This document shows positions 1 through 64,000 of a stretch of DNA of 64,000 nt, piece after piece. How positions within the stretch are numbered: the stretch's first letter is position 1; each line of letters begins with the position of its first letter. The translations under genes and the position numbers were made by a program. Below the pieces are notes generated by a model, which made no database searches, was not told the DNA's origin, and was given only the letters and a program-made list of their open reading frames with translations. Location of the stretch: NCBI RefSeq assembly GCF_900141815.1, contig NZ_FQYR01000003.1, forward strand, positions 992,001 through 1,056,000. The letters run 5' to 3'. Source of the stretch: Rubritalea squalenifaciens DSM 18772. GTDB lineage: Bacteria; Verrucomicrobiota; Verrucomicrobiia; Verrucomicrobiales; Akkermansiaceae.

Positions 1-289
1 TGAATTCATCTGCCCACCTAAGGCCATCAAGATCATTCCTGGTGAGATTCCAGCCGATGACGAGTGGTCCAAAGTCGAGAAGCGTCCTAAGGAGTTCGAT
101 ATCGACATGATCCGCTGCATCTACTGCGGCATGTGTGAAGAGGTCTGCCCTGAGCAAGCCATCTTCCTCCGCAAAGACTACGCCATCACCGGGACATCCC
201 GTGAAGATATGGTTCACAACAAAGAGAAGCTGTACGAAATCGGCGGCAAGCGTGTCGGCCTCGTCAACAAGTGGAATGAACTAAAATAG
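1..289 (+). CDS. nuoI: NADH-quinone oxidoreductase subunit I, C-terminal part
   Basis: This is the end of the complex I subunit that carries two 4Fe-4S clusters on the path from the peripheral arm to the quinone site. The reading frame is open from the left edge, so the gene starts outside the window. The second ferredoxin motif is intact (CIYCGMCEEVCP, from about position 116), and a final Cys-Pro of the first motif is visible at the very start (CPPKAI). The C-terminus (NKWNELK) ends at a TAG. The genes that follow are nuoJ-K-L-M-N, as expected, but an unrelated small gene intervenes first. Identity is secure from motif and context. Confidence 0.95.
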   Translation, partial: EFICPPKAIKIIPGEIPADDEWSKVEKRPKEFDIDMIRCIYCGMCEEVCPEQAIFLRKDYAITGTSREDMVHNKEKLYEIGGKRVGLVNKWNELK

Positions 290-315
290 TTAACAGTTAT
301 CGGTTAAAAGTTATT
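289..315 (+). repeat. Left imperfect inverted repeat flanking the four-helix-bundle gene
   Basis: This 27-base AT-rich stretch begins at the last base of the nuoI stop codon. Compared with the reverse complement of 768-794 it matches at 20 of 27 positions, starting with GTTAA and sharing a central GGTTA. The two repeats bracket the small gene between nuoI and nuoJ. Confidence 0.5.
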
Positions 316-349
316 AGAGATTTTGCAGCACTGGTGTGCTGATCTAAAT

Positions 350-760
350 ATGGAAACACAGATTACATCATTTGAAGATTTGGAAGCCTACAAAGCATGT
401 AGGGAGTTCCGCATTTTTGCATGTACTGTGATTGCAAAATCTCTCAACCAGCAAAAAGAATTTGAATTAGCTAAGCAGTTAAAAGATTCCGCTAGATCCA
501 CAACAGCGAACATTGCCGAAGGCTACGGAAGGTTTCATCACCTCGATAATGCCAAGTTTTGTTCAAACGCTCGTGGCTCTCTCTATGAAGCTCTCGAACA
601 CATCATCACAGCTAGCGACGAAGGATTTACTACAGAACAAAATCTATCTACCTCCAGAGAATACTTTGAAAAGTCAGTTAAACTATTAAACGGCTACATC
701 AATTACCTCTACCGTTCCGCTAACAAATCAAAAAATCAATCAGCTCCCCAGAGCTGCTAA
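350..760 (+). CDS. Four-helix-bundle protein of the 23S rRNA intervening-sequence family
   Basis: A protein of about 136 residues resembling the four-helix-bundle proteins first noticed inside intervening sequences of 23S rRNA (TIGR02436 type). Family hallmarks are the opening FEDLEAYKACREF, the central RSTTANIAEGYGR and the later ARGSLYEALEHI. Biochemical function is unknown for the family. The ATG at 350 is preferred, although the frame is open from a TTG at 323. The gene sits inside the complex I operon, in the same direction, between nuoI and nuoJ. It is visibly richer in A+T than its neighbours and is flanked by imperfect inverted repeats, which suggests a late insertion. It has no evident role in complex I. 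Confidence 0.85.
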   Translation: METQITSFEDLEAYKACREFRIFACTVIAKSLNQQKEFELAKQLKDSARSTTANIAEGYGRFHHLDNAKFCSNARGSLYEALEHIITASDEGFTTEQNLSTSREYFEKSVKLLNGYINYLYRSANKSKNQSAPQSC

Positions 761-767
761 TTAACCA

Positions 768-794
768 ATTAACACCTAACCAATCACTCTTAAC
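768..794 (+). repeat. Right imperfect inverted repeat flanking the four-helix-bundle gene
   Basis: This is the inverted partner of 289-315. It lies between the four-helix-bundle gene and the GTG start of nuoJ, five bases before that start. Confidence 0.5.
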
Positions 795-798
795 TATC

Positions 799-1365
799 GT
801 GCCTACACCACTTTTCTACATCTTCGCACTGATCATGCTTGCGGGCGGTATCTGCGTAGTAGCGCTGAAGAACCCGGTTTCCAGTGCACTCGCGATGATT
901 ACCTCCTTCATCGGTCTCGCTGCTCTGTTTGTTGGACTGAATGCCTACTTTGTCGGTGTTCTTCAAGTCCTCGTCTATGCAGGTGCCATCATGGTCCTCT
1001 TCCTCTTCATCATCATGCTTCTTGATATCAAGAAGGAAGAAGGCAAGACCCGCAGACTATCCTTCATCTCTGCAGGCATCATGGTACCTCTTCTGTTAGT
1101 CCTCCAGCTCATTGCCGTCCTCCAGACAAGCAACCTTGGCGACTTCACACCTATCACCAAGGAATCCATGGCGATCAGCGCCCAGAGCCTTCCTGAAGGA
1201 ACTGCCAAAGCTAGCTTGGAAAGCGGTGATCTCCCCGATGTAAACCTGATCGGCCAGAAACTCTTCACTGACTACAACTTCCCCCTCCAAGTTGTGGGCG
1301 TACTCTTGCTTGTCGCCACCGTGGGCTGTGTGGCTCTCTCCAAGAAACTCAAATCCAAAGGCTAG
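799..1365 (+). CDS. nuoJ: NADH-quinone oxidoreductase subunit J
   Basis: Membrane subunit of complex I, 188 residues, starting at a GTG. Five hydrophobic segments are visible. The conserved stretch GVLQVLVYAGAIMVLFLFIIML is the NuoJ TM3 region with its family-typical VYAGAIMVLF. Subunit J forms part of the E-channel that links quinone reduction to proton pumping. The loop between the fourth and fifth membrane segments (about residues 110-155) is longer than in enterobacterial NuoJ. The gene follows the inserted four-helix-bundle gene and is 30 bases upstream of nuoK, so it depends on read-through or on a promoter in the insert. Confidence 0.95.
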   Translation: MPTPLFYIFALIMLAGGICVVALKNPVSSALAMITSFIGLAALFVGLNAYFVGVLQVLVYAGAIMVLFLFIIMLLDIKKEEGKTRRLSFISAGIMVPLLLVLQLIAVLQTSNLGDFTPITKESMAISAQSLPEGTAKASLESGDLPDVNLIGQKLFTDYNFPLQVVGVLLLVATVGCVALSKKLKSKG

Positions 1366-1395
1366 ACACAAGCAACCTGAACCTTTTCCTATCCA

Positions 1396-1719
1396 ATGAC
1401 TGCTAGTCTCACAGAATACCTTTTCATGTCCGGCCTCCTCTTCGCCATTGGTTTGGCAGGAGTCATCATCCGTCGGAACATCATTGTCATCTTCATGTGC
1501 CTGGAGCTCATGCTCGCTGCGGCATCCCTCACCTTGGTCGCCTTCTCCAGAGCGAATCTCGGTGCAGATGGACTGCCTGACTATGACGGACAGATGCTTG
1601 TCTTCTTCATCATCACCGTGGCTGCAGCTGAAGTTGCTGTAGGTCTCGCCATCATCGTCGCGCTCTATCGCGCTAGACAGACAGTCTCCACGGACGACCT
1701 CACCAGCCTCAAAGGATAA
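1396..1719 (+). CDS. nuoK: NADH-quinone oxidoreductase subunit K
   Basis: Small complex I membrane subunit, 107 residues with three membrane helices, homologous to the Mrp/Sha antiporter subunit MnhC. The conserved carboxylate in helix 2 is visible in [13 protein letters not shown], and the third helix contains [18 protein letters not shown] with a second conserved Glu. Both are part of the E-channel in known complex I structures. The size is normal and the gene lies in the standard J-K-L order. Confidence 0.97.
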
Positions 1720-1756
1720 CCCATTTTCTAATCACTAGCTCTATAAGTTTCATCCC

Positions 1757-3574
1757 ATGCAAGCTTGGATCTTACTCTTCCTACCTCTCGTTAGTGCCAT
1801 CATCATCCACTTTCTGCTCAGACAGAAATTGGCGACGATCGCTGCCGTGCTCGGCACTGTAGCTACAGGCATTGGCCTAGCCCTCTCCTTCCTGCTACTT
1901 GGCAGCACGGATACTCCAGCCCCAATCCACTGGATATCTGTTGGCGACTTCCATATCGATATCGGCCTGAAGCTCGACCAGCTCTCCACCGGCATGATGA
2001 TCGTGGTGACCGGCATTGGTTTCCTCGTCCACCTCTTCTCCCTCGGCTACATGAAGGATGACGATGCGAAGGCACGCTACTTCGGCAACCTCTCCCTCTT
2101 CATGTTCTCCATGACGGGTATTGTCCTCGCGAACAACTTCATCATGATGTTCATCTTCTGGGAGCTCGTTGGTCTATCTTCCTACCTGCTCATCGGTCAC
2201 TGGTACAAGAAGGACACGGCTGCCGACGCGGCCAAGAAAGCCTTCCTCTCCAACCGTGTGGGTGACTTCGGCTTCATCATCGGTATCCTCATGCTCTGGG
2301 GCCTCACCGCCACCTTTACCTTTGCTGAGATGGGTGAAGCAGGCCTCACTCAGGCGACTCCATTCTTCGGCGCAGCCGTTCTTCTCATCTTCTGCGGTGC
2401 GATCGGCAAGTCCGCCCAGCTTCCACTCCATGTCTGGCTTCCAGACGCCATGGAAGGTCCGACCCCTGTTTCCGCCCTCATCCACGCGGCGACCATGGTG
2501 GCTGCCGGTGTCTACATGATGGCCCGCCTCTTCCTTTCCGTCGGCGTTGACGTAGTGCCTCTTTGCTCTGCTAGCACCATCGCTTGGATCGGTGGCCTCA
2601 CCTCACTTTTTGCCGCCCTCATGGCGACTCAGCAGGACGACATCAAAAAGATCCTCGCCTACTCCACCCTCTCCCAGCTTGGTTACATGGTGATGGCCGT
2701 GGGCCTCATTGCACCAGAGGCTAGCATGTTCCACCTCTACACCCACGCTTGGTTCAAGGCACTTCTCTTCCTGGGTTCCGGTGCCGTCATCTATGCCTGC
2801 CACCACGAGCAGGACATCTGGAAAATGGGCGGACTGTTCAAAAAGATGCCTATTACAGCGATCACGTTCCTCATTGGTACAGCTGCTCTTACCGCAGTTC
2901 CATTCACATCAGGTTTCTACTCAAAAGAAGGCATCCTTCACGCAGCCCACCATCAGCCACTCTTCTGGGTAGCTGCATTTGTTGCTATGCTAACCACCTT
3001 CTACATGTTCCGTCTGTTCTTCGTTGCCTTCCTTGGCAAAGCTCGAGGACATGGTGCAGAAGAAGCTAAAGAAGTATCACCACTCATGTCGTTACCGCTG
3101 CTTGTTTTGGCAGTCATGGCTCTTGCTTCTCCTTTCCTCAGCCAGTTCTTCCCATGGGACGAAACAGCCAGCGGAAAGCCGATTCCATTCCACGCGAAGC
3201 CTGCAATGAACGACATTCTTTGGACCTCCATCGGAGCCTTCACCATCGGTCTGGTTCTCGCCTTCATCTTCTACTTCGGCAAAGACCGTGATCCACTTAA
3301 GGGCAATGCCATCATGAAGGTCTTCCGCAATAAGTTCTACGTGGATGAATTCTACGGCGGTCTCGTCAAATACGTGCAGGACATCGGTGCAGCCATCGTG
3401 GACTTCTTCGACCAATTTGTGATCAATGGACTGATTGTTGGTGGTCTCACCCGCACAGCCCAAGGTCTTGGCGGCATCTTCCGCCGCACCATGCAGTCCG
3501 GTAACCTGCAGAACTACGCTTACCTACTTGGCGGCGGAATCATCCTCGTCATCTACCTCACCGTTTTCATCTAA
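1757..3574 (+). CDS. nuoL: NADH-quinone oxidoreductase subunit L
   Basis: The distal antiporter-like proton-pumping subunit of complex I, 605 residues with about 16 membrane helices. Family landmarks include FIFWELVGLSSYLLIGHW with the essential Glu near residue 138, GPTPVSALIHAATMVAAG near residue 234, and THAWFKALLFLG near residue 328. The C-terminal region (KFYVDEFYGG) leads into the long lateral helix typical of NuoL. It is a little shorter at the C-terminal end than the E. coli protein (613) but complete. It is followed after 20 bases by nuoM. Confidence 0.97.
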   Translation: MQAWILLFLPLVSAIIIHFLLRQKLATIAAVLGTVATGIGLALSFLLLGSTDTPAPIHWISVGDFHIDIGLKLDQLSTGMMIVVTGIGFLVHLFSLGYMKDDDAKARYFGNLSLFMFSMTGIVLANNFIMMFIFWELVGLSSYLLIGHWYKKDTAADAAKKAFLSNRVGDFGFIIGILMLWGLTATFTFAEMGEAGLTQATPFFGAAVLLIFCGAIGKSAQLPLHVWLPDAMEGPTPVSALIHAATMVAAGVYMMARLFLSVGVDVVPLCSASTIAWIGGLTSLFAALMATQQDDIKKILAYSTLSQLGYMVMAVGLIAPEASMFHLYTHAWFKALLFLGSGAVIYACHHEQDIWKMGGLFKKMPITAITFLIGTAALTAVPFTSGFYSKEGILHAAHHQPLFWVAAFVAMLTTFYMFRLFFVAFLGKARGHGAEEAKEVSPLMSLPLLVLAVMALASPFLSQFFPWDETASGKPIPFHAKPAMNDILWTSIGAFTIGLVLAFIFYFGKDRDPLKGNAIMKVFRNKFYVDEFYGGLVKYVQDIGAAIVDFFDQFVINGLIVGGLTRTAQGLGGIFRRTMQSGNLQNYAYLLGGGIILVIYLTVFI

Positions 3575-3594
3575 TTTTTCCCAACTGAAAGACA

Positions 3595-5040
3595 ATGATG
3601 CTACTCGCACTCATCCTCATCCCCATCCTCGCAGCAGTCGCTATCTTTTTTGGAGCGCCGGCACGCCTGACGACTCTCGGCGCGGCGGCTGTGAATCTGG
3701 TCACTTCCATTGCTGCTGTTCTCTGCCAGTCCTGTGCTAGCGGTTTCAGCCTACAAGTCCTCGAAAATCCTTCGATCCACCTGAGCTTGGGCATTGACGG
3801 GATCAGCAGCATTCTCTTGCTGCTCTCCACCATCGTCACTCTGGCGGCAGCTCTCAGTGGCACTTGCCCAGAAGGTAAGGAAAAACTCTGGTTCGGCAGC
3901 ATCCTGCTCATCGCGGCCGGGGCGATCGGCGCCTTCGTCTCTACCGACCTGTTCTTCTTCTATGCCTTCCACGAGCTGGCACTCATCCCAACCTTCCTCA
4001 TGATCGGCATCCTCGGTCGTGGCGACCGCAAGGAAGCCGCCTGGAAAGCTACCGTCTATCTCGCCTTCGGCTCCATCGTCCTACTCGCTGGCATCCTTCT
4101 AGCCGCTGGACAAGTTGGCAGCTTCGCCTTTGAAGACCTTAAAGCCATCGCAGATGTAGACACCCAGAAAAACGTCGCCATCCTGCTCATCATCGGCTTC
4201 GGCACACTGGTTTCCCTCTTCCCGTTCCACTCTTGGGCGGCACCAGCTTATGCATCCGCACCAGCTCCGGTAGCGATGCTTCACTCCGGTGTTCTCAAGA
4301 AATTCGGTCTCTACGGTCTCCTTCGCGTTGGTCTCGCTGTCGCTCCAGAAGGCATGCAGCACTGGCTGAACCTTCTTCTCGTGCTCCTACTCTGCAACAT
4401 CATCTGGGTAGGTCTGGTAACCATCAACCAGAAACGCCTCGACCTCATGCTGGGTAACTCCTCCGTGATGCACATGGGCTACATCTTCCTCGCTATCGCT
4501 GCACTCATTGCTTCTGATGGAAAAATCCAGAATGCCGACGGTTCCTACACCCTCGCCGCATCCGCTGCAACACTGCTGATGTTTGCACACGGTATCTCCA
4601 TCGCCCTCTCCTTCGCGCTTGCTGATCGTATCGAGGCCAAAACCAAGACACTGGAAATCAACCAACTCGGCGGTCTTGCCAAGACAGCTCCGCGCCTCGC
4701 CTTCCTCTTCGGTCTCGCAGGCATGGCCTCCATCGGCCTTCCGGGTCTCGCAAACTTCGCGGGTGAAGTCATGGTCTTCTTCTCCGGCTTTGAGGGCTGG
4801 AACCAAACCAAAGATCTCGGCCCTGTTCAGATCGCTACCATCATCGCCATCTGGGGTGTTGTGATCTCCGCTGTCTACATGCTCCGCGCCTTCCGTCACA
4901 CCTTCCAAGGCGACACACTGCGCAGCACCGAGCACGCTACTGACCTCTCACTGGCAGAGAAAGCTCCGGCTATTCTTCTCGCCGCTGTCCTGCTGGTGGT
5001 GGGCTTCTACCCGAACATTCTTCTCAACCTTCTCAAATAA
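3595..5040 (+). CDS. nuoM: NADH-quinone oxidoreductase subunit M
   Basis: Second antiporter-like pumping subunit of complex I, 481 residues and about 14 membrane helices. The start is taken at the first of two adjacent ATGs. The conserved FYAFHELALIPTFLMIG carries the Glu of TM5, and HSWAAPAYASAPAPVAMLHSGVLKK matches the TM7-8 region with the conserved Lys. The usual W-x-P-DAHTEAPTP signature is changed to SWAAPAYASAPAPVAM, a divergence also seen in some other phyla. Operon position between nuoL and nuoN supports the call. Confidence 0.95.
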   Translation: MMLLALILIPILAAVAIFFGAPARLTTLGAAAVNLVTSIAAVLCQSCASGFSLQVLENPSIHLSLGIDGISSILLLLSTIVTLAAALSGTCPEGKEKLWFGSILLIAAGAIGAFVSTDLFFFYAFHELALIPTFLMIGILGRGDRKEAAWKATVYLAFGSIVLLAGILLAAGQVGSFAFEDLKAIADVDTQKNVAILLIIGFGTLVSLFPFHSWAAPAYASAPAPVAMLHSGVLKKFGLYGLLRVGLAVAPEGMQHWLNLLLVLLLCNIIWVGLVTINQKRLDLMLGNSSVMHMGYIFLAIAALIASDGKIQNADGSYTLAASAATLLMFAHGISIALSFALADRIEAKTKTLEINQLGGLAKTAPRLAFLFGLAGMASIGLPGLANFAGEVMVFFSGFEGWNQTKDLGPVQIATIIAIWGVVISAVYMLRAFRHTFQGDTLRSTEHATDLSLAEKAPAILLAAVLLVVGFYPNILLNLLK

Positions 5041-5059
5041 TCTCTTCTGATTCTTTATT

Positions 5060-6496
5060 ATGCACTTACTTGAGTTCTTTGTTGCTGGCTTTGGTCTCGC
5101 CCTCTTGATGTGGGAGGCTTTTGCTTCGCCAAAAAACAAATCCATCCTGGCTCTCGCTGGCGCTGGAGGTCTGACCGTGGCTCTTATCGTTTTGATCTGG
5201 TCCACTTGCTGCCCGTGTACATCCTGTGAAGTCCCACAATGGATGAGCCGCTTCTACGGAATTGGAGAATACACAGTCTTCTTCAAAGGCTTTGCCCTCG
5301 TTTCCACCATCATCGTACTCCTCATGAGCTACGACTTCCGCAAGATCCTGAACCGCTACACCTGCCCGGACGCTACGGAAAACAACACTGGTGAATTCTA
5401 CTGCCTCCCTGTTTTCGCCTGCGCAGGCCTGATGTGGATGGCTTCCGCGACTGACCTCGTCTCCATCTTCGTAGCTCTCGAGCTTGTCACCATCACCTTC
5501 TACGTAATGGTCGCCTACATGCGCCGTAACGTTGGTTCCCTCGAAGCGGGTGTAAAATACCTCATCCTCGGAGCCCTCTCTACAGGCTTCCTTGTCTACG
5601 GTATCGCCTGGCTTTATGGGGCTACAAAGACTACTGATCTTGCAGCAATTGCTGCTGGCCCAATCACCAGTTCTCCTGCTCTTCTCTACGGTCTTGCCCT
5701 CATCATCATCTCCCTTGGCTTCAAGGTCGGTGCAGCTCCAATGCAACTCTGGATCCCGGACGTTTATCAAGGTGCGCCAACTCCGATTACCTCCTTCCTC
5801 TCAGTAGCCTCCAAAGCTGCCGGTTTCGGTGTCGCCATCACCATCCTCAAGCCATTCCTAATGGCTGAAGCTACCCAGCCAGCTGTCGCGACCATTCTCG
5901 TGCTCATGGCTGCTGCTACCCTGATCTACGGTAACTTTGCCGCCCTTGCCCAGACCAACTTCAAGCGACTGCTCGCCTACTCATCCATTGCCCACGCTGG
6001 ATTCATCCTACTTGGCATGGCCACTCAGTCCTTCGACTCAGTTCTCTTCTATCTGGCAACTTACCTCATCATGACCTTCGCCGGCTTCTTCGTTCTCGGT
6101 CTGATCCGTAACAACGACGACTCCGACGAAATCGATGCCTTCAATGGTCTAGGAAAGCGCAACCCTACCCTCGCTCTAGCCGTAACGATCATCATGGCTT
6201 CCATGGCAGGCGTGCCCCTGACAGCTGGCTTCCTTGGTAAGTTCTTCATCTTCGGTGCTGCTGTGAACAATCTGGATATCGTGAGCTGGCCAGTGCTCGT
6301 CGTGGCCTTTGCCGCTGCAGCCTCTGGCTTCTACTACTACTTCAAGGTGATTCGTGCCGTCTACTGGTTCGCCCCTGAGAAGAGCGAGCCATTGCAAATC
6401 AGCCTGATTGCCAAGCTTGCCCTGATCCTGTTCACCACCGCGATCATTGTCTTCGGAATCTACCCGCAGCCAATCATGTCCATCGTTGGCGGGTAA
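5060..6496 (+). CDS. nuoN: NADH-quinone oxidoreductase subunit N
   Basis: Third antiporter-like subunit of complex I, 478 residues. Recognisable segments are VALELVTITFYVMVAYMRR (TM5 with Glu), PMQLWIPDVYQGAPTPITSFLSVASKAAGF (the NuoN signature) and NFKRLLAYSSIAHAGFILLG. It is the last nuo gene and a strong terminator follows within 30 bases. A short extra Cys-rich loop (STCCPCTSC, near residue 49) lies in the N-terminal part and is not typical of NuoN. Confidence 0.96.
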   Translation: MHLLEFFVAGFGLALLMWEAFASPKNKSILALAGAGGLTVALIVLIWSTCCPCTSCEVPQWMSRFYGIGEYTVFFKGFALVSTIIVLLMSYDFRKILNRYTCPDATENNTGEFYCLPVFACAGLMWMASATDLVSIFVALELVTITFYVMVAYMRRNVGSLEAGVKYLILGALSTGFLVYGIAWLYGATKTTDLAAIAAGPITSSPALLYGLALIIISLGFKVGAAPMQLWIPDVYQGAPTPITSFLSVASKAAGFGVAITILKPFLMAEATQPAVATILVLMAAATLIYGNFAALAQTNFKRLLAYSSIAHAGFILLGMATQSFDSVLFYLATYLIMTFAGFFVLGLIRNNDDSDEIDAFNGLGKRNPTLALAVTIIMASMAGVPLTAGFLGKFFIFGAAVNNLDIVSWPVLVVAFAAAASGFYYYFKVIRAVYWFAPEKSEPLQISLIAKLALILFTTAIIVFGIYPQPIMSIVGG

Positions 6497-6518
6497 GCTA
6501 CCCTCTACTTTTCAAAGC

Positions 6519-6555
6519 AAAAGCCCCACTTGATCACTCAAGCGGGGCTTTTTGT
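6519..6555 (+). terminator. Rho-independent terminator after nuoN
   Basis: Stem arms at 6521-6533 and 6538-6550 pair over 13 bases with a single G-U, and are followed by a T-rich run. It closes the nuo operon. The sequence is nearly symmetric, so it may also serve the convergent gene on the other strand. Confidence 0.9.
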
Positions 6556-6578
6556 TTTAGATGCTATGAAACTTGAAA

Positions 6579-7007
6579 TTAGTCTTCTTCCTCTTCTCGC
6601 TTCGCTGCGAGACGCTCTTCAGGACTATCCTTCCACATCAGCAACGCTTTAAAGACATCACCGATCCCTCTAGTTTGGTGCATGGAGCGTTCGATCTCCA
6701 CCTCGGCTTCCTGGTACTCGCTAGTATTCTCCATAGAGAGCTCGATTTCACGCAGTCTCTCTTTCACCGCTTCGTCTCCAGCGATGAGTCGCATTTTGGC
6801 AAGCTTCGCATAGCGTCTGAGTTCATCAATCATGCTGCGTAGCTCATCCCACTCAGCACGCTGATCCTGAGTCAGGCCACTTTCGAATTTGGCCATCCCA
6901 GCATCGAGATTTTCATCTAAATCGATCAATTGCTGGACGCGTAAATCTGGGGATTTGGAAAGTTCCGCGTCCATCTCATCATAAATCTCTCTGAATAATG
7001 CTTTCAT
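6579..7007 (-). CDS. Hypothetical helical protein
   Basis: A hydrophilic, highly charged protein of 142 residues, predicted almost entirely alpha-helical or coiled coil (runs such as QRAEWDELRSMIDELRRYAKLAK). The ATG at 7007 (MKALFREIYDEMDAEL) is preferred over the upstream in-frame start at 7040 because it is preceded by an AGGG element and gives a natural N-terminus. There is no signal peptide and no recognised catalytic motif. It converges on the nuo operon and is divergent from sdhC, whose upstream repeat array lies in the shared intergenic space. Function unknown. Confidence 0.7.
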   Translation of the reverse strand: MKALFREIYDEMDAELSKSPDLRVQQLIDLDENLDAGMAKFESGLTQDQRAEWDELRSMIDELRRYAKLAKMRLIAGDEAVKERLREIELSMENTSEYQEAEVEIERSMHQTRGIGDVFKALLMWKDSPEERLAAKREEEED

Positions 7008-7065
7008 CACCCTAAAACCTAACACCTTTCTCCTGATCATCCAACCAAAAGTGGAGGCTCAGGGG

Positions 7066-7105
7066 CATATTTCGGCATATTTCGGCATAATTCATCATAT
7101 TTCGG
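7066..7105 (+). repeat. Four tandem 10-bp units upstream of sdhC
   Basis: Four consecutive decamers: CATATTTCGG at 7066, CATATTTCGG at 7076, the degenerate CATAATTCAT at 7086, and CATATTTCGG at 7096. The period is close to one helical turn, so all copies face the same side of the DNA. The array ends 40 bases before the -35 element of the sdhC promoter, which fits an activator or repressor binding array. Confidence 0.85.
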
Positions 7106-7145
7106 AAATAGGTTCATAAAGACTCCATTTTTTCAAAGGCACTAC

Positions 7146-7174
7146 TTGAAATTGTCACCGTTTCCCCCTATCTA
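7146..7174 (+). promoter_or_regulatory. Putative sigma-70 promoter of sdhCA
   Basis: A TTGAAA at 7146-7151 and a TATCTA at 7169-7174 are separated by exactly 17 bases, about 30 bases ahead of the sdhC ATG. This is a hand-read prediction. Confidence 0.55.
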
Positions 7175-7205
7175 GCCGGAAGTTCACGACACCGAAAAAC
7201 TAATA

Positions 7206-7889
7206 ATGAGCAATTCTTCCTGTTCCCTGTGCCAATTCTGGTCCTCCTCAATTGGTAAAAAGATCGTAGTAGCCCTCACGGGTATCGTTCTCGTCGGCTT
7301 CCTTGCAGGCCACTTGGCTGGTAACCTTCTCGTCTATGTAGGCGCAGAAGACTTCAATGAATACGCTGAATTCTTGCATGGTATGGCTCACGGAGCAGGT
7401 ATCTGGATTGCACGCATCGTACTCCTCACTTGCTTTGTTCTCCACATCGTAGCCACCATCCAGCTCACCACAGCGAACCGCGCGGCACGTGAAAACCGCT
7501 ACCAGTGCGAAGGCACCATGACCGCTTCCCGCTCATCACGCCTGATGATCTGGTCTGGTCTCACCATCCTTGCATTCGTGATCTTCCACATCCTCCACTA
7601 CACAGTGCGTGTAGATGCTGAGCTTGCAGCTCTGGCAAACGAAGGGAACCCTTACGGCATGCTTGTCCTCGGATTCAAAAATCCTCTCGTTAGCATCTTC
7701 TACATCATCGCCATCAGCCTGCTTTGCAGCCACCTTTCTCACGGCGTTGCTTCCATCTTCCAGACCTTGGGTCTTCGCTCAAGAAAAAGCGCTGGCCTCA
7801 TCGACGGCTTGGCCAAGGCCTACACTGCTGTCATCTGGATCGGCTTCATTTCCATTCCTATCGCCGTACTTGCAGGTTTCGTGAAGTAA
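7206..7889 (+). CDS. sdhC: Succinate dehydrogenase/fumarate reductase cytochrome b subunit
   Basis: Membrane anchor of succinate:quinone oxidoreductase, 227 residues with five hydrophobic segments. It matches the Bacteroidetes/epsilon type cytochrome b558 subunit (TIGR02046-like), in which a single subunit binds two hemes. Candidate axial histidines lie in GFLAGHLAGN (helix I), near FLHGMAHGAG, in FVLHIVATIQ (helix II), in FHILHYTVR (helix III) and in CSHLSHGVASIFQ (helix IV). It feeds electrons between SdhA/SdhB and the quinone pool. It is followed after 36 bases by sdhA. The ATG at 7206 is preceded by the promoter described at 7146. Confidence 0.92.
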   Translation: MSNSSCSLCQFWSSSIGKKIVVALTGIVLVGFLAGHLAGNLLVYVGAEDFNEYAEFLHGMAHGAGIWIARIVLLTCFVLHIVATIQLTTANRAARENRYQCEGTMTASRSSRLMIWSGLTILAFVIFHILHYTVRVDAELAALANEGNPYGMLVLGFKNPLVSIFYIIAISLLCSHLSHGVASIFQTLGLRSRKSAGLIDGLAKAYTAVIWIGFISIPIAVLAGFVK

Positions 7890-7925
7890 TCATCTAGTAC
7901 TTAACTATCAAAACTTTCCAAGACT

Positions 7926-9896
7926 ATGTCACTCGACTCCAAAGTTCCACAGGGCCCGCTTGAACAGAAATGGTCCAGCCACAAGATGAACTCCAAGCTC
8001 ATCAACCCGGCAAACAAGCGTAAGTACACTGTTATCGTGGTAGGTTCCGGCCTTGCTGGCGGCGCAGCTGCAGCCACCATGTCTGAGCTCGGCTACAAGG
8101 TAAAGTGCTTCTGCTACCAAGACTCCCCACGTCGCGCACACTCCATCGCGGCTCAGGGTGGTATCAACGCAGCTAAGAACTACCAGAATGACGGCGACTC
8201 CGTTTTCCGTCTTTTCTACGACACCATCAAAGGCGGTGACTTCCGCTCCCGTGAGGCAAACGTTTATCGTCTCGCTGAGGTGTCCACCAACATCATCGAC
8301 CAGGCTACTGCCCAAGGTGTTCCTTTCGCTCGTGAATACGGCGGTCTCCTCGACAACCGTTCCTTCGGCGGCGCTCAGGTTTCCCGTACTTTCTACGCTC
8401 GTGGCCAGACTGGTCAGCAGCTTCTCATCGGTTGCTACCAGGCACTTGAGAAAGAGATCAGCAAAGGAGGTGTCACCATGTACCCACGTACCGAGATGCT
8501 TGACCTCGTCAAGGTAGACGGTCACGCCAAGGGCATCGTGGTTCGTGACCTCACCACTGGTGAAATCACAACCCACGCTGCTGACGCGGTCTGTATCGCT
8601 TCCGGCGGTTACGGCAACGTATTCTTCCTCTCCACCAATGCGATGGGCTGTAACGTCATGGCCGCATACAAGGCTCACAAGAAAGGCGCCTACTTCGCAA
8701 ACCCATGCTACACTCAGATCCACCCTACCTGTATCCCAGTGAGTGGTGACTACCAGTCCAAGCTGACTCTCATGTCTGAGTCCCTGCGAAACGACGGTCG
8801 TATCTGGGTTCCTAAGAGCAAGGAAGACGCCAAAGCAATCCGTGAAGGCCGCAAGACACCTCTCGATATCAAAGAAGAAGACCGCGACTACTATCTGGAG
8901 CGTAAGTACCCATCATTCGGTAACCTTTGCCCACGAGACATTGCCTCCCGTGCAGCCAAGGAAGCCTGTGATGACGAACGCGGCGTAGCGCCTACTGGTC
9001 TCGGTGTTTACCTTGACTTCAAAGACGCGATCAACCGTCTCGGCGAAGACACTATCCGTGCACGCTACGGTAACCTCTTCCAGATGTATGAAAAGATCAC
9101 TGGTGAGAACCCATACAAGACTCCAATGCAGATTTTCCCAGCGGTTCACTACACCATGGGTGGTCTCTGGGTTGACTACAACCTGATGTCTAACCTCCAG
9201 GGGCTCCACGTACTCGGTGAGGCCAACTTCTCCGACCACGGCGCGAACCGCCTCGGCGCCTCCGCTCTCATGCAGGGTCTTGCCGACGGTTACTTCGTGA
9301 TCCCATCCACCATCGCTGTCTATCTCGCTGGTCAGAAGCCAGGTGCCGTCACCACAGATGCTCCTGAGTTCAAGGAAGCTGAAGCAGCCGCGAAGGAGCA
9401 CATCAACAAGCTCATGAATATCAAGGGCAAGCGTAGTGTGGATTCCTTCCACCGTGAACTTGGTAACATCATGTGGGACTACTGTGGCATGGAGCGCACC
9501 AAGGAAGGCCTTGAGTATGCTCTCAAGCGCATCCCTGAAGTCCGTGAGGAATTCTGGAAAGACGTCCGCATTCCTGGCGACGCCGATGAGCTCAATGCTG
9601 AACTCGAAAAAGCTGGCCGTCTCGCCGACTACTTCGAATTCGCCGAACTCATGTGTTACGATGCCCTTAACCGTGAAGAATCCTGCGGTGGCCACTTCCG
9701 TGGTGAGCACCAGTTCACCGAAGCTGATCCAGAAGTTCAGGACGGCCGCACTCAGGCTGGCGAAGCCAAGCGCCACGACGACCAGTTCAGCTACGTTGCT
9801 GCCTGGGAATACCAAGGTGAAGGCGTACAGCCTAAGCTTCACAAGGAAGAGCTCGTATTCGAGTTCGTCACTCCTTCCATCCGAAGCTACAAGTAA
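7926..9896 (+). CDS. sdhA: Succinate dehydrogenase/fumarate reductase flavoprotein subunit
   Basis: FAD-containing catalytic subunit that oxidises succinate in the citric acid cycle, 656 residues. The Rossmann fingerprint is [19 protein letters not shown] (from about residue 37). The covalent FAD attachment region reads [15 protein letters not shown], with His as ligand. The active-site region shows HPTCIP and later [14 protein letters not shown]. Length and sequence fit the Bacteroidetes/Wolinella-like class, consistent with the single-subunit cytochrome upstream. A terminator starts 15 bases after the stop and no sdhB follows, which is unusual for this sdhCAB type. Confidence 0.95.
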
Positions 9897-9910
9897 TCTT
9901 CGATTTCATC

Positions 9911-9950
9911 AAAAAAGCCTGCTGGAGTTATCCAGCAGGCTTTTTTTGTA
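9911..9950 (+). terminator. Terminator after sdhA
   Basis: A perfect 16-bp stem (9911-9926 with 9931-9946), a four-base loop and a run of T residues. It is A-rich on the other side too, so it is probably bidirectional and shared with the convergent gene at 9972. Confidence 0.95.
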
Positions 9951-9971
9951 GAGTTGTAGGAAGACCAGTAC

Positions 9972-10826
9972 TTACTTGGCTTTCTCCGTACCCGTCAACT
10001 TCATGCTAGTCATGGTCTTGGCCTCCATTTTCATACCACCAGCTTCAGCGGTGGTCATGCTGAAATCCAAGTTCATATCCATCTTGGTAATTTGACCCAG
10101 CTCAGTATCAAATTCGTACTGACCGTCGATCTTCTTGGCCTCAATCTTCATCATGGCTCCCGCCTGGCCCACTTCGCCATTCATCGCTCCAGAGAAGGAC
10201 ACTTTGGCAGTTTTTCCAGTGATTGAGTCGAGCTTCATATCGAAGCTGATTTTCATTTCGCCGGCTTGCTTGCCCATTGGCATGTCCATCTTGGTCTTCC
10301 AAGTCTCACCTACTTTGACTTCCTTGTTAGGCAGCATCTGAGAGGACTGCTTGGCCATTTGCTCAATGGACTCTTTAGAAATACCTGTAGCTTCGTTCAC
10401 CTTGAGCTTATCCAGCCCTTCCATAGACAGTAGTTTTCCGCTCTTGTCGTAAATAGCGGTCACCTCGGATTCCAAAATCGGCTTCATTGCACCATCCAGC
10501 ATCGCATTGCCCCCCCCTTTTTCAGAGTCGTACTCCATCATGGCGTTGCCGCCCATCATCATGGTCATTTTGAGGCGGGTGTATTCCGTCTTCACAGCAA
10601 CGCCCTTCGGATGCTCCGCCGCGGTATTCTTCATATTCATGAGCATGCTGTTGGTCATGGCCATCTGATTACCACCCATAGGCATCGTCATGTTCATGTC
10701 TTGGGTGGTGCTGTACTTGTAGACTGTACCAGGAACCCACTTGAGTGAGAGATTAGCCGATTGCGCATAGGCCCCAACATTCATAGCCAAGGCACCGACA
10801 ATACCGAGAAGTGCTTTATATTTCAT
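9972..10826 (-). CDS. Methionine-rich secreted protein, DUF6263-like
   Basis: A 284-residue protein with a clear signal peptide (MKYKALLGIVGALAMNVGAYAQS, probable cut after AYA). The mature part begins LSLKWVPGTVYKYSTTQDMNM, which resembles the secreted DUF6263-type proteins common in Bacteroidota and Verrucomicrobiota. Methionine is strikingly abundant, especially in residues 43-105 (DMNMTMPMGG, NSMLMNMKN, LKMTMMMGG). Met clusters can bind Cu(I) in other proteins, but there are no His or Cys partners here, so this remains speculation. Monocistronic, converging on sdhA. Function unknown. Confidence 0.8.
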   Translation of the reverse strand: MKYKALLGIVGALAMNVGAYAQSANLSLKWVPGTVYKYSTTQDMNMTMPMGGNQMAMTNSMLMNMKNTAAEHPKGVAVKTEYTRLKMTMMMGGNAMMEYDSEKGGGNAMLDGAMKPILESEVTAIYDKSGKLLSMEGLDKLKVNEATGISKESIEQMAKQSSQMLPNKEVKVGETWKTKMDMPMGKQAGEMKISFDMKLDSITGKTAKVSFSGAMNGEVGQAGAMMKIEAKKIDGQYEFDTELGQITKMDMNLDFSMTTAEAGGMKMEAKTMTSMKLTGTEKAK

Positions 10827-10956
10827 AGTATAGGTAATTTTTTAAGTTAGCTGGCAGAATCACGCTGGATTCATCAGAGACTATTCTCCTCACGCACTCC
10901 ACCGGTTACAACAATCAAACATGTTAGCGTCATAAAATCAAACTTTCTCAGGAATT

Positions 10957-13900
10957 TCATGGGCTTACCTCCGTGGCCCTGAGTCGGATAAATTTCGTAT
11001 CCTGATCCATGGGTATCTCTACCCCTTCTTCAGTAACAACGAATCCTGATGCGTACCAGTTCACCAAATCGTTAGACCATTCCCCTTCCACATAAACCAG
11101 TTCCTCGTTTTGGCGGTCGAACTTCAGTTTGATTTTCCCATCCACAAATTCATGGATCACGGGATTATCTGGGCTATTAGGATCGGTCGCCAATGCCAGC
11201 TCTAGCAGATTAGGCAAGCCATCCAAATCCGGGTCCAACTCGGCTGAAATGTTCTGGTCAGGAACTCCTGAGTCAAAGGCATACTGCTCAACGGAGCTTA
11301 GCCCTTCACGAAACAGAAACTCCATATCCCGATCACTGAATGACAAGGGGTAGATCCGGCAATCATCTATTGCTCCCTTGAAATGACGATTGGCGATCGG
11401 GTCACATCCTAAGTGACTCACCGCACTCCAATCCGAAACAGCATGAGTCATGGCAGTGCTGGCACTTTGCATACTCGTCCCATCGTGCATGTATATCGTG
11501 GCTCCATCCGGTCTGATAACAAGAGCGACAAATACCCAAACTTGGTCGGGCATAATCAACCCAGAAGACCAAGCCTGCTGCCCATCCGATGTATTCCAGC
11601 GGTAGCGAAGGTCCATGCTAGGTCCCAATTGTAGTCCGAACAACTGACCTCCCATCCGGTGAAAGATCAATCCGACACCATTGGTTTGATCACCATCACG
11701 CTTGAACCATCCAGACAAGGTAAGCTCGTTGCCTACAGCACCTAGCGAGCCAAAAGTAAAACAACCATCTACTCCATCCAAATATCTGGCGTTCCCATGT
11801 TTTCCCGCCACCACCGACACCCCTGACAGACTGGGTTCAGCATCAAATCCATTCCCTGAACTATCGATCGCATCATCACTGGCATTCGTTTCATCCAGCA
11901 GCCACTTAGCTAGAGGCGTAGGTAGATTGCTAGCGTCTAGTATGACCAACTCCCACGAGCCTATGAAATCAAGTAAAGGGTGAGACTCCACCTGAATCTC
12001 CATCATTTCAGTATTCTCCATGAGATCCTCATCGACCGCCTGTACCAAATACGTTTGTTCTGGTTCAAATACAGGAAAGTTCAATACTTCCGGCATTCCC
12101 GAAACATCGGCTAGTTCGGCTCCCCCCAAGAACCGTAGAGGGAACTCCATGGGGACTGGTGGCTTTTCTGACAAACTTGCCGTAATAGTGGCCGTAGATC
12201 CATCCCCCTCCCGGATACTGTTATCCTGTATATCGAAAGCCAGGACAGGATAGTCATGAGCCTGGTCAAAGTTAGTCTCTGGGAAGGGCCAACCTTCGGG
12301 TACCCCCTGTCCATCAGAGAGGCCAATGATGTTATCAGCCGAATTGATATCAAGATAGGTCAGCCGAATGATACCCGTACCATCCGTGAATAACTCCAGT
12401 TGGACCGAGTTTCCTACATTGCTACCATACTCAGGAACTCCCTCGTAGGTGACCACGATCTTGGCACCTGGAAACTCCTGATAGTAGATGGCACCTGCTG
12501 AGGCCGGGTTCAGATCGTCCCAAAGAACAGCGATGCCTAAGTTGGCAAAGTGTTCGCTGATCGATTCCGTGTAATCATTGGCAGAACTGCCGAAGCGCAC
12601 CAAGCCATTCGTCCCGATATTAAGACTCGATACACTCTGACCATAGAAGGTCAGTGGCTGTGCCAGGTTGCGTGTCCAGTGACCATCATCTGAATTTCCA
12701 AAGTCTGGAGATACATTATGAAGTGCTTCTGAGCCTAACTGCGTATCCACAGGGAAGTCGGTAGCTGGGGCCTTAAAAACGGCGTAGCCTGTTGACGACG
12801 GCAGGAATGTCAGCTGGGTGTTTTTCAAATCAAAACCATCCCCTACAGCGAATTGCTCTGAGGGAGGGACCGCTTCATAGATCGTCAGCTGCACTTCACG
12901 CTGATAGACGTTTTCAAAAGACGCACTAGTGAAAGTGAGTGTGGCGGTATACGTACCAGGAGACATTTCTAATACTGATGATGTCAGCTCGGCATCGATC
13001 ACACTCTGACTGCCAGCCGTGGCCGTACCAGCTGTCTGACTCAAATTTAACCAAGATACATCAGAGGATACCGTCCAAGAGCTGTCGCTAGCCGTATTGT
13101 TCACTACCCGGAACTGATGCTCTGATGGTGATGGTAGCTGTCCATGAATGCCCCGACTCGACACCTGACTAACAGGGAATACGCCAACAGAAGCCTGGTC
13201 TTGCCCTGTAGTGATCAAGGAGAACACCTGAGAGGCTCCAGTAATGGAACCTTTATACGATACGGTTAAGACATACTCTCCTGGTTCAGGATCCGTGATA
13301 ATGATCTGCTCCACATTATCCAAAGTATTGTCTCCACTGGTCGCAGATGCTTGTGGAGCGTCTTTGTCCAGCACCCAGGGCATCAATGTCTGGCCACTTG
13401 GGCTGACCATCCGGATATCCAGATCATTCACCAAGACTGGAGTACTGGAGTCAACGACGCCATTGGCCTCATCCCCTGCGGGATCAGTCCAGCAAATCGT
13501 GGCTTTCATGACGCTGGAGTTTTGGTCCCATAACAAGCGGTAACTATGCGATGGGGTACCAGCGCTCACACTATCCACCACCAAGTGCTGGTTGGATGGC
13601 TTTTCAAAATCGAGATCGATCAGATCGACAGCCGACTTCACATTCATCAGCCCCCAACCATTAGAATAGTCGGGTCCCACGTTACCCAAGTCATCCGCAG
13701 TATGGATGATGAGAGCCTTCAGTGTACTCGCCATCATGAGTTCACCTGCATGATACTCACCATAGCGCTCCTGAATCAGAATGGATCCACCTGCAGCTGA
13801 GGGAGAGGACATCGAGGTTCCGGATTTGCTACTGTATCCATTGTCCCGGCTTGAGTCGGTTGAAAAGAGGTCTACCCCATTGGCTACAATATCTGGCTTG

Positions 13901-15318
13901 ATTCGCCCGTCATCGGTTGGCCCCCAGCTGCTGAATGAAGCCATCGTGCCTGCTTCCACTGACCGCTCGCCACTGACCACCGCATCATTCACCGCACCAA
14001 CCGTCATGATATTCTTGGCGACAGCACTTCCACCAATCGTATCGTACTGAAGGTTCTTCTCTGTATCAGGATGGTTATCGGGGTTATAGCTTGTGGATTG
14101 CCAGGATGAACCGTTCCAATAATAGATGGTAGCTCCCTCAGCAGGGCCATCATTCCGGTCATTACCAGCTGACCAGAAAGGCAGATAATAGCCACTCGCG
14201 CTGCAGATCTCATCAATAATCACCGGATCACCGATATACTTGCCAAAGTCCGAGTCCTCATCTTTCGAGAAATCCCCAAAGAAATGGTAACCGGTGTTTC
14301 CCGAATAACTCCCGTATTCCCACCCCATCAGATAACCATAAGAATGGTTAGACACGGGGAGCATGGAAAGGTCCGAGGGAGTCGCCGCAGACTCTGTAGT
14401 CATTTCCGCGAGATCATCATTCCAATCGTGGTTTCTCACCTCTACCTCTACGGCCATACCCTTCGCCTTAGAGTTTACGCCTGACGCGCCGATGGTTCCA
14501 CTGACATGAGTCTGGTGTGAAGAAAGGTAAGAACCACCACCATCCACTTGAGTGATCCGTCCTCCAAACTCCTGGTGCGATGCTCTCACGCTGGATTCAT
14601 CCCAAACACCAACTCTCAAACCTAAGCCTGTAAGATCATAGGTCGTACCCGCACCCACGAGATTCGCGGCGTTCGAGATCGCGGCGTTCTCATTATACGT
14701 GGTACGATATACTGGTAGCCCGTCTTTAAACCTCAAAAGCTCAAATCCCTTTCCATCGGAGCCTCTCCCAGCCGTTTCAATCCCTAATAGTTTGGCTTGA
14801 GCCCAAGCGTGCATTTTTTCAGCACGACTCCATGTTGCCAGTTTCTCTGCATACTCTCTCCGAGATTTTGGATCCCGAAACGCTCCGGCTCGCAGCCCAT
14901 CCATTTCCAGCCTCAGCCCATCCCGTTCATCCTCCAATTCTTGAACTATCTTACGGAAGTGATCCTCGCCTCGCTCTTTGATGATTCGCTCCCACTCTGC
15001 TTCTTTCTCCGCAGTGAGCTTATGGCCACTGAATCCACCGAGCTCTGTATCATCCTGCTTAGCTGGCCATTCTTGCTTGGGTTCGTGAAGAACGGTTTCA
15101 GCTTCAGGTAAGCTTGTTTGAATACTGACGAGCTCATGCTGTTGAATTCCCCCTTCCCTGGCACCATTGCCACTGCCACCAGCGGGTGTCCGCTCGCACT
15201 GCACAAGGCTAAGTGATATAAAAGACAAGACCGCGCATGCTAGGGGGGAAGAACAAATACGATAGCCACACACGATCCAGCTTTTCTGCCTCGCCTGGTG
15301 TTGGGGGGTGGGGGGCAT
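10957..15318 (-). CDS. Secreted subtilisin-like serine protease with LamG domain
   Basis: A 1453-residue S8-family protease. The catalytic triad is visible as Asp240 (VGVWDESSV), His271 (HQTHVSGTIG) and Ser502 (SGTSMSSPSAAG), with the oxyanion Asn386 (SAGND). The N-terminus (hydrophobic segment ending SLVQC, residues 26-41) looks like a lipoprotein or secretion signal behind a long n-region. After the catalytic domain come a beta-rich P-domain-like part (about 575-710), a BACON/NHL-like stretch, a Calx-beta-like segment (about 1080-1150), a LamG/concanavalin-like domain starting AKWLLDETNASDD (about 1175-1340), and a Ca-binding DPDLDGLPN repeat near the C-terminus. Probably exported for protein degradation. 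A PEP-CTERM or type IX sorting signal is not visible. Confidence 0.88.
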   Translation of the reverse strand: MPPTPQHQARQKSWIVCGYRICSSPLACAVLSFISLSLVQCERTPAGGSGNGAREGGIQQHELVSIQTSLPEAETVLHEPKQEWPAKQDDTELGGFSGHKLTAEKEAEWERIIKERGEDHFRKIVQELEDERDGLRLEMDGLRAGAFRDPKSRREYAEKLATWSRAEKMHAWAQAKLLGIETAGRGSDGKGFELLRFKDGLPVYRTTYNENAAISNAANLVGAGTTYDLTGLGLRVGVWDESSVRASHQEFGGRITQVDGGGSYLSSHQTHVSGTIGASGVNSKAKGMAVEVEVRNHDWNDDLAEMTTESAATPSDLSMLPVSNHSYGYLMGWEYGSYSGNTGYHFFGDFSKDEDSDFGKYIGDPVIIDEICSASGYYLPFWSAGNDRNDGPAEGATIYYWNGSSWQSTSYNPDNHPDTEKNLQYDTIGGSAVAKNIMTVGAVNDAVVSGERSVEAGTMASFSSWGPTDDGRIKPDIVANGVDLFSTDSSRDNGYSSKSGTSMSSPSAAGGSILIQERYGEYHAGELMMASTLKALIIHTADDLGNVGPDYSNGWGLMNVKSAVDLIDLDFEKPSNQHLVVDSVSAGTPSHSYRLLWDQNSSVMKATICWTDPAGDEANGVVDSSTPVLVNDLDIRMVSPSGQTLMPWVLDKDAPQASATSGDNTLDNVEQIIITDPEPGEYVLTVSYKGSITGASQVFSLITTGQDQASVGVFPVSQVSSRGIHGQLPSPSEHQFRVVNNTASDSSWTVSSDVSWLNLSQTAGTATAGSQSVIDAELTSSVLEMSPGTYTATLTFTSASFENVYQREVQLTIYEAVPPSEQFAVGDGFDLKNTQLTFLPSSTGYAVFKAPATDFPVDTQLGSEALHNVSPDFGNSDDGHWTRNLAQPLTFYGQSVSSLNIGTNGLVRFGSSANDYTESISEHFANLGIAVLWDDLNPASAGAIYYQEFPGAKIVVTYEGVPEYGSNVGNSVQLELFTDGTGIIRLTYLDINSADNIIGLSDGQGVPEGWPFPETNFDQAHDYPVLAFDIQDNSIREGDGSTATITASLSEKPPVPMEFPLRFLGGAELADVSGMPEVLNFPVFEPEQTYLVQAVDEDLMENTEMMEIQVESHPLLDFIGSWELVILDASNLPTPLAKWLLDETNASDDAIDSSGNGFDAEPSLSGVSVVAGKHGNARYLDGVDGCFTFGSLGAVGNELTLSGWFKRDGDQTNGVGLIFHRMGGQLFGLQLGPSMDLRYRWNTSDGQQAWSSGLIMPDQVWVFVALVIRPDGATIYMHDGTSMQSASTAMTHAVSDWSAVSHLGCDPIANRHFKGAIDDCRIYPLSFSDRDMEFLFREGLSSVEQYAFDSGVPDQNISAELDPDLDGLPNLLELALATDPNSPDNPVIHEFVDGKIKLKFDRQNEELVYVEGEWSNDLVNWYASGFVVTEEGVEIPMDQDTKFIRLRATEVSP

Positions 15319-15462
15319 GATACCAGATCACTGTGTATCATCAGGTTACACGTGCCCTAAGTCAACCTCTCCCAACAGGTACTCACTCTATCCCCCCTCT
15401 CATAAGGCATCACAAAGAAGCTATTGAAAATTAATTAGTTAAAACCTCTTAACTATAATGAC

Positions 15463-15491
15463 AAAAAAGCACGCAGAAACCTGCGTGCTTT
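15463..15491 (-). terminator. Terminator of the DD-carboxypeptidase gene
   Basis: An 11-bp stem (15466-15476 with 15481-15491) with a four-base loop. Read leftward it is followed by a T run, the complement of the A run at 15463-15468, so it terminates the leftward gene at 15531. Confidence 0.85.
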
Positions 15492-15530
15492 GTCATAGAA
15501 TAAAGGATTTCGGGCTAAATTTTTAAGAAT

Positions 15531-16499
15531 TTAGGAATTTCCACCGGGCAGGAGTATAAATTCCCTCCTGTCAGCTGTGGCTGGATAGCCGACGGATCTC
15601 CAACCGTCATACATTTGCCAGCCTTGGGTAATAAGCCGCTTGCCCTGGCCCTCACGATCCGCACTCCCGAGAATAACCACAACCATTTCAACCGGAGTCA
15701 CGGTAGCCCCACCGTCTTCATGCTTCTGAACAAAGGGCTGGCGCTCGGCACAGATAGCAATGCACTGCCCCGCTGCTTGACTTGTCCCTGTTTTAATCCC
15801 TTTGATTTTCAGCTCACCTCCAAGCATTTTATTGGTATTCTCCACAGTGACCTTGCTCTCTGAAGCAGTAGCAGCTCTGGTCACACTGATCTCGCGAGAA
15901 GTCTGTTTTACATAGAAGCCAAAAGCCGTGTCCTTCATGACGTGCATGGAGAGGCGAGCAATATCAGACGCTGTAGAATAAGAATCCCTTGGATTAGCTA
16001 CAAGCCCATGCGGGGTAGCAAACTTTGTGCGGGTCATGCCCAGCGATTTAGCCAGTTTGTTCATTTCTACGACAAAAGCCCCTACCGGATCCCCTTGTAA
16101 CTGTCGTTTCATCAACAACTCACGCCCTACGTGATCGGCCAAAGTGAGGGCCGCTTTGTTATCCGATCCCATCAAGGTGGAATAGAGTGCATCGCGGAGA
16201 GTCATCTGATCACCAGGTTGCAAGCTCATCGGGTTAGCTCCCCCCACGAGATTGATGGTACTTGGCACCGTGATCATAGTGGACAGGTTTGTATTGGTAG
16301 CCTGAGCCCAGTCCAGAACCACCTTGCTTGTGGCGATCTTGGTCAGACTGGCAACAGGACGCTTCACCTCAGAGTTATCAGCCAGCAAAACCTTGCCAGA
16401 ATGGCGTTCCACCACCACATAACTCTCCTTAGCTAGTATGGGTTGTGAAAATGCGGCCACAGCCGTTACTACCCCCATAAATTTCTTTAGAAAACACAT
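15531..16499 (-). CDS. D-alanyl-D-alanine carboxypeptidase (S11 family)
   Basis: A periplasmic low-molecular-weight penicillin-binding protein of 322 residues that trims the terminal D-Ala from peptidoglycan peptides. It has a signal peptide (ending ILAKES). All three penicillin-recognition motifs are present: S51-L-T-K54, S112-D-N114 and K236-T-G238. The PHGL motif typical of S11 enzymes is at about 163. It is shorter than DacA/PBP5 because the C-terminal beta domain and amphipathic anchor are missing, as in PbpG/PBP7-like enzymes. Monocistronic with its own terminator. Confidence 0.92.
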   Translation of the reverse strand: MCFLKKFMGVVTAVAAFSQPILAKESYVVVERHSGKVLLADNSEVKRPVASLTKIATSKVVLDWAQATNTNLSTMITVPSTINLVGGANPMSLQPGDQMTLRDALYSTLMGSDNKAALTLADHVGRELLMKRQLQGDPVGAFVVEMNKLAKSLGMTRTKFATPHGLVANPRDSYSTASDIARLSMHVMKDTAFGFYVKQTSREISVTRAATASESKVTVENTNKMLGGELKIKGIKTGTSQAAGQCIAICAERQPFVQKHEDGGATVTPVEMVVVILGSADREGQGKRLITQGWQMYDGWRSVGYPATADRREFILLPGGNS

Positions 16500-16582
16500 A
16501 AAATTGAATCAGACCCTTGGTTGCCAAGAGAATAGCTCGCCTTAGGGAGCAATCAACCAAGAATCTGGCTCTGGTTACAGAA

Positions 16583-16588
16583 TTGACA
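16583..16588 (+). promoter_or_regulatory. Consensus -35 hexamer ahead of the structured RNA
   Basis: A perfect TTGACA about 64 bases before the first paired base of the candidate RNA at 16647. No good -10 lies at 16-18 bases. The nearest candidate, CACAAT at 16610, is 21 bases away, so the promoter call is tentative. Confidence 0.25.
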
Positions 16589-16646
16589 TCTTTTCGAGCC
16601 TCAATTTGTCACAATCCACTTGCCTTTTAACGAACACCGCACCAAG

Positions 16647-16841
16647 TTGGCGCAGCTCGACGCCTTGGAAGAGCTGCTCCCAGGAGCACGACAAGGCACT
16701 TACCGGATGCTGCGCGAGGCGGGTTCGGAACGACATATCCCACGAGCAAGTCCCACACTTCCGTTGAAAAATTGCATGCATGCCAGCAACGGGTGGGAAT
16801 CGGACCCTTACCATCCGGTGAGCCACAAGACCCCGCGCCGA
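16647..16841 (+). ncRNA. Candidate structured RNA or structured leader upstream of the RRM gene
   Basis: Between the DD-carboxypeptidase gene and the RRM gene lies a 352-base stretch without a convincing gene. It contains a nested set of long-range helices: closing stem 16647-16653/16835-16841 (7 bp), side hairpin 16662-16667/16692-16697 capped by 16675-16679/16684-16688, then 16699-16709/16812-16822 (11 bp), 16721-16728/16800-16807 (8 bp), 16751-16756/16793-16798 and 16761-16766/16787-16792. All imperfect pairs in the three outer stems are G-U on the plus strand and would be A-C on the minus strand, so the RNA reads rightward. It ends about 10 bases before the ATG at 16852. It could be an independent RNA of about 195 nt, the size of 6S RNA, or an autoregulatory leader. 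No tmRNA, RNase P or SRP core motif was found. Confidence 0.55.
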
Positions 16842-16851
16842 AACGAAATAC

Positions 16852-17469
16852 ATGACTACCATGTCAGACACACCAAACAGACAACAGAACCGCGGAGGTG
16901 GCAATCGCCGCCCACGCCGTAACAACAACCGTAACCGTAATCGTAACAACAGAAACCGCCCACAGCAGCCACCCAAGCCTCTCAAGCTTACCCTGTGGCA
17001 GAAAATCCTTAAAGCTATCGGCCTCTTCGACGAAGAAAAAGCTCGTAAGCAGCAGCAACAAACTCAGAAGAATACCAATAAAGGTACCAAGAGCGCTGCA
17101 CCAAAGTCCAATACCCGCAACGCCAAGTCCTCAACAGGCGGTAAGCGCAAACCACAGAGAGTCCCGGTTGAATCCGCTCGCCTCTACGTAGGCAACCTCT
17201 CTTATGACGCTACTGAATATGACATCGAGGACCTATTCAAAGGCATTGGCACTGTTAAGAAAGTAGAAATCATCTACAACCGTAATACCCACAAATCCAA
17301 AGGCTACGGCTTCGTTCAGATGCTCAACACTGAGGAAGCAAAGCGCGCTGTGGACGTATTACACGACCAGCCGTTCATGGGCCGCCAGCTCGTAGTTAAC
17401 GGCTCCAAGTCCCGTAAGGACAGTGACCCAGCTAAAGAAGCAGACAACTCTGAAGTTTCCGCCTCCTAA
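16852..17469 (+). CDS. RRM-domain RNA-binding protein with Arg/Asn-rich N-terminus
   Basis: A 205-residue cytosolic RNA-binding protein. Residues about 102-185 form one RRM, with RNP2 as LYVGNL and RNP1 as KGYGFVQM. Before it lies a low-complexity basic tail (RGGGNRRPRRNNNRNRNRN, about residues 14-40), a short segment LTLWQKILKAIGLFDEE, and a Lys/Gln/Thr-rich linker. The ATG at 16852 or the ATG at 16861 could be the start. Bacterial single-RRM proteins are known in cyanobacteria and several other phyla and are often linked to cold response or RNA localisation. The structured RNA directly upstream suggests autoregulation, which is inference. A terminator follows. Confidence 0.9.
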   Translation: MTTMSDTPNRQQNRGGGNRRPRRNNNRNRNRNNRNRPQQPPKPLKLTLWQKILKAIGLFDEEKARKQQQQTQKNTNKGTKSAAPKSNTRNAKSSTGGKRKPQRVPVESARLYVGNLSYDATEYDIEDLFKGIGTVKKVEIIYNRNTHKSKGYGFVQMLNTEEAKRAVDVLHDQPFMGRQLVVNGSKSRKDSDPAKEADNSEVSAS

Positions 17470-17491
17470 GCTCTCCACAAACAACTTATCG

Positions 17492-17530
17492 AACCCCGGC
17501 CCTCATACTGAGAGCCGGGGTTTTCTTTTT
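17492..17530 (+). terminator. Terminator after the RRM gene
   Basis: A 9-bp GC-rich stem (17492-17500 with 17514-17522) followed by TTTTCTTTTT. It lies 52 bases before the start chosen for miaA, so miaA should have its own promoter or depend on read-through. Confidence 0.9.
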
Positions 17531-17581
17531 ACGGCAAGAGGGGCTTGCTTCTCGCCTTTTCAAACACAAGACTATTCAGCG

Positions 17582-18493
17582 ATGCCCGTTTACGTCTGCG
17601 GTCCAACAGCCTCTGGCAAATCAGCCCTCGCCATCGAACTCGCCAAACAACTCCATGGCGAGGTCGTCAATGGTGATGCCTACCAAGTCTACCAAGGTCT
17701 GGAAACACTTACCGCAGCACCCTCTGCTGAAGAGCTCAGCGAGGTTCCCCATCACCTCTTCTCCGTACTCTCACCAAGCGAGAACTTCGATGCCATGCGC
17801 TATCTGGAGTTGGCCAAACCAGTCATCGAAGAAATCGAATCAAGAGGCAAAACCGCCGTCATCGTTGGAGGCTCGGGCATGTACCTCAAGTTCCTTACTC
17901 ACGGTCCCTCCCCGGTTCCTGCGGGTGATGACTCTCTGCGAGCCGCACTAGAGCAGCGCAGTCAGGAGTCCCTGGTAGAGGAATTTCAGAAACTCGATCC
18001 TGAGGGAGCCGCCATCACCAACCTCAAGAACCCCCGCTACGTCATACGAGCCTTGGAGATCTGCCTGCTCTCAGGACGCCCCATGTCTTCTATCAAGAAT
18101 GAATGGGCTGAGAAATGTGCAGAGAAAGAAAAAGACCTCAAAGGCATCGTTCTCCAGTGGGAGCCCGAAGCTCTGCGCCGGCGCATCGCCAAGCGTACCA
18201 AGCTCATGCTCGAGAACGGGGCGATCGAAGAAGTGCGTAGTCATCCCGAGCTATCTGCCACCTGTGAGAAAGCCATCGGCGTCCCCCAGATCCGTTCCTA
18301 CCTCAATGGTGAGATCGATCTCACCACCTGCGAAGAAAAGATCTTCTTTGCCACCTGTCAGTACGCCAAACGCCAACGCACCTGGTTCAAGAAAGAGCAA
18401 TGGCTTAGCCCCCGCCCCATGGATGCGAAGCGAGATATAAAGTCGCTTGTTAGTTCTCAATGTTCAGATTGGGATCTTAATAATCCCATTTGA
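17582..18493 (+). CDS. miaA: tRNA dimethylallyltransferase
   Basis: Transfers a dimethylallyl group to N6 of A37 in tRNAs reading UNN codons. It has 303 residues from the ATG at 17582. The frame is open further upstream, but that part crosses the terminator of the RRM gene. The P-loop GPTASGKS is at residues 7-14, followed by the family motif for substrate contact (NGDAYQVYQGL, usually D-S-x-Q-x-Y-x-G-L/M, here DAYQVY), GGSGMYL, and LKNPRYVIRALE. The usual DS is replaced by DA. The C-terminal KRQRTWFKKEQW motif is intact. The alanine racemase gene follows closely. Confidence 0.93.
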   Translation: MPVYVCGPTASGKSALAIELAKQLHGEVVNGDAYQVYQGLETLTAAPSAEELSEVPHHLFSVLSPSENFDAMRYLELAKPVIEEIESRGKTAVIVGGSGMYLKFLTHGPSPVPAGDDSLRAALEQRSQESLVEEFQKLDPEGAAITNLKNPRYVIRALEICLLSGRPMSSIKNEWAEKCAEKEKDLKGIVLQWEPEALRRRIAKRTKLMLENGAIEEVRSHPELSATCEKAIGVPQIRSYLNGEIDLTTCEEKIFFATCQYAKRQRTWFKKEQWLSPRPMDAKRDIKSLVSSQCSDWDLNNPI

Positions 18494-18526
18494 CTCCCCG
18501 ACCAACCCAGCGCATACCTGTTGCAC

Positions 18527-19612
18527 GTGAAGAGCATCCAGTCACCTCCGAGAACTTGGGCGGAAATCAATCTTTCCGCGCTGAAACAGAATCTCAAACT
18601 AGCCCGTGAACGCTCAGGGCAGCGGGTGATGGCAGTACTCAAGGCCGGAGCCTATGGACACGGCCTAGAGCAGATCGCCAAAGCTCTGGATAGCGAAGGC
18701 CTCCCCTTCTTCGGAGTGGCTAGCGTGATTGAAGCCCGGCGTCTTGCGGCCATAGGAATCCAAACACGCATCTATCTACTTGGCCCCACATTTCCCGACG
18801 AACGCGCTGAGGCTGTGTATCACCGCTGGGTGATCTCTATATCAACTAAAGAAGAAGCCGATCACGTCAACACGCTCAATCAAGGAAATGATCCCCTTCC
18901 TGTCCACATCACTCTGGACACCGGTATGGGACGCGGTGGATTCCTTCCTGACCAGCTCACCGAAGGCCTGGCACACATCAAGAGTCTGCCAAACCTTACA
19001 GTAGAAGGCATTGGATCCCACCTTCCCTCGGCCGATGAAGACAAGACCTTCACCCTGGCACAGTTCAAGACCTTTGAATCCGCCTTTGATCCCAGCGAAT
19101 TCCAGTACATCCACATCGCCAATTCAGCGGGCTTACTGGACTATCGCTCCAAGATTACGAACATGGTCCGCCCAGGGCTTATGCTCTACGGCATCTCTCC
19201 ATTGCTAGAGTATCAGGACGAGCTTATGCCAGTGATGACCCTGAAGTCACGAGTCTCCCTCATACGGACTTTACCAAAAGGCCATGGCATTTCTTACGGT
19301 CGCGAAACAATTCTCGAGAGAGACACCCGCGTGGCCACGATCGGTGCAGGCTATGGTGATGGCTATCCACGATCACTGTCTAGCAAAGGAACCGAGGTCA
19401 TCATCAGGGGTAAGCGCTGCAAGCTGCTTGGCCGTGTCACTATGGATCAAATCATGGTCGACGTCACAGACCTTCCCGATTGTGAAACTGGTGATGAAGT
19501 AGAACTCTTTGGCCCGGAACTTTTGGTCAGTGAAATTGCTCAGAAGGCTGGCACCATTGCTTGGGAGATTCTAACGGGTATCACTCCGCGTGTTACTCGG
19601 ATTTACCTCTAA
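18527..19612 (+). CDS. alr: Alanine racemase
   Basis: PLP-dependent racemase supplying D-alanine for peptidoglycan, about 361 residues. The PLP-binding motif reads AVLKAGAYGHG, with the Lys near residue 38. Most family members have KANAYGHG, so the Asn is replaced by Gly. The second catalytic residue, Tyr, lies in HGISYGRET near residue 260. The RPGLMLYGISP motif and GYGDGYPR are also present. The start is either the GTG at 18527 or the TTG at 18521; no Shine-Dalgarno decides it. The 3' end overlaps the stop codon of the convergent gene by four bases (CTAA). Confidence 0.93.
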   Translation: MKSIQSPPRTWAEINLSALKQNLKLARERSGQRVMAVLKAGAYGHGLEQIAKALDSEGLPFFGVASVIEARRLAAIGIQTRIYLLGPTFPDERAEAVYHRWVISISTKEEADHVNTLNQGNDPLPVHITLDTGMGRGGFLPDQLTEGLAHIKSLPNLTVEGIGSHLPSADEDKTFTLAQFKTFESAFDPSEFQYIHIANSAGLLDYRSKITNMVRPGLMLYGISPLLEYQDELMPVMTLKSRVSLIRTLPKGHGISYGRETILERDTRVATIGAGYGDGYPRSLSSKGTEVIIRGKRCKLLGRVTMDQIMVDVTDLPDCETGDEVELFGPELLVSEIAQKAGTIAWEILTGITPRVTRIYL

Positions 19613-20289
19613 CGAGAGAGGTTAAGAAGAATTTCTCCGTGAATATCGCGCCCTGCCAATTTACCCAACGCTCTGATTTCAGCTTCCAAGACTTGATAAG
19701 CAGGCATGCCCTCTTTGTCCTCGCGCCCACAGTGTGTGCATGAACCATATCCTGGATAACCCTCCTTCTTCTGGGGGTCATTATCACGGTTAACTAAGGT
19801 AACCAAGGGCACTTCCCTCTCATTCATGGGAGGCAAGATAACGATAGGATGAATCCAGCATGTTAGAGGCTTCAGGTACCAGTCCCCAAGTTCATCCTCC
19901 ATACTCATGCGCTGTAGTCCACAGCGCCCCAAGTCATCCAGAAACACACATCTGGTTTTCTCAAAGTGCTTTGGAAAATCTTTAGCAAGTTCCTCTGGCT
20001 TGGCCTCACGCACCATCGTCTTGATCGCTCTACCGTCGCGAGCACTCATCAGTACATCCTGAGGTAAATCCAAGCCATAGCCCTCGAATCGTGGGCGGGC
20101 GGCATCCACCAGCTGATAGATGACCCGCGCCTCCTCAAGACCCAGATAAACCCCGTCATAGCAACAAGTCGCCTTGCACCGACTCAACTCACAAGGTTTG
20201 ATCAACATGGAAAATGCCTCATGGTCCACATCAGCCCTGCGCACCTGATCACCAACAATTCTCGCGGTATCTTTGTAGATGCTGAACAT
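19609..20289 (-). CDS. Cysteine-cluster protein, YkgJ/DUF3109-like
   Basis: About 226 residues from the ATG at 20289, which begins six bases inside the gap after the rhodanese gene. Conserved Cys groups are CELSRCKATCCYDG near the N-terminus, RCVFLDDLGRCGLQR in the middle, LTCWIHPIV, and YGSCTHCGRE near the C-terminus. This arrangement resembles the YkgJ-type zinc/iron-chelating Cys-cluster family and DUF3109. Biochemical function is not known. It is cotranscribed with the rhodanese-like lipoprotein upstream and overlaps the alr stop at its own stop. Confidence 0.8.
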   Translation of the reverse strand: MFSIYKDTARIVGDQVRRADVDHEAFSMLIKPCELSRCKATCCYDGVYLGLEEARVIYQLVDAARPRFEGYGLDLPQDVLMSARDGRAIKTMVREAKPEELAKDFPKHFEKTRCVFLDDLGRCGLQRMSMEDELGDWYLKPLTCWIHPIVILPPMNEREVPLVTLVNRDNDPQKKEGYPGYGSCTHCGREDKEGMPAYQVLEAEIRALGKLAGRDIHGEILLNLSR

Positions 20290-20294
20290 CGCTA

Positions 20295-20783
20295 CTAATC
20301 TAGACCCGCTTCTTTCCAGAGCTCCCAACCTTCTTTGAAGACGCTCACATCATAACCTTGCTCCGCAAGCTTAACGGCCATCTCATGGGAGTCGGGGCAT
20401 TTCACGTTGGCACAATAGATAATGACTGTTTTTCCCTCAGACTTGACCTGCTTCACTCGCTCAAAGAGCTTACCTTTGATCTCAGTAAATTCCTTCAGAG
20501 GGAAACTTTCCGCTCCGTCAATGTGACCTAGAGCAAAGAAAATGGAAGGTCGGGTATCAATGAGAACGGCTCTCCCTTGCGTCTTCAATTCGAAAACCTG
20601 CTCGATACTAGCTTGAGTGATTTCCCCCTTCTTTACAGGAGCAGAATCCTCCTTCTTTGGTACATCCTGAGATTCCTGCTTAGCTTTCACCGGCACCGCC
20701 TCATTCACGGATTCAGTCATCTCAGTCTGATCGACACAACCTACCATCAGGAGGGTAGCCATCAGCAGTCGTTGCGGTTTCAT
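20295..20783 (-). CDS. Rhodanese-domain lipoprotein
   Basis: About 162 residues from the ATG at 20783, which gives a good type II signal peptide (MKPQRLLMATLLMVGC, lipobox LMVGC). After a Lys/Glu/Pro-rich linker of about 45 residues comes a rhodanese domain: ITQASIEQVF, VLIDTRPSIFFALGHIDGA, and the active-site loop YCANVKCPDSHEMA with the catalytic Cys. Probably a periplasmic sulfurtransferase or thiol-handling protein anchored in a membrane. It is five bases from the Cys-cluster gene downstream, which fits a shared redox or sulfur role (inference). Confidence 0.88.
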   Translation of the reverse strand: MKPQRLLMATLLMVGCVDQTEMTESVNEAVPVKAKQESQDVPKKEDSAPVKKGEITQASIEQVFELKTQGRAVLIDTRPSIFFALGHIDGAESFPLKEFTEIKGKLFERVKQVKSEGKTVIIYCANVKCPDSHEMAVKLAEQGYDVSVFKEGWELWKEAGLD

Positions 20784-20848
20784 AACTTGCACCATTAGCA
20801 CTTCAGGGCCTGCATTCCCAACAAAAATGCCTGAATTTTCTGCCGCCT

Positions 20849-21502
20849 TTAACCAAGAACCGCAATTTCATAGACGACCATTTCGCCGCCCTTCTCCATC
20901 TTTTTCACCTTACGCTCAATCTTCGAACCCAGCAAAATTTCCATCATGCGGACCTCTTGCTGAACAGCAGCCGGATATTTCTCAAACAGATCACGCATCG
21001 GATGATGGTATTCCTCGATCCGGAAGCCCTCAGCCGGGCTGTAGTGGCAGCGGCTGAAGCAGCCAGCCTTGTCCCTCAAGTCGGCTAGACGAGTCGCCTT
21101 TTCCACGAGTGACTTGCCTTTCTTCACCACCGGTGACCAGGCCACTCTGAGCTGCTCATAGTGATGGAACAAAATCTTCTCAGGAGCATTATCTCCGAAA
21201 AACTTCTTCACTCCCTCCATCACATTCAGTGAGAGTTCCACCCCCGCCTGAGGAAAAAGAGAATCGCACTTATCAGTGAGTATATAGAGCTTTTCCGGAC
21301 GTCCTGCACCTTTGCGGGGTACTCTCCAGGTCTTCAAAAAGCCCATTACCTCCAGCTTCATACAGTGCTGTTTCACCCCCATATAACTCATCTCCAGCTC
21401 CTTGGACAATTCAGCCACGGTCTTCCCCTGAGACTTCTTTACCGCCTCTAAGATCGCTAATACCTGCGGCTTTGCCAGTGCTCGAAACTCATCTGAAAAC
21501 AT
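20849..21502 (-). CDS. SufR-like helix-turn-helix regulator
   Basis: About 217 residues from the ATG at 21502 (MFSDEFRALAKPQVLAILEAVKKS). Residues 5-75 form a winged helix (TVAELSKELEMSYMGVKQHCMKLEVMGFL, then the wing RVPRKGAGRPEKLY), as in the ArsR/DeoR-like SufR regulators of Fe-S cluster assembly. The C-terminal half has Cys in AGCFSRCHYS, which could be cluster ligands, although the exact SufR Cys spacing is not reproduced. It is divergent from an A-type Fe-S carrier gene with about 100 bases between starts, the expected position for a regulator of that gene. The regulatory link is inference. Confidence 0.75.
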   Translation of the reverse strand: MFSDEFRALAKPQVLAILEAVKKSQGKTVAELSKELEMSYMGVKQHCMKLEVMGFLKTWRVPRKGAGRPEKLYILTDKCDSLFPQAGVELSLNVMEGVKKFFGDNAPEKILFHHYEQLRVAWSPVVKKGKSLVEKATRLADLRDKAGCFSRCHYSPAEGFRIEEYHHPMRDLFEKYPAAVQQEVRMMEILLGSKIERKVKKMEKGGEMVVYEIAVLG

Positions 21503-21604
21503 ACGGCAAAAAACATCGGCAAATCCCCTGAAAAAGACCACCATAAAAAACTAGCACGCGGCCACTTCCACCTCTAAGTTCCCTGCAACAACCACTGTCT
21601 ATCC

Positions 21605-21970
21605 ATGATTACTCTCTCAACCGCAGCCGTTAAAGAACTCAAGTCACTCCTCGAGACAAAAAATGCTCCAGCAGGCACCGGCCTTAGACTCGGAGTCCAG
21701 AAAGGCGGCTGCGCTGGATTAAGCTATACCATGCAGGTTAGTGAGGCCGAAGAAGGCGACATCACCCTAGAGCAGGAAGGTGTCGTCGTTCATATTTCAC
21801 CGGATTCCGTCGAATACCTGAAAGGCTGCGTGATCAACTATGAGTATTCTCTCAGTGACTCTGGCTTCAAGATCGTCAACCCAAATGCATCCCGCTCATG
21901 CGGCTGCGGCACTTCCTTCGAGGCAAAAGGCGAAGAAGGAACCTACGATCCAGCCAACGAGTGCAAGTAA
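21605..21970 (+). CDS. A-type iron-sulfur carrier (IscA/SufA/ErpA family)
   Basis: A 121-residue HesB-family protein that passes Fe-S clusters to target proteins. The three conserved cysteines are present: KGGCAGLSY near residue 36 and the C-terminal SRSCGCGTSF near residue 99. A short extra C-terminal tail (EAKGEEGTYDPANECK) follows. It sits divergently from the SufR-like regulator and heads a rightward group of genes. Whether it is SufA, IscA or ErpA cannot be settled because no other suf or isc gene is present. Confidence 0.92.
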   Translation: MITLSTAAVKELKSLLETKNAPAGTGLRLGVQKGGCAGLSYTMQVSEAEEGDITLEQEGVVVHISPDSVEYLKGCVINYEYSLSDSGFKIVNPNASRSCGCGTSFEAKGEEGTYDPANECK

Positions 21971-22001
21971 CTTACCATCCATTTTTCACGAACACCGCTG
22001 A

Positions 22002-22778
22002 ATGCCTCGCACGAAGAGAGAAGACGAAACACTCGTCGCCCGTATACTGAGAGCCAAACCACCACTCTTCTGGTGGTTTTTGGCCAATACTCTCGCTCTG
22101 TGCCTGGCTATACTGAGTTGGGTCCTCTTCCTCAACGTTTTTCAAACCCCGGATAATCCACGCAACTACAAGATACTTGAGTGGCTGGGACGACTGGAAC
22201 CGATTGAAGCATTTACTGCACTCAATGCCCCTAAGGGAGATGCCTTGAGCCCTCCCACACTCTACAAGAAATACTACAATCTTACGGAGAATGATCGTAA
22301 GCTTCTCAACAAGCTCTTGCTGAAGAATTACATTTCCAATTTGGACGATACGACACTCAATACCTACATTCAGGGACAGTACCGCATCTTGCAGACTCGT
22401 CCTCTGACAGAACAGGACGTCATCTCCAATGGCATAGCCATTCAAGCTCAAGCCTTGGTAAAACCGGATGACTTCCACCCGGAGACCCCTTACCTCGTAT
22501 TGATCGAGTTCATCCTGCCAGGCACCTCCAACAGCGCAACAGACCCTTACACGATCTCCAAGGGTGACCTTCTACAAATCAACAAAAACCCGTTTCATGG
22601 TTCAGTTCTTCATGTAGAAAGGATCGACCGACCGGGTGACGAGCCTCTGATTTCCCTGACTGTCGTTCCACTGGTCTATGAAACTCCCTTCACCACCCCT
22701 TCGGGAGCAAAGTTCAAGATGACTCCACCGGAACACATCAACCTCGAAGCTCGATTCCCAATTTTTAAAGCCAACTAA
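22002..22778 (+). CDS. Membrane-anchored hypothetical protein
   Basis: A 258-residue protein with one clear membrane helix near the N-terminus (FWWFLANTLALCLAILSWVLFL, about 23-45) and a large, presumably periplasmic, soluble part. The sequence KYYNLTENDRKLLNKLLLKNYISNL looks helical and the C-terminal half beta-rich. I recognise no family. It is 31 bases after the Fe-S carrier gene and seven bases ahead of the GTG of the DUF5685-like gene, so cotranscription is likely. Confidence 0.7.
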   Translation: MPRTKREDETLVARILRAKPPLFWWFLANTLALCLAILSWVLFLNVFQTPDNPRNYKILEWLGRLEPIEAFTALNAPKGDALSPPTLYKKYYNLTENDRKLLNKLLLKNYISNLDDTTLNTYIQGQYRILQTRPLTEQDVISNGIAIQAQALVKPDDFHPETPYLVLIEFILPGTSNSATDPYTISKGDLLQINKNPFHGSVLHVERIDRPGDEPLISLTVVPLVYETPFTTPSGAKFKMTPPEHINLEARFPIFKAN

Positions 22779-22785
22779 CCTCCAC

Positions 22786-23823
22786 GTGTTCGGATTTACT
22801 CAATCACCTGCTGCCTGTTGCCAAAAATCCTCTGCGAGCACCTACCGCAGCCACTTCTGCGGTCTATCCTGCAGGCTGCGCAAAGACTACGGACACAGTG
22901 CGCGATTTTTAGTCAACCGAGACTCCTCCTTCCTCTCGATTCTGGGTTCAGCGCTGGCTCCGTATTCAGCTCCGTTGACTACGGTCACCTGCTGCAATCC
23001 ACTGGCAACTCCCACCCCATTGGCTATTGACAGCTCGGTCCAGCAATTCAGTGCGGCAGTCGCCGTATGCGGCCTAACAGCGAAATGCAGCGACGATGCA
23101 GTAGATGAAAATCGTTTTCACCGCATGGCTGCCAGCTCCCTCTTGGCGCTCACGAATAACTGGAAGGACAAAGCCATTGCCACACTGAATACGACAGGAT
23201 TTCCGACAAAGCAGACGCTCTCCACATTGAGTCGACAAGCTCAAATCGAAGAACCTTCCGCCAGGGTTCAAGCCGTCGCGGAGCCCACAGCACTGGCCTA
23301 CTCAGATATCTTTAGCCACCTCGGCACCATACTATCTGTGCCGCAGCAGCGTCCCTTAGCCGAACTGGGACATTCACTCGGATCACTGATCTATTACAGA
23401 GATGCCGCAGACGACTTGCAAAAGGATCAAAAAAACGGCCGCTACAACCCACTTATCTACAGACCTCTGGATGAGCTTAAAGAAGCAGCCGAACAAGCAT
23501 TTCTCACCCTGAAGAATGCACTATCTTCTCTACCCCTCAATAGACATCAGCAATTGGTCACGGATATCGTAGCTCGTACTGAAGCCTTTCATGCGGATCT
23601 TGTCCCAGCCCCAACGAACTCAGAAGATCAGAAGCAAAAGAAAGACCGGAACTGTCTGAACTATTGCGATTGCTGCGATTGTGATTGCTGTGACTGCATT
23701 CCTTGCGGCGCCGGATCCAGCCTGACTTGCTCCAGCATCAGCTGCAGCCCCGCGGAGTCCGGCTCAAGCTGCTGTGACTCGTGCAATTGCTGCGATTCTT
23801 GCGATTGCTGCCCCTGCAACTAA
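22786..23823 (+). CDS. DUF5685-like protein with Cys-rich C-terminal tail
   Basis: A 345-residue protein starting with GTG (MFGF). The N-terminus (MFGF, then YRSHFCGLSCRLRKDYGHSARFLVNRD) and the order of later motifs resemble DUF5685 proteins, which usually begin MFGY and carry Y-R-x-H-x-C-G-L-C. A central YYRDAADDLQKDQKNGRYNPL recalls the Asp-rich helices of isoprenoid synthase folds, an analogy rather than proof. The last 56 residues hold more than 20 Cys in CDCC, CCDC and CNCC groups with Asp and Ser, suggesting metal binding or a surface or precursor-like role. The role is unknown for the family. Confidence 0.75.
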   Translation: MFGFTQSPAACCQKSSASTYRSHFCGLSCRLRKDYGHSARFLVNRDSSFLSILGSALAPYSAPLTTVTCCNPLATPTPLAIDSSVQQFSAAVAVCGLTAKCSDDAVDENRFHRMAASSLLALTNNWKDKAIATLNTTGFPTKQTLSTLSRQAQIEEPSARVQAVAEPTALAYSDIFSHLGTILSVPQQRPLAELGHSLGSLIYYRDAADDLQKDQKNGRYNPLIYRPLDELKEAAEQAFLTLKNALSSLPLNRHQQLVTDIVARTEAFHADLVPAPTNSEDQKQKKDRNCLNYCDCCDCDCCDCIPCGAGSSLTCSSISCSPAESGSSCCDSCNCCDSCDCCPCN

Positions 23824-23865
23824 ACCACCTTCAAACTTTAAAACACTCTAACACGACAATCACCG

Positions 23866-24624
23866 ATGAGACTCATTTCTTGGAACGTTAACGGAATCCG
23901 CGCTGTATTGAACAAAGGTTTTGCTGAATGGTTTGCCTCCGAGCAACCGGACATTCTCTGCCTACAGGAGACCAAAGCCCGCCCTGAGCAGGTGGAACTC
24001 CCCCTCGAGTTTGCAGGCTACCACCAATACTGGAATGCTGCAGAGAAAGCCGGCTACTCAGGCACCCTCATTCTCACCAAGCACAAGCCTCTCAGTGTCA
24101 CTAACGGCATCGATATCGAGCATCACGACACGGAAGGCCGAGTCATCACGGCTGAATTCGAAGATTTTTACCTGATCACCGTCTATACGCCAAACGCACA
24201 AAACGAACTGCGCAGACTCGACTACCGCATGGAATGGGATGCAGACTTCCTCACCTATTGTAAGGAACTGGAGAAATCTAAGCCGGTCATTTTCTGCGGT
24301 GACCTCAATGTGGCCCACACTGAGATCGACCTCGCCCGCCCTAAACAGAACCGCAAGAGTGCGGGTTTCTCGGATCAAGAGCGAGCTGGCTTCGACAACA
24401 TCGTGAATGCTGGCTTTGTCGATACCTTCCGCCATTTCTATCCAGAAACTACCGATGCCTACACCTGGTGGTCCTATCGTGCCGGAGCAAGAGGCAAGAA
24501 CGTGGGCTGGAGAATTGATTATTTCTGCACCTCAGAGTCGCTAAAGCCCAAGCTCAAGTCCGCCTCCATTTTGGCGGATGTCATGGGCTCCGACCACTGC
24601 CCCGTCACTCTCGAGCTACACTAG
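23866..24624 (+). CDS. xth: Exodeoxyribonuclease III / AP endonuclease
   Basis: A DNA-repair enzyme that cuts at abasic sites and has 3'-5' exonuclease activity, 252 residues. All metal and catalytic motifs of the ExoIII/APE1 family are present: SWNVNGIRA (residues 5-13), LCLQETKA with the metal-binding Glu near 36, [14 protein letters not shown] (Asp and Asn near 146-148), [21 protein letters not shown], and the C-terminal SDHCPV with the catalytic His. It is closer to the Bacillus ExoA type than to E. coli XthA. Confidence 0.95.
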
Positions 24625-24647
24625 TCTTCAATCTATCGAGGGCATTT

Positions 24648-25178
24648 ATGGATTTTAATAGTCTAGAAACTGGCGAAGCATTTGATCGCTGCTGCGATTG
24701 CGGATGCGACCTCTCTGATGACTATGTTTCCTACATGGTGCAGAAATCCTATGTGGGAGAGGAATGTATCTTTGAGTACGCCATCTGCAATGATTGCAGG
24801 GAAAAGGTCTCGGAAGAATTTTCCGAGAAATCCCGGGAGGCCATGTTCGACTTCTTCCATGACCGCGCCGACATCGATGAGAAAATGATGCGGCTTGGAC
24901 CAGAGGCCAGCATCGATGAGCACATCCAGACCTGCCTCACCTGCTCTTCTACGAGAGAGGAAGTTAGCTCCTATTCTTATGCTGGACTCTTTCTCGGCAC
25001 GATCCTCTTGCCTGGCCCCTTCCCCGTGATGATTTGCGGAAAATGCGAAGAAGAGCTCACCGAGTGTCTCTCCCAAGAAACCCGGGACGCGTGGAATCGC
25101 TTCCTCGAAGAGAACTTCCCAGGCCCTCCTGCTGACGTGTTAGACAAACCGAGAACAGGCAAGCCCATCCTGCTCTGA
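24648..25178 (+). CDS. Hypothetical protein with four Cys-x2-Cys pairs
   Basis: A 176-residue acidic protein. Cysteine pairs at CCDCGC (residues 15-20), CNDC (47-50), CLTC (about 96-99) and CGKC (about 131-134) suggest two zinc ribbons, one in each half. The two halves look related, since each zinc pair is followed by an Glu/Ser-rich helix (SEEFSEKSREAMFDFF and TECLSQETRDAWNRFL), so an internal duplication is likely. There is no signal peptide, and the family is not recognised. It follows xth after 23 bases and ends at a terminator. Confidence 0.75.
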   Translation: MDFNSLETGEAFDRCCDCGCDLSDDYVSYMVQKSYVGEECIFEYAICNDCREKVSEEFSEKSREAMFDFFHDRADIDEKMMRLGPEASIDEHIQTCLTCSSTREEVSSYSYAGLFLGTILLPGPFPVMICGKCEEELTECLSQETRDAWNRFLEENFPGPPADVLDKPRTGKPILL

Positions 25179-25212
25179 ATCCACCCAAGCTTATACTCAG
25201 AGTTTTTTAATT

Positions 25213-25247
25213 ACAAAAGAGCAGCCATACAGGCTGCTCTTTTTTTG
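25213..25247 (+). terminator. Terminator after the zinc-ribbon-like gene
   Basis: A 12-bp stem (25215-25226 with 25232-25243) with a five-base loop and a T run. Confidence 0.92.
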
Positions 25248-25354
25248 TAGCTACTTCCTACAAAACTGACCGAGAGACATCTTCTTCGGTAGTTCTGAGT
25301 CTACAGTCATTATGCAATTTTCAGCACAAACTATACATTATTATTGATCTAGGC

Positions 25355-25780
25355 ATGCCAGAAACGTTTACAGGGTCTGCTCCATCACTCACCGACATGC
25401 TCGCTACCGAATCCATCCTGACCATTCCTCTACCATCCTCGCTAGTACAGGAAATCAATTCAGCTTCAGATGCTTGGGCAAGCAGTCTAGGAGACCTGCT
25501 CGAATCCGCTCCCAGCCCCATGGTGCCAATCTTGAACCACTACAAGAGATCAAAAAGCACGACCATTCTTCCGGATAAGGTAAGACTCTTGGAGGTCACA
25601 CGAACAGGTTCTGACACCCTCACACTCGTGATCGAGTTTCAGGAGTACCAGTACCGTGGCCATGTAAGTTTCTTCTATCTAGATCACTATACCCAGAAGC
25701 TCAGAGCGAGCATCTCATTCGGCACTTCTGAATTGCAGTTCAAAGTGCTCCACTTTCCCGCCCCACTTCACGACTGCTAG
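25355..25780 (+). CDS. Hypothetical protein
   Basis: A 141-residue protein with an open frame from the ATG at 25355. The C-terminal half is plausible beta structure (VRLLEVTRTGSDTLTLVIEFQEYQYRGHVSFFYLD) and the N-terminal half is helical. There is no signal peptide or membrane segment, and no family is recognised. It stands alone after a terminator and converges with the epimerase gene, with one base between the two stop codons. Residue composition looks coding, but no homologue is known to me. Confidence 0.55.
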   Translation: MPETFTGSAPSLTDMLATESILTIPLPSSLVQEINSASDAWASSLGDLLESAPSPMVPILNHYKRSKSTTILPDKVRLLEVTRTGSDTLTLVIEFQEYQYRGHVSFFYLDHYTQKLRASISFGTSELQFKVLHFPAPLHDC

Positions 25781-25781
25781 T

Positions 25782-26711
25782 TCAGTCCTTCCGCCACTTG
25801 TTAAACATCTCTCCGAACTCCTCACTGCGAAACTCAAAACCTTCCTCCAGCAGTCTAGTCGGCACCACCCAGCGGCTTTTGAGAATGAGTTCCGTCTCGG
25901 TCCTTAGAAAGAAAGCCCCGATCTCTAACATCCATTTGGCAGAAGGAAGACCAAAGCACCTCCCCGCAGCCTTACGCGCCTGCTTCATGAGTTCACGGTT
26001 ATCAATGGGATTGGGAGCGCTCACGTTGTAGACACCACTGGCTTCCTCATGAAGGCGAAGCCATTCAACGACCCTACAGAAATCCCCGATGTGTATCCAG
26101 CTGACCTTCTGCCTGCCGTTACCCATCGTACCGCCGAGCCACTTCTTGCTCAGCTTCACCAGCACATCCCAGACCGTTCCCTTCTCCTCGGCAAAGACGA
26201 TGGCTGTTCTCATGGCCACTTTCCTCACCGTGCCCGGAACCTCAGCACCAAAGAAGCTTTCCTCCCAGGATTTGGCCACCTCCACAGAAAAACCTGTCCC
26301 CAATTCCCCATCAAAATCTCCCTGCGGCCTGTCCTCCGCATGACGATAAATCGTCGCCGTACTAGAGTTCACCCACAGTGCTGGCGGATTGCTGCAGCGG
26401 CGAATGGCCTCCCCGAGCACCTGGGTGCTCTGGACGCGAGACTCACGGATGGTCCGCTTGTTCTTCTCTCCGTAGCGGCAGTTCACACTGCGCCCAGCCA
26501 GATTGACCAGCAGCTCCGCACCATCCAGCGCCTTCGCCCAATCCCCCAGAGTCATTCCATCCCAAGGATGATAGTCCACTCCAGTGGCCAAACCTTTCTC
26601 ACTTCGGGCAATGGCAACCACCCGCCAGCCATTGTCCCGGTAAAAGCGGCTCAAGTACCGCCCTATGAATCCGTTTGCTCCGCTGATTACTATCGTTCTC
26701 TTTTTCATCAC
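25782..26711 (-). CDS. TIGR01777-family NAD-dependent epimerase/dehydratase
   Basis: An extended short-chain dehydrogenase of 309 residues. The cofactor fingerprint is SGANGFIGRYL near residue 10. The family motif LLVNLAGRSVNCRY and the active-site region VNSSTATIYRH (Ser/Tyr) are visible, as is the C-terminal DUF1731 part (RWVVPTRLLEEGFEF). The substrate is unknown for this family. It is the last gene of a leftward operon and its ATG overlaps the stop of the acyltransferase gene by four bases. Its place there suggests reduction or epimerisation of a lipid-like substrate (inference). Confidence 0.88.
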   Translation of the reverse strand: MMKKRTIVISGANGFIGRYLSRFYRDNGWRVVAIARSEKGLATGVDYHPWDGMTLGDWAKALDGAELLVNLAGRSVNCRYGEKNKRTIRESRVQSTQVLGEAIRRCSNPPALWVNSSTATIYRHAEDRPQGDFDGELGTGFSVEVAKSWEESFFGAEVPGTVRKVAMRTAIVFAEEKGTVWDVLVKLSKKWLGGTMGNGRQKVSWIHIGDFCRVVEWLRLHEEASGVYNVSAPNPIDNRELMKQARKAAGRCFGLPSAKWMLEIGAFFLRTETELILKSRWVVPTRLLEEGFEFRSEEFGEMFNKWRKD

Positions 26712-27631
26712 ATCGTGTCGTTTGGCAATTTTAGAAACACATCCCGGCTGGGCCAGATCACCTCACGGACAAATTCACCAGGAAACAAGAGTGGTAAGCC
26801 CGCAATCAGGAGCACGCCGCAAAGCAAAGCCATCGCCCCACTATTTTTACGCTCCAGACAGGCGGCCATTCCGTGAATCAGGAAAAACAAGGTCGGCAAG
26901 CCATAGCCAGCTCCCACAGGAACCGTGATCGCCAGCTCATGCAGCAAACCACTCACAGCAAAGACTGCAAACAAGGCCCATTTCTCTCCCAAGACTGGAA
27001 CTAGAGGACGCTTCACGACTCTCGCCATCATGTGGCTATAGGCCAAATTCCAGCGCCTACTCCAGAAATCATTAAACCCACTCATTGCCAATGGATTTCG
27101 AAACAAAGGCTTCACAGGGATACCCGCAAATTTCCAGAATGTAGTTAGCAGCCTCAAAGCGCCATAATGAAAACCTACGCTCATCGCGATGAATAGCGGC
27201 ACAAGCGCGTCTACTTGATAGACCGCCATCATCCAGACAGCAAAGACTCCAACGAGTAAACACCCCAGCCCCCAGAGCAAGTCATGCTTCCACCGGATAT
27301 CCCGTCGCTTACTCGTCCAGGAATTCGGATCCATCCCAAACCAGAGAAACCCGAAGCAGAGCCAACGTGACCACGATAGCACTTTGCCTCCACTTCTTCT
27401 CCATTCCGCGTAGACCATCCATTTCATCCCCCCCAGCAGTACGCTACACAGGAGCACCATCCGGAGAAATGCCGCATCACCGAGAGTGAGTAGATGAATG
27501 GTTCCATAACATAGCAGAACCAGCAGCCAGTCTAAGCCGCGAGGCGTCTTCCAGCCAAGACTATCCCACACCAACTTGCAGCCTACGATCTGCAAGATCA
27601 TCAAAGCTAGTAATGTGATTACAACAATCAT
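26708..27631 (-). CDS. Wax-synthase-like membrane-bound O-acyltransferase
   Basis: A 307-residue integral membrane protein with about eight hydrophobic segments. The motif FRNPLAMSGFNDFWSRRWN and the downstream SGLLHELAI with the presumed catalytic His match the wax synthase type of the MBOAT superfamily (PF13813-like), which esterifies fatty acyl groups to alcohols. The ATG at 27631 is chosen because it overlaps the preceding stop as ATGA; the frame is open upstream. Its own stop overlaps the epimerase start in the same way. The acceptor alcohol is not known. Confidence 0.85.
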   Translation of the reverse strand: MIVVITLLALMILQIVGCKLVWDSLGWKTPRGLDWLLVLLCYGTIHLLTLGDAAFLRMVLLCSVLLGGMKWMVYAEWRRSGGKVLSWSRWLCFGFLWFGMDPNSWTSKRRDIRWKHDLLWGLGCLLVGVFAVWMMAVYQVDALVPLFIAMSVGFHYGALRLLTTFWKFAGIPVKPLFRNPLAMSGFNDFWSRRWNLAYSHMMARVVKRPLVPVLGEKWALFAVFAVSGLLHELAITVPVGAGYGLPTLFFLIHGMAACLERKNSGAMALLCGVLLIAGLPLLFPGEFVREVIWPSRDVFLKLPNDTM

Positions 27632-28050
27632 CCTCTTAAGTTTTCCATCAGTGCCCAGCCGTACACAGCGGTTAGGTAAAAGAACAAGCACACCAACAAC
27701 ACCTCGGCCACCGTATTGAATCGGTTTTCGGGGATACAGCTGCGATCAAAGCAGAAGAATTGGAGCAGAATCCTCACTCCCCACCACAGTGTCATGAGCG
27801 TGGTGAGAGCGATCGCCAGTATTCCACCACAAATCAAGGCCTCCGCTGCAAAAACACTGATCAGCCCGAAGAACAAGTGGCAGGCCAGAATATAACAGGC
27901 ATAGGTCCAGAACAACTGCCTGACCAGCCGGTTGGGATTCCCCATCGCTTCTTTCCAGTTGAGTGCCTTTGGGATGAAAGCACTGGCGGCGACCAACACC
28001 AACTCACCAACTCCGGCCAGTTGAATCAGAATGACTAAGTAATCCTTCAT
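27628..28050 (-). CDS. Four-TM membrane protein, paralogue 1
   Basis: A 140-residue integral membrane protein with four hydrophobic segments (starting about residues 5, 50, 72 and 115). It aligns along its length with the protein encoded just upstream: both have an N-terminal helix ending in a Gly/Ala-rich segment, xxFIPKALNW or xxFIVPRMLRY, then QLFWTYACY or NVFWSHAFH, and a C-terminal FYLTAVYGW or VYLAAVFTC. The pair looks like a tandem duplication. No family is recognised. ATGA overlaps link it to both neighbours. Confidence 0.8.
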   Translation of the reverse strand: MKDYLVILIQLAGVGELVLVAASAFIPKALNWKEAMGNPNRLVRQLFWTYACYILACHLFFGLISVFAAEALICGGILAIALTTLMTLWWGVRILLQFFCFDRSCIPENRFNTVAEVLLVCLFFYLTAVYGWALMENLRG

Positions 28051-28460
28051 AAGAGTACTCCTTTCACGCTAAGGCAAGTAAACACGGCAGCTAAATAGAC
28101 GAAAGCCGCTAGGAAAATCAGGTTAAAGGCTGGATAACGCCGCTTCAGCTCGCGATTAAAAAAGAAGAGATGCATGAAGACCTTAATCGTCCAGAAGCCT
28201 GCCATAAAGATACAGCCTCCGAGAACTGCTCCCTGGGGTAGCCAGAGCTCCTCCGCATAAAGGAAGCAGCCCATCATCATCCCCAGTAGCAGCAGCACTG
28301 TGTGAAAGGCGTGAGACCAAAACACATTCTGTACCGAGAGATCGCATGTCGCGAGATTCTCTCGATAACGTAGCATCCGGGGCACGATGAAGTTTGCCAC
28401 CATCACACAGCCGAGATCGATCCCTGCCAGCCAGATCATCCATATTCCCACCGTATTCAT
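28047..28460 (-). CDS. Four-TM membrane protein, paralogue 2
   Basis: A 137-residue membrane protein with four hydrophobic segments, similar to the downstream neighbour in layout and in motifs around residues 22-32 (ANFIVPRMLRY), 45-55 (NVFWSHAFH) and 115-130. Charged residues are concentrated in the loop NRELKRRYP, probably cytoplasmic. It overlaps the SRPBCC gene upstream and its paralogue downstream by four bases each. The products may form a heteromeric membrane unit with the acyltransferase (inference). Confidence 0.8.
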   Translation of the reverse strand: MNTVGIWMIWLAGIDLGCVMVANFIVPRMLRYRENLATCDLSVQNVFWSHAFHTVLLLLGMMMGCFLYAEELWLPQGAVLGGCIFMAGFWTIKVFMHLFFFNRELKRRYPAFNLIFLAAFVYLAAVFTCLSVKGVLL

Positions 28461-28984
28461 GCCGCTTCCCTTTCCTCGTTAAAGTAGTGTTTCCAGTTCT
28501 TGAAGACGTAGAGATGAACCCGCTTGAGCCCAGTTGCCATGAGGCATGCCTTCATGCGTGCGCAGCGACCACGTGCTTTAAGCTTGGTAACCCGGGTCAG
28601 GCGCGTACCACCGTTCTCACTTTTTAGCTCAAAGCGCTCCTCCAGACTCTCCACACAGCTCTTCCAAGCGTGGTTCGTTTTCATCATTCTGAACTCAAGC
28701 AGTTCTCCAGGCATCCAAGTGGTAATCCGCTGAAGCACTTCACCACGATCAGAAACACAGCGCCGCCCCATGCCAACACCTCCCTCATCATCGGTCAATT
28801 CGCAGGCTACCGGCCGGGGCACCCCCAGACAGAAGCACCCGCTTTTTTCCATCCGAGAATCCGTCAACAGAGGCCAAACTTCCTGGCGATTCGCAGGAAG
28901 CCAGACACTGGTCTTCACACAGACATCACTGTCCAGCCCCCTGCTTTTACCACCACCGACACACAGTAAAAAATCACACATCAC
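28457..28984 (-). CDS. SRPBCC/polyketide-cyclase-like protein
   Basis: About 175 residues, starting at the GTG at 28984 that overlaps the TAG stop of the DCC gene, or at the ATG at 28981. The body reads KTSVWLPANRQEVWPLLTDSRMEK, then GEVLQRITTWMPGELLEFRMM and LEERFELKSENGGTRLTRVTKL, the order of strands and helix expected for the START-like SRPBCC fold that binds hydrophobic ligands. A long basic C-terminal helix (KRVHLYVFKNWKHYF) follows. In this operon it may carry or sense a lipid substrate (inference). Confidence 0.82.
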   Translation of the reverse strand: MMCDFLLCVGGGKSRGLDSDVCVKTSVWLPANRQEVWPLLTDSRMEKSGCFCLGVPRPVACELTDDEGGVGMGRRCVSDRGEVLQRITTWMPGELLEFRMMKTNHAWKSCVESLEERFELKSENGGTRLTRVTKLKARGRCARMKACLMATGLKRVHLYVFKNWKHYFNEEREAA

Positions 28985-29451
28985 TACTCCTTTTCGTCTT
29001 CAAGATGACAGCTGCCATCCTCGCATTCTTCGGCATCCAATTTCTCAATTTCTGCAGCCAATTTTTTGTCGTCTGCACCGAACAGCAGCTTTGAAATTTT
29101 GAGGCGATTGGCCGCTATCAAGACACAGATTTTTTGTGCCAGAGGTAACATGACCGGGCTGGCCATTCGCCTAGCGATCCAGCGGTATTTTTGGATCGCC
29201 CAGAGACATAGAGCCCAGCTCTCGGCACCACGAAAAACTGCCCCGTCATCCGTCCTGGTGACCATCAACTTGCTCGGTTCATGATCACCAATCTCGGGAA
29301 AACGCTCTCTGGCCTCATCGCTATCGTAGGCCAAAAGCACGACTTCTACGGCATGTTCCTGCTCTCGAAACCATCTCATGAAGCGACGACACATACCGCA
29401 TCCGCCGTCATAATAGACCTCCAATAGCTTGATCTTCTCGTTTATATTCAT
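28984..29451 (-). CDS. DCC-family thiol-disulfide oxidoreductase-like protein
   Basis: A 155-residue member of the DCC family (DUF393), which has a thioredoxin-like fold and the motif D-x-x-C-x-x-C, here YYDGGCGMCRRFMRW near residue 14. The conserved GAESWALCLWAIQKYRW segment is also present. The C-terminus is acidic with a Cys pair (EECEDGSCHLE). It is the first gene of the overlapping leftward block. The family is often found beside SRPBCC and epimerase genes in other bacteria, but its reaction is not established. Confidence 0.88.
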   Translation of the reverse strand: MNINEKIKLLEVYYDGGCGMCRRFMRWFREQEHAVEVVLLAYDSDEARERFPEIGDHEPSKLMVTRTDDGAVFRGAESWALCLWAIQKYRWIARRMASPVMLPLAQKICVLIAANRLKISKLLFGADDKKLAAEIEKLDAEECEDGSCHLEDEKE

Positions 29452-29506
29452 CCTGTACTTTCAGTCATTTTTGAAAATGAAACCCAAATAAAAACAAGTG
29501 CTTGAA

Positions 29507-29890
29507 TTAATAGGCTGCTCCGGGAAGGCGAGGAGGAGTCTGGTTTGTGCGTGCCTTCTTGCGCATTTTATCGAAGTTATACATGTTGAAAAAATGCATC
29601 GCACCCAGGACGAGCATCACAAATCCAAGCTTCGTGGCACAGTATTCGATCCCCTCGATGACACCTTGAGGCCGTTCTCCACTCCTCAAAAACAGGAGGA
29701 CAAATCCAATATTAATGAGGTAAAATCCAACCACCAAGAGATGGTTTACAGCATCGGCACGCTCTTCGCTGCCGTGAAACGCTTCGATAAGAAACACTCT
29801 ACCATTCTTATGAAGAGTTCGTGCCACCCAAATAGTCAGCGTTATACTCACCAATGTGTAGACGACATAGACTATAATTTGTGCAGTCAT
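29507..29890 (-). CDS. Small three-TM membrane protein
   Basis: About 127 residues from the ATG at 29890 (MTAQIIVYVVYTLVSITLTIWVARTL), with three hydrophobic segments at about 3-23, 51-68 and 84-101. A conserved-looking VNHLLVVGFYLINIGFVLLFL and the following GAMHFFNMYNF suggest a family I have seen next to similar regulators, but I cannot name it. The in-frame upstream extension (to 29941) would run into the inverted repeat at 29934-29970 and is rejected. It lies 55 bases upstream of the DCC gene, in the same direction. Confidence 0.78.
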   Translation of the reverse strand: MTAQIIVYVVYTLVSITLTIWVARTLHKNGRVFLIEAFHGSEERADAVNHLLVVGFYLINIGFVLLFLRSGERPQGVIEGIEYCATKLGFVMLVLGAMHFFNMYNFDKMRKKARTNQTPPRLPGAAY

Positions 29891-29933
29891 AATATTTAAT
29901 CTAATGTTTGAATTGTTCGATTCATTCACTGTT

Positions 29934-29970
29934 TGCATCATGGATTGAATCGATTAAGACCCATGATGCA
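29934..29970. promoter_or_regulatory. Perfect 10-bp inverted repeat between regulator and operon
   Basis: TGCATCATGG at 29934-29943 and CCATGATGCA at 29961-29970 enclose 17 bases that contain AATCGATT. It sits about 44 bases before the ATG of the three-TM gene. The arm CATGATGCA recurs once at 30660-30668 in the regulator's own control region, which makes an operator more likely than a terminator. No T run follows in either direction. Confidence 0.55.
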
Positions 29971-30109
29971 CCATTTAGAAATTCTGTTTTAACAATTGCT
30001 TCAAAGCCAGATTGGGCCAATTACCCGTCACAAATCCAAGCTTTGTAATACATGTTTTAATTGCGTGTTTATTTATCTTTTGATTTCTTTTTGTGTGGTT
30101 TATATATTT

Positions 30110-30631
30110 CTAGAAACTAAGTAGCTTAGCCGCCAACTTGAGAGCCGGACCATATTTAAGATTACCGATCTTATCACTAACGTTGCTCGCGAAATCTGCG
30201 AACTCCTCGAGTTCCTTCATCTGCTTATGAAACTCTTTACCGGCCACGCTATCCTCCGACTTGGTTTTCTCCGCACAATCTTTGAGCAGCGACACTGCTG
30301 GATCGATCTCACGACGCTTGCGATTCTTCAGCACGAGGGTGAACATTTTCCACACATCTTTCTCTGCCTCGAAAAACTCTTTCCTCTCCCCCTTCTTCAC
30401 CACGATGCGCAACAGGCCCCAGGAAACCAACTCTTTAAGATTCGTGTGAGCGTTCCCGCGGCTGATCTGCAACTCCTCCATAACCTCATCTGTACTCATC
30501 GCCTCAGGGGCCACCATCAAGAGCGCATGCACCTGGGCCATCGTACGGCTGATTCCCCAGCTTGTTCCCAGCGCTCCCCACTGGGCAATAAACTCCTCCT
30601 TCGCTTCCAAGAATGTAGCTTCCTCGTTCAT
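30110..30631 (-). CDS. GbsR/MarR-family transcriptional regulator
   Basis: A 173-residue regulator with a winged helix in the first half (SWGISRTMAQVHALLMV, then MSTDEVMEELQISRGNAHTNLKELVSWGLLRIVVKKGERKEFFE), as in GbsR-type MarR proteins. The C-terminal half is helical and probably dimerises. It begins four bases after a perfect palindrome, indicating autoregulation. It precedes the three-TM gene and the six-gene acyltransferase operon in the same direction and is the natural candidate to control both. The effector is unknown. Confidence 0.85.
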   Translation of the reverse strand: MNEEATFLEAKEEFIAQWGALGTSWGISRTMAQVHALLMVAPEAMSTDEVMEELQISRGNAHTNLKELVSWGLLRIVVKKGERKEFFEAEKDVWKMFTLVLKNRKRREIDPAVSLLKDCAEKTKSEDSVAGKEFHKQMKELEEFADFASNVSDKIGNLKYGPALKLAAKLLSF

Positions 30632-30634
30632 CTG

Positions 30635-30652
30635 TTTCAGTAATTACTGAAA
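30635..30652. promoter_or_regulatory. Perfect 18-bp palindrome at the regulator start (putative operator)
   Basis: TTTCAGTAATTACTGAAA is fully symmetric. It lies four bases before the start codon of the GbsR/MarR-like gene and about 20 bases upstream of a TATAAT (30673-30678) pointing toward the methyltransferase gene. This suits an autoregulatory operator that could affect both divergent genes. Confidence 0.7.
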
Positions 30653-30672
30653 GTTCGATCATGATGCAAGAA

Positions 30673-30678
30673 TATAAT
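30673..30678 (+). promoter_or_regulatory. Perfect -10 hexamer ahead of the methyltransferase gene
   Basis: TATAAT, 24 bases before the ATG at 30702. No convincing -35 is seen at the right spacing. The region 17 bases upstream overlaps the end of the palindrome at 30635-30652. Confidence 0.4.
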
Positions 30679-30701
30679 CCTCTAGCTCCTCACTTTATTT
30701 G

Positions 30702-31820
30702 ATGGCTTCTAAAAGAAGCAAATTCAACCAATCTCGCCATCAGACTGGAAATCCCCTGCAAACTATGGATGCTCAGTCACACTACCTTCGGACCACAGCA
30801 GCAACAGACATGTCGATCACCACTAAAGCCGTCGATTTCTACTTTCAGCAGGAAGAGATTCCTTCCCCCTCAGGCAAGACACTTATCATCCAGGGCGAAC
30901 CCGGGCCATGGCTCGACCACCTGGAAGACAAGTCACCCACCGTGCTCTGCTACCGTGCCGATCACGACTTGAAATGGAAAAAGCGCAAGCTCACCCCTAT
31001 CCAGGAAACATCCGAAAAATTCGATCTTATCATCCACTTCGGCACCAAGTTTGCGAACGAAAATCTCTCACATCTTGGCGTCTATTCCCAGCAGCTCAAT
31101 GAGGGTGGCCGGTGGATTTCAGTCGTCCCAAATCGCATGGGCGCCTCCCGTCTGAGAAAAGACCTTGAGAAACTCTTTCCCGAAGTTGAATCCAGCAGCA
31201 AATCGAAATGCCGTATTCTAGACACCAGCTCGGCAGCCGATGCCAAACTAGCCCGCAAATGGGCTTCACTAGCAAAGCCCAAAACAATCACCGGAACCGA
31301 GCTGGTCACCATGCCCGGCATCTTCTCCGCAGAGAAGCTGGATACCGGCTCCACCCTGCTGGCTGAGATCCTAAAGAAGGAAAGCTGGTATGGCTCCGGT
31401 GCCGACATGGGGGCAGCCTACGGTTACTTGTCCAGTGTTGTGCTTGGCACCCCTCGACAGAAGGTTCGCGAAGTGCTCCTATACGAGCTCGACTACCGCG
31501 CCCTGGAATGCGCCAAACAAAATCTCTCTGCTTACGATTGCGCGGACTACCGATGGTGCGACGTCACTGCTGGGATAGCCCATGAAAGGAATTTCGACTG
31601 GATCATTATGAACCCACCCTTCCACGAGGCTCAGGACCAATCCTTCGAACTCGGCAAGACCTTCATCCGCGAAGCCGCCCGCAATCTCAAGCCAGGCGGC
31701 AGCCTTTACCTCGTGGCCAACCTCCACCTCCCCTACGAAGAACTGATCCGCGATCTCTTCCGCTCCCACCGCCTTTTGGCCGAAGACAAGGGATTTAAAT
31801 GTATTCACGCCCGAGCCTAG
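30702..31820 (+). CDS. RsmC/RlmG-like class I SAM-dependent methyltransferase
   Basis: About 372 residues. The C-terminal half is a methyltransferase small (MTS) domain: a divergent SAM motif I (GSGADMGAAYGYLSSVVL), the acidic motif LLYELDYRALECAKQN, and the N-methyltransferase motif NPPF (in WIIMNPPFHEAQ) found in RsmC and RlmG, which make m2G in rRNA. The N-terminal half is a degenerate duplicated methyltransferase fold, typical of these two-domain enzymes. The ATG at 30702 is preferred to the adjacent TTG. It is monocistronic and divergent from the regulator gene. Confidence 0.82.
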   Translation: MASKRSKFNQSRHQTGNPLQTMDAQSHYLRTTAATDMSITTKAVDFYFQQEEIPSPSGKTLIIQGEPGPWLDHLEDKSPTVLCYRADHDLKWKKRKLTPIQETSEKFDLIIHFGTKFANENLSHLGVYSQQLNEGGRWISVVPNRMGASRLRKDLEKLFPEVESSSKSKCRILDTSSAADAKLARKWASLAKPKTITGTELVTMPGIFSAEKLDTGSTLLAEILKKESWYGSGADMGAAYGYLSSVVLGTPRQKVREVLLYELDYRALECAKQNLSAYDCADYRWCDVTAGIAHERNFDWIIMNPPFHEAQDQSFELGKTFIREAARNLKPGGSLYLVANLHLPYEELIRDLFRSHRLLAEDKGFKCIHARA

Positions 31821-31981
31821 GGAAATATCCGGTGATATAGTCAAGATCCCGAAAAAATAATCATCGCCTTAACATTCACGGAATAAGCGGATTCGGACAA
31901 TAGGTTGAAAAATTTTCCAGCGTTGTCTTGACAACTACCCTCATTCTGTGGCTTCTTCCGCCCGCACGCGAAAGCGACAAC

Positions 31982-32058
<77 letters not shown>

Positions 32059-32108
32059 CCCCCCAAGGTGACAGTCACTTTCGCAGGCCAACACAAACAC
32101 AACAAAAA

Positions 32109-32185
<77 letters not shown>

Positions 32186-32195
32186 CTCCTCAAGC

Positions 32196-32235
32196 AAAAA
32201 AGCGAAGGTTTATCTCAGACCTTCGCTTTTTTGTT
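32196..32235. terminator. Bidirectional terminator between tRNA-Arg and the deacetylase gene
   Basis: A perfect 14-bp stem (32196-32209 with 32219-32232), A-rich on the left and T-rich on the right, so it can stop transcription in both directions. Confidence 0.92.
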
Positions 32236-32243
32236 TTCAGGAA

Positions 32244-33254
32244 TCACATCCACTTCTGCATGATCGCCTTCACCGAGAGATACTGTGCTCTCCAGGCGTC
32301 CTTGCTATATCCGCCCGACAAAGTCATCACGTAGGGCACCTGGTGTTTTCGACACGCTTCTACGATCATTTGATCTCTGGACCGAACTCCTTTCACACTC
32401 ATTGCCCCATTCGCCAATGGATCCCCCAAAAGCGCGTCACAGCCCGCCACGTGAAAGACGATGTCGGGCTTGCTGCTCTGAATGAGCTTAGCCAGATGAG
32501 ACTGCAGGATTTCTAGATACTCCTGGTCTTTTATCCCCGCCCTTAACTCGACGTCCAAATCCCCCTTCTCTTTCGGCAGTGGGTAAATACCCGCCTCATG
32601 CATAGAGAAACAAAATGTAGATTCATCCTGCCACAGACAACGAATCGTCCCGTTACCTTGATGGATGTCGGTATCAATAATCAGCGCCTTCTTAATCTTA
32701 CCCTCCAGCTGTAACTGGCGAATAGCAATAGGCACATCGGCAATGATACAAAACCCCTCTCCACTATTGGGTTTGGCGTGATGATAGCCTCCCCCTAAAT
32801 TCACAGCGACACCCTCTTTCAATGCGAGACGAGCGGCCAGCAACGTACCGCCAGAGCATAATATAAACGGGTCAACAACCTTTGATTCCAATAGCATCCT
32901 AGGAACCATCTTGATGGCTGGCGCCTCCATATACCTAGCTACCATTCTGGGATCCCTCAAACTATCCAAGTACGCCTCTGTATGGACCAGACCCAACTGG
33001 GCCCCATCCAACTTCTCCGGCTTGTGAATACGCTTAGCATCCAGCATTCCGTCGTTCTCGAGAGCTTCATAGATTTTATCGTACTTCCCGATGTCGAATG
33101 GATGCAATTTCTCTAGACCGAATAGGCTCAGTTTATAGTCCGGTGAATAGACTACAGGAACTTTGGCTACCTCACTTTGCTGGGATTCAACTTGATGGCT
33201 GCACATCGACAAAGTCAGAATTATGGTCGCAACTAACACCCTGATGGTTATCAT
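32244..33254 (-). CDS. Histone-deacetylase-superfamily protein with lipoprotein signal
   Basis: A 336-residue member of the arginase/deacetylase superfamily (class IV-like, as in AcuC relatives). Active-site landmarks are GGGYHHAKPNSGEGF (tandem His), DTDIHQGNG (metal-binding Asp and His) and AGCDALLGDPLA (third metal Asp), followed by SGGYS. The N-terminus MITIRVLVATIILTLSMCSHQ is a type II signal peptide with the lipobox LSMC, Cys18. Most bacterial relatives are cytoplasmic, so an envelope-located deacetylase is unusual. The substrate may be an acetylated polyamine or sugar (inference). Monocistronic. Confidence 0.9.
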   Translation of the reverse strand: MITIRVLVATIILTLSMCSHQVESQQSEVAKVPVVYSPDYKLSLFGLEKLHPFDIGKYDKIYEALENDGMLDAKRIHKPEKLDGAQLGLVHTEAYLDSLRDPRMVARYMEAPAIKMVPRMLLESKVVDPFILCSGGTLLAARLALKEGVAVNLGGGYHHAKPNSGEGFCIIADVPIAIRQLQLEGKIKKALIIDTDIHQGNGTIRCLWQDESTFCFSMHEAGIYPLPKEKGDLDVELRAGIKDQEYLEILQSHLAKLIQSSKPDIVFHVAGCDALLGDPLANGAMSVKGVRSRDQMIVEACRKHQVPYVMTLSGGYSKDAWRAQYLSVKAIMQKWM

Positions 33255-33329
33255 CTCTCCAGTAACTATTTTTCCCCTTTTGGTTGTTAATTGATTTTTT
33301 CAATCTTACCATCGATTAAACTGATATCC

Positions 33330-33842
33330 ATGAAGACCAAACTGCTAATCTACCTCATCCCTATTGGCTGCCTGACTGCCTTTTGCCTCTGGTGGTTCTC
33401 TGACAACCAGATTCTCAAGCGCCGTACCAATACAGCCTTGGACTGCCTGGAGCTCCCCGTGGGCACAGGGAGAGCCGAGAGAGTCTTAAAAGCAGACAAA
33501 GCTCGAGACCTGATTGCCGAGCATCTGGTAGTTGTCTACCCTCCAGGTAATTCCGTCTTCACTGGTGCACCTGTTTCCTTCAGCGAGCCTGTGACTCTGG
33601 CACGGGACAAAGCTGTTGCCGGCCACTCCTACATGACCGAAATGATGGAATTCATGCACGTGGAGTCACGCAACATCAAATCCATTGAAATCGACGGCAC
33701 TAATGCCACTGTTAAGCTCAGCTTTACGCTGAGAGCCAAGTCCAAGAGAGGGAACGAGCAGAGCAAACAGCTCGATGGATCACTCACCTTCAAGAAAATC
33801 AAAAGCAAATGGCTTTTGGCTGGAGCCACCTTTCCAAATTAA
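33330..33842 (+). CDS. Membrane-anchored hypothetical protein
   Basis: About 170 residues from the ATG at 33330 (MKTKLLIYLIPIGCLTAFCLWWF), giving one N-terminal membrane anchor or uncleaved signal. The rest is a small soluble domain with alternating strands (IEIDGTNATVKLSFTLRAKSK, LDGSLTFKKIKSKWLLAG), resembling the NTF2-like fold seen in many secreted proteins of unknown role. The in-frame start at 33291 would place extra residues before the anchor and is less likely. It lies 15 bases upstream of the Fur-family gene. Confidence 0.75.
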   Translation: MKTKLLIYLIPIGCLTAFCLWWFSDNQILKRRTNTALDCLELPVGTGRAERVLKADKARDLIAEHLVVVYPPGNSVFTGAPVSFSEPVTLARDKAVAGHSYMTEMMEFMHVESRNIKSIEIDGTNATVKLSFTLRAKSKRGNEQSKQLDGSLTFKKIKSKWLLAGATFPN

Positions 33843-33857
33843 CTACAGACTCAACCC

Positions 33858-34286
33858 ATGTCCTCTTCCATCCACGACGATCTCATTAAGCGCTGCCGAG
33901 AAACCGGCCTGCGCCGTACGAAGGCTCTCGACTGCCTGCTTGAGGTACTACTGGAAAATGACAGCCCCATGACTCTGGCTGATCTCGCCGAGCACCCCAC
34001 ACTAGCTAGCCAGTGTGACCGTGCCACGGTGTTTCGCCTGTTGCAGAGACTTACCGTCAAGGGTATCGTCCGCCGTCTAGGTCTTCATGAGCGCGCCGCA
34101 TACTTCACCTTGCTACTACCCGGCCGTCATCAGGATTTCCTGATCTGCACCGAGTGTGGCAAGATCGAACCAATCTCCGCCCCCTGTCCTGTCCACCAGC
34201 TCGAAAAAGAGATCGCCGAGAATACAGGCTTCAGCAATCTCTATCATGAGTTGGAGTTCTTCGGCACCTGCCCTGCCTGCGCCTGA
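33858..34286 (+). CDS. Fur-family transcriptional regulator
   Basis: A 142-residue metal-responsive regulator. The N-terminal winged helix has [15 protein letters not shown] and [22 protein letters not shown], corresponding to the Fur recognition helix. The C-terminal dimerisation domain has [16 protein letters not shown] and [13 protein letters not shown], the two Cys-x2-Cys pairs of the structural zinc site. The normal HHDH Fur motif is changed to GRHQDF. Whether it senses Fe, Zn, Mn or peroxide cannot be told. Its stop is five bases from the recombinase ATG, so the two are probably cotranscribed. Confidence 0.9.
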
Positions 34287-34291
34287 TTCCC

Positions 34292-35179
34292 ATGGAAGAG
34301 CTCACCGACTTATTCATCGAATTTCAGCGCGTCGAGAAGTCGGCTTCCCCGCGAACCTTGCGCAATTATTCCCAGGCTCTCGTAGCCTTCGAGCGCTTCT
34401 TCAAAGAAGAAGAATTCCCAGGCTGGAAGAATGCCACTCCGGATCACTTCCGCGCCTACCTCTACCAGATGATGCAGCAGGACATGGCGCGCTCCACCAT
34501 ACGCCTGCATTTCTCAGCACTGCGCTCATTCTATAAATTCCTCGTCCACCGCCACGGCTTGGCAAAATCCCCACTCACCGATGTCCAGCTACCCAAGTTA
34601 GAGCGCAAGCTACCCGTGGTGCTCAACCAGAAACAGGTCATCGAGCTACTCGAAGCCCCCCTGAATGCCCCCTTGCCCAAGCAAGCCCCACCATGGCTCC
34701 CGTTGCGCGATGCCGCTATTCTGGAACTCTTCTACTCCACAGGCATGCGCCTGGCTGAGCTGGCAGCCCTGAACGTCGAGGATATCGGTGATGAAGTCAT
34801 CCGCGTCGTTGGAAAGGGTTCCAAGGAGCGCATCGTCCCTGTCGGGTCTTACGCCCTAGCAGCGGTTCAAAAGTACCGCTCAGCCGCTGGCCATCATGCC
34901 GGCCCTCTGTTTATCTCCAAACTCAAGAAACGCCTCTCTACCAAGTCGATTGGCGATCTACTGAAAAAGTATCTGGCTGATACTTCCATTCCCTTCCACG
35001 TGACTCCACACAAGCTGCGCCACTCCTTTGCCACTCACTTGCTGGACAATGGTGCTGACCTACGCTCGGTGCAGGAGCTACTGGGTCACTCATCGCTCTC
35101 TACCACCCAGATCTACACTCACGTGAGCAAACAGCGCCTGAGGGAGTCCTATGACAAGGCTCACCCCAGGGCTAAGTGA
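34292..35179 (+). CDS. Tyrosine recombinase, XerC/XerD type
   Basis: A 295-residue site-specific recombinase. The N-terminal SAM-like core-binding domain (about 1-95) is followed by the catalytic domain with Arg in [12 protein letters not shown], Lys in [11 protein letters not shown], HxxR as [12 protein letters not shown], His in [10 protein letters not shown] and the nucleophile Tyr in IYTHVSK. Size and motifs fit the chromosome-dimer-resolution enzymes XerC/XerD rather than a phage integrase, and no attachment site or phage gene is nearby. Which of XerC or XerD it is cannot be decided here. Confidence 0.9.
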
Positions 35180-35189
35180 CTCTAGCCAC

Positions 35190-36260
35190 TCAGAGGCCAA
35201 TCCACTGCAAGGACTCCTCAAGAGGTCCTGCTGCCGGAGGAGCGTGCCCCATATCAGGCACATCCAAAAAACGGTAATTCAGGCGGTTACTCTCCCAGTC
35301 CTTACTCGTTTCAAGGATCTTATTGTAATTGTAGTCTTTCTTGCCTGACACCACGATCCATTTCATGTCCTTACGCTCACCACGCTTGAAGTCCTTGATT
35401 TCAAAGCCTGGGAAGTGAGATGGCAGATAACTCTGTGCCGCGCTGCTAATTGCCCCTTTGAAAAGCTCAGGATAGAGAGCCGCTGTGGTAAATGCCATGT
35501 GACCACCACCTGATGTGCCAGAGACATAGCGTCTTTTAGGATCAATTTTATACTGCTTCTCCACGGTCGCCATCGCATCCAAAGACAAGGTCACTCGATA
35601 GGGATGAGGATTGATCTTCTTACGATCCTTGTCCGCATAGTTCCCTACTCCGTAGGCACTGACTGCAATAAGTTTGTACTTGCTCAAAATAGGCTCCCAG
35701 TCTTTTCGAATGAGGGCATTCGGCATGGGATTGATGAACAGAAGCAGCCCATAGGCCTCAGTCCCGTCGTAGCTTTCAGGACAATAGATGAGGCATTGGT
35801 CTTTTGCCGGATCGCGTCTCAGCCAGTCATCTTCCTTTCCCGTGGAGTCGAAAGCGCCCCCTTCATGCTCCTTGAGCCAGGTCCTGCGTGTACTTTCTTT
35901 AAAATAGTCACCAGTATCTTCAAAGAGTCTGTGACTAATAGATACACGGTCTCGCCTACCTAACAAACTAGCCACCTCCTCTTGTCGCTTCTTCTTGTCT
36001 TCCTCCAGCTTGGCCTCTTGCTCCTTCAGCCAATCACGGTCTCCCTGAGAAAGCTTCTCCAGAGGATATTGAATCTCTTTCCCCTTCAGCTTCAGGGTCA
36101 CACTGTCACCAGAGTGAGAAATGTAGTCAGCCTCGATAGTTTTCCCCTCGCTATTCGTCCAGGTACGACCCTCCACCCCGGATGTCGAAAAGGCAAGACA
36201 ACCAAGCGACAATGCGAACGCGCTGGATAGACCAAATTTTGTCAAAATGCGTTGATACAT
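35190..36260 (-). CDS. Secreted alpha/beta hydrolase with SHD1-like N-terminal domain
   Basis: About 356 residues from the ATG at 36260, which gives a signal peptide (MYQRILTKFGLSSAFALSLGCLAFS). Residues about 33-80 (RTWTNSEGKTIEADYISHSGDSVTL) form an SHD1-like domain, common at the N-terminus of secreted proteins of Planctomycetes and Verrucomicrobia. A charged helix follows, then an alpha/beta hydrolase similar to PHB depolymerases and feruloyl esterases, with nucleophile Ser in GTSGGGHMA and a C-terminal His in DMGHAPP. The substrate is unknown. Converges on the recombinase gene. Confidence 0.85.
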   Translation of the reverse strand: MYQRILTKFGLSSAFALSLGCLAFSTSGVEGRTWTNSEGKTIEADYISHSGDSVTLKLKGKEIQYPLEKLSQGDRDWLKEQEAKLEEDKKKRQEEVASLLGRRDRVSISHRLFEDTGDYFKESTRRTWLKEHEGGAFDSTGKEDDWLRRDPAKDQCLIYCPESYDGTEAYGLLLFINPMPNALIRKDWEPILSKYKLIAVSAYGVGNYADKDRKKINPHPYRVTLSLDAMATVEKQYKIDPKRRYVSGTSGGGHMAFTTAALYPELFKGAISSAAQSYLPSHFPGFEIKDFKRGERKDMKWIVVSGKKDYNYNKILETSKDWESNRLNYRFLDVPDMGHAPPAAGPLEESLQWIGL

Positions 36261-36315
36261 GACTACGATCCAACAGAACTTCGCTAGACTTGCAAATCTA
36301 TTCGGCAAGCCCAGC

Positions 36316-37683
36316 TCACTTCCTCCAGCCCTGCACGCCACGCTCCGGCCAGTTCTTCACCTGCTTACCAATGAACTTCACTTTCATACGGCCATTGCCA
36401 GCCCCCTCCAGCTTCACGAGGAATCTTTCAGCTTGAATCGCATCGTCCGCAAGCCCACTCGCGGTCACAGCTATGGCGGCTTGCTCCTTGCCAGCTTCAT
36501 CCGTGATCATTTGGATGATATCATAATTCACCGTGTAGTTCCCTTCTTGGGCTTGGTTCGGTGGTGCCACCAATTTGAGATCCACCAGATAGTTCGTAAT
36601 CACTGTATCCAGTTTATCTGTGAGAGGAAACTGGCGTTCAAAGGTGCCACGAACTTCCAGCCATTCTTTCTCATCAAGCGGAGGCGCTGGCTCAAGCAGC
36701 CTTCTACTGGCATCGCTTAACTCGAAGGTCATCTTTTCCAAGTCCGATCTTTTTGCATCTCTGAGGGCGCGCCCAAGTACGACAAACTTGCGAGATGCAT
36801 AGGAGGCGGGCTTCAGCTCGATGTTCTTGGCCCCATCTGCCGCTTTCTTGAAATCTTTCTCTTCCCCACTGACTTCGTAGTATTTCTCCAAGACTTGAAC
36901 CACGAGACCAGCTTCATCAATATAGAATCGACGCTCTCTCACTTTATCTTCAGTCGCATTGGGTTTCCCTGGGACAAAATTCCAAGTCCCGAGGCTACTT
37001 AAAATAAAGCGAGGACGTCCTTTGCTATCATAGATGACATCGTGGGAGAGACCAGAGTGCTCTCCGCCGTAGCTGAATTTCACCCGGCGCACATGGTTCG
37101 CAGCATCTCTCCAGCGGGTAAGACTGCCACTCACCGGCTCCCCCCTCAACTCGAACTCAATATTTTCTATCTTGAGCTGCATTTCCATCACCTCGGTGTA
37201 AAGATCCTTCACATCCTGCACCGCGTCCCCTCCACCTGTCACCGGTGGCTGAGGAGCCTCAGCTTCGTCCCCAGTATTCAATGGCTGAACCTTCCAGGAA
37301 GTCACCTTCTCCGAAATCCGGCTTCCTTCCGGAGCATTGAGTCCGTCATCCGGCAGCAGCTTGCCATCCGGACCTAACATCTGAACATCAGTCTCAAGTA
37401 CCAACTCCATGGTAAAATCCCCCTGGCTCCCTTTTACACGCACGGGAACAGTATAAGGACCGATCCGGTAAGCACTCAGAGCGCCAAACTGTCGACCAAG
37501 ACGAGTACCAGCCCCAGCTGGACCTAACTCAAAACTGCTCAGCACCTGATTACCCGAAGCGCCGGAGACATTGAGCAAGGCTAGCAGCTCTTCCTTGGGG
37601 ACAGACCCTCCAGCCTCAGCTACTCCACTAAACCCTACACACAGGCAGGCCACACTGGTAATAATCGTTTTTCTGACACTCAT
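36316..37683 (-). CDS. Secreted protein of unknown function
   Basis: About 455 residues from the ATG at 37683 (MSVRKTIITSVACLCVGFSGVAEAGG), a typical Sec signal peptide cut after AEA. The mature protein is mixed, with a Pro/Gly-rich linker near residue 155-165 followed by a helix (DLYTEVMEMQLKIENIEFELRGEP), and then beta structure (RRVKFSYGGEHSGLSHDVIYDSKGRPRFILSS). No enzyme motif or known domain was recognised. It is upstream of the hydrolase gene in the same direction (55 bases apart), which allows cotranscription. Confidence 0.75.
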   Translation of the reverse strand: MSVRKTIITSVACLCVGFSGVAEAGGSVPKEELLALLNVSGASGNQVLSSFELGPAGAGTRLGRQFGALSAYRIGPYTVPVRVKGSQGDFTMELVLETDVQMLGPDGKLLPDDGLNAPEGSRISEKVTSWKVQPLNTGDEAEAPQPPVTGGGDAVQDVKDLYTEVMEMQLKIENIEFELRGEPVSGSLTRWRDAANHVRRVKFSYGGEHSGLSHDVIYDSKGRPRFILSSLGTWNFVPGKPNATEDKVRERRFYIDEAGLVVQVLEKYYEVSGEEKDFKKAADGAKNIELKPASYASRKFVVLGRALRDAKRSDLEKMTFELSDASRRLLEPAPPLDEKEWLEVRGTFERQFPLTDKLDTVITNYLVDLKLVAPPNQAQEGNYTVNYDIIQMITDEAGKEQAAIAVTASGLADDAIQAERFLVKLEGAGNGRMKVKFIGKQVKNWPERGVQGWRK

Positions 37684-37807
37684 GATGAAATAAGGTTTCA
37701 ACTTAGACTCATTACCCTCAGCGTCTATTCAATTCCAGAACAATTGGGAGCATCTTTGTTAATCTTTAGAAAATTTGCCTATTCATTGAATTTTCACAGC
37801 TTCGATC

Positions 37808-37836
37808 TCGACCAAGTAGGAGAATATCCCTATAAT
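37808..37836 (+). promoter_or_regulatory. Putative sigma-70 promoter of the alpha-2-macroglobulin gene
   Basis: TCGACC (37808-37813) and a perfect TATAAT (37831-37836) with a 17-base spacer, 84 bases before the ATG. Confidence 0.5.
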
Positions 37837-37920
37837 ACCGCCAATTGTCGTTATTTAAGAGAAAATTGATAACTACCCTTTCCCCTGTGGCGTACCCATT
37901 ATGAACGTCTGTCAACTGCT

Positions 37921-40900
37921 ATGAAACGTCTTGCTTTTACCCTATCCCTGCTTGCCGCTGCGACTCTGCAGGCCAAGCCCACACTCCACATATCCACCTC
38001 GGATATTCGCCCAGAGTCCACCTACAAGCTCGTCTTTGACCGGGCGGTCGTCCCGGAAAGCGTGGTCAACACTACCACGACTAACAGCATCCTTTCTATT
38101 AAGCCTGAGATCAAAGGAGAGCTTCGCTGGTCCAGCCAGAACATGGCTCAGTTCATTCCCTCTGAAGCTCCCAAGATGGGAACTGAATACACCTTCTCTA
38201 TCAACTCCAAGCTTCAACATCTGGACAAGTCCCCCATACCTGACGGAAAGATCCGTTCCCTCGCCTCAGAAGCATTCAAACCAAGCTATCATCGCAAGTC
38301 ATCGGTCAATAACCGCATGCCTTCTAATTATATCCGCTTCAATGACGACGTAGACCCAGACAAAATCGAGAAGTTCTTCTACTACATTGATGAGGAAGGT
38401 CACCGTCTGGACGCGGTAGTGAGACAAGCCACATGGGGAGACCTAGAGAGCACATACTACATTCGCCCGAGTTGGCACCAGCGCTTCATCAACCTCAAGG
38501 CAAAGAAGGAAGATCAGCAAGTTGAAGAGAAAACCGAATGGCAACAGAACTCCCCAATTAGCAACGGAGTCATCGTCACCCCCAAAAAGCCACTCCCCAT
38601 CGGTGAAAAGTGGAACCTCATGGTCAAGAAGGGGCTGCCCAACCTCAGTAAAACAAACAAGACTCCTGAGCAGATTGCCTATTTCATCTGGAGCATCAAA
38701 CCATTCGAGATCAAAGAAATCTCCCCACTCGTGCGTGCAGATCATCCACGAGAGATCCTCTTCTATTTCAATTCTAATTTAGCCAAGGGTTTGAAGGAAG
38801 AGCAATTAAGCCAACTTATTACGGTCACCCCTACCCCGCCGAACCTCAAAATCAGTCTGGATGGTAACAGCTACCTGGTAGCCAGCGGTGACTTCAGTGG
38901 CACAAACAACTACACAGTCACTGTCTCCGAGGATCTGGCTGCCGCCAACGGCCTGACTCTGGAGAAATCGACTGCCAAGAAAATCGTCTTCAAGAATGTC
39001 GAATCCGGCATCGGCCTCCCAACCTTCAATACCGCCCAGCTTTCCAAAGGTCACCGCACCTACACCGTAGACACGGTAAATATGAAGGAGATCCACGTGA
39101 GGATCAAAGCCCTGGAACCTAAGCAACTCATCCGTACTGAGCAAGGATACCGACACTACACAGGTGACGGATACAATTATGATGATATCAGCCCTACCAA
39201 ACCACTCCCCTTCGAACTCATCAGTGGTGATACCGTCTATGATCAGGTCATCGCTCTGGATAATAAAATCGACACGAGTATACGCATCACCCTCAACTGG
39301 GACGAAATACTGCCGGACAAACAGCAGTCCGCCAGCCTTTTTGTCTCTGTCGTGGGTACTCCTAAAGACCAGCTGAGCTCAGAAGAGAGCCGCAAGCGGG
39401 AAGCTCAAGCCGTGATCCAACTGACAGACCTAGGTCTGGCTTGGAAAATCGCCGAAGATCACGTCTGGATCTACACCTACTCTCTGGATACAGGGCTGCC
39501 TGTCCCCTCTGCCACCGTGTCCATCTACGGTGAAGACGCCAAGCTGCTACAAACGGTGAAGAGCGACAAATCAGGACTCGCCAAACTCCCACGCTCAGAG
39601 GCGGACCGCCACCTGATCGCCCATCTTAAGGATGACAGCTTTGCCGTCACCTTCGATAATTCCCTCAGCACTGTCTACATGTGGCGTTTCCCTGTCAATT
39701 TCAGCTGGTCTGAAAAGACCTACTGGGAGCGAGACATGATGACCTTTACAGACCGCAACCTCTACCGCCCGGGCGAGAAGGTTCGCTTCAAGGCCATACT
39801 CAGGGAGTTCATGGACAACCAGATTCGCCTAACAGAAGACAGCAAAGTACAGGTCCAACTGAGAGATCCTGACAGGAAAGTGCTCTTTGAAAAAGAAATC
39901 ACACTTAGTAAAAACGGCAGCTTGGACACCGAGTTTGATCTTCCCTCAGAGAAAGTTGGCACCTTCTCCATTCACTGCCAGATAGTCACCAATGAGGACG
40001 CAGAGACGGTGGCCGACGCAGATGAAGAAGAGAATGAGCAACAGGCCCGCAGCGTATTCCTCCATCGTTTCTCGGTTCAAGAGTTCCGCAGAAATGCTTT
40101 TGAGATCAGCGCCAACCTGCCTGCACCAAAACCCGGTGACACTAACATCCAACTGGATGTGGAGGCAAACTACTACCAGGGAACCCCAGTAGCTGAGGGT
40201 GAACTACAATGGCATTTCACCTCTACGCCGACCGGCTTCTACCCAGACAAATTCCGCGACTTCAAGTTCGGCGACCACCGCAAGTACGACCCTTACTACT
40301 GGAGCTACTACTTCGGCTATAAAGATGACAGCAGCAACTTCCGAGATTCGGAACACAAAAACGGAAAGCTTACTTTATCAAGTGACGGCTCTGCATCCGT
40401 CAGCATGGATATTCCGAAGCTAGAATTCCCATCACCACAGCGGCTCTCCTTCACGAGCTCCATCCGTGATACTCGTGACCAGACACTCTCGGATACTCAG
40501 ACGGTCGTCCACCACCCTACCGCTATTTATTACGGTATCTCCAGAAGAGACCAGCTCACTCGCGTCAGTGAACCATTTAAATTAAACATCGTCGCAGTAG
40601 ATCCCGATGGTGAATATTCAAAGACCACTTCTAAGGTCTCGGTACAGATTCAGCGCGAGTACCATGTTACTAACAAGGTAAAGTCGGATGACGGTAGAGT
40701 CCGCGTCCACAATGAGACAAAGATCGAGGACATCTCAACCCAAGAGTTTGAAGTCAAGGCCGGTAAGACCAATGCCCTTTCCCTCACAGCAGAGAAACCT
40801 GGACGTTACATCTTCACCGTCAAAGGTGCCGATGCTGAAGGCCGTGAGAGCATTTCCGCCAGCCATCTCTATGTCTACGGTTCCAAGGAATATCCATGGG

Positions 40901-43641
40901 CAACTGAAGAAGGCATGCGCATCAAACTGGTCTCCGAGAAGAAGAACTATCTCCCTGGAGACACAGCGCGCATCCTCGTGATGACACCAATCGAAGGAAC
41001 AGCCCTTGTTAGCGTGGAGAGAAAAGGTGTTATCCAGACCTTCCGCCGTACACTGAGCATGGACAAGCCAGTGATCGAATTCCCGATCGATGATACGATG
41101 GCTCCAAACGCCTACGTTTCAGTCCTGGTGATTCGTGGCGCTGCGGACAGCCCGCACAAATACAAACAAGCAGCACTCAAGCTTGGCTTCTGTGAAATCT
41201 CCGTAACTGATCCTAGCAAGAAGCTAAAGATCGCTCTGGAAATCCCCGGAGACTACCACCGTCCTGGCGAGGAAGTCACGGTGACCGGCAAGGTGACTGA
41301 CCACCGAGGCAGAGCCGTGAGCAACAGTGAAGTCGTCCTTTATGCAGAGGACGAAGGCACCCTCGCGGTCATGGGGTACCATACCCCTTCCCCGCTCAAG
41401 CACTTCCATCGTGATAGACCCCTATCCCTACGAACAGGTGTATCTCTTGGAAGCATAGTCTCCGAAAATCCAGAGGACGCCTACTATGGAAACAAAGGAT
41501 TCACCATTGGTGGCGGCGGGGGCTTCTTCGACGAAACAGCAGGAGAGGACATTAAACCCAGGAACAACTTTGATCCATGCGCCGCCTGGTTCCCAACTGT
41601 CATCACCGACTCGAAAGGTCAGTTCAAACTCAGCTTTAACACACCTGACACTCTGACCCGTTATCGAGTCATGGCAACAGCTCTCTCGGGAGCAGACCGT
41701 TTCGGCTCCACGAGTACAGATCTTGTGGTAAGTAAAAACATCATGCTTGAACCTAAGCCTCCTCGTTTTGCGAGCGAGGGAGATACGATGACTCAGCGCG
41801 TCCTGGTTCAGAATGTATCCAAACTCTCAGGTACCTGGGATGTCTCTCTGACAGCAGACAGCCTCACCAAGGTGATCGGCGCAACCGAAAACACGCTTAC
41901 CAAATCCGTAACGCTCACCGCTGGTGAACAAGCCACTGTCAGCTTCGATGTCTCCTTCATCAATACAGGGGAAACCCAGTGGACCTGGAAAGCGATCCCG
42001 CGTGAACTGGAAGGAACCGAACTTACTTCGGCTACCAGCTCAGAATATAGCGACGCGATGATCAACAAATTCGAGGTCACCTATCCTCGCCCACTTCTGC
42101 GTCACGCAAACTTTATCCGCTTTGAAAACGGTAATGAGAACCGAATTAACATGGTGGCTAACGTGAACCCCATCCTCATGAATGGACGTGGTCATGCCGA
42201 TCTAGAGCTGTCCAACTCTCTCCTTCTCGAAGCTGGCGGAGCAGTAGATTACCTTCTTCGATACCCCTACGGCTGCGTGGAGCAGACCACTTCTTCCCTG
42301 ATGCCATGGTTTGCAGTCCGTGACCTCAAATCAACGGTTCCTGGCTTTGCCAACACTTCAGAGAAAAAGGTCAAAGAGGCCATCCAGAAAGGAGCCAATC
42401 GCCTGCTTTCCATGCAAACGTCATCCGGTGGTCTATCCTACTGGCCCGGTGAAGGAGAAGCCACCGACTGGGCCACCGCCTATGGCGGCATGGCGCTTCT
42501 GCTCGCCAAACAGCAAGGTGCCAACGTCCCTGACTCCGCCATTGATGGGATTACCAAATATCTTGCTGAAAGCCTGCGGAAGCCTGCAAAGCCTAACTAC
42601 AACCAGTGGCATGCCGACACAGAATGCAGAGCCCTCTACGTTCTCGCTCTAGCCGGCAAACCTCAGCAAGCCTTCCAGAACAAATTCTATGACATGAAGG
42701 ACAAACTCGGGGATAGTTCACGCGCCTTCCTGGCACTCGCCATCCATCATTCAGGAGGAGCCAAGGATCAGGCAATCAGCTTGCTCACCGAACCAGTCAA
42801 AGACGACCCGAACAGCTACTGGATGCGCTACCGTGCCAATGTCCCCTCCCAGCTTCTTGCCTGGTCAACTATTGACCCCAAAGGGGAACAGGCTGATCTG
42901 AAACTGCAGGAACTTCTGGCCAAGCGCGGCCAACAAGGTCACTGGCATACCACTTGGGTGAACGGCTGGGCTCTTCATGCCATGGCCGCTTATGCTCGAT
43001 ACGTTGAGTCAGAGCGCTCTGACTCTACCATTACCCTGCACCTGGCCTCTGGAACAAAGACGATCCAGCTGAGCAAGAACCAGCCTGTACAAAATTTGAG
43101 ACTCCCGCTTGAGGAGGTCCAGAATCTAGAGGCGAGTTCCGATCACAAGGCCTTTGCCCGGGTTGTTATCTCCGCGAAGCCTGAGGTTGCTCCTGTTGGC
43201 CCAGTTGGTCACAGTGGTCTCGCCATTAAGCGCCGCTATGAACGTGTCACCTCAGACGGGAAAACCTCGCCATTGCTCTATCCAAAGGTAGGCGACCTTG
43301 TGCTGGTCACACTGGACATCACCTTTGCCGATGAACTCCAGTACGTCGCCATCGATGATCCGCTGCCAAGTACCTTTGAAATCGTCAACGAAGACTTCGC
43401 CTCACAGGCAGCCTTCGTGAAGAGTAAGAAGAACTGGAAAGTAGCACGTACTGAACTACGTGATGACCGCGCTCTATTCTTCCTGAACCGCTCATGGCGT
43501 GGCCGCACGGACTCCGTAAGCTATCTAGCCAGAATCACAGCAGAAGGCGAAGTGCACGCTCCACCTGCAAAAGTAGAAGCCATGTACGACCCAAGTAAGT
43601 ACGCACTCTCTGGAGCACGGACCATCACGACCACCCGATAA
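37921..43641 (+). CDS. Bacterial alpha-2-macroglobulin (YfhM-like)
   Basis: A 1906-residue periplasmic protease trap. A signal peptide is present (MKRLAFTLSLLAAATLQA). A long series of beta domains (MG-type) fills the first 1300 residues, including WERDMMTFTDRNLYRPGEKVRFKAI, the usual MG3-like start. The bait region probably lies around residues 1170-1220, where there is a Gly-rich patch (GGGGGFFDE). The thioester motif is intact as YGCVEQTTS with Cys1452. The helical thioester domain (about 1430-1750) and a final MG domain follow. The neighbouring gene encodes penicillin-binding protein 1C, the classic partner in Gram-negative bacteria. Confidence 0.93.
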   Translation: MKRLAFTLSLLAAATLQAKPTLHISTSDIRPESTYKLVFDRAVVPESVVNTTTTNSILSIKPEIKGELRWSSQNMAQFIPSEAPKMGTEYTFSINSKLQHLDKSPIPDGKIRSLASEAFKPSYHRKSSVNNRMPSNYIRFNDDVDPDKIEKFFYYIDEEGHRLDAVVRQATWGDLESTYYIRPSWHQRFINLKAKKEDQQVEEKTEWQQNSPISNGVIVTPKKPLPIGEKWNLMVKKGLPNLSKTNKTPEQIAYFIWSIKPFEIKEISPLVRADHPREILFYFNSNLAKGLKEEQLSQLITVTPTPPNLKISLDGNSYLVASGDFSGTNNYTVTVSEDLAAANGLTLEKSTAKKIVFKNVESGIGLPTFNTAQLSKGHRTYTVDTVNMKEIHVRIKALEPKQLIRTEQGYRHYTGDGYNYDDISPTKPLPFELISGDTVYDQVIALDNKIDTSIRITLNWDEILPDKQQSASLFVSVVGTPKDQLSSEESRKREAQAVIQLTDLGLAWKIAEDHVWIYTYSLDTGLPVPSATVSIYGEDAKLLQTVKSDKSGLAKLPRSEADRHLIAHLKDDSFAVTFDNSLSTVYMWRFPVNFSWSEKTYWERDMMTFTDRNLYRPGEKVRFKAILREFMDNQIRLTEDSKVQVQLRDPDRKVLFEKEITLSKNGSLDTEFDLPSEKVGTFSIHCQIVTNEDAETVADADEEENEQQARSVFLHRFSVQEFRRNAFEISANLPAPKPGDTNIQLDVEANYYQGTPVAEGELQWHFTSTPTGFYPDKFRDFKFGDHRKYDPYYWSYYFGYKDDSSNFRDSEHKNGKLTLSSDGSASVSMDIPKLEFPSPQRLSFTSSIRDTRDQTLSDTQTVVHHPTAIYYGISRRDQLTRVSEPFKLNIVAVDPDGEYSKTTSKVSVQIQREYHVTNKVKSDDGRVRVHNETKIEDISTQEFEVKAGKTNALSLTAEKPGRYIFTVKGADAEGRESISASHLYVYGSKEYPWATEEGMRIKLVSEKKNYLPGDTARILVMTPIEGTALVSVERKGVIQTFRRTLSMDKPVIEFPIDDTMAPNAYVSVLVIRGAADSPHKYKQAALKLGFCEISVTDPSKKLKIALEIPGDYHRPGEEVTVTGKVTDHRGRAVSNSEVVLYAEDEGTLAVMGYHTPSPLKHFHRDRPLSLRTGVSLGSIVSENPEDAYYGNKGFTIGGGGGFFDETAGEDIKPRNNFDPCAAWFPTVITDSKGQFKLSFNTPDTLTRYRVMATALSGADRFGSTSTDLVVSKNIMLEPKPPRFASEGDTMTQRVLVQNVSKLSGTWDVSLTADSLTKVIGATENTLTKSVTLTAGEQATVSFDVSFINTGETQWTWKAIPRELEGTELTSATSSEYSDAMINKFEVTYPRPLLRHANFIRFENGNENRINMVANVNPILMNGRGHADLELSNSLLLEAGGAVDYLLRYPYGCVEQTTSSLMPWFAVRDLKSTVPGFANTSEKKVKEAIQKGANRLLSMQTSSGGLSYWPGEGEATDWATAYGGMALLLAKQQGANVPDSAIDGITKYLAESLRKPAKPNYNQWHADTECRALYVLALAGKPQQAFQNKFYDMKDKLGDSSRAFLALAIHHSGGAKDQAISLLTEPVKDDPNSYWMRYRANVPSQLLAWSTIDPKGEQADLKLQELLAKRGQQGHWHTTWVNGWALHAMAAYARYVESERSDSTITLHLASGTKTIQLSKNQPVQNLRLPLEEVQNLEASSDHKAFARVVISAKPEVAPVGPVGHSGLAIKRRYERVTSDGKTSPLLYPKVGDLVLVTLDITFADELQYVAIDDPLPSTFEIVNEDFASQAAFVKSKKNWKVARTELRDDRALFFLNRSWRGRTDSVSYLARITAEGEVHAPPAKVEAMYDPSKYALSGARTITTTR

Positions 43642-43666
43642 GATACCCCCGGCGATGGGATAAATC

Positions 43667-45979
43667 ATGTATGACCACTGCCATATCGCACAAGGCTTGC
43701 GACCAGTGGAAGCCAAGAAGAGGCGTGGGAGACAACTCCCTCGCCTGCTTCTTCATGGCTCGGCTATTGGCGCCTTCATTGCACTGATTGGCTGGTACCT
43801 GCTCCCCTTTGCCTTTCCCTATAATAAGCCCGCACTCTCTGGCCCTGCCCCCTCTGTCCTGATACTGGATAGAGAAGGAAGACCTCTCCACCACAGCCCT
43901 CGGGAGGATTACTACCGGCACCGGCACTCCCTGTTAGAAGGTATCCCGCAAACGCTGATTGAGGCCACTCTGGCAGCAGAGGATAAACGCTTTTATAACC
44001 ATGGGGGCATTGATGTATTTGCTAATATACGGGCGATCAAAGACTCCCTGACAGCCGGCCATTTTGTCAGCGGAGCCTCCACCATTACTCAGCAAACCGT
44101 CAAGCTAACTTCAGGCGTGCCTCCGCGTACCCTCAAAACCAAATTCATAGAAGCCCTAACAGCCCGCCACTTGGAGATGAGTGAAGACAAGGATACGATC
44201 CTTGCCGCCTACTTCAACCATCTCGACTACGGAAACCGCACTCAAGGCCCGCAGCAAGCAGCGCTCCACTATTTCAACAAGTCCCTCAATGATCTTTCCT
44301 TGGCAGAGTATGCACTTCTGGCAGGACTGCCTCAGGCTCCTTCCCGCCACAACCCCAGAAGAAATCCCAAGAATGCTCTAGAGCGCAGAAATTGGGTGTT
44401 AGACCGGATGCAGATCATCTACTCGATTCCTGCCGAGCGCATTGCCAGAGCCAAATCCGAACCTCTCGAACTGATTCCCTACAAAACGCACACCAAAGCC
44501 CAGCAACTCTCGCAGCTAGTCCTCCCCCACCGCAAAGAAAAATCTCCGCATATCCAGACGACGATCAAACTGGAGCATCAAGAAACCGCCCGCCAGTTGC
44601 TCCAGCAGGAACTTGGATTACTCAAAGACAAGGAGGTACACCATGGCGCCGCCGTCATTATCCATAATGAGACCGGAGAAATACTAGCGCTGGTAGGCAC
44701 GAAGGATTTCTCACTCTCGCAGATCAATGCGGCACTCACCCCCAGATCACCGGGTTCAGCACTGAAGCCATTCACCTACCTGCTTGCCTTTGAAAATGCC
44801 GGCATGTCTCCCGCCACGATTGTTCCTGATATCCCTACCAGCTATGCTGGGATCCGAGGACCTGAGGAAGTGGTCAACTATGACCGCCAACATCATGGCC
44901 CAGTCACCATCTACAAAGCTCTGGGGAACTCGTTGAACGTGCCAGCAGTCAGGGTGCTGAATGATATCGGTGGTCCAGAGCGACTACTCACACTCCTCAC
45001 TTCGCTAGGTATCACCACACTCGATCAACCCGCAAGCACCTATGGTTTAGGCCTGACCCTAGGCTCTGGTGAAGTGACTCTACTGGAAGCCACCAATGCC
45101 TTTGCCACCATTGCCAGACTGGGCCTCTATACGGATACCCATATCACCCCTGCAAATTCAGTAACGCACTACAAACGATTATTCTCTCCTGAATCCGCCT
45201 ATCTGGTCGCTTCAGTCATGGCAGACAATAACGCTCGCTTGGAAGGGTTCGGCATGCATTCCAATCTACACCTCCCCTTTCCCTGCGCAGTCAAAACGGG
45301 CACATCATCCGATTTCAGGGACAACTTCTGCATCGGCTTCACGGCCGATTTCACGGTAGGCGTCTGGGTAGGCAACTTGGACAACCGCCCCATGAAAGGC
45401 ATCTCTGGGGTGACTGGGGCCGGCCCCGTCTTTAAAAAACTCATGCTGGCTATCCATGAGAAAACTGAACCCAGCTGGCTCACAAAGCCAGCCAGAGTCA
45501 GCCCCGTCTCCGTTGATCCAGCCACTGGAAAGAGGCTTTCAAAAGGACACCCTCGCTACCCACTCGCTATCCACACCTTCTCCCACATACAATATCTCCC
45601 CCAACAAGCCGGCTTGTCAGACTACTCTGAGAACGGCGACGTCTATCTAGATTCCCGTTACCATGAATGGATGCAGGAACGCCCTGAGGGCCCTTACACA
45701 GCATCCCATACTCGAGAAATCCAAGAAGCCTTTCGTGTTCTCTCCCCAGCACGTGATGCGACGTATCTTCTCGATCCGGATCTTCCCGATCATGGCGCTT
45801 ACCTACCACTCATCTCAAACATCCCCGAAAACACCGTCTGGTTCTCAAACACGCTTCGCATCATTAACCATGAAGGCAAGCTCACCGCCCTTCTTACCGA
45901 AGGCATGCATAGCCTCACTGCCACCAACTCAAAGACTGGCGAAACTCAGACTCTCACCTTCCAGGTGGACTCTCTCTAG
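43667..45979 (+). CDS. pbpC: Penicillin-binding protein 1C
   Basis: A bifunctional murein synthase of 770 residues. One N-terminal membrane helix (HGSAIGAFIALIGWYLLPF, about 30-50) is followed by the glycosyltransferase GT51 domain with AAEDKRFYNHGGID (catalytic Glu) and SGASTITQQTVKL. The transpeptidase domain has SPGSALKP (SxxK), GNSLNVPA (SxN) and VKTGTSSDF (KTG). The C-terminal 110 residues are the BiPBP_C domain that distinguishes PBP1C. It starts 25 bases after the alpha-2-macroglobulin gene, as in many proteobacteria, where the pair guards and repairs the cell wall after protease attack. Its end overlaps fdhD, which is convergent. Confidence 0.95.
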   Translation: MYDHCHIAQGLRPVEAKKRRGRQLPRLLLHGSAIGAFIALIGWYLLPFAFPYNKPALSGPAPSVLILDREGRPLHHSPREDYYRHRHSLLEGIPQTLIEATLAAEDKRFYNHGGIDVFANIRAIKDSLTAGHFVSGASTITQQTVKLTSGVPPRTLKTKFIEALTARHLEMSEDKDTILAAYFNHLDYGNRTQGPQQAALHYFNKSLNDLSLAEYALLAGLPQAPSRHNPRRNPKNALERRNWVLDRMQIIYSIPAERIARAKSEPLELIPYKTHTKAQQLSQLVLPHRKEKSPHIQTTIKLEHQETARQLLQQELGLLKDKEVHHGAAVIIHNETGEILALVGTKDFSLSQINAALTPRSPGSALKPFTYLLAFENAGMSPATIVPDIPTSYAGIRGPEEVVNYDRQHHGPVTIYKALGNSLNVPAVRVLNDIGGPERLLTLLTSLGITTLDQPASTYGLGLTLGSGEVTLLEATNAFATIARLGLYTDTHITPANSVTHYKRLFSPESAYLVASVMADNNARLEGFGMHSNLHLPFPCAVKTGTSSDFRDNFCIGFTADFTVGVWVGNLDNRPMKGISGVTGAGPVFKKLMLAIHEKTEPSWLTKPARVSPVSVDPATGKRLSKGHPRYPLAIHTFSHIQYLPQQAGLSDYSENGDVYLDSRYHEWMQERPEGPYTASHTREIQEAFRVLSPARDATYLLDPDLPDHGAYLPLISNIPENTVWFSNTLRIINHEGKLTALLTEGMHSLTATNSKTGETQTLTFQVDSL

Positions 45980-46749
45980 ACAACCTCTCCCGAGTACACG
46001 TTGTAACTCGGAGGCCGTAAAAATCCAATAAGGGTCTGTCCACTCTCTTGGGCAAAATCCACAGCCAGGCTGGTAGGCGCCGAAATCGCGCTGATCACCG
46101 GAATACCTACAGCGTGAGATTTCTGCATCACTTCAAAGGAGACACGTCCACTCACCTGCAGGATAAGATGGGAAAAATCGATTTCCTCAGCAGCTGCCCA
46201 GCCAATCACCTTGTCGATCGCATTGTGCCGGCCCACATCTTCCCTCAAAACCACGAGCTCACCATCCTGAGTAAATAAAGCCGCCGCATGCAAACCACCA
46301 GTCTTCTCAAATGTCTCCTGGGTCTCACGCATCTTGTCTGGAAGAGATAACAAAACCTCTTTCCTGACAGCAAAACCACTCTCCAGCCTGGGCAATTCCT
46401 GACGGATCGATTCTATGCTCGCCTTTCCACAGATCCCGCAGCTTGAGGCACTGTAGAGATTGCGCTGCTGCTTTTCATAGTCCACTTCGGCATCGTCTTT
46501 CAGAAACACCAAGGCATGGTTTTGCTTTTGCTCCAGATCGATTCGACTCACAAGGCTAAGGCTCCTCAGAACGCCTTCGGTTAGTAGAAAGCCCCTCACG
46601 AGGTCTTCATCATGCCCGGGCGTACGCATCACCACGGCAATGGGACATCCGTCGACAGTGATCTGCATTGGCTCCTCTACGGCCAGCCTGTCACTGACCA
46701 ACTTACCAGCTCTCTGCACCTGATACTCAGCCGACCGCTCTTCACTCAT
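45976..46749 (-). CDS. fdhD: Formate dehydrogenase accessory sulfurtransferase
   Basis: A 257-residue FdhD protein, which transfers sulfur from IscS to the molybdenum cofactor of formate dehydrogenase. The conserved Cys-x2-Cys is in SSCGICGKAS near residue 104. Other family motifs are HDEDLVRGFLLTEG, KTGGLHAAALF and REDVGRHNAIDKVIGW. It overlaps the MOSC gene upstream by eight bases. No formate dehydrogenase gene is in the window. Confidence 0.95.
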   Translation of the reverse strand: MSEERSAEYQVQRAGKLVSDRLAVEEPMQITVDGCPIAVVMRTPGHDEDLVRGFLLTEGVLRSLSLVSRIDLEQKQNHALVFLKDDAEVDYEKQQRNLYSASSCGICGKASIESIRQELPRLESGFAVRKEVLLSLPDKMRETQETFEKTGGLHAAALFTQDGELVVLREDVGRHNAIDKVIGWAAAEEIDFSHLILQVSGRVSFEVMQKSHAVGIPVISAISAPTSLAVDFAQESGQTLIGFLRPPSYNVYSGEVV

Positions 46750-47236
46750 TGTCGCCTAACACCCTGAGTTCATATTCTCCGGCAAACAATTCCCCGTCGG
46801 TCAGGATTCGTGCGCGCAGACCACCTCTACCTTTCAGAAACTCCTCGGTCCCCTCGGCACAAGCCTCGTCCATCCAGAAGCATGGAGAGCATTCACCAGA
46901 CCCAGTGAATTCCACCCCATCGATTTCAAAACGTTTGCCAATCAGCTCGTTTAAATCGACGCCACTTACCATCACATTGCGGCGAAACGCTGAAGGATCG
47001 AGTTCTCCCTTCACCACTTTCTCTTTGACCTGCTCATAGACCGCCCAATCAAAGAAGGTGATCTGCCCTTTGTAATCCTCCTTGTAGTCGAAGAACCGAT
47101 CTCCGACCACACCCTTACCGGCCACGACTTCAATCTTCTCTTTTTCTTGGATCTCATGATCCAAAGAGCCTTTGCCGTAGCGTCCGTAGTAATTGTGTCC
47201 TGGCGAAATGTAGATGTGCTTGATCTGTATCTTCAT
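46742..47236 (-). CDS. MOSC-domain protein
   Basis: A 164-residue protein with the MOSC (MoCo sulfurase C-terminal) fold. Visible landmarks are GVVGDRFFDYKEDYKGQITFF, FRRNVMVSGVDLNELIGKRFEIDGVEF and GECSPCFWMDEAC; the Cys in this last group aligns with the conserved MOSC Cys. Stand-alone MOSC proteins are implicated in sulfur transfer to or from molybdenum cofactor. The location between moaA and fdhD supports a cofactor role. It starts 12 bases after moaA. Confidence 0.88.
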   Translation of the reverse strand: MKIQIKHIYISPGHNYYGRYGKGSLDHEIQEKEKIEVVAGKGVVGDRFFDYKEDYKGQITFFDWAVYEQVKEKVVKGELDPSAFRRNVMVSGVDLNELIGKRFEIDGVEFTGSGECSPCFWMDEACAEGTEEFLKGRGGLRARILTDGELFAGEYELRVLGDNE

Positions 47237-47248
47237 GGAATTGTCTGT

Positions 47249-48259
47249 CTAACCGCCAAGATAGCTCATCTCGGCCTTTTTCGGAATCTCTTTCATGCCA
47301 GCCCTTTCTTCAGAATAGCGGTCCACCCTGACTGACCATATGGCAGCCAGCTGCGTGGCCAGAGCCTCATCATCAAATCCACCCCGCACCAGCGCCTTCA
47401 CATCATGCCCCACTGAGGCAAAAAGGCAGGTAAACAAATGTCCATCAGCAGAGAGACGTGCACGGTTACAATCACGGCAGAACGGTCGAGTTACCGAGCT
47501 GATAAACCCGACTTCGAAACCATCGACTCCCGGCAAATGGAACCTCTCGGAGGTTTCACCCAGTTTAGGGTCGCAGACCGCCTGCAGCGGATAGACTTGT
47601 TTCAACTGAGCCAACAAATCAGCCGTAGGCATCACTTCATCCAGCTTCCAGCGGTTGGCATTGCCTGTATCCATGTACTCAATAAAACGTACCGGAATTT
47701 GACGCTCACGGGCAAAGGCTGCCAGCTTGGGTACTTCCCCCTCATTGACACCTTTCTTCACTACCGCGTTTATCTTCACCCCAAGCCCCACAGCGAGCGC
47801 AGCATCGATTCCCTCGACCACACGCTCCACCTTGGCCCCTACGCCATTCATGGCTCCGAAAATATCCTGATCCATCGCATCGAGAGAGACGGTCACTCTC
47901 TGCAATCCAGCCTTCTTCATCTCCTCCGCCTTGGCTGCCAGCAAGACACCATTGGTCGTCATGGCGAGATCTTCCACGCCTTCAATCTCCGCAAGCTTCC
48001 TCACCAACACATGAAGGTCTCTCCTAAGCAGCGGTTCACCGCCAGTCAGACGCAACTTTCTCACGCCCATACTTACAAAGACCTTGGCCAGCCGCTCGAC
48101 TTCCCCAAAGCGAAGAATCTCATCCTTCGGCAGAAACTCGTACCCGGCTCCAAAGACCTCAGCCGGCATGCAATAGCGACAGCGGAAATTACAACGGTCC
48201 GTCACGGAGATCCTCAAATCCCGTAATTGCCGTCCCAGCTTGTCCTGTACTTCCTGCAC
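47249..48259 (-). CDS. moaA: GTP 3',8-cyclase
   Basis: A radical-SAM enzyme catalysing the first step of molybdopterin synthesis, 336 residues, starting with GTG. The N-terminal 4Fe-4S motif CNFRCRYC lies in SVTDRCNFRCRYCMP (about residues 19-33). GGEPLLR is the SAM-binding motif. The C-terminal cluster motif is FCRDCNRARLSADGHLFTCLF with the three Cys ligands. The usual C-terminal double Gly tail is present as YLGG. First gene of a leftward moaA-MOSC-fdhD operon, back to back with moeA. Confidence 0.96.
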   Translation of the reverse strand: MQEVQDKLGRQLRDLRISVTDRCNFRCRYCMPAEVFGAGYEFLPKDEILRFGEVERLAKVFVSMGVRKLRLTGGEPLLRRDLHVLVRKLAEIEGVEDLAMTTNGVLLAAKAEEMKKAGLQRVTVSLDAMDQDIFGAMNGVGAKVERVVEGIDAALAVGLGVKINAVVKKGVNEGEVPKLAAFARERQIPVRFIEYMDTGNANRWKLDEVMPTADLLAQLKQVYPLQAVCDPKLGETSERFHLPGVDGFEVGFISSVTRPFCRDCNRARLSADGHLFTCLFASVGHDVKALVRGGFDDEALATQLAAIWSVRVDRYSEERAGMKEIPKKAEMSYLGG

Positions 48260-48318
48260 TTCATGTCAATTAACCACCCCATCCCCAACAAGCAAACCCA
48301 TATCTAGACACCAACTGC

Positions 48319-49554
48319 ATGCCTGCTTTGGCACTTGAAACTTCCCCTCTCTGGCAGGAAGCTAAAGGAGTGCTGCCACTGATCTCCATGGAGGAGGCTG
48401 AAAGCCTCATACTTAGCTCGCTCGAACACCTTCCAGCCGAACACATTAACGCGGATCAGGCGTATCAGCGCGTGTTGCGGCACCCCATTTTCGCTGACCG
48501 CCCGGCTCCCCCCTTCGACCGTGTCATGATGGACGGCATCGCCATCCATTCATCATCCACATCGAAAAGTTTCATCATCTCCGGCACCCAGGCTGCGGGC
48601 GCTCCAGCCCTCCACCTGATCCAGCCCGATCATTGCCTTGAAGTCATGACAGGAGCCCCGCTGCCGAGTGGCACCGATACCGTCATCCCCGTGGAGCAAA
48701 TCGAAGTCTCAGGACAACAAGCCACACTTCTACCAACCACCACTTTCGAACCAGGCCAGTTCATCCACCGCACAGGAAGCGACTGCGCAGCAGACGCCAC
48801 AGCCCTGCCTGAAGGCATCAAGCTTAGCCCAATGGAACTCGCCATCGCAGCCAGCGTAGGAGCCATGGAAATGAGTGTCTCCAAACTTCCCAGCATCCAT
48901 CTCCTTACCACGGGTGACGAAGTCATCGATCCGACAGAAACTCCCACAGACTTCCAGATCCGCCGCTCACACCCCTCGGCGCTCATCCCTCTCATCGAGG
49001 GCAATAAGCTAGGCAAGGTCAAACATGTGCACTTGGCGGACGACCCGGATGCCATCGACCAGGCTCTCGCACCCTCTCTGGAACAAGCAGATGTACTTAT
49101 CCTAACAGGAGGCATCTCCATGGGAAAATTTGACTGGGTCGCACCACTTCTGAGAAAGCATCTGGGCGAACCGCATTTCCATGGCGTGGCTCAGCGTCCG
49201 GGCAAACCCTTTGCCTATTGGAAAAGCCACGGTTCACCATCAGTCTTTGCTCTACCTGGCAATCCGGTCTCCGTAACAGCCACAGCCACCCGATATCTGC
49301 TGCCCGCCCTCATGACCATGCTAGGCATGAAGCCCACTGCACGGCGTGCACCTTTGGCCGGCGATTTTCTCTGGTCTGCACCGCTCACGGGTATCCTTCC
49401 CTACACCATGCAGGATGGTTGCATCACACTGCACCCGCCACGAAACTCAGGCGACTACCTGACTCTCGCCGGAAAGCAGGGCTTTGCTGTCGTCTCCGAG
49501 CCGAAAAAGCAATATACTGCAGGAACGCTGCTCGACATCTATCCCTTTTTCTAA
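48319..49554 (+). CDS. moeA: Molybdopterin molybdenumtransferase
   Basis: Inserts molybdate into adenylated molybdopterin, 411 residues. Landmarks of MoeA are RVLRHPIFADRPAPPFDRVMMDGIA near residue 55, EVMTGAPLPSGTDTVIPVEQ, LLTTGDEVIDP, TGGISMGKFDW and ALPGNPVSV. All four domains are represented, and the C-terminal domain IV is short. The ATG at 48319 gives about 26 extra N-terminal residues compared with EALEL-type starts; an internal start is possible. It leads the rightward moeA-moaC-mobA/moaD operon. Confidence 0.94.
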   Translation: MPALALETSPLWQEAKGVLPLISMEEAESLILSSLEHLPAEHINADQAYQRVLRHPIFADRPAPPFDRVMMDGIAIHSSSTSKSFIISGTQAAGAPALHLIQPDHCLEVMTGAPLPSGTDTVIPVEQIEVSGQQATLLPTTTFEPGQFIHRTGSDCAADATALPEGIKLSPMELAIAASVGAMEMSVSKLPSIHLLTTGDEVIDPTETPTDFQIRRSHPSALIPLIEGNKLGKVKHVHLADDPDAIDQALAPSLEQADVLILTGGISMGKFDWVAPLLRKHLGEPHFHGVAQRPGKPFAYWKSHGSPSVFALPGNPVSVTATATRYLLPALMTMLGMKPTARRAPLAGDFLWSAPLTGILPYTMQDGCITLHPPRNSGDYLTLAGKQGFAVVSEPKKQYTAGTLLDIYPFF

Positions 49555-49572
49555 CTTCATCCTCTCCCTCTC

Positions 49573-50049
49573 ATGCTTTCCCATATTGACCCAGAAAACA
49601 ACCAGCCAGGCATGGTAGATGTCTCCAGCAAGGCAATCACCCAACGCGAAGCTACTGCCGAATCTATTGTCATTCTTGGTGAGGAGATCATGGCTGAACT
49701 CGTGGGCGATGACATCCAGACGAAGAAAGGTCCGGTCTTCCAGACCGCCATCATCGCCGGCACCATGGCGGTGAAAAAAACTTCGGACCTCATCCCGCTC
49801 TGCCATCCGCTTCCTCTGGAGAAATGCAAGTTCTCGATCGCGCCGCTCCCAGAGCAGCAGGCAGTACGCATCACCTGTACTTGCCTAGTTTCCGGCAAGA
49901 CAGGCGTGGAAATGGAAGCTCTCACAGGAGCTTCCGTGGCAGCCCTCACCATCTACGACATGTGCAAAGCCATGTCCCACGACATCACCATCAACCAAAC
50001 CAGGCTCGTCAAAAAGACTGGCGGAAAATCAGATTACGCAGCCCAATGA
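49573..50049 (+). CDS. moaC: Cyclic pyranopterin monophosphate synthase
   Basis: Completes the conversion of the MoaA product into cyclic pyranopterin monophosphate, 158 residues. Conserved segments include MVDVSSKAITQREA, KTSDLIPLCHPLPLEKCKF with the catalytic Lys/His region, and TGVEMEALTGASVAALTIYDMCKA with KKTGGKSDY at the C-terminus. Its TGA overlaps the start of the mobA-moaD gene (ATGA), so translation is likely coupled. Confidence 0.96.
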   Translation: MLSHIDPENNQPGMVDVSSKAITQREATAESIVILGEEIMAELVGDDIQTKKGPVFQTAIIAGTMAVKKTSDLIPLCHPLPLEKCKFSIAPLPEQQAVRITCTCLVSGKTGVEMEALTGASVAALTIYDMCKAMSHDITINQTRLVKKTGGKSDYAAQ

Positions 50050-50861
50050 AAATCGAAACTTCCATCCTTCTGGTCGGTGGCAAGTCCACCCGCATGGGAC
50101 AGGACAAGGCCTTCCTGACATACCGTAACAACACGCCGGAATACCTCAGGCTTTACGAGATCCTGCACAAGCTCTCCGACCACGTATACCTGTCTCACCC
50201 CGGAACTATAGACTACGGTCTCCCATTCATCGCTGATCCAGCCAACGGCCCTTTAGCGGCAATCAATGCAGCTGCAGAGGAAAACGAGGAATCACCATTA
50301 CTCGTTGTCGCCTGTGACCTTCCACTCTTGGAATGGGAAACTCTGGAGCATCTCATTCGCGAACGTGATCCAAGTGCCGACGCCACAGCCTACCGCAGCA
50401 GCATTGACGGACGCCCAGAACCACTCTGCGCCATCTACGAACCTTCCATTTTTCCAAAAATCAAAGCGGCCATTGAGGACAAACACTTCTGCCCTCGCAA
50501 TCTGCTAGAGGAGTGCAATACCAAGCTTGTGGATCTCATCCGACCACACGCCTTGATGAATGCCAACTCCCCGGCAGACACCTTGGAGATCCGCAGCTTT
50601 CTCGAGGACGCTCGCACTTCGAAATCCATTGAGCTTCGCTACTTCGCCCAGCTCAAGGAAATCACTGGCACCGATTCTGAACCCTACCAAACCGAATCAG
50701 TCACTCCTTCCGGACTCTACGAAGAGCTGAAAGCCAAGTACCATTTCCCACACAAGCAAAAGCAGCTCATGCTTGCCATTAACGGAGACTTTGCCGACTG
50801 GGCGACACCTCTTCAAGAAGGCGACGAAGTCGTCTTCATTCCTCCCGTGGCTGGCGGCTAA
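50046..50861 (+). CDS. MobA-MoaD fusion: molybdenum cofactor guanylyltransferase plus molybdopterin synthase small subunit
   Basis: A 271-residue protein with two recognisable parts. Residues 1-190 are a MobA-like nucleotidyltransferase: LLVGGKSTRMGQDKAFL, then ADPANGPLAAINAA and VVACDLPLLEWETL with the metal Asp. Residues about 195-271 are a MoaD/ThiS beta-grasp domain (IELRYFAQLKEITG, then LMLAINGDFADWATPLQEGDEVVFIPPVAGG), which keeps the free C-terminal Gly-Gly needed for thiocarboxylation. The true start is the ATG at 50046 overlapping the moaC stop; the frame is open upstream inside moaC. There is no moaE in the window. Confidence 0.9.
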   Translation: MKIETSILLVGGKSTRMGQDKAFLTYRNNTPEYLRLYEILHKLSDHVYLSHPGTIDYGLPFIADPANGPLAAINAAAEENEESPLLVVACDLPLLEWETLEHLIRERDPSADATAYRSSIDGRPEPLCAIYEPSIFPKIKAAIEDKHFCPRNLLEECNTKLVDLIRPHALMNANSPADTLEIRSFLEDARTSKSIELRYFAQLKEITGTDSEPYQTESVTPSGLYEELKAKYHFPHKQKQLMLAINGDFADWATPLQEGDEVVFIPPVAGG

Positions 50862-50866
50862 GGTTG

Positions 50867-51694
50867 TTAACTTAAGAAATGCTCAAGAGCCTCGATAGTC
50901 CCGAGGCTCCCAATTCCCTCGGCTACATAGCCGCCTTGCTCGCGCACGTGCTCTTTCACCACCTCGTCTGCATTGCCCACGCAGGCAATCATTCCAGCTA
51001 CATCCGGGTGCAATTTATCGAGGTCATTATGCCCGTCCCCGATCACGAAGACATGCTGCTTGTCCACACCAGCCAGTCGAGCCACCTCCTGTAGAGCTGT
51101 CCCCTTGTGATAGTCCACATGACTGAAACGCAGATAGATCGTATTACGCAAGTATCCTAACATCTCATACTTGCCTCGGTGCTTCTCAATATAGTCTACG
51201 ATCCTCTGCATTTCCTCAATGGTCGTAGAGATCACCCCAGTGTCACCGTTCTCCTCCTCGATCCATTCGGCATCAGTCTCGTAATCAACGAACTCTTCCA
51301 CCTCCTTCAGGAACTTCTTAGTCTGCCGGTAAAACCTCTTGTGATCTTTGGCACTTTTCTTTTTCCAAGCCTCCACGGGAACCCAGCGACCAAATTGCCC
51401 CGGCGTAAAAATCTCCCGCTCCCGTGCCACCAGAAAGTCTGGATAAAACGGAAACTTACCAAAACCAAAGCCATCGATCATCTGCGGCAGTGAGCGGCCC
51501 GTATTGATTCCCCAGATCCAGCCCTCCTCACGCAGCTGCTGGACCTTTTCAAAAAAGGCCGGACTCAGCGGCGGATTCTCTGTCGGCACATGCAGCGTCC
51601 CGTCAAAATCAAACGAAAGAACTCCTCGAACTTCTTGGGGGTATTCCAAAGCTTCCACAGCCCTAATTGAGACCAGATCTTCGACGGATGCCAC
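50867..51694 (-). CDS. HAD-superfamily phosphatase (Cof/SPP-like)
   Basis: A 275-residue hydrolase with the four HAD motifs: SFDFDGTL near residue 27 (nucleophile Asp), INTGRS (motif II), a Lys in FSHVDYHKGTALQEV (motif III) and GDGHNDLDKL (motif IV). A type-IIB cap domain is inserted between motifs II and III (about 85-190), as in the Cof and sucrose-phosphate phosphatase groups. The substrate is unknown. It converges on the mobA-moaD gene with five bases between stops. A rearranged copy of part of this gene lies at 52638-52727. Confidence 0.88.
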   Translation of the reverse strand: MASVEDLVSIRAVEALEYPQEVRGVLSFDFDGTLHVPTENPPLSPAFFEKVQQLREEGWIWGINTGRSLPQMIDGFGFGKFPFYPDFLVAREREIFTPGQFGRWVPVEAWKKKSAKDHKRFYRQTKKFLKEVEEFVDYETDAEWIEEENGDTGVISTTIEEMQRIVDYIEKHRGKYEMLGYLRNTIYLRFSHVDYHKGTALQEVARLAGVDKQHVFVIGDGHNDLDKLHPDVAGMIACVGNADEVVKEHVREQGGYVAEGIGSLGTIEALEHFLS

Positions 51695-51778
51695 ATCTTT
51701 CTATGTTCGACATAAAAGACACCTAGCCAGGACGGCATGGCAAAGGGGTTCATTTTCAGAAATTTCTGGGTACTACCT

Positions 51779-52405
51779 TTAATTCCCTAACGCAAGACCC
51801 TGTAAGTAGCAGGATTCATCACCTGATATACTTAGCAAAAAGTTATAAAAGTCCTCAGAGCAATACGATTTTGAACCATCAAAACTGAAATCTACAGTCG
51901 AACAAACCTCGACACAATAAAGATTCCAATCGTTTGTTCTATCAACTTCAGGAAAATAGTTTTCATACAAATAGTCATATGGGTCTCCAGTCGGAGGATA
52001 TACTCTAGGCTCAGAGGTATTCGGCCAAGATTCCCATGGTATTTTTTTTTGCACAATTTTTGTTATCTGTGAAAAAATTATGCTGGGGTAATTTTCTCGA
52101 ATTTTTTGATATAGCTCTTTATTTACGATCAAACTGCCTCTAGACACCAAAATTTTAGGAGTATCTGAACGTGCAACAATTAAAAATCTAGAGTTCGAGT
52201 CTCTATTCAATAAACCATGAATCAGGACTGTTCCATAATCTCCCCAAGTACTGTAGCGCCCAAGTGATGACCATAGTATACGATCAATCTTTTTCACCTC
52301 ATCAGATTCAGATCTTAAATATTCATTTTTTTTGTAAGAGCATCCACTGACTAAAATAGTGAAAGACGTAACTATAGCTAATATGGTCAATAATGATATC
52401 TTCAT
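51779..52405 (-). CDS. AT-rich hypothetical lipoprotein
   Basis: About 208 residues from the ATG at 52405, with a good type II signal peptide (MKISLLTILAIVTSFTILVSGC, lipobox LVSGC). The frame is open further upstream, but only this start makes sense as a lipoprotein. The mature part is rich in Ser, Tyr, Asn and charged residues, with Cys near the end (YCVEVC, SYCSEDF, ESCYLQG). No family is recognised. Base composition is clearly more AT-rich than everything around it, which points to recent acquisition. It lies between the HAD gene and a scarred intergenic region. Confidence 0.65.
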   Translation of the reverse strand: MKISLLTILAIVTSFTILVSGCSYKKNEYLRSESDEVKKIDRILWSSLGRYSTWGDYGTVLIHGLLNRDSNSRFLIVARSDTPKILVSRGSLIVNKELYQKIRENYPSIIFSQITKIVQKKIPWESWPNTSEPRVYPPTGDPYDYLYENYFPEVDRTNDWNLYCVEVCSTVDFSFDGSKSYCSEDFYNFLLSISGDESCYLQGLALGN

Positions 52406-52429
52406 GCTTCTCATCGCGGGAGTATGGTA

Positions 52430-52570
52430 ATAAGCGGTGTCCTCCGTAGTAAGATTCGGCTGCCAACGCCATCGAAGGTATGTTGCGGACGTCGGCGTTG
52501 TTCGTGTAGTGATTACCGGAAACAACCTGACCTATGGCTCATGGACAAATTCTAGTTCACCGGTGTAGCA
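52430..52570 (+). pseudogene. Possible gene remnant on the plus strand
   Basis: A short plus-strand frame without a start runs into a stop near 52566. Its last residues read VVRVVITGNNLTYGSWTNSS, then SPV and stop, a beta-rich, surface-protein-like end. No upstream part of such a gene remains. It may be the truncated tail of a lost gene, or chance. Confidence 0.3.
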
Positions 52571-52637
52571 CCACACCCACCAGTATCTAACACACCTCAA
52601 CCACCCCGTCTACCCTCGGTTCCTAATTGGGTATGGT

Positions 52638-52727
52638 GTATTGGTTCCTCAGATCCAACCATCCTCACGCAGCTGCTGGACCTTTTCAAGAACGGCCAGA
52701 CTCAGAGGCGGATGCCACATTTTCTAA
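52638..52727 (-). pseudogene. Rearranged fragment of the HAD phosphatase gene
   Basis: Positions 52638-52713 match 51501-51576 of the HAD gene in the same orientation, with roughly ten differences in 76 bases. The match then jumps: 52709-52727 aligns with about 51685-51702. The junction is at a shared CGGAT, so the fragment looks like a duplicate that lost about 110 bases by recombination at a microhomology. It has no coding capacity. Confidence 0.75.
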
Positions 52728-52743
52728 GTTCACTTAAAGAAGT

Positions 52744-52854
52744 GCTCCCGGGTGGGACTCGAACCCACAAAACAACCGTAGCTGCCATACGCACGTAACC
52801 CCTGCGTCTTCAGTCTGCTCATACAGACCCGGCTGACCATTCGCCTTCCGGGAG
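52744..52854 (-). tRNA. Aberrant tRNA-like sequence with unusual anticodon and variable arms
   Basis: The element reads leftward. It has a 7-bp acceptor stem (52848-52854 with 52745-52751), two linker bases, a D-arm (52831-52845, 3-bp stem, loop with GG), one linker base, a stem at 52812-52817/52824-52829, and a perfect T-arm (52752-52768, loop with TTCGA on the minus strand). The stem in the anticodon position spans 18 instead of 17 bases (6-bp stem with a 6-base loop, or 5 bp with 8), and the variable region is 43 bases with its own hairpin (52789-52793/52803-52807). No CCA is encoded. It may be an exotic tRNA or a decayed one, and the anticodon is not assignable. Confidence 0.55.
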
Positions 52855-53018
52855 TCTTTTTCATTACATCATTCATAAACTAATGGGAATGAATAAGCTC
52901 TATACACGCTTCCTCTTTTCGCTTCTCCAGCTCACTACATCCTGCTAAAAAAGATATTTTCTCACGATTTGTCGTCACGTTTGCCGTCCTTAACTGATTT
53001 GAAAGATAGAAACCGCGC

Positions 53019-53561
53019 ATGAGTAGCCCCGAAAACCAGATTACCTCAGACTTTATCAGGCTGATCACTGATCATCAGAATGCTCTGAGGGGGCTGATTG
53101 TAGCCATGCTACCTGGCTCCCAAGATATCAATGACATTCTCCAAGACACCAATGTCATCCTCTGGGAAAAGCGACAGAGCTACAAAGCAGGCTCAGACTT
53201 CAAAGCATGGGCCTATGCCATCGCTAGGATCAAAGTGATGCAGCACTGGGACCAGCGCAAGAGACTCGGCAAAATCCTGCTCAACGAAGAAATCGTCAAT
53301 GCCGCAGCAGAAATGCGTAGCACTGAGCCCAGCGGTGCAGATGAGATCAAACTCAACGCGCTCAGAAAATGCCTCTCTGCTCTCACCGCTCAAGAACAAG
53401 ACCTTATCAATGCGCGCTACACGAGTCACGGCGGACTCACGAATTACGCGGAACGCACTCAAAAGTCCGCTGAATCGCTCAGAGCCATTCTCTATCGCAC
53501 CCGCAAGAAGCTCCGCAAGTGCATCGATAAACGCCTGGACATGAGAGGAGGCCTGGCATGA
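53019..53561 (+). CDS. ECF-type RNA polymerase sigma factor
   Basis: A 180-residue sigma-70-family factor of the Rhodopirellula/Verrucomicrobium type. Region 2 covers about residues 10-85 (LRGLIVAMLPGSQDINDILQDTNVILWEKRQSY, then FKAWAYAIARIKVMQHW), and region 4 about residues 115-170 (CLSALTAQEQDLINARY, then TQKSAESLRAILYRTRKKLRKCI). It directs RNA polymerase to a set of promoters that cannot be read here. Its TGA overlaps the ATG of the FecR-LamG gene by four bases, so the two products are made together. Confidence 0.92.
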   Translation: MSSPENQITSDFIRLITDHQNALRGLIVAMLPGSQDINDILQDTNVILWEKRQSYKAGSDFKAWAYAIARIKVMQHWDQRKRLGKILLNEEIVNAAAEMRSTEPSGADEIKLNALRKCLSALTAQEQDLINARYTSHGGLTNYAERTQKSAESLRAILYRTRKKLRKCIDKRLDMRGGLA

Positions 53562-55123
53562 CAACAGAGTGCTTAGTCAATCTGATACAGGATCTCACTG
53601 AGGGCATCATTACGCCAGCAGATCTTCAGAGGCTTGAAGCTGAGCTGATGCAGAATCCGGAGGCCATGCAGGTTTATCTGGCTTGGATGGACTTGGATAA
53701 CTTGCTGCAAATAGAAACTTCGGTCCGTAAACACGCTAGGACTCAAGTCATCCCGATGGAGCGCATCATTCACCGTCAGCGAAGAAAGATGCTCCGTACA
53801 GCGTCCCTTGCTGCCGCAGCACTCGTCATCATCGGCCTCGCCATCCTTGCTCTCTTTCATATCCCAGAGAACCCTGATAGCTCGCTGACTTTTAGAACCT
53901 CACCAGGTACTCACTTCACGCTCACACACGACGCCTCTGACGAAACTACTCCTGCAGGCATGGTCATGAAAGAAGGATCCCGCCTCAGCCTCAGTCAAGG
54001 CACCGTAGAGCTCACCTTCGAATCAGGAGTTAGTTCCATCGTCATGGCTCCGGCGGAAATGACACTACAGTCTGGTAACAAGCTGAAGCTGAACCATGGC
54101 TCCGCTTGGTTCCATGTCCCTGAGGGAGCTGAAGGCTTTCAGGTCTCAACTCAAGATCTCGAAATCATCGATCTTGGAACCGAGTTCGGTGTCCATGCTG
54201 ATCCAGACAATTACGATGAAGTCCACGTGCTCAAAGGCAAAGTCAAAGTCACAACCAAGCGCGTACGCAAAGAATCCGCCATCTTAAGCCTTGGAGAGTC
54301 TCGACGTATCGACAGCATAGGACGCCTCAAGGAGATTCCCCCTGCTCCTGAGACATTCCTCACCTCTCTTCCCGATACTCTTCCCTACATCCACTGGAGT
54401 TTCGACAAGGTGGAAAACGATGCCTTCCAAGCACAGGGCAACCACCCTGACTTGGAATTGTCCTCCGCGCGCCCCAAACAGGCTGATCTTCAGCCGCTCA
54501 TTTCAAAAGGCCGTTTTGGTTCAGCCGTGCACTTCACGGGCGTTAAAGGGCAACAGCTACAAACTCAGCTACCCGGTATTGCAGGAGCCGAACCCCGTTC
54601 TGTAGCGTGCTGGATACGTACAGATTATGCGCCGGATAAAGGCACCGACATCGCTAGCCTCATCGGTTGGGGCTACTGCCAAAGCGACAGTAAAGACACG
54701 CCTGAAAATACCATCTGGACCCTGAAGATCGGACTTGGCGGATATCCGCTCATCGTCGGAGGTCCACATTATGTCGGCACTACGAATCTAGCTGATGGTC
54801 AGTGGCACCACCTTGCTTGTGTGATGCATCCACCTGAAACCAAAGACGGCCCCACACGACACACTCTCTACATCGACGGTAAAATCGAGTCTACCAGTAC
54901 CACCTTCAACACTGAGCGAACTAGGACACTAACAGACCATCCTCTATCTACACGCGTACGAATTGGCGCCAGCATACACCGCCCCGATACCCCCCCGATC
55001 GTGTTCAGAGGGGATATTGATGAGGTTTATCTGTTCTACGGAGCTCTCGATGAAGCGACTATTTTAAATCTCTATCAAAGCAACCGCCCTCTTGTTGCAC
55101 CAAATCCCCTTTCCACCAAGTGA
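53558..55123 (+). CDS. FecR-LamG membrane protein, putative anti-sigma factor
   Basis: A 521-residue membrane protein. Residues 1-55 form a helical cytoplasmic part that could bind the sigma factor. A membrane helix follows at about 81-102 (TASLAAAALVIIGLAILALF). The periplasmic part begins with a FecR domain (about 110-265, including GSAWFHVPEGAEGFQV and DLGTEFGVHADPDNYDEVHVLKG) and ends with a LamG/concanavalin-like domain (about 285-515, WSFDKVENDAF, DGQWHHLACVMH, DEVYLFYGALDEATI). This pairing with an ECF factor is common in Planctomycetes and Verrucomicrobia and is thought to pass an envelope signal to the sigma factor. Confidence 0.9.
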   Translation: MTTECLVNLIQDLTEGIITPADLQRLEAELMQNPEAMQVYLAWMDLDNLLQIETSVRKHARTQVIPMERIIHRQRRKMLRTASLAAAALVIIGLAILALFHIPENPDSSLTFRTSPGTHFTLTHDASDETTPAGMVMKEGSRLSLSQGTVELTFESGVSSIVMAPAEMTLQSGNKLKLNHGSAWFHVPEGAEGFQVSTQDLEIIDLGTEFGVHADPDNYDEVHVLKGKVKVTTKRVRKESAILSLGESRRIDSIGRLKEIPPAPETFLTSLPDTLPYIHWSFDKVENDAFQAQGNHPDLELSSARPKQADLQPLISKGRFGSAVHFTGVKGQQLQTQLPGIAGAEPRSVACWIRTDYAPDKGTDIASLIGWGYCQSDSKDTPENTIWTLKIGLGGYPLIVGGPHYVGTTNLADGQWHHLACVMHPPETKDGPTRHTLYIDGKIESTSTTFNTERTRTLTDHPLSTRVRIGASIHRPDTPPIVFRGDIDEVYLFYGALDEATILNLYQSNRPLVAPNPLSTK

Positions 55124-55170
55124 CAACTAGTGTGCCACTTGTGATGAAAAACACCAAAAACGCATATACA

Positions 55171-55752
55171 ATGAAACTAACACAAACACTACTCGCATTA
55201 ACTGCCACACTCAGTGCTGCTAACGCGGCCATCGTATTCACAGATTCTTTTGATTACACCGTTGATAATGCCTTCCTCGCTGAAGGTGGCTGGACTACAG
55301 TCATTGATACAGGCAGTGGCTTAGGAGCAAATTCTTCAACTGGTGTCATGTGGGGCAACCCAGGTGCTACTGGTGAGTCAGCACTGGAATACAATTACAC
55401 CACCACACTGGCGGCAGGTGATGTTATTAGTATGGACGCCACAATCGTTCGCAACACATCTGGTTATATCTATGGCAAGGAAATCATTCTCTGGGATGGT
55501 GCTGATTCCGGAACCCGCGTATCCAAAGTGGACGACTCTCAAGCTGGTAACATCGTCACTACAACAAGCTACACGGTGACTCAGGACGACATCAATGCCG
55601 GCTTGACCCAAGTCATCTTCAAGTACAGCCACGATGGCAACTGGGGTGAGACCGCTGACGTCACTTTTGACATCGTCTCAGTCCCAGAACCGACCAGCAC
55701 AGCTTTACTCGGACTCGGAGGTCTAGCTCTCATTTTGCGCCGACGCAGATAA
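55171..55752 (+). CDS. PEP-CTERM sorted exported protein
   Basis: About 193 residues from the ATG at 55171, which gives a clean signal peptide (MKLTQTLLALTATLSAANA). The frame is open back to a GTG at 55120 that overlaps the FecR gene stop, and an ATG at 55144 is also possible. The mature protein is a beta-rich domain with repeated D/G/T/S-rich strands. The C-terminus is a PEP-CTERM signal: VPEPTST, a hydrophobic stretch (ALLGLGGLALIL) and RRRR, which is recognised by an exosortase encoded elsewhere. It may be the first target of the upstream sigma factor. Confidence 0.88.
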   Translation: MKLTQTLLALTATLSAANAAIVFTDSFDYTVDNAFLAEGGWTTVIDTGSGLGANSSTGVMWGNPGATGESALEYNYTTTLAAGDVISMDATIVRNTSGYIYGKEIILWDGADSGTRVSKVDDSQAGNIVTTTSYTVTQDDINAGLTQVIFKYSHDGNWGETADVTFDIVSVPEPTSTALLGLGGLALILRRRR

Positions 55753-55786
55753 ACCTCTAGGAATAGTGTGCATCTTCTGGTGCTCT

Positions 55787-55821
55787 TAGCGGGAGGGCTT
55801 CGTCCTTCCCGCTACTTTTTT
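55787..55821 (+). terminator. Terminator after the sigma/FecR/PEP-CTERM operon
   Basis: An 11-bp stem with one G-U (55787-55797 with 55804-55814), a six-base loop and a T run. Confidence 0.88.
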
Positions 55822-55897
55822 ATAAGTCACCTGCTTACCACGAGTCGCGGATAGATGATCTTCCTATCCAAACATTGACTCGCACATAGAGCGGCCA

Positions 55898-57166
55898 CTA
55901 TTCAACCGGCACAGCACGTGGTGTCTCAGGCTCGATGACAGCGCGACCAGGCTCCACTGGAATAGCCTTGCCCGGATCAGGCTCCGCGGGAATAGCTTTG
56001 GCTGGTGGCTTGATATTAGGTGGCCCATTGGGCTTTACCAGAATGGCCTTGGGAGGGTTCTCTTTAGGTGCTTCCTCCTCTACTTTCGGTTTGGGTTCCT
56101 GCTCTACCGCCTTCTTGACTACTTGGGATTCTCCATCTTGCGGAAGCCCTCTGCGCATCTTGATCTCAACACGGCGATTCAGAGCCTGGGCATTCTCATC
56201 CCCTTCAGAGACTAATGGCTGATTCTCACCATAGCCTATCACGATCAAGCGCTCAGGCTCGATACGCATGGCGGTCACCAGCCAGTCTTTCACCGCTTGA
56301 GCACGCTTGACGGAAAGTTCATAGTTAAAGTCGTCACCACCTATCAGATCCGTGTGTCCACCAATCCAACAGTTCAGCTTAGGATTCTTATCAATCAGCA
56401 GCGCCACTTTTAGCAGACTGTTGCGGGCACTCTCACGTAGGGTAGCTTTGTTGTAATCAAACAAAAGGTCTGAGCCGATCATACCGGTGGCATTCTCCAA
56501 GGCGTTTCCGCTCATGTTTGCCATTGTGCTGAGTGGAGTAAATTTATCCAAAGCACCCTTGTCAGCTAGACCGTTGGCGCCTTTCTTCTCCATTTCTTCG
56601 TTAAACTTGTCCGGATCATAGATGTCCGCGGACATCTCACCTGGATCGACCACGACCTGACCAACAGCAGCAGGCTGGATAATGTCATCCATTCTGCCAA
56701 GATCGCTCATGCTCTCATCAAACTTGGGTCCAGCTATAGGATCCAGACTTTCAGCTAGGTCCGAGCCCTTCATAGCCGGAATTTCCATCTTCACGGTCAA
56801 ATCAGGCTCCTGAATCGCCGGACTCATATCGATCTCGGTATTCTCCGGAAGGGCCTCCAAGGCCTCGATCTCCTCCAAAAGCTCCCCCGTCACCTCAGGT
56901 GTTTCCACGGTCTCCATCTTCGCTTCGGGTATCATCTTCGAGTCGTCAACATTGACTACCCTAACTGGCTCGGTCTGGATTTCCAGCATCTCACCAATGC
57001 TGTCCATCACGATCGTCATATTCTTCAGGCCGAAAAACAGGAGAACATGAAGAAGAATCGCCAAGACAATAGCCACACCTACCCATCTCCCGAAGTTTTC
57101 TGACTTCGGCAGACTGAATGAAGATCCATGCTTCACATTCCTCCAACTGTATCCGTGGTTTGCCAT
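55898..57166 (-). CDS. OmpA-family protein with TonB-like anchor and Pro-rich tail
   Basis: A 422-residue protein. One N-terminal membrane helix (VGVAIVLAILLHVLLFFGL, about 29-47) is followed by a long acidic linker rich in Glu, Pro and Met (about 55-235), then an OmpA-like peptidoglycan-binding domain (about 245-345: SDLLFDYNKATLRESARNSL, GGHTDLIGGDDFNYELSVKRAQAV, ENAQALNRRVEIKMRR). After it come about 75 residues of Pro/Lys/Glu-rich repeats (KAIPAEPDPGKAIPVEPGRA). An OmpA domain followed by such a tail is uncommon. The topology suggests an inner-membrane protein reaching the cell wall. Monocistronic, divergent from nagB. Confidence 0.88.
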   Translation of the reverse strand: MANHGYSWRNVKHGSSFSLPKSENFGRWVGVAIVLAILLHVLLFFGLKNMTIVMDSIGEMLEIQTEPVRVVNVDDSKMIPEAKMETVETPEVTGELLEEIEALEALPENTEIDMSPAIQEPDLTVKMEIPAMKGSDLAESLDPIAGPKFDESMSDLGRMDDIIQPAAVGQVVVDPGEMSADIYDPDKFNEEMEKKGANGLADKGALDKFTPLSTMANMSGNALENATGMIGSDLLFDYNKATLRESARNSLLKVALLIDKNPKLNCWIGGHTDLIGGDDFNYELSVKRAQAVKDWLVTAMRIEPERLIVIGYGENQPLVSEGDENAQALNRRVEIKMRRGLPQDGESQVVKKAVEQEPKPKVEEEAPKENPPKAILVKPNGPPNIKPPAKAIPAEPDPGKAIPVEPGRAVIEPETPRAVPVE

Positions 57167-57399
57167 AGAGCTGTTAACCTAAAAGCGTCACAGGGAGCCG
57201 TGTCCGTCTCGCTCTGCTGATGCCTACAAGCTACACCATCCTTTACCCCGATAAAGCCCGAATTCTATCACAAATGCTATTTCTTTCGCACTTAGCTCCC
57301 TTGATGGTTAAAAATAGACACCAATGGGCGCAAATTGATGCCATACATGGCTAGATTCACACTTGCGGATGGAAGCTGATCCACTATCACCAAGCCATC

Positions 57400-58158
57400 A
57401 TGAAAAAGATTCCTGTAGAAGTTTTCCCAAGCAAAGCAGAAGCTACTAGAAAGCTTGCCGCTGAAACAGCAGAACTCATCCGCTCCAATGACGCCGCTGG
57501 CAAGAAAACCGTTCTTGGTCTAGCCACAGGCTCTACCCCGATTGCCTTCTACCAGGAACTGATTCGTCTTCACAAAGAAGAAGGCCTTTCTTTCGCTAAC
57601 GTGATTTCCTTCAACCTGGATGAATACGCAGGTCTACCTAAGGAGCACAAGGAGTCCTACTGGTACTTCATGCACCAGAACCTTTTCGACCACATCGATA
57701 TCAAGCCTGAGAACATCAATCTCCCATCAGGTACTGTAGCCGAAGCCGACATTCCAGCTCACTGTGCTGAGTACGAACAAAAGATCAAAGATGCAGGTGG
57801 CATCGATCTTCAGATTCTCGGCATTGGCCGCACCGGTCACATCGGCTTCAACGAGCCAGGTTCTCCAAAAAACTCACTCACTCGTGCCATCGAGCTGGAT
57901 CCAATCACTCGTGAAGATGCAGCTCCTGCATTTGACGGTCTTGAGAATGTTCCTACAGCCGCCATCACCATGGGCTGCGGAACTATCCTCGCTGCTCGCC
58001 GAATCGTCCTCATGGCATGGGGTAAGAACAAAGCTCCTATCGTCAACGAAGCCGTGACAGGCCCGGTCAACGACATTGTCTCTGCCTCCTACTTGCAGGA
58101 GCACGACAACGCCGTCTTCTACATCGACGAAGAGGCCTCCACAGAGCTTCCTGCTTAA
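57400..58158 (+). CDS. nagB: Glucosamine-6-phosphate deaminase
   Basis: Converts glucosamine-6-phosphate to fructose-6-phosphate and ammonia, the last step of amino-sugar use. 252 residues, slightly shorter than the hexameric E. coli enzyme (266). Conserved sequences are LGLATGSTPIAFYQEL near residue 42, SFNLDEYAGL (catalytic Asp), LGIGRTGHIGFNEPGS (Asp/His-Glu relay replaced in part by GRTGHIGFNE) and TMGCGTILAARRIVLMAWG. The allosteric GlcNAc-6-P site of the E. coli type is not evident. It has its own terminator and stands alone, next to a PEP-CTERM gene. Confidence 0.94.
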   Translation: MKKIPVEVFPSKAEATRKLAAETAELIRSNDAAGKKTVLGLATGSTPIAFYQELIRLHKEEGLSFANVISFNLDEYAGLPKEHKESYWYFMHQNLFDHIDIKPENINLPSGTVAEADIPAHCAEYEQKIKDAGGIDLQILGIGRTGHIGFNEPGSPKNSLTRAIELDPITREDAAPAFDGLENVPTAAITMGCGTILAARRIVLMAWGKNKAPIVNEAVTGPVNDIVSASYLQEHDNAVFYIDEEASTELPA

Positions 58159-58186
58159 ACTCTGTAGCTACAAGATTCTTCTAAAG

Positions 58187-58217
58187 GCCACGTTGCTCAA
58201 GGCAGCGTGGCTTTTTT
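58187..58217 (+). terminator. Terminator after nagB
   Basis: A 10-bp stem with one G-U (58187-58196 with 58202-58211), a five-base loop and a T run. The left arm, GCCACGTTGC, is identical to the left arm of the terminator at 59195. Confidence 0.9.
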
Positions 58218-58391
58218 GCATGCCCGCCACGCACACTGGTTTCATTTACCAACCTTAAATTACAAGGCTACGAACGAATTGTCCCCCATCCACATCCTAT
58301 AATCAGGTATCCTCCTCATGACTGGCAGATTATCAAAACCAGTTCAATTCATTTCCCAAGACAACACTGCAAGGCTTATTTTCAGGATGTT

Positions 58392-59159
58392 ATGAAAAAA
58401 CACAACATCCTCCTACCGGCTCTATTCCTTGCTGCCACACCAGCATTTGGAGCCATTACACTTACCAAAGCCGTAGAAGACTTTGATTACATCTACACCA
58501 TGGATGTAGCTCCTAACAATCAGGATCTCGACAGCAATGGTACAGACGACTGGTGGGACACCGGAGTACCTACAGTCTCCGGCGGCTACGCCACGAACAC
58601 AGCTGCCGACCAGATTTTCCGTGGTGACTTCACTGACTCTATCTGGAGAAGTGTTGTCTCCGACAATACTGGCACAGTCGCTTGGACCATGGAAATCACC
58701 GTTGGTAAAGTTGGCGGCACACAAGGCACCAATGGGTGGTTCGGTATCGCTACAGATGTAGAAGGTCCATCCAGCGCCATCTACATCAAAGATGACCGCA
58801 TCAGTATCGAACAAGGTGCAGTTGACTTGGACTTCCTCGTCGGTACTGACTTCACCACAGGTTACCACACCGTTCGTATCGCTCACGATGCTGAGGCTGG
58901 TGGCTACTACTACTGGGTCAACGGTACTCTACTCAACGACGACACTTCCACTCCGATCGCTCCTGGAAACGGAAGCTTTTCAGGTAGCCAGTCCACCTTC
59001 ATTGGTGACTATGGTGGAGCAATTAGCGGAGATTACTCCATCGATTCCCTCAGTCTGACCAGTGGCGCCTACGCTGCAGTTGCTGTTCCAGAGCCAAGCA
59101 CCTCACTACTTGGTGTCATTGGTGTCGGAGCTTTGCTACTGCGCCGCCGCAGAGCCTAA
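58392..59159 (+). CDS. PEP-CTERM sorted exported protein, LamG-like
   Basis: A 255-residue exported protein with signal peptide (MKKHNILLPALFLAATPAFGA). The middle, about residues 30-225, is a jellyroll-type domain with Gly, Asp, Thr and Trp in the pattern of concanavalin/LamG proteins (WTMEITVGKVGGTQGTNGWFG, GYHTVRIAHDAEAGGYYYWVNG). The C-terminus is a PEP-CTERM signal (VPEPSTSLLGVIGVGALLLRRRRA). It probably ends up in the outer envelope or extracellular matrix. Monocistronic with its own terminator, 234 bases after nagB. Confidence 0.88.
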   Translation: MKKHNILLPALFLAATPAFGAITLTKAVEDFDYIYTMDVAPNNQDLDSNGTDDWWDTGVPTVSGGYATNTAADQIFRGDFTDSIWRSVVSDNTGTVAWTMEITVGKVGGTQGTNGWFGIATDVEGPSSAIYIKDDRISIEQGAVDLDFLVGTDFTTGYHTVRIAHDAEAGGYYYWVNGTLLNDDTSTPIAPGNGSFSGSQSTFIGDYGGAISGDYSIDSLSLTSGAYAAVAVPEPSTSLLGVIGVGALLLRRRRA

Positions 59160-59194
59160 TTTCCATCAACTCATCACACTGTTTACATGGATAA

Positions 59195-59226
59195 GCCACG
59201 TTGCCTATAGCAACGTGGCTTTTTCA
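59195..59226 (+). terminator. Terminator after the second PEP-CTERM gene
   Basis: A perfect 10-bp stem (59195-59204 with 59210-59219), a five-base loop and a T run. It uses the same left-arm sequence as the nagB terminator. Confidence 0.92.
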
Positions 59227-59253
59227 TTACTTAAGATAGTAGCCGGGTAAAAG

Positions 59254-60672
59254 CTACTGATGAGCACTTGGAGCATGATCTGCTGGTTGCTTGGCAGCCT
59301 CACTTTTCTCATAAGCTTTGGCTTGGATCTTAGCCCAGTTATCGCCCTCCCAATAGAGAGGATGTGGTACTTCCAGTACCCAGTCACCGAGTTTCCTTTT
59401 CAGCGAATCAGCTTCCTCCAAACGTGCTTTGAAAAGATCATTTTGCTCACCAGGATCTTTGGATAGATCAAATACCCAAGGCAAAGCATTGGCCCGATCA
59501 ATAATCTTCAGATCCCCTGAGCGCATCATATTCACTCCATGGAATCGCCAGTACAGGTCACGAGGCGCTGGCTCTTTTACCTTGCCTGAGAGCACACCCG
59601 CCAGGTCCAGACCGTCTAAGCCATCTTTCTCACTCACACTACCTCCAGCTGCATGGATGAATGTCGGCATCCAATCCAAGGCCGACACAGGGCTATCAAC
59701 GATTGTTCCTGGAGTAATCACCCCCGGCCAACTGACAAGGAATGGTGTACGTACACCACCTTCAAGTAGAGTCCCCTTAGCAGCCCTCAGTGGAGCATTG
59801 CAGGATGAATTACTGCTCGCTCCACCATTGTCACTCATGAACACAACCAGCGTATTCTGATCTACGCCGTTCTCTTTTAAAGACTCTAACAATCGCCCCA
59901 CACCACGATCAAGCCCATGCACCATAGCACAATAGGTACGGCGTTTTTTATTCTCTATGTGTTCGTAGAGAGCTAGATCTTCCTTGGTTGCCTGCATTGG
60001 CGTATGCGGGGCATTATAGCTCATAAAAAGGAAGAATGGCTCGTCCTTGCATTGCTCAATGATCTTGATGCCTGCATCCGTCAAATCATCAGTCAGGTAA
60101 GTCACTTCCGGTACTTCACCAAGAGTGGACTGAATCTCTCTAGCCCCACCATTGCCCTTATTTTGCGCGAAATAGTCTCTGCCACCACTCAAGAATCCAT
60201 GAAATATGTCAAAGCCACGCTGGGCTGGCTGGAACTGCTCTTTTTCCCCCAAATGCCATTTGCCTACCACTGCCGTGGTATAGCCCAAGGCCTTCAAGCG
60301 GTCAGCCATAGTCTTTTCCTTCACATTCAAACCATGAAACTCAGGATCCATACCATCCAAGTTCGGACCGAGGTTCATGTCGTTACCGATCATAGCTGGC
60401 GACTTCCCAGTCATCAGACCGCAGCGGGAAGGTGCACACACAGGTGCTGCGGTATACCCTTGGGTACAAAGAGCCCCTCCGGCAGCGATGCTATCAATAT
60501 GCGGTGTCTTGATCTGGGTGCTCCCTGTACAGGAGAGATCGCCTGACCCTAGATCGTCGGCGAGAATAATCAGGAAGTTCGGCTTCTTCGACTCAGCAGT
60601 GGCACTGCCCAGATTCAAAGAGATCACAGCCGCCATCGTTGGCAGCGAGAATAAGATGGTTATTAGCTTCAT
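59254..60672 (-). CDS. Secreted sulfatase (formylglycine-dependent)
   Basis: A 472-residue periplasmic or secreted sulfatase of the arylsulfatase A type. The signal peptide is MKLITILFSLPTMAAVISLN and following residues, probably cut after ATA. The metal-binding motif ILADDLGSGDLSC begins near residue 36. The formylglycine signature is CAPSR (Cys79, converted to FGly by an enzyme encoded elsewhere), followed by GLMTGK. Other motifs are VVGKWHLG and FMSDNGGAS. The substrate may be an algal sulfated polysaccharide (inference from the family's abundance in marine Verrucomicrobia). A second sulfatase fragment lies at the right edge. Confidence 0.93.
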   Translation of the reverse strand: MKLITILFSLPTMAAVISLNLGSATAESKKPNFLIILADDLGSGDLSCTGSTQIKTPHIDSIAAGGALCTQGYTAAPVCAPSRCGLMTGKSPAMIGNDMNLGPNLDGMDPEFHGLNVKEKTMADRLKALGYTTAVVGKWHLGEKEQFQPAQRGFDIFHGFLSGGRDYFAQNKGNGGAREIQSTLGEVPEVTYLTDDLTDAGIKIIEQCKDEPFFLFMSYNAPHTPMQATKEDLALYEHIENKKRRTYCAMVHGLDRGVGRLLESLKENGVDQNTLVVFMSDNGGASSNSSCNAPLRAAKGTLLEGGVRTPFLVSWPGVITPGTIVDSPVSALDWMPTFIHAAGGSVSEKDGLDGLDLAGVLSGKVKEPAPRDLYWRFHGVNMMRSGDLKIIDRANALPWVFDLSKDPGEQNDLFKARLEEADSLKRKLGDWVLEVPHPLYWEGDNWAKIQAKAYEKSEAAKQPADHAPSAHQ

Positions 60673-60765
60673 AAAATGGTCACCCTAAGATGACCATTTC
60701 GATAGAGTATTACTCAGAGAACTTTATGAAGCTCCGTAACAAGAGGCTACTCCTGTTCTGTCCCC

Positions 60766-62118
60766 TTACTCTTGGGCTTCTTTCATCTTGCTCTGGAATA
60801 TTTCCCAGCACTCCAAGAATCCAGGCGCGAAGTCTTCAGGACGAGCAGCTATCCATTCCTCTACTTGCTCCATGCTGAACCACTGGGCTGCATCCACTTC
60901 ACTACATGGGAAGCGCAAGGCTCCATCATAGCGAGCAAGGTAAAGGCCGATAAATTCCCAACCAGTATTTGCACTGGCCGGCACTTTGGCAAACTGCTGG
61001 ACCTCGGCCCCCGTGATGCCCATTTCTTCCTCCAGCTCGCGGATCACGCAGGACTCGTAGTCCTCCCCGGCATCCAGATGACCAGCGGCGCTGCTATCCC
61101 ATACGCCGGGAAAATTATCTTTCAAGCGGGAGCGCTTCTGCAAAAGCAGTTCCTTCTTCTTGTTGAAGACGAGTACGTGCACTGCACGGTGCAACAAATT
61201 CTCCGCATGTACCACGGCGCGCTGCTCTTGGCGAATCACCTCATCATTCTCATCCACCACATCGAACATCTCATCGTCCTTCTGAGGAATATCCTTAAGC
61301 GGGTGATCATCATACTCACGTGTGATCTCCACCCAGTCTTCTAGGGAGATTTCCTCAGCTCTCGCTGTTTCCAACAGGCCAAGCTTCTCGCCCACTTCCT
61401 TCCACTCGCGGTTCTTTGGCAGCTGCCCTTTGATCTGCTTACGGCGCTGGGCAAAGCCACGACGAATCAGTTCATCGAAGAGGCGCGCATCATAGACGGG
61501 CAGGTCGCCTTCCGGCTTCAGCTCACAAGTCATCACAGTCGAATCTATCAAAGGCATCGGATGGAATGCCTCTGGCGGGACTGTTTTCACTGGCTTGCTC
61601 ACCCACTCACTCTGCATGCGTAGAGTCAGAACCCCATAGGCTTTGGTACGCGGCTTAGCCACGATGCGGTCAATAAATTCCTTCTGCAGCATCAGTACCG
61701 CCTTCACCACAGGAGTAGGACACTTCATGAAGTTACGCATGATCGCACCTCCTGCGGAATACGGCAGGTTTCCTAAAAACTTGATCGGAGCATCCTTGAA
61801 AAGTTGGCGGACGTCGAACTTAGCCCCATCCGCGTGGTTCACTTCCACATCATCACGGTCGGCAAAGCGTTCGCGTAAATACTCGGCCAAGCGGGCATCA
61901 AACTCCACCAGAATCACCTTCTTCACTCTTCCCACCAGATGCTCAGTCAGCGCACCAGTACCAGGGCCTACCTCCACGACGGTATCATGCGGTTGTGGAT
62001 CAAGTTGCTCCACAATCCAGCGGGCCACATTTTGATCACACAAAAAGTTCTGCCCCAGTTTTTTAGAAGGAATCACTCCCTTCTGCTGTAAAACCGATTT
62101 AATATCGCCGCCTGTCAT
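60766..62118 (-). CDS. KsgA (16S rRNA dimethyladenosine transferase) fused to a Nudix hydrolase domain
   Basis: A fusion protein of about 450 residues from the ATG at 62118. Residues 1-265 are RsmA/KsgA, which dimethylates two adjacent adenines near the 3' end of 16S rRNA: SKKLGQNFLCDQ, the SAM motif VVEVGPGTGALTEHL and the catalytic NLPYSAGG. Residues about 285-440 are a Nudix domain with the complete Nudix box from Gly346 to Ile368 (GHLDAGEDYESCVIRELEEE, then MGI), preceded by DEMFDVVDENDEVIRQEQR and HRAVHVLVFNKKKELLLQKRS, similar to isopentenyl-diphosphate isomerase-like Nudix proteins. There is no frameshift. The catalytic residues of both domains appear intact. Confidence 0.9.
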   Translation of the reverse strand: MTGGDIKSVLQQKGVIPSKKLGQNFLCDQNVARWIVEQLDPQPHDTVVEVGPGTGALTEHLVGRVKKVILVEFDARLAEYLRERFADRDDVEVNHADGAKFDVRQLFKDAPIKFLGNLPYSAGGAIMRNFMKCPTPVVKAVLMLQKEFIDRIVAKPRTKAYGVLTLRMQSEWVSKPVKTVPPEAFHPMPLIDSTVMTCELKPEGDLPVYDARLFDELIRRGFAQRRKQIKGQLPKNREWKEVGEKLGLLETARAEEISLEDWVEITREYDDHPLKDIPQKDDEMFDVVDENDEVIRQEQRAVVHAENLLHRAVHVLVFNKKKELLLQKRSRLKDNFPGVWDSSAAGHLDAGEDYESCVIRELEEEMGITGAEVQQFAKVPASANTGWEFIGLYLARYDGALRFPCSEVDAAQWFSMEQVEEWIAARPEDFAPGFLECWEIFQSKMKEAQE

Positions 62119-62232
62119 GGCTTCATCAAGTACACCAGACCCCAGAAATGCAAATCCCAAAAAAGACTTCCTTGCAACTATTTGAAGCAAGTAGAGTTTA
62201 AGTTATTACCATAACACCTATTCCTTTAGCTC

Positions 62233-62979
62233 ATGTCCAACTCAGATCCATTCATTGATCCTACTACTATTTCTCGACGCCGCTTCCTCCAGCACATGGG
62301 AATCGCTGGTGCGGCCACTTTCTTCGGACTCTACAACACGGCCAGCTTTGCTGAAATGCTCGCCGCCACTCCCCGCCTCACCGAAGGCCCTTTCTACCCG
62401 AACAAACTCCCGCTGGATACGGACAACGATCTACTTGTCATCAATGACTCCATTACTCCTGCCCTAGGAGAGGTCACCCACCTCAGCGGACGTATCCTTA
62501 CGCAGGCTGGCACTCCTGTCCGTAATGCCCTGATCGAGATCTGGCAGGTGGACAACAGCGGCTGCTATATCCACACTGGCGATACCAACAACCGCGCAAA
62601 GCAGGACAAAAACTTCCAAGGCTACGGCCGCTTCATCACAGACAGCTCCGGCGCCTACTATTTCCGCACCATCAAGCCTGTCTCCTACCCGGGTCGCACC
62701 CCACACATTCACGTGGGTGTCAGCGTCAATGGCAAGCGCGTGCTCACCACCCAAATCCTCGTCAAAGGTGAGGCTCAGAACGAGCGCGACGGCGTCTTCA
62801 GAAGCATTCGCGACGCTCAACTCAGGGACACTTTAGTGGCTGAATTTAAACCACTCAAAGACTCCAAGATAGGCGAACTCACCGCTGAGTTCAATATCAC
62901 CCTTGGGGTCACGGTCCCCGACAAAGTCGAAAAGATCAAAGGCGGCATCGGCCCCTCCGAGTGGGGCAAACGCCGCTAA
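62233..62979 (+). CDS. Intradiol ring-cleavage dioxygenase, Tat-exported
   Basis: A 248-residue protein of the protocatechuate 3,4-dioxygenase/intradiol family, which cleaves catechol-type rings with non-heme Fe(III). A twin-arginine signal is present (ISRRRFLQHMGIAGAATFFGL, residues about 13-33). The body has LTEGPFYPNKLP, LSGRILTQAGTPVRNALIEIWQVDNSGCYIHTGD and YPGRTPHIHVGVSV, with Tyr, Tyr and two His as likely Fe ligands. Export of this enzyme suggests ring cleavage in the periplasm. It is divergent from the KsgA-Nudix gene and convergent with bcp. Confidence 0.88.
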   Translation: MSNSDPFIDPTTISRRRFLQHMGIAGAATFFGLYNTASFAEMLAATPRLTEGPFYPNKLPLDTDNDLLVINDSITPALGEVTHLSGRILTQAGTPVRNALIEIWQVDNSGCYIHTGDTNNRAKQDKNFQGYGRFITDSSGAYYFRTIKPVSYPGRTPHIHVGVSVNGKRVLTTQILVKGEAQNERDGVFRSIRDAQLRDTLVAEFKPLKDSKIGELTAEFNITLGVTVPDKVEKIKGGIGPSEWGKRR

Positions 62980-62990
62980 AACCCTAGCTA

Positions 62991-63467
62991 TTAAGCATCC
63001 AAAACAGCCAGCAGATCGTCCAAGTGCGCTGCTGGCTTTACTTTTTCCAGCACGGCTTCGATTTTACCATCAATACCGATCACGAAGGTACTGCGCTCCG
63101 TGCCCATGTATTTCTTACCATACATCTGCTTCTCCACCCACACGCCGTAAGCTTCCACGATTGCCTTCTCCTCATCACTGATCAGCGCGTAAGGAAGGCT
63201 CTGCTTATCGATAAACTTCACGTGGCTCTTGATCGGATCGATGCTGACGCCAAAGATGCGGGCCTTGCCCTTGAGCTTGTTCCAGTCGTCTCGCATGGAG
63301 CATCCCTGTGTCGTGCAGCCCGGCGTATTATCCTTCGGGTAAAAGACGAGCACTACACGCTCACCTTTCAGCTCAGAAAGCTTCACAGAGCTCTCCTCTT
63401 CCCCATACTCACCACCAATCACTGGTGCTTCAAAATCCGGCGCAACTTGTCCAACTTCAGGTTTCAT
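62991..63467 (-). CDS. bcp: Thioredoxin-dependent peroxiredoxin, Bcp type
   Basis: A 158-residue peroxiredoxin reducing hydroperoxides. The peroxidatic Cys51 lies in TPGCTTQGCSMRD and the resolving Cys56 five residues later, the layout of atypical two-Cys Bcp/PrxQ enzymes. VLVFYPKDNTPG and the C-terminal ERSTFVIGIDGKIEAVL are also characteristic. No signal peptide, so cytoplasmic. The stop is 11 bases from that of the intradiol dioxygenase on the other strand. Confidence 0.95.
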   Translation of the reverse strand: MKPEVGQVAPDFEAPVIGGEYGEEESSVKLSELKGERVVLVFYPKDNTPGCTTQGCSMRDDWNKLKGKARIFGVSIDPIKSHVKFIDKQSLPYALISDEEKAIVEAYGVWVEKQMYGKKYMGTERSTFVIGIDGKIEAVLEKVKPAAHLDDLLAVLDA

Positions 63468-63600
63468 GGGGAAAGCAGTAAACCAGATCTGCTAGGTGTA
63501 AAGGGAAAGTGATGACACTCGCCTACATCTATTGAGATAAAAAAGAAGGGAGCAGTTAGCCCCCTCCTGGTAAGTCATTAGTCGAGTATTTAGTGATCTC

Positions 63601-64000
63601 CTATTGCTTGCCACTCATCAGCTGATCCATGATGGCACTGAAGTCGAACGAGGCTGCTTTCTGCACTGGTGGATACTCTGAAAGCGATTTTATGTGCTCG
63701 CCCAGCAAATGCTGGACGGGCTCATTGAGCCATTGCTTAGCCTGCACGATATCCGAGCGGTCAGTCACGCCATCAAAACTTTCGAACGGATCCATGCGAA
63801 GGTTATACATGACCGGAAACTTCTGCTTCTTGTAGTTATCATAATAGTTCTCACTGGTCTCAAAATTAAGTTTCCACTGCTTGTAGCGTATCGCTTTGAT
63901 GCTGGACTCATAGTAGTAGAGGTAATGGTCTCGTGCACTTTTGTCAGTCTTGCCCATCCAATAGTCTAAGTTGTTCACCCCATCGATAGGCTGCTTGTGC
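63601..64000 (-). CDS. Arylsulfatase, C-terminal part
   Basis: The leftward frame is open to the right edge, so the N-terminal part, including the formylglycine motif, lies outside. The visible part reads HKQPIDGVNNLDYWMGKTDKS, YYESSIKAIRYKQWKLNFE and MYNLRMDPFESFD, the C-terminal region of arylsulfatase A-type enzymes, in which the listing of the substrate-binding loop and a final helical cap are typical. The tail from EHIKSLSEYPP onward is family-typical. No terminator is evident downstream, between 63468 and 63600. Confidence 0.85.
   Translation of the reverse strand, partial: HKQPIDGVNNLDYWMGKTDKSARDHYLYYYESSIKAIRYKQWKLNFETSENYYDNYKKQKFPVMYNLRMDPFESFDGVTDRSDIVQAKQWLNEPVQHLLGEHIKSLSEYPPVQKAASFDFSAIMDQLMSGKQ

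Follow-up and report, generated by a model that had tools for sequence, protein, structure and literature searches.

A predicted structured leader upstream of an RRM protein gene of Rubritalea squalenifaciens, conserved in fold and probably autoregulatory

The window, a stretch of 64,000 nucleotides of Rubritalea squalenifaciens (G000:C3:992001-1056000), carries a structured element immediately upstream of rrm, the gene of an RRM protein. This element is best explained as a leader of about 195-240 nt at the 5' end of the rrm mRNA, acting in cis and most likely serving negative feedback by the RRM protein itself, a reading to which the comparative analysis lends a probability of roughly 0.55. 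On the plus strand, the predicted fold begins with a hairpin (P1); downstream of it, helix X spans a long distance and is crossed by helix S2, with a stack of three helices (Y, Z and T) in between. Related rrm genes are predicted to carry the same or an analogous fold, closed by a long-range helix that ends 18-30 nt ahead of the AUG. A conserved structure with compensatory changes and a location in cis to rrm, both expected of an autoregulatory leader, were found.

RRM proteins are widespread in bacteria: all 58 genomes searched here, the own genome included, contain an RRM match, and a close rrm orthologue is present in 11 of the 12 genomes of the genus Rubritalea. To our knowledge, little is known about the control of bacterial RRM protein genes. 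A leader kept in its fold and not in its letters, present once per genome and located at rrm in all strong matches, makes autoregulation directly testable.

The rrm gene (16861-17469, plus strand) encodes one RRM (Pfam RRM_1), C-terminal to an Arg/Asn-rich N-terminal part. In Rubritalea marina, the nearest named relative, the RRM protein is 76-77% identical. Two in-frame ATG codons are available, and the one at 16861 is probably the start. In all 11 Rubritalea orthologues, the start reads ATGTC, followed by one variable base and GA, which in the window is found at 16861; since this position aligns with the start in the relatives, the upstream ATG at 16852 is probably not used. The element is flanked by rrm and by a divergent D-alanyl-D-alanine carboxypeptidase gene (15531-16499, minus strand), and the gene of an IPP-transferase (miaA) comes after rrm.

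No sigma-70-type promoter was found in 16450-16860, the single listed site falling within the rrm gene. A CTTGCCTTTT box, which is possibly part of the promoter, marks the 5' edge of the leader (16619-16628, plus strand) and is exact in six of the 11 Rubritalea rrm leaders; these leaders were trimmed at a CTTGC, hence this 5-mer is present by construction. The window contains two copies of the box (the other at 36188-36197, minus strand), against 0.16 expected. A wider role was considered and abandoned, as the 14 copies in the genome, compared to nine for the reversed pattern, are uninformative. A scan of the plus strand of 16450-17600 found no terminator-like site, thus none between the element and rrm. 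After the gene, CCCCGGC...GCCGGGG at 17494-17520, followed by a T-rich stretch, resembles a terminator by eye; its loop exceeds the limit of the scan.

In the window, the P1 hairpin (16662-16697) is formed by GCCTTG (16662-16667) and CAAGGC (16692-16697), with an inner stem within. The 11-bp helix X joins CTTACCGGATG (16699-16709, conserved core 16702-16709) over a long distance to CATCCGGTGAG (16812-16822), of which CATCCGGT at 16812-16819 is the core. The 5' arm of S2, GCGCGAGG (16712-16719), pairs with CCCCGCGC (16831-16838) with one A-C mismatch. The inner stack is composed of Y (GGGTTC, 16721-16726, with GGACCC, 16802-16807), Z (TCCCAC, 16751-16756, with GTGGGA, 16793-16798) and T (CCGTTG, 16761-16766, with CAACGG, 16787-16792); all these arms are read on the plus strand. 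S2 ends 22 nt before the ATG, and in the spacer (16839-16860, plus strand), no Shine-Dalgarno sequence was seen by eye.

The initial annotation, made from the sequence of the window, had described a nested long-range structure, with a 7-bp closing stem, an 11-bp helix and two TCCCAC copies (16738 and 16751) as alternative partners of GTGGGA at 16793. All of these are present, being the parts that its text allows to be located, which its 8-bp helix is not. The direction proposed from wobble pairs is borne out: one U-G pair occurs in each of the closing stem, the 11-bp helix and GGGTTC/GGACCC, and it is a wobble only if the plus strand is the RNA. The observation as such is confirmed, with corrections. 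The 11-bp helix and the inner stems are conserved, but the closing stem is not, and the crossing helix S2 had been missed. The 7-bp stem (TTGGCGC/GCGCCGA, 16647-16653 with 16835-16841, plus strand) is present here; its longest counterpart in the two nearest relatives measures 5 bp in R. marina and 4 bp in another Rubritalea leader, L005. It shares positions 16835-16838 with S2, so that the two pairings would compete. The switch between the TCCCAC copies is not supported by these relatives, in which the copy at 16751 alone has a counterpart, as TTTCAC. With the start at 16861, the distance to the ATG, given as about 10 bases, becomes 19 nt from the 7-bp stem or 22 nt from S2.

Folding of the single sequence is weak, both for the element (z -1.70; 17 of 200 shuffles fold equally well) and for the longer leader (z -0.86; 42 of 200). 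The helices exceed chance because comparative evidence, and not the folding energy, supports them. A DNA search of the 58 genomes (own included) with the window leader gave matches in the own genome alone; hence, structure models were needed to find relatives.

Model R2, a covariance model built from the single leader L005 (genome G005, genus Rubritalea) with its folded structure, matches the window element with 55.6 bits (E 1.9e-13; 100 sources, 465 kb) and R. marina with 44.4 bits (E 2.7e-10), in both cases directly upstream of rrm; the next best match has an E of 4.6. A sequence-only nhmmer search with L005 as the query reached 21.4 bits for the window and 32.3 bits for R. marina. In the alignment of these three leaders (A8), referred to here as form A, 19 of 46 pairs show changes on both sides (shuffle mean 7.4; reached by none of 500 shuffles), and pairing is kept in 121 of 125 cells (96.8%), compared to 39-44% when the partner is slid by one column. 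A8 (three rows) and A9, the six-row alignment of the other Rubritalea leaders, were fitted to the model structure, and their counts lean towards that structure; A10 and A11 are alignments not fitted to structure.

The changes are distributed over several helices. For P1, both sides are changed in seven of 11 model pairs among the three leaders. The X helix reads ACCGGATG/CATCCGGT in the window, GCCGAATG/CATTCGGC in L005 and AATGAA/TTCATT in R. marina. Similarly, Z reads TCCCAC/GTGGGA in the window, and TTTCAC/GTGGAA and TTTCAC/GTGAAA in L005 and R. marina, respectively. A 4-bp inner pair of the T loop in A8 is a palindrome in the window and would leave a loop of 2 nt; it should not count as support.

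Helix S2 is absent from the model, and it occupies the same alignment columns in all three form-A leaders: GCGCTGAGC/GCTCGGCGC in L005, GCAGAGC/GCTCTGC in R. marina, and the mismatched arms given above in the window. S2 and X cross, with 2-3 nt separating their 5' arms, in the order seen in an H-type pseudoknot. In total, 24 of 27 cells pair, versus 22-48% in slid versions, and three of nine pairs are changed on both sides. Known from three sequences, S2 has a covariation score that was reached by 10 of 500 shuffles, and it is unremarkable by two of its five measures (compensated-pair number, 22 of 500; pair-type number, 85 of 500). In a duplex test of the closing helix on single sequences, five of the 11 Rubritalea leaders fall below 0.05 (L004, 76 of 2000 shuffles; L005, 56; L008, 65; L009, 12; L010, 4); the other six do not, the window among them with 590 of 2000.

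Other Rubritalea leaders adopt a second layout (form B). In four of them (L006, L008, L009 and L010; aligned by MAFFT), a 9-bp closing helix is paired in every row, with compensated changes. Model R1, built from these four, finds two further leaders, L004 (42.2 bits) and L007 (36.4 bits); its other matches are weak (L066, 16.5 bits, E 0.032, outside the leader; L005, 10.4 bits, E 1.4). Across the 58 genomes, the strong R1 matches are the six form-B leaders only, all at rrm, and one further place scores 18.4 bits (E 0.09) without rrm. When the six are fitted to the R1 structure (A9), 12 of 24 pairs have both-side changes, compared to a shuffle mean of 3.4. A crossing helix can be drawn in form B as well, yet it is significant in none of the six leaders by the duplex test (best, 214 of 2000 shuffles); a form-B pseudoknot is suggestive only.

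R1 does not detect the window, and R3, built from A8, reaches at most 6.9 bits within form-B leaders. Two of the 11 Rubritalea leaders (L013 and L020) match none of R1, R2 and R3. Taking forms A and B together, the nine strong Rubritalea model matches are all located at rrm, one per genome. As strong matches in relatives precede rrm and the plus strand of the region lacks a terminator-like site in the scan, the option of a leader, one of two offered initially, is supported. We infer that the leader and rrm share one transcript and that the leader influences rrm expression in cis.

Beyond Rubritalea, 77 usable leaders from 80 named rrm loci (L041, L086 and L110 were left out, having no usable start) were compared by blastn together with the 11 Rubritalea leaders. 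The larger clusters outside Rubritalea are C1 (26 leaders, Luteolibacter-like), C2 (12, of which 10 are labelled Roseibacillus), C3 (12) and C4 (4). The C1 structure comprises 49 pairs, with a two-part closing helix of 13 bp and six inner helices, and 90.4% of the cells pair. Among its 25 distinct rows, 66 compensated cells were counted (shuffle mean 20.3; 0 of 500), and 18 pairs have both-side changes (shuffle mean 10.5; 1 of 500); in its number of pair types, the structure is not exceptional (52 of 500 shuffles). These counts refer to a MAFFT alignment made without structure and to a structure drawn by eye on one row; the rows are akin, and the shuffles ignore kinship. RNAalifold independently chose a nearly identical closing helix (12 of 13 pairs).

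With a C1 leader as the DNA query, 20 places were found in 19 of the 145 genomes of the family. Seventeen of them precede rrm, among which are all 14 long ones; at least five of the long ones are apparently loci already in C1 (L056, L062, L071, L083 and L099), so that the long matches are evidence of position and not of new conservation. The three remaining matches are short (31-41 nt) and have no rrm in the fetched stretch, one being ~200 nt from a contig end. C2 is predicted to have a closing helix of 10 bp and an inner helix of 8 bp; five of 24 predicted pairs are compensated, and the covariation term is small (-0.77). The consensus folds of C3 and C4 are weak (-10.7 and -7.5). C3 groups 12 mutually similar rrm leaders (L045, L051, L067, L072, L077, L079, L090, L092, L098, L101, L103 and L108), in which a 5' hairpin can be seen by eye.

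A hairpin with an A-rich loop, ACCAAAAA, is visible in C1 (L096 and 25 related loci) and is identical in 15 of the 26 rows. This loop is a possible protein site of the C1 leaders; among the forms as a whole, no shared single-stranded motif was seen as such a candidate.

The distance between the closing helix (S2 in form A) and the AUG varies little: it is 22-30 nt in nine Rubritalea leaders, 18-26 nt in 26 C1 leaders and 24 nt in 12 C2 leaders (47 leaders measured). In C1 and C2, the AUG played no part in the choice of the closing helices by RNAalifold. Between the two Rubritalea forms, model matches do not rise above noise level, so that their common origin, and likewise that of C1 and C2 with them, is suggested by position, spacing and overall layout. 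The leaders offer an example of an RNA whose layout differs among genera at a nearly fixed distance from the start codon. A more far-reaching proposal is tentative and would go beyond the main reading: a fast-remodelling family of pseudoknotted autoregulatory leaders may follow one RRM gene through the family of Rubritalea, Roseibacillus and Luteolibacter, each genus having remade the inner part of the fold and even the partner in the pseudoknot, with the closing helix still 18-30 nt from the AUG. In the window, 16835-16838 would then pair either in S2 or in the outer stem, and the RRM protein would set this switch between two states.

Under negative feedback, excess RRM protein would bind its own leader and fix the pseudoknotted fold beside the ribosome landing zone. 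The fixed fold would lead to less initiation or leave the mRNA exposed to decay, with feedback at translation or mRNA stability. If the protein were drawn off onto other RNA, or the fold altered by temperature, rrm would be expressed. The leader is probably autoregulatory in this sense, a response to the RRM protein being suggested because of the analogy with the Chlorobi-RRM RNA, the RbpB mRNA site and the rbpA1 5' UTR.

The Chlorobi-RRM RNA family, named for RRM genes, is defined by its position in the leader at the 5' end of such a gene. Autoregulation was reportedly proposed for it by Weinberg et al. in 2010. The element has the same position; the kind of RNA is known, and the element belongs to another family. 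The motif (RF01697; Weinberg et al. 2010) is listed for Chlorobi as a candidate structured RNA, probably cis-regulatory (PMC2864571). Its model covers 73 positions versus ~195 for the element, and no match to the element was obtained at E up to 5, the best in the genome (15.9 bits, cut-off 45) being elsewhere; the distinction refers to model match and length.

The 5' UTR of cyanobacterial rbpA1 is said to take part in the control of expression (Sato and Nakamura 1998; Ehira 2005). Like the element, it is the leader of a gene of an RRM-type RNA-binding protein; unlike the element, it belongs to an unrelated phylum and to cold control. RbpB, an RNA-binding protein of Bacteroides thetaiotaomicron, has a binding site on its own mRNA (PMC11697453); the passage on this site describes no conserved folded leader, which sets it apart from the element. 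A literature search gave no report of such a leader for Verrucomicrobiota among the matches listed.

The main alternative, although an unlikely one, is a cis-acting leader which senses temperature or another physical state, as is said of the rbpA1 5' UTR, and not the RRM protein. For cyanobacteria, rbp1 is described as a known gene of the cold-shock response in a paper that cites work on the rbpA1 5' UTR (PMC6091082), and the difference in structure among clades would be tolerable for a thermosensor. However, a simple thermosensor is expected to mask the AUG, whereas the AUG region here stays outside the closing helix, at a spacing of 18-30 nt. Furthermore, rrm is not obviously a substitute for cold-shock-domain proteins, and its role as their replacement was rejected, these proteins being present in 10 of the 12 Rubritalea genomes.

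Less probable again is a purely structural element that works without feedback and serves to stabilise a well-expressed mRNA or to enhance its translation. It would account for the nearly constant spacing and for the lack, by eye, of a Shine-Dalgarno sequence, which would fit a ribosome standby site or a 5' stability element; on the other hand, ~200 nt with several long-range helices presumably exceed the needs of a stability hairpin.

The other option raised initially, a stand-alone small RNA (6S-like or other) lying upstream of rrm by chance, is improbable, and 6S RNA itself is rejected. Its compact fold of ~195 nt is comparable to 6S RNA (RF00013), which has a similar length (model of 187 positions) and a long, mostly nested fold. 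The genome, however, possesses its own 6S match on another contig (G000:C4:65335-65517; 46.6 bits, just above the cut-off of 46.4), whereas the element precedes rrm and has no 6S match, neither at the gathering score nor at E up to 5 on 16450-17000. The lack of a terminator-like site in the scan between element and gene, and the location of all nine strong model matches at rrm, once per genome, also argue against it. In R. marina, a 6S match (G010:C10:11555-11733) scores 45.3 bits, just under the cut-off, and lies ~5 kb from rrm.

A metabolite riboswitch, to which the multi-helix leader with crossing helices could point, is very improbable, as sequence and layout differ between genera, unlike the usual conserved core of a ligand pocket, and as Rfam models at their thresholds detect nothing in the leader of the window or, apart from tRNAs, in 20 loci of other genera (gathering score). 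The scan with Rfam models, including 6S, suggested by the initial annotation assigned no family to the element at threshold. At E up to 5, the sole match in the element region was SECIS_2 on the minus strand, at chance level (15.9 bits versus 70), and at E up to 2, nine Rubritalea loci gave one sub-threshold match, outside the leader. The leaders are candidate RNA families of Verrucomicrobiota, with no Rfam 15 match in the loci scanned.

In the window as a whole, the only Rfam 15 matches at the gathering score are two tRNAs, outside the element. They are tandem tRNA-Arg (acg) genes (31982-32058 and 32109-32185) with equal scores for the Rfam tRNA model. A very large ORF of 1453 aa (10957-15318, minus strand) resembles, by eye, a secreted subtilase with extra C-terminal domains.
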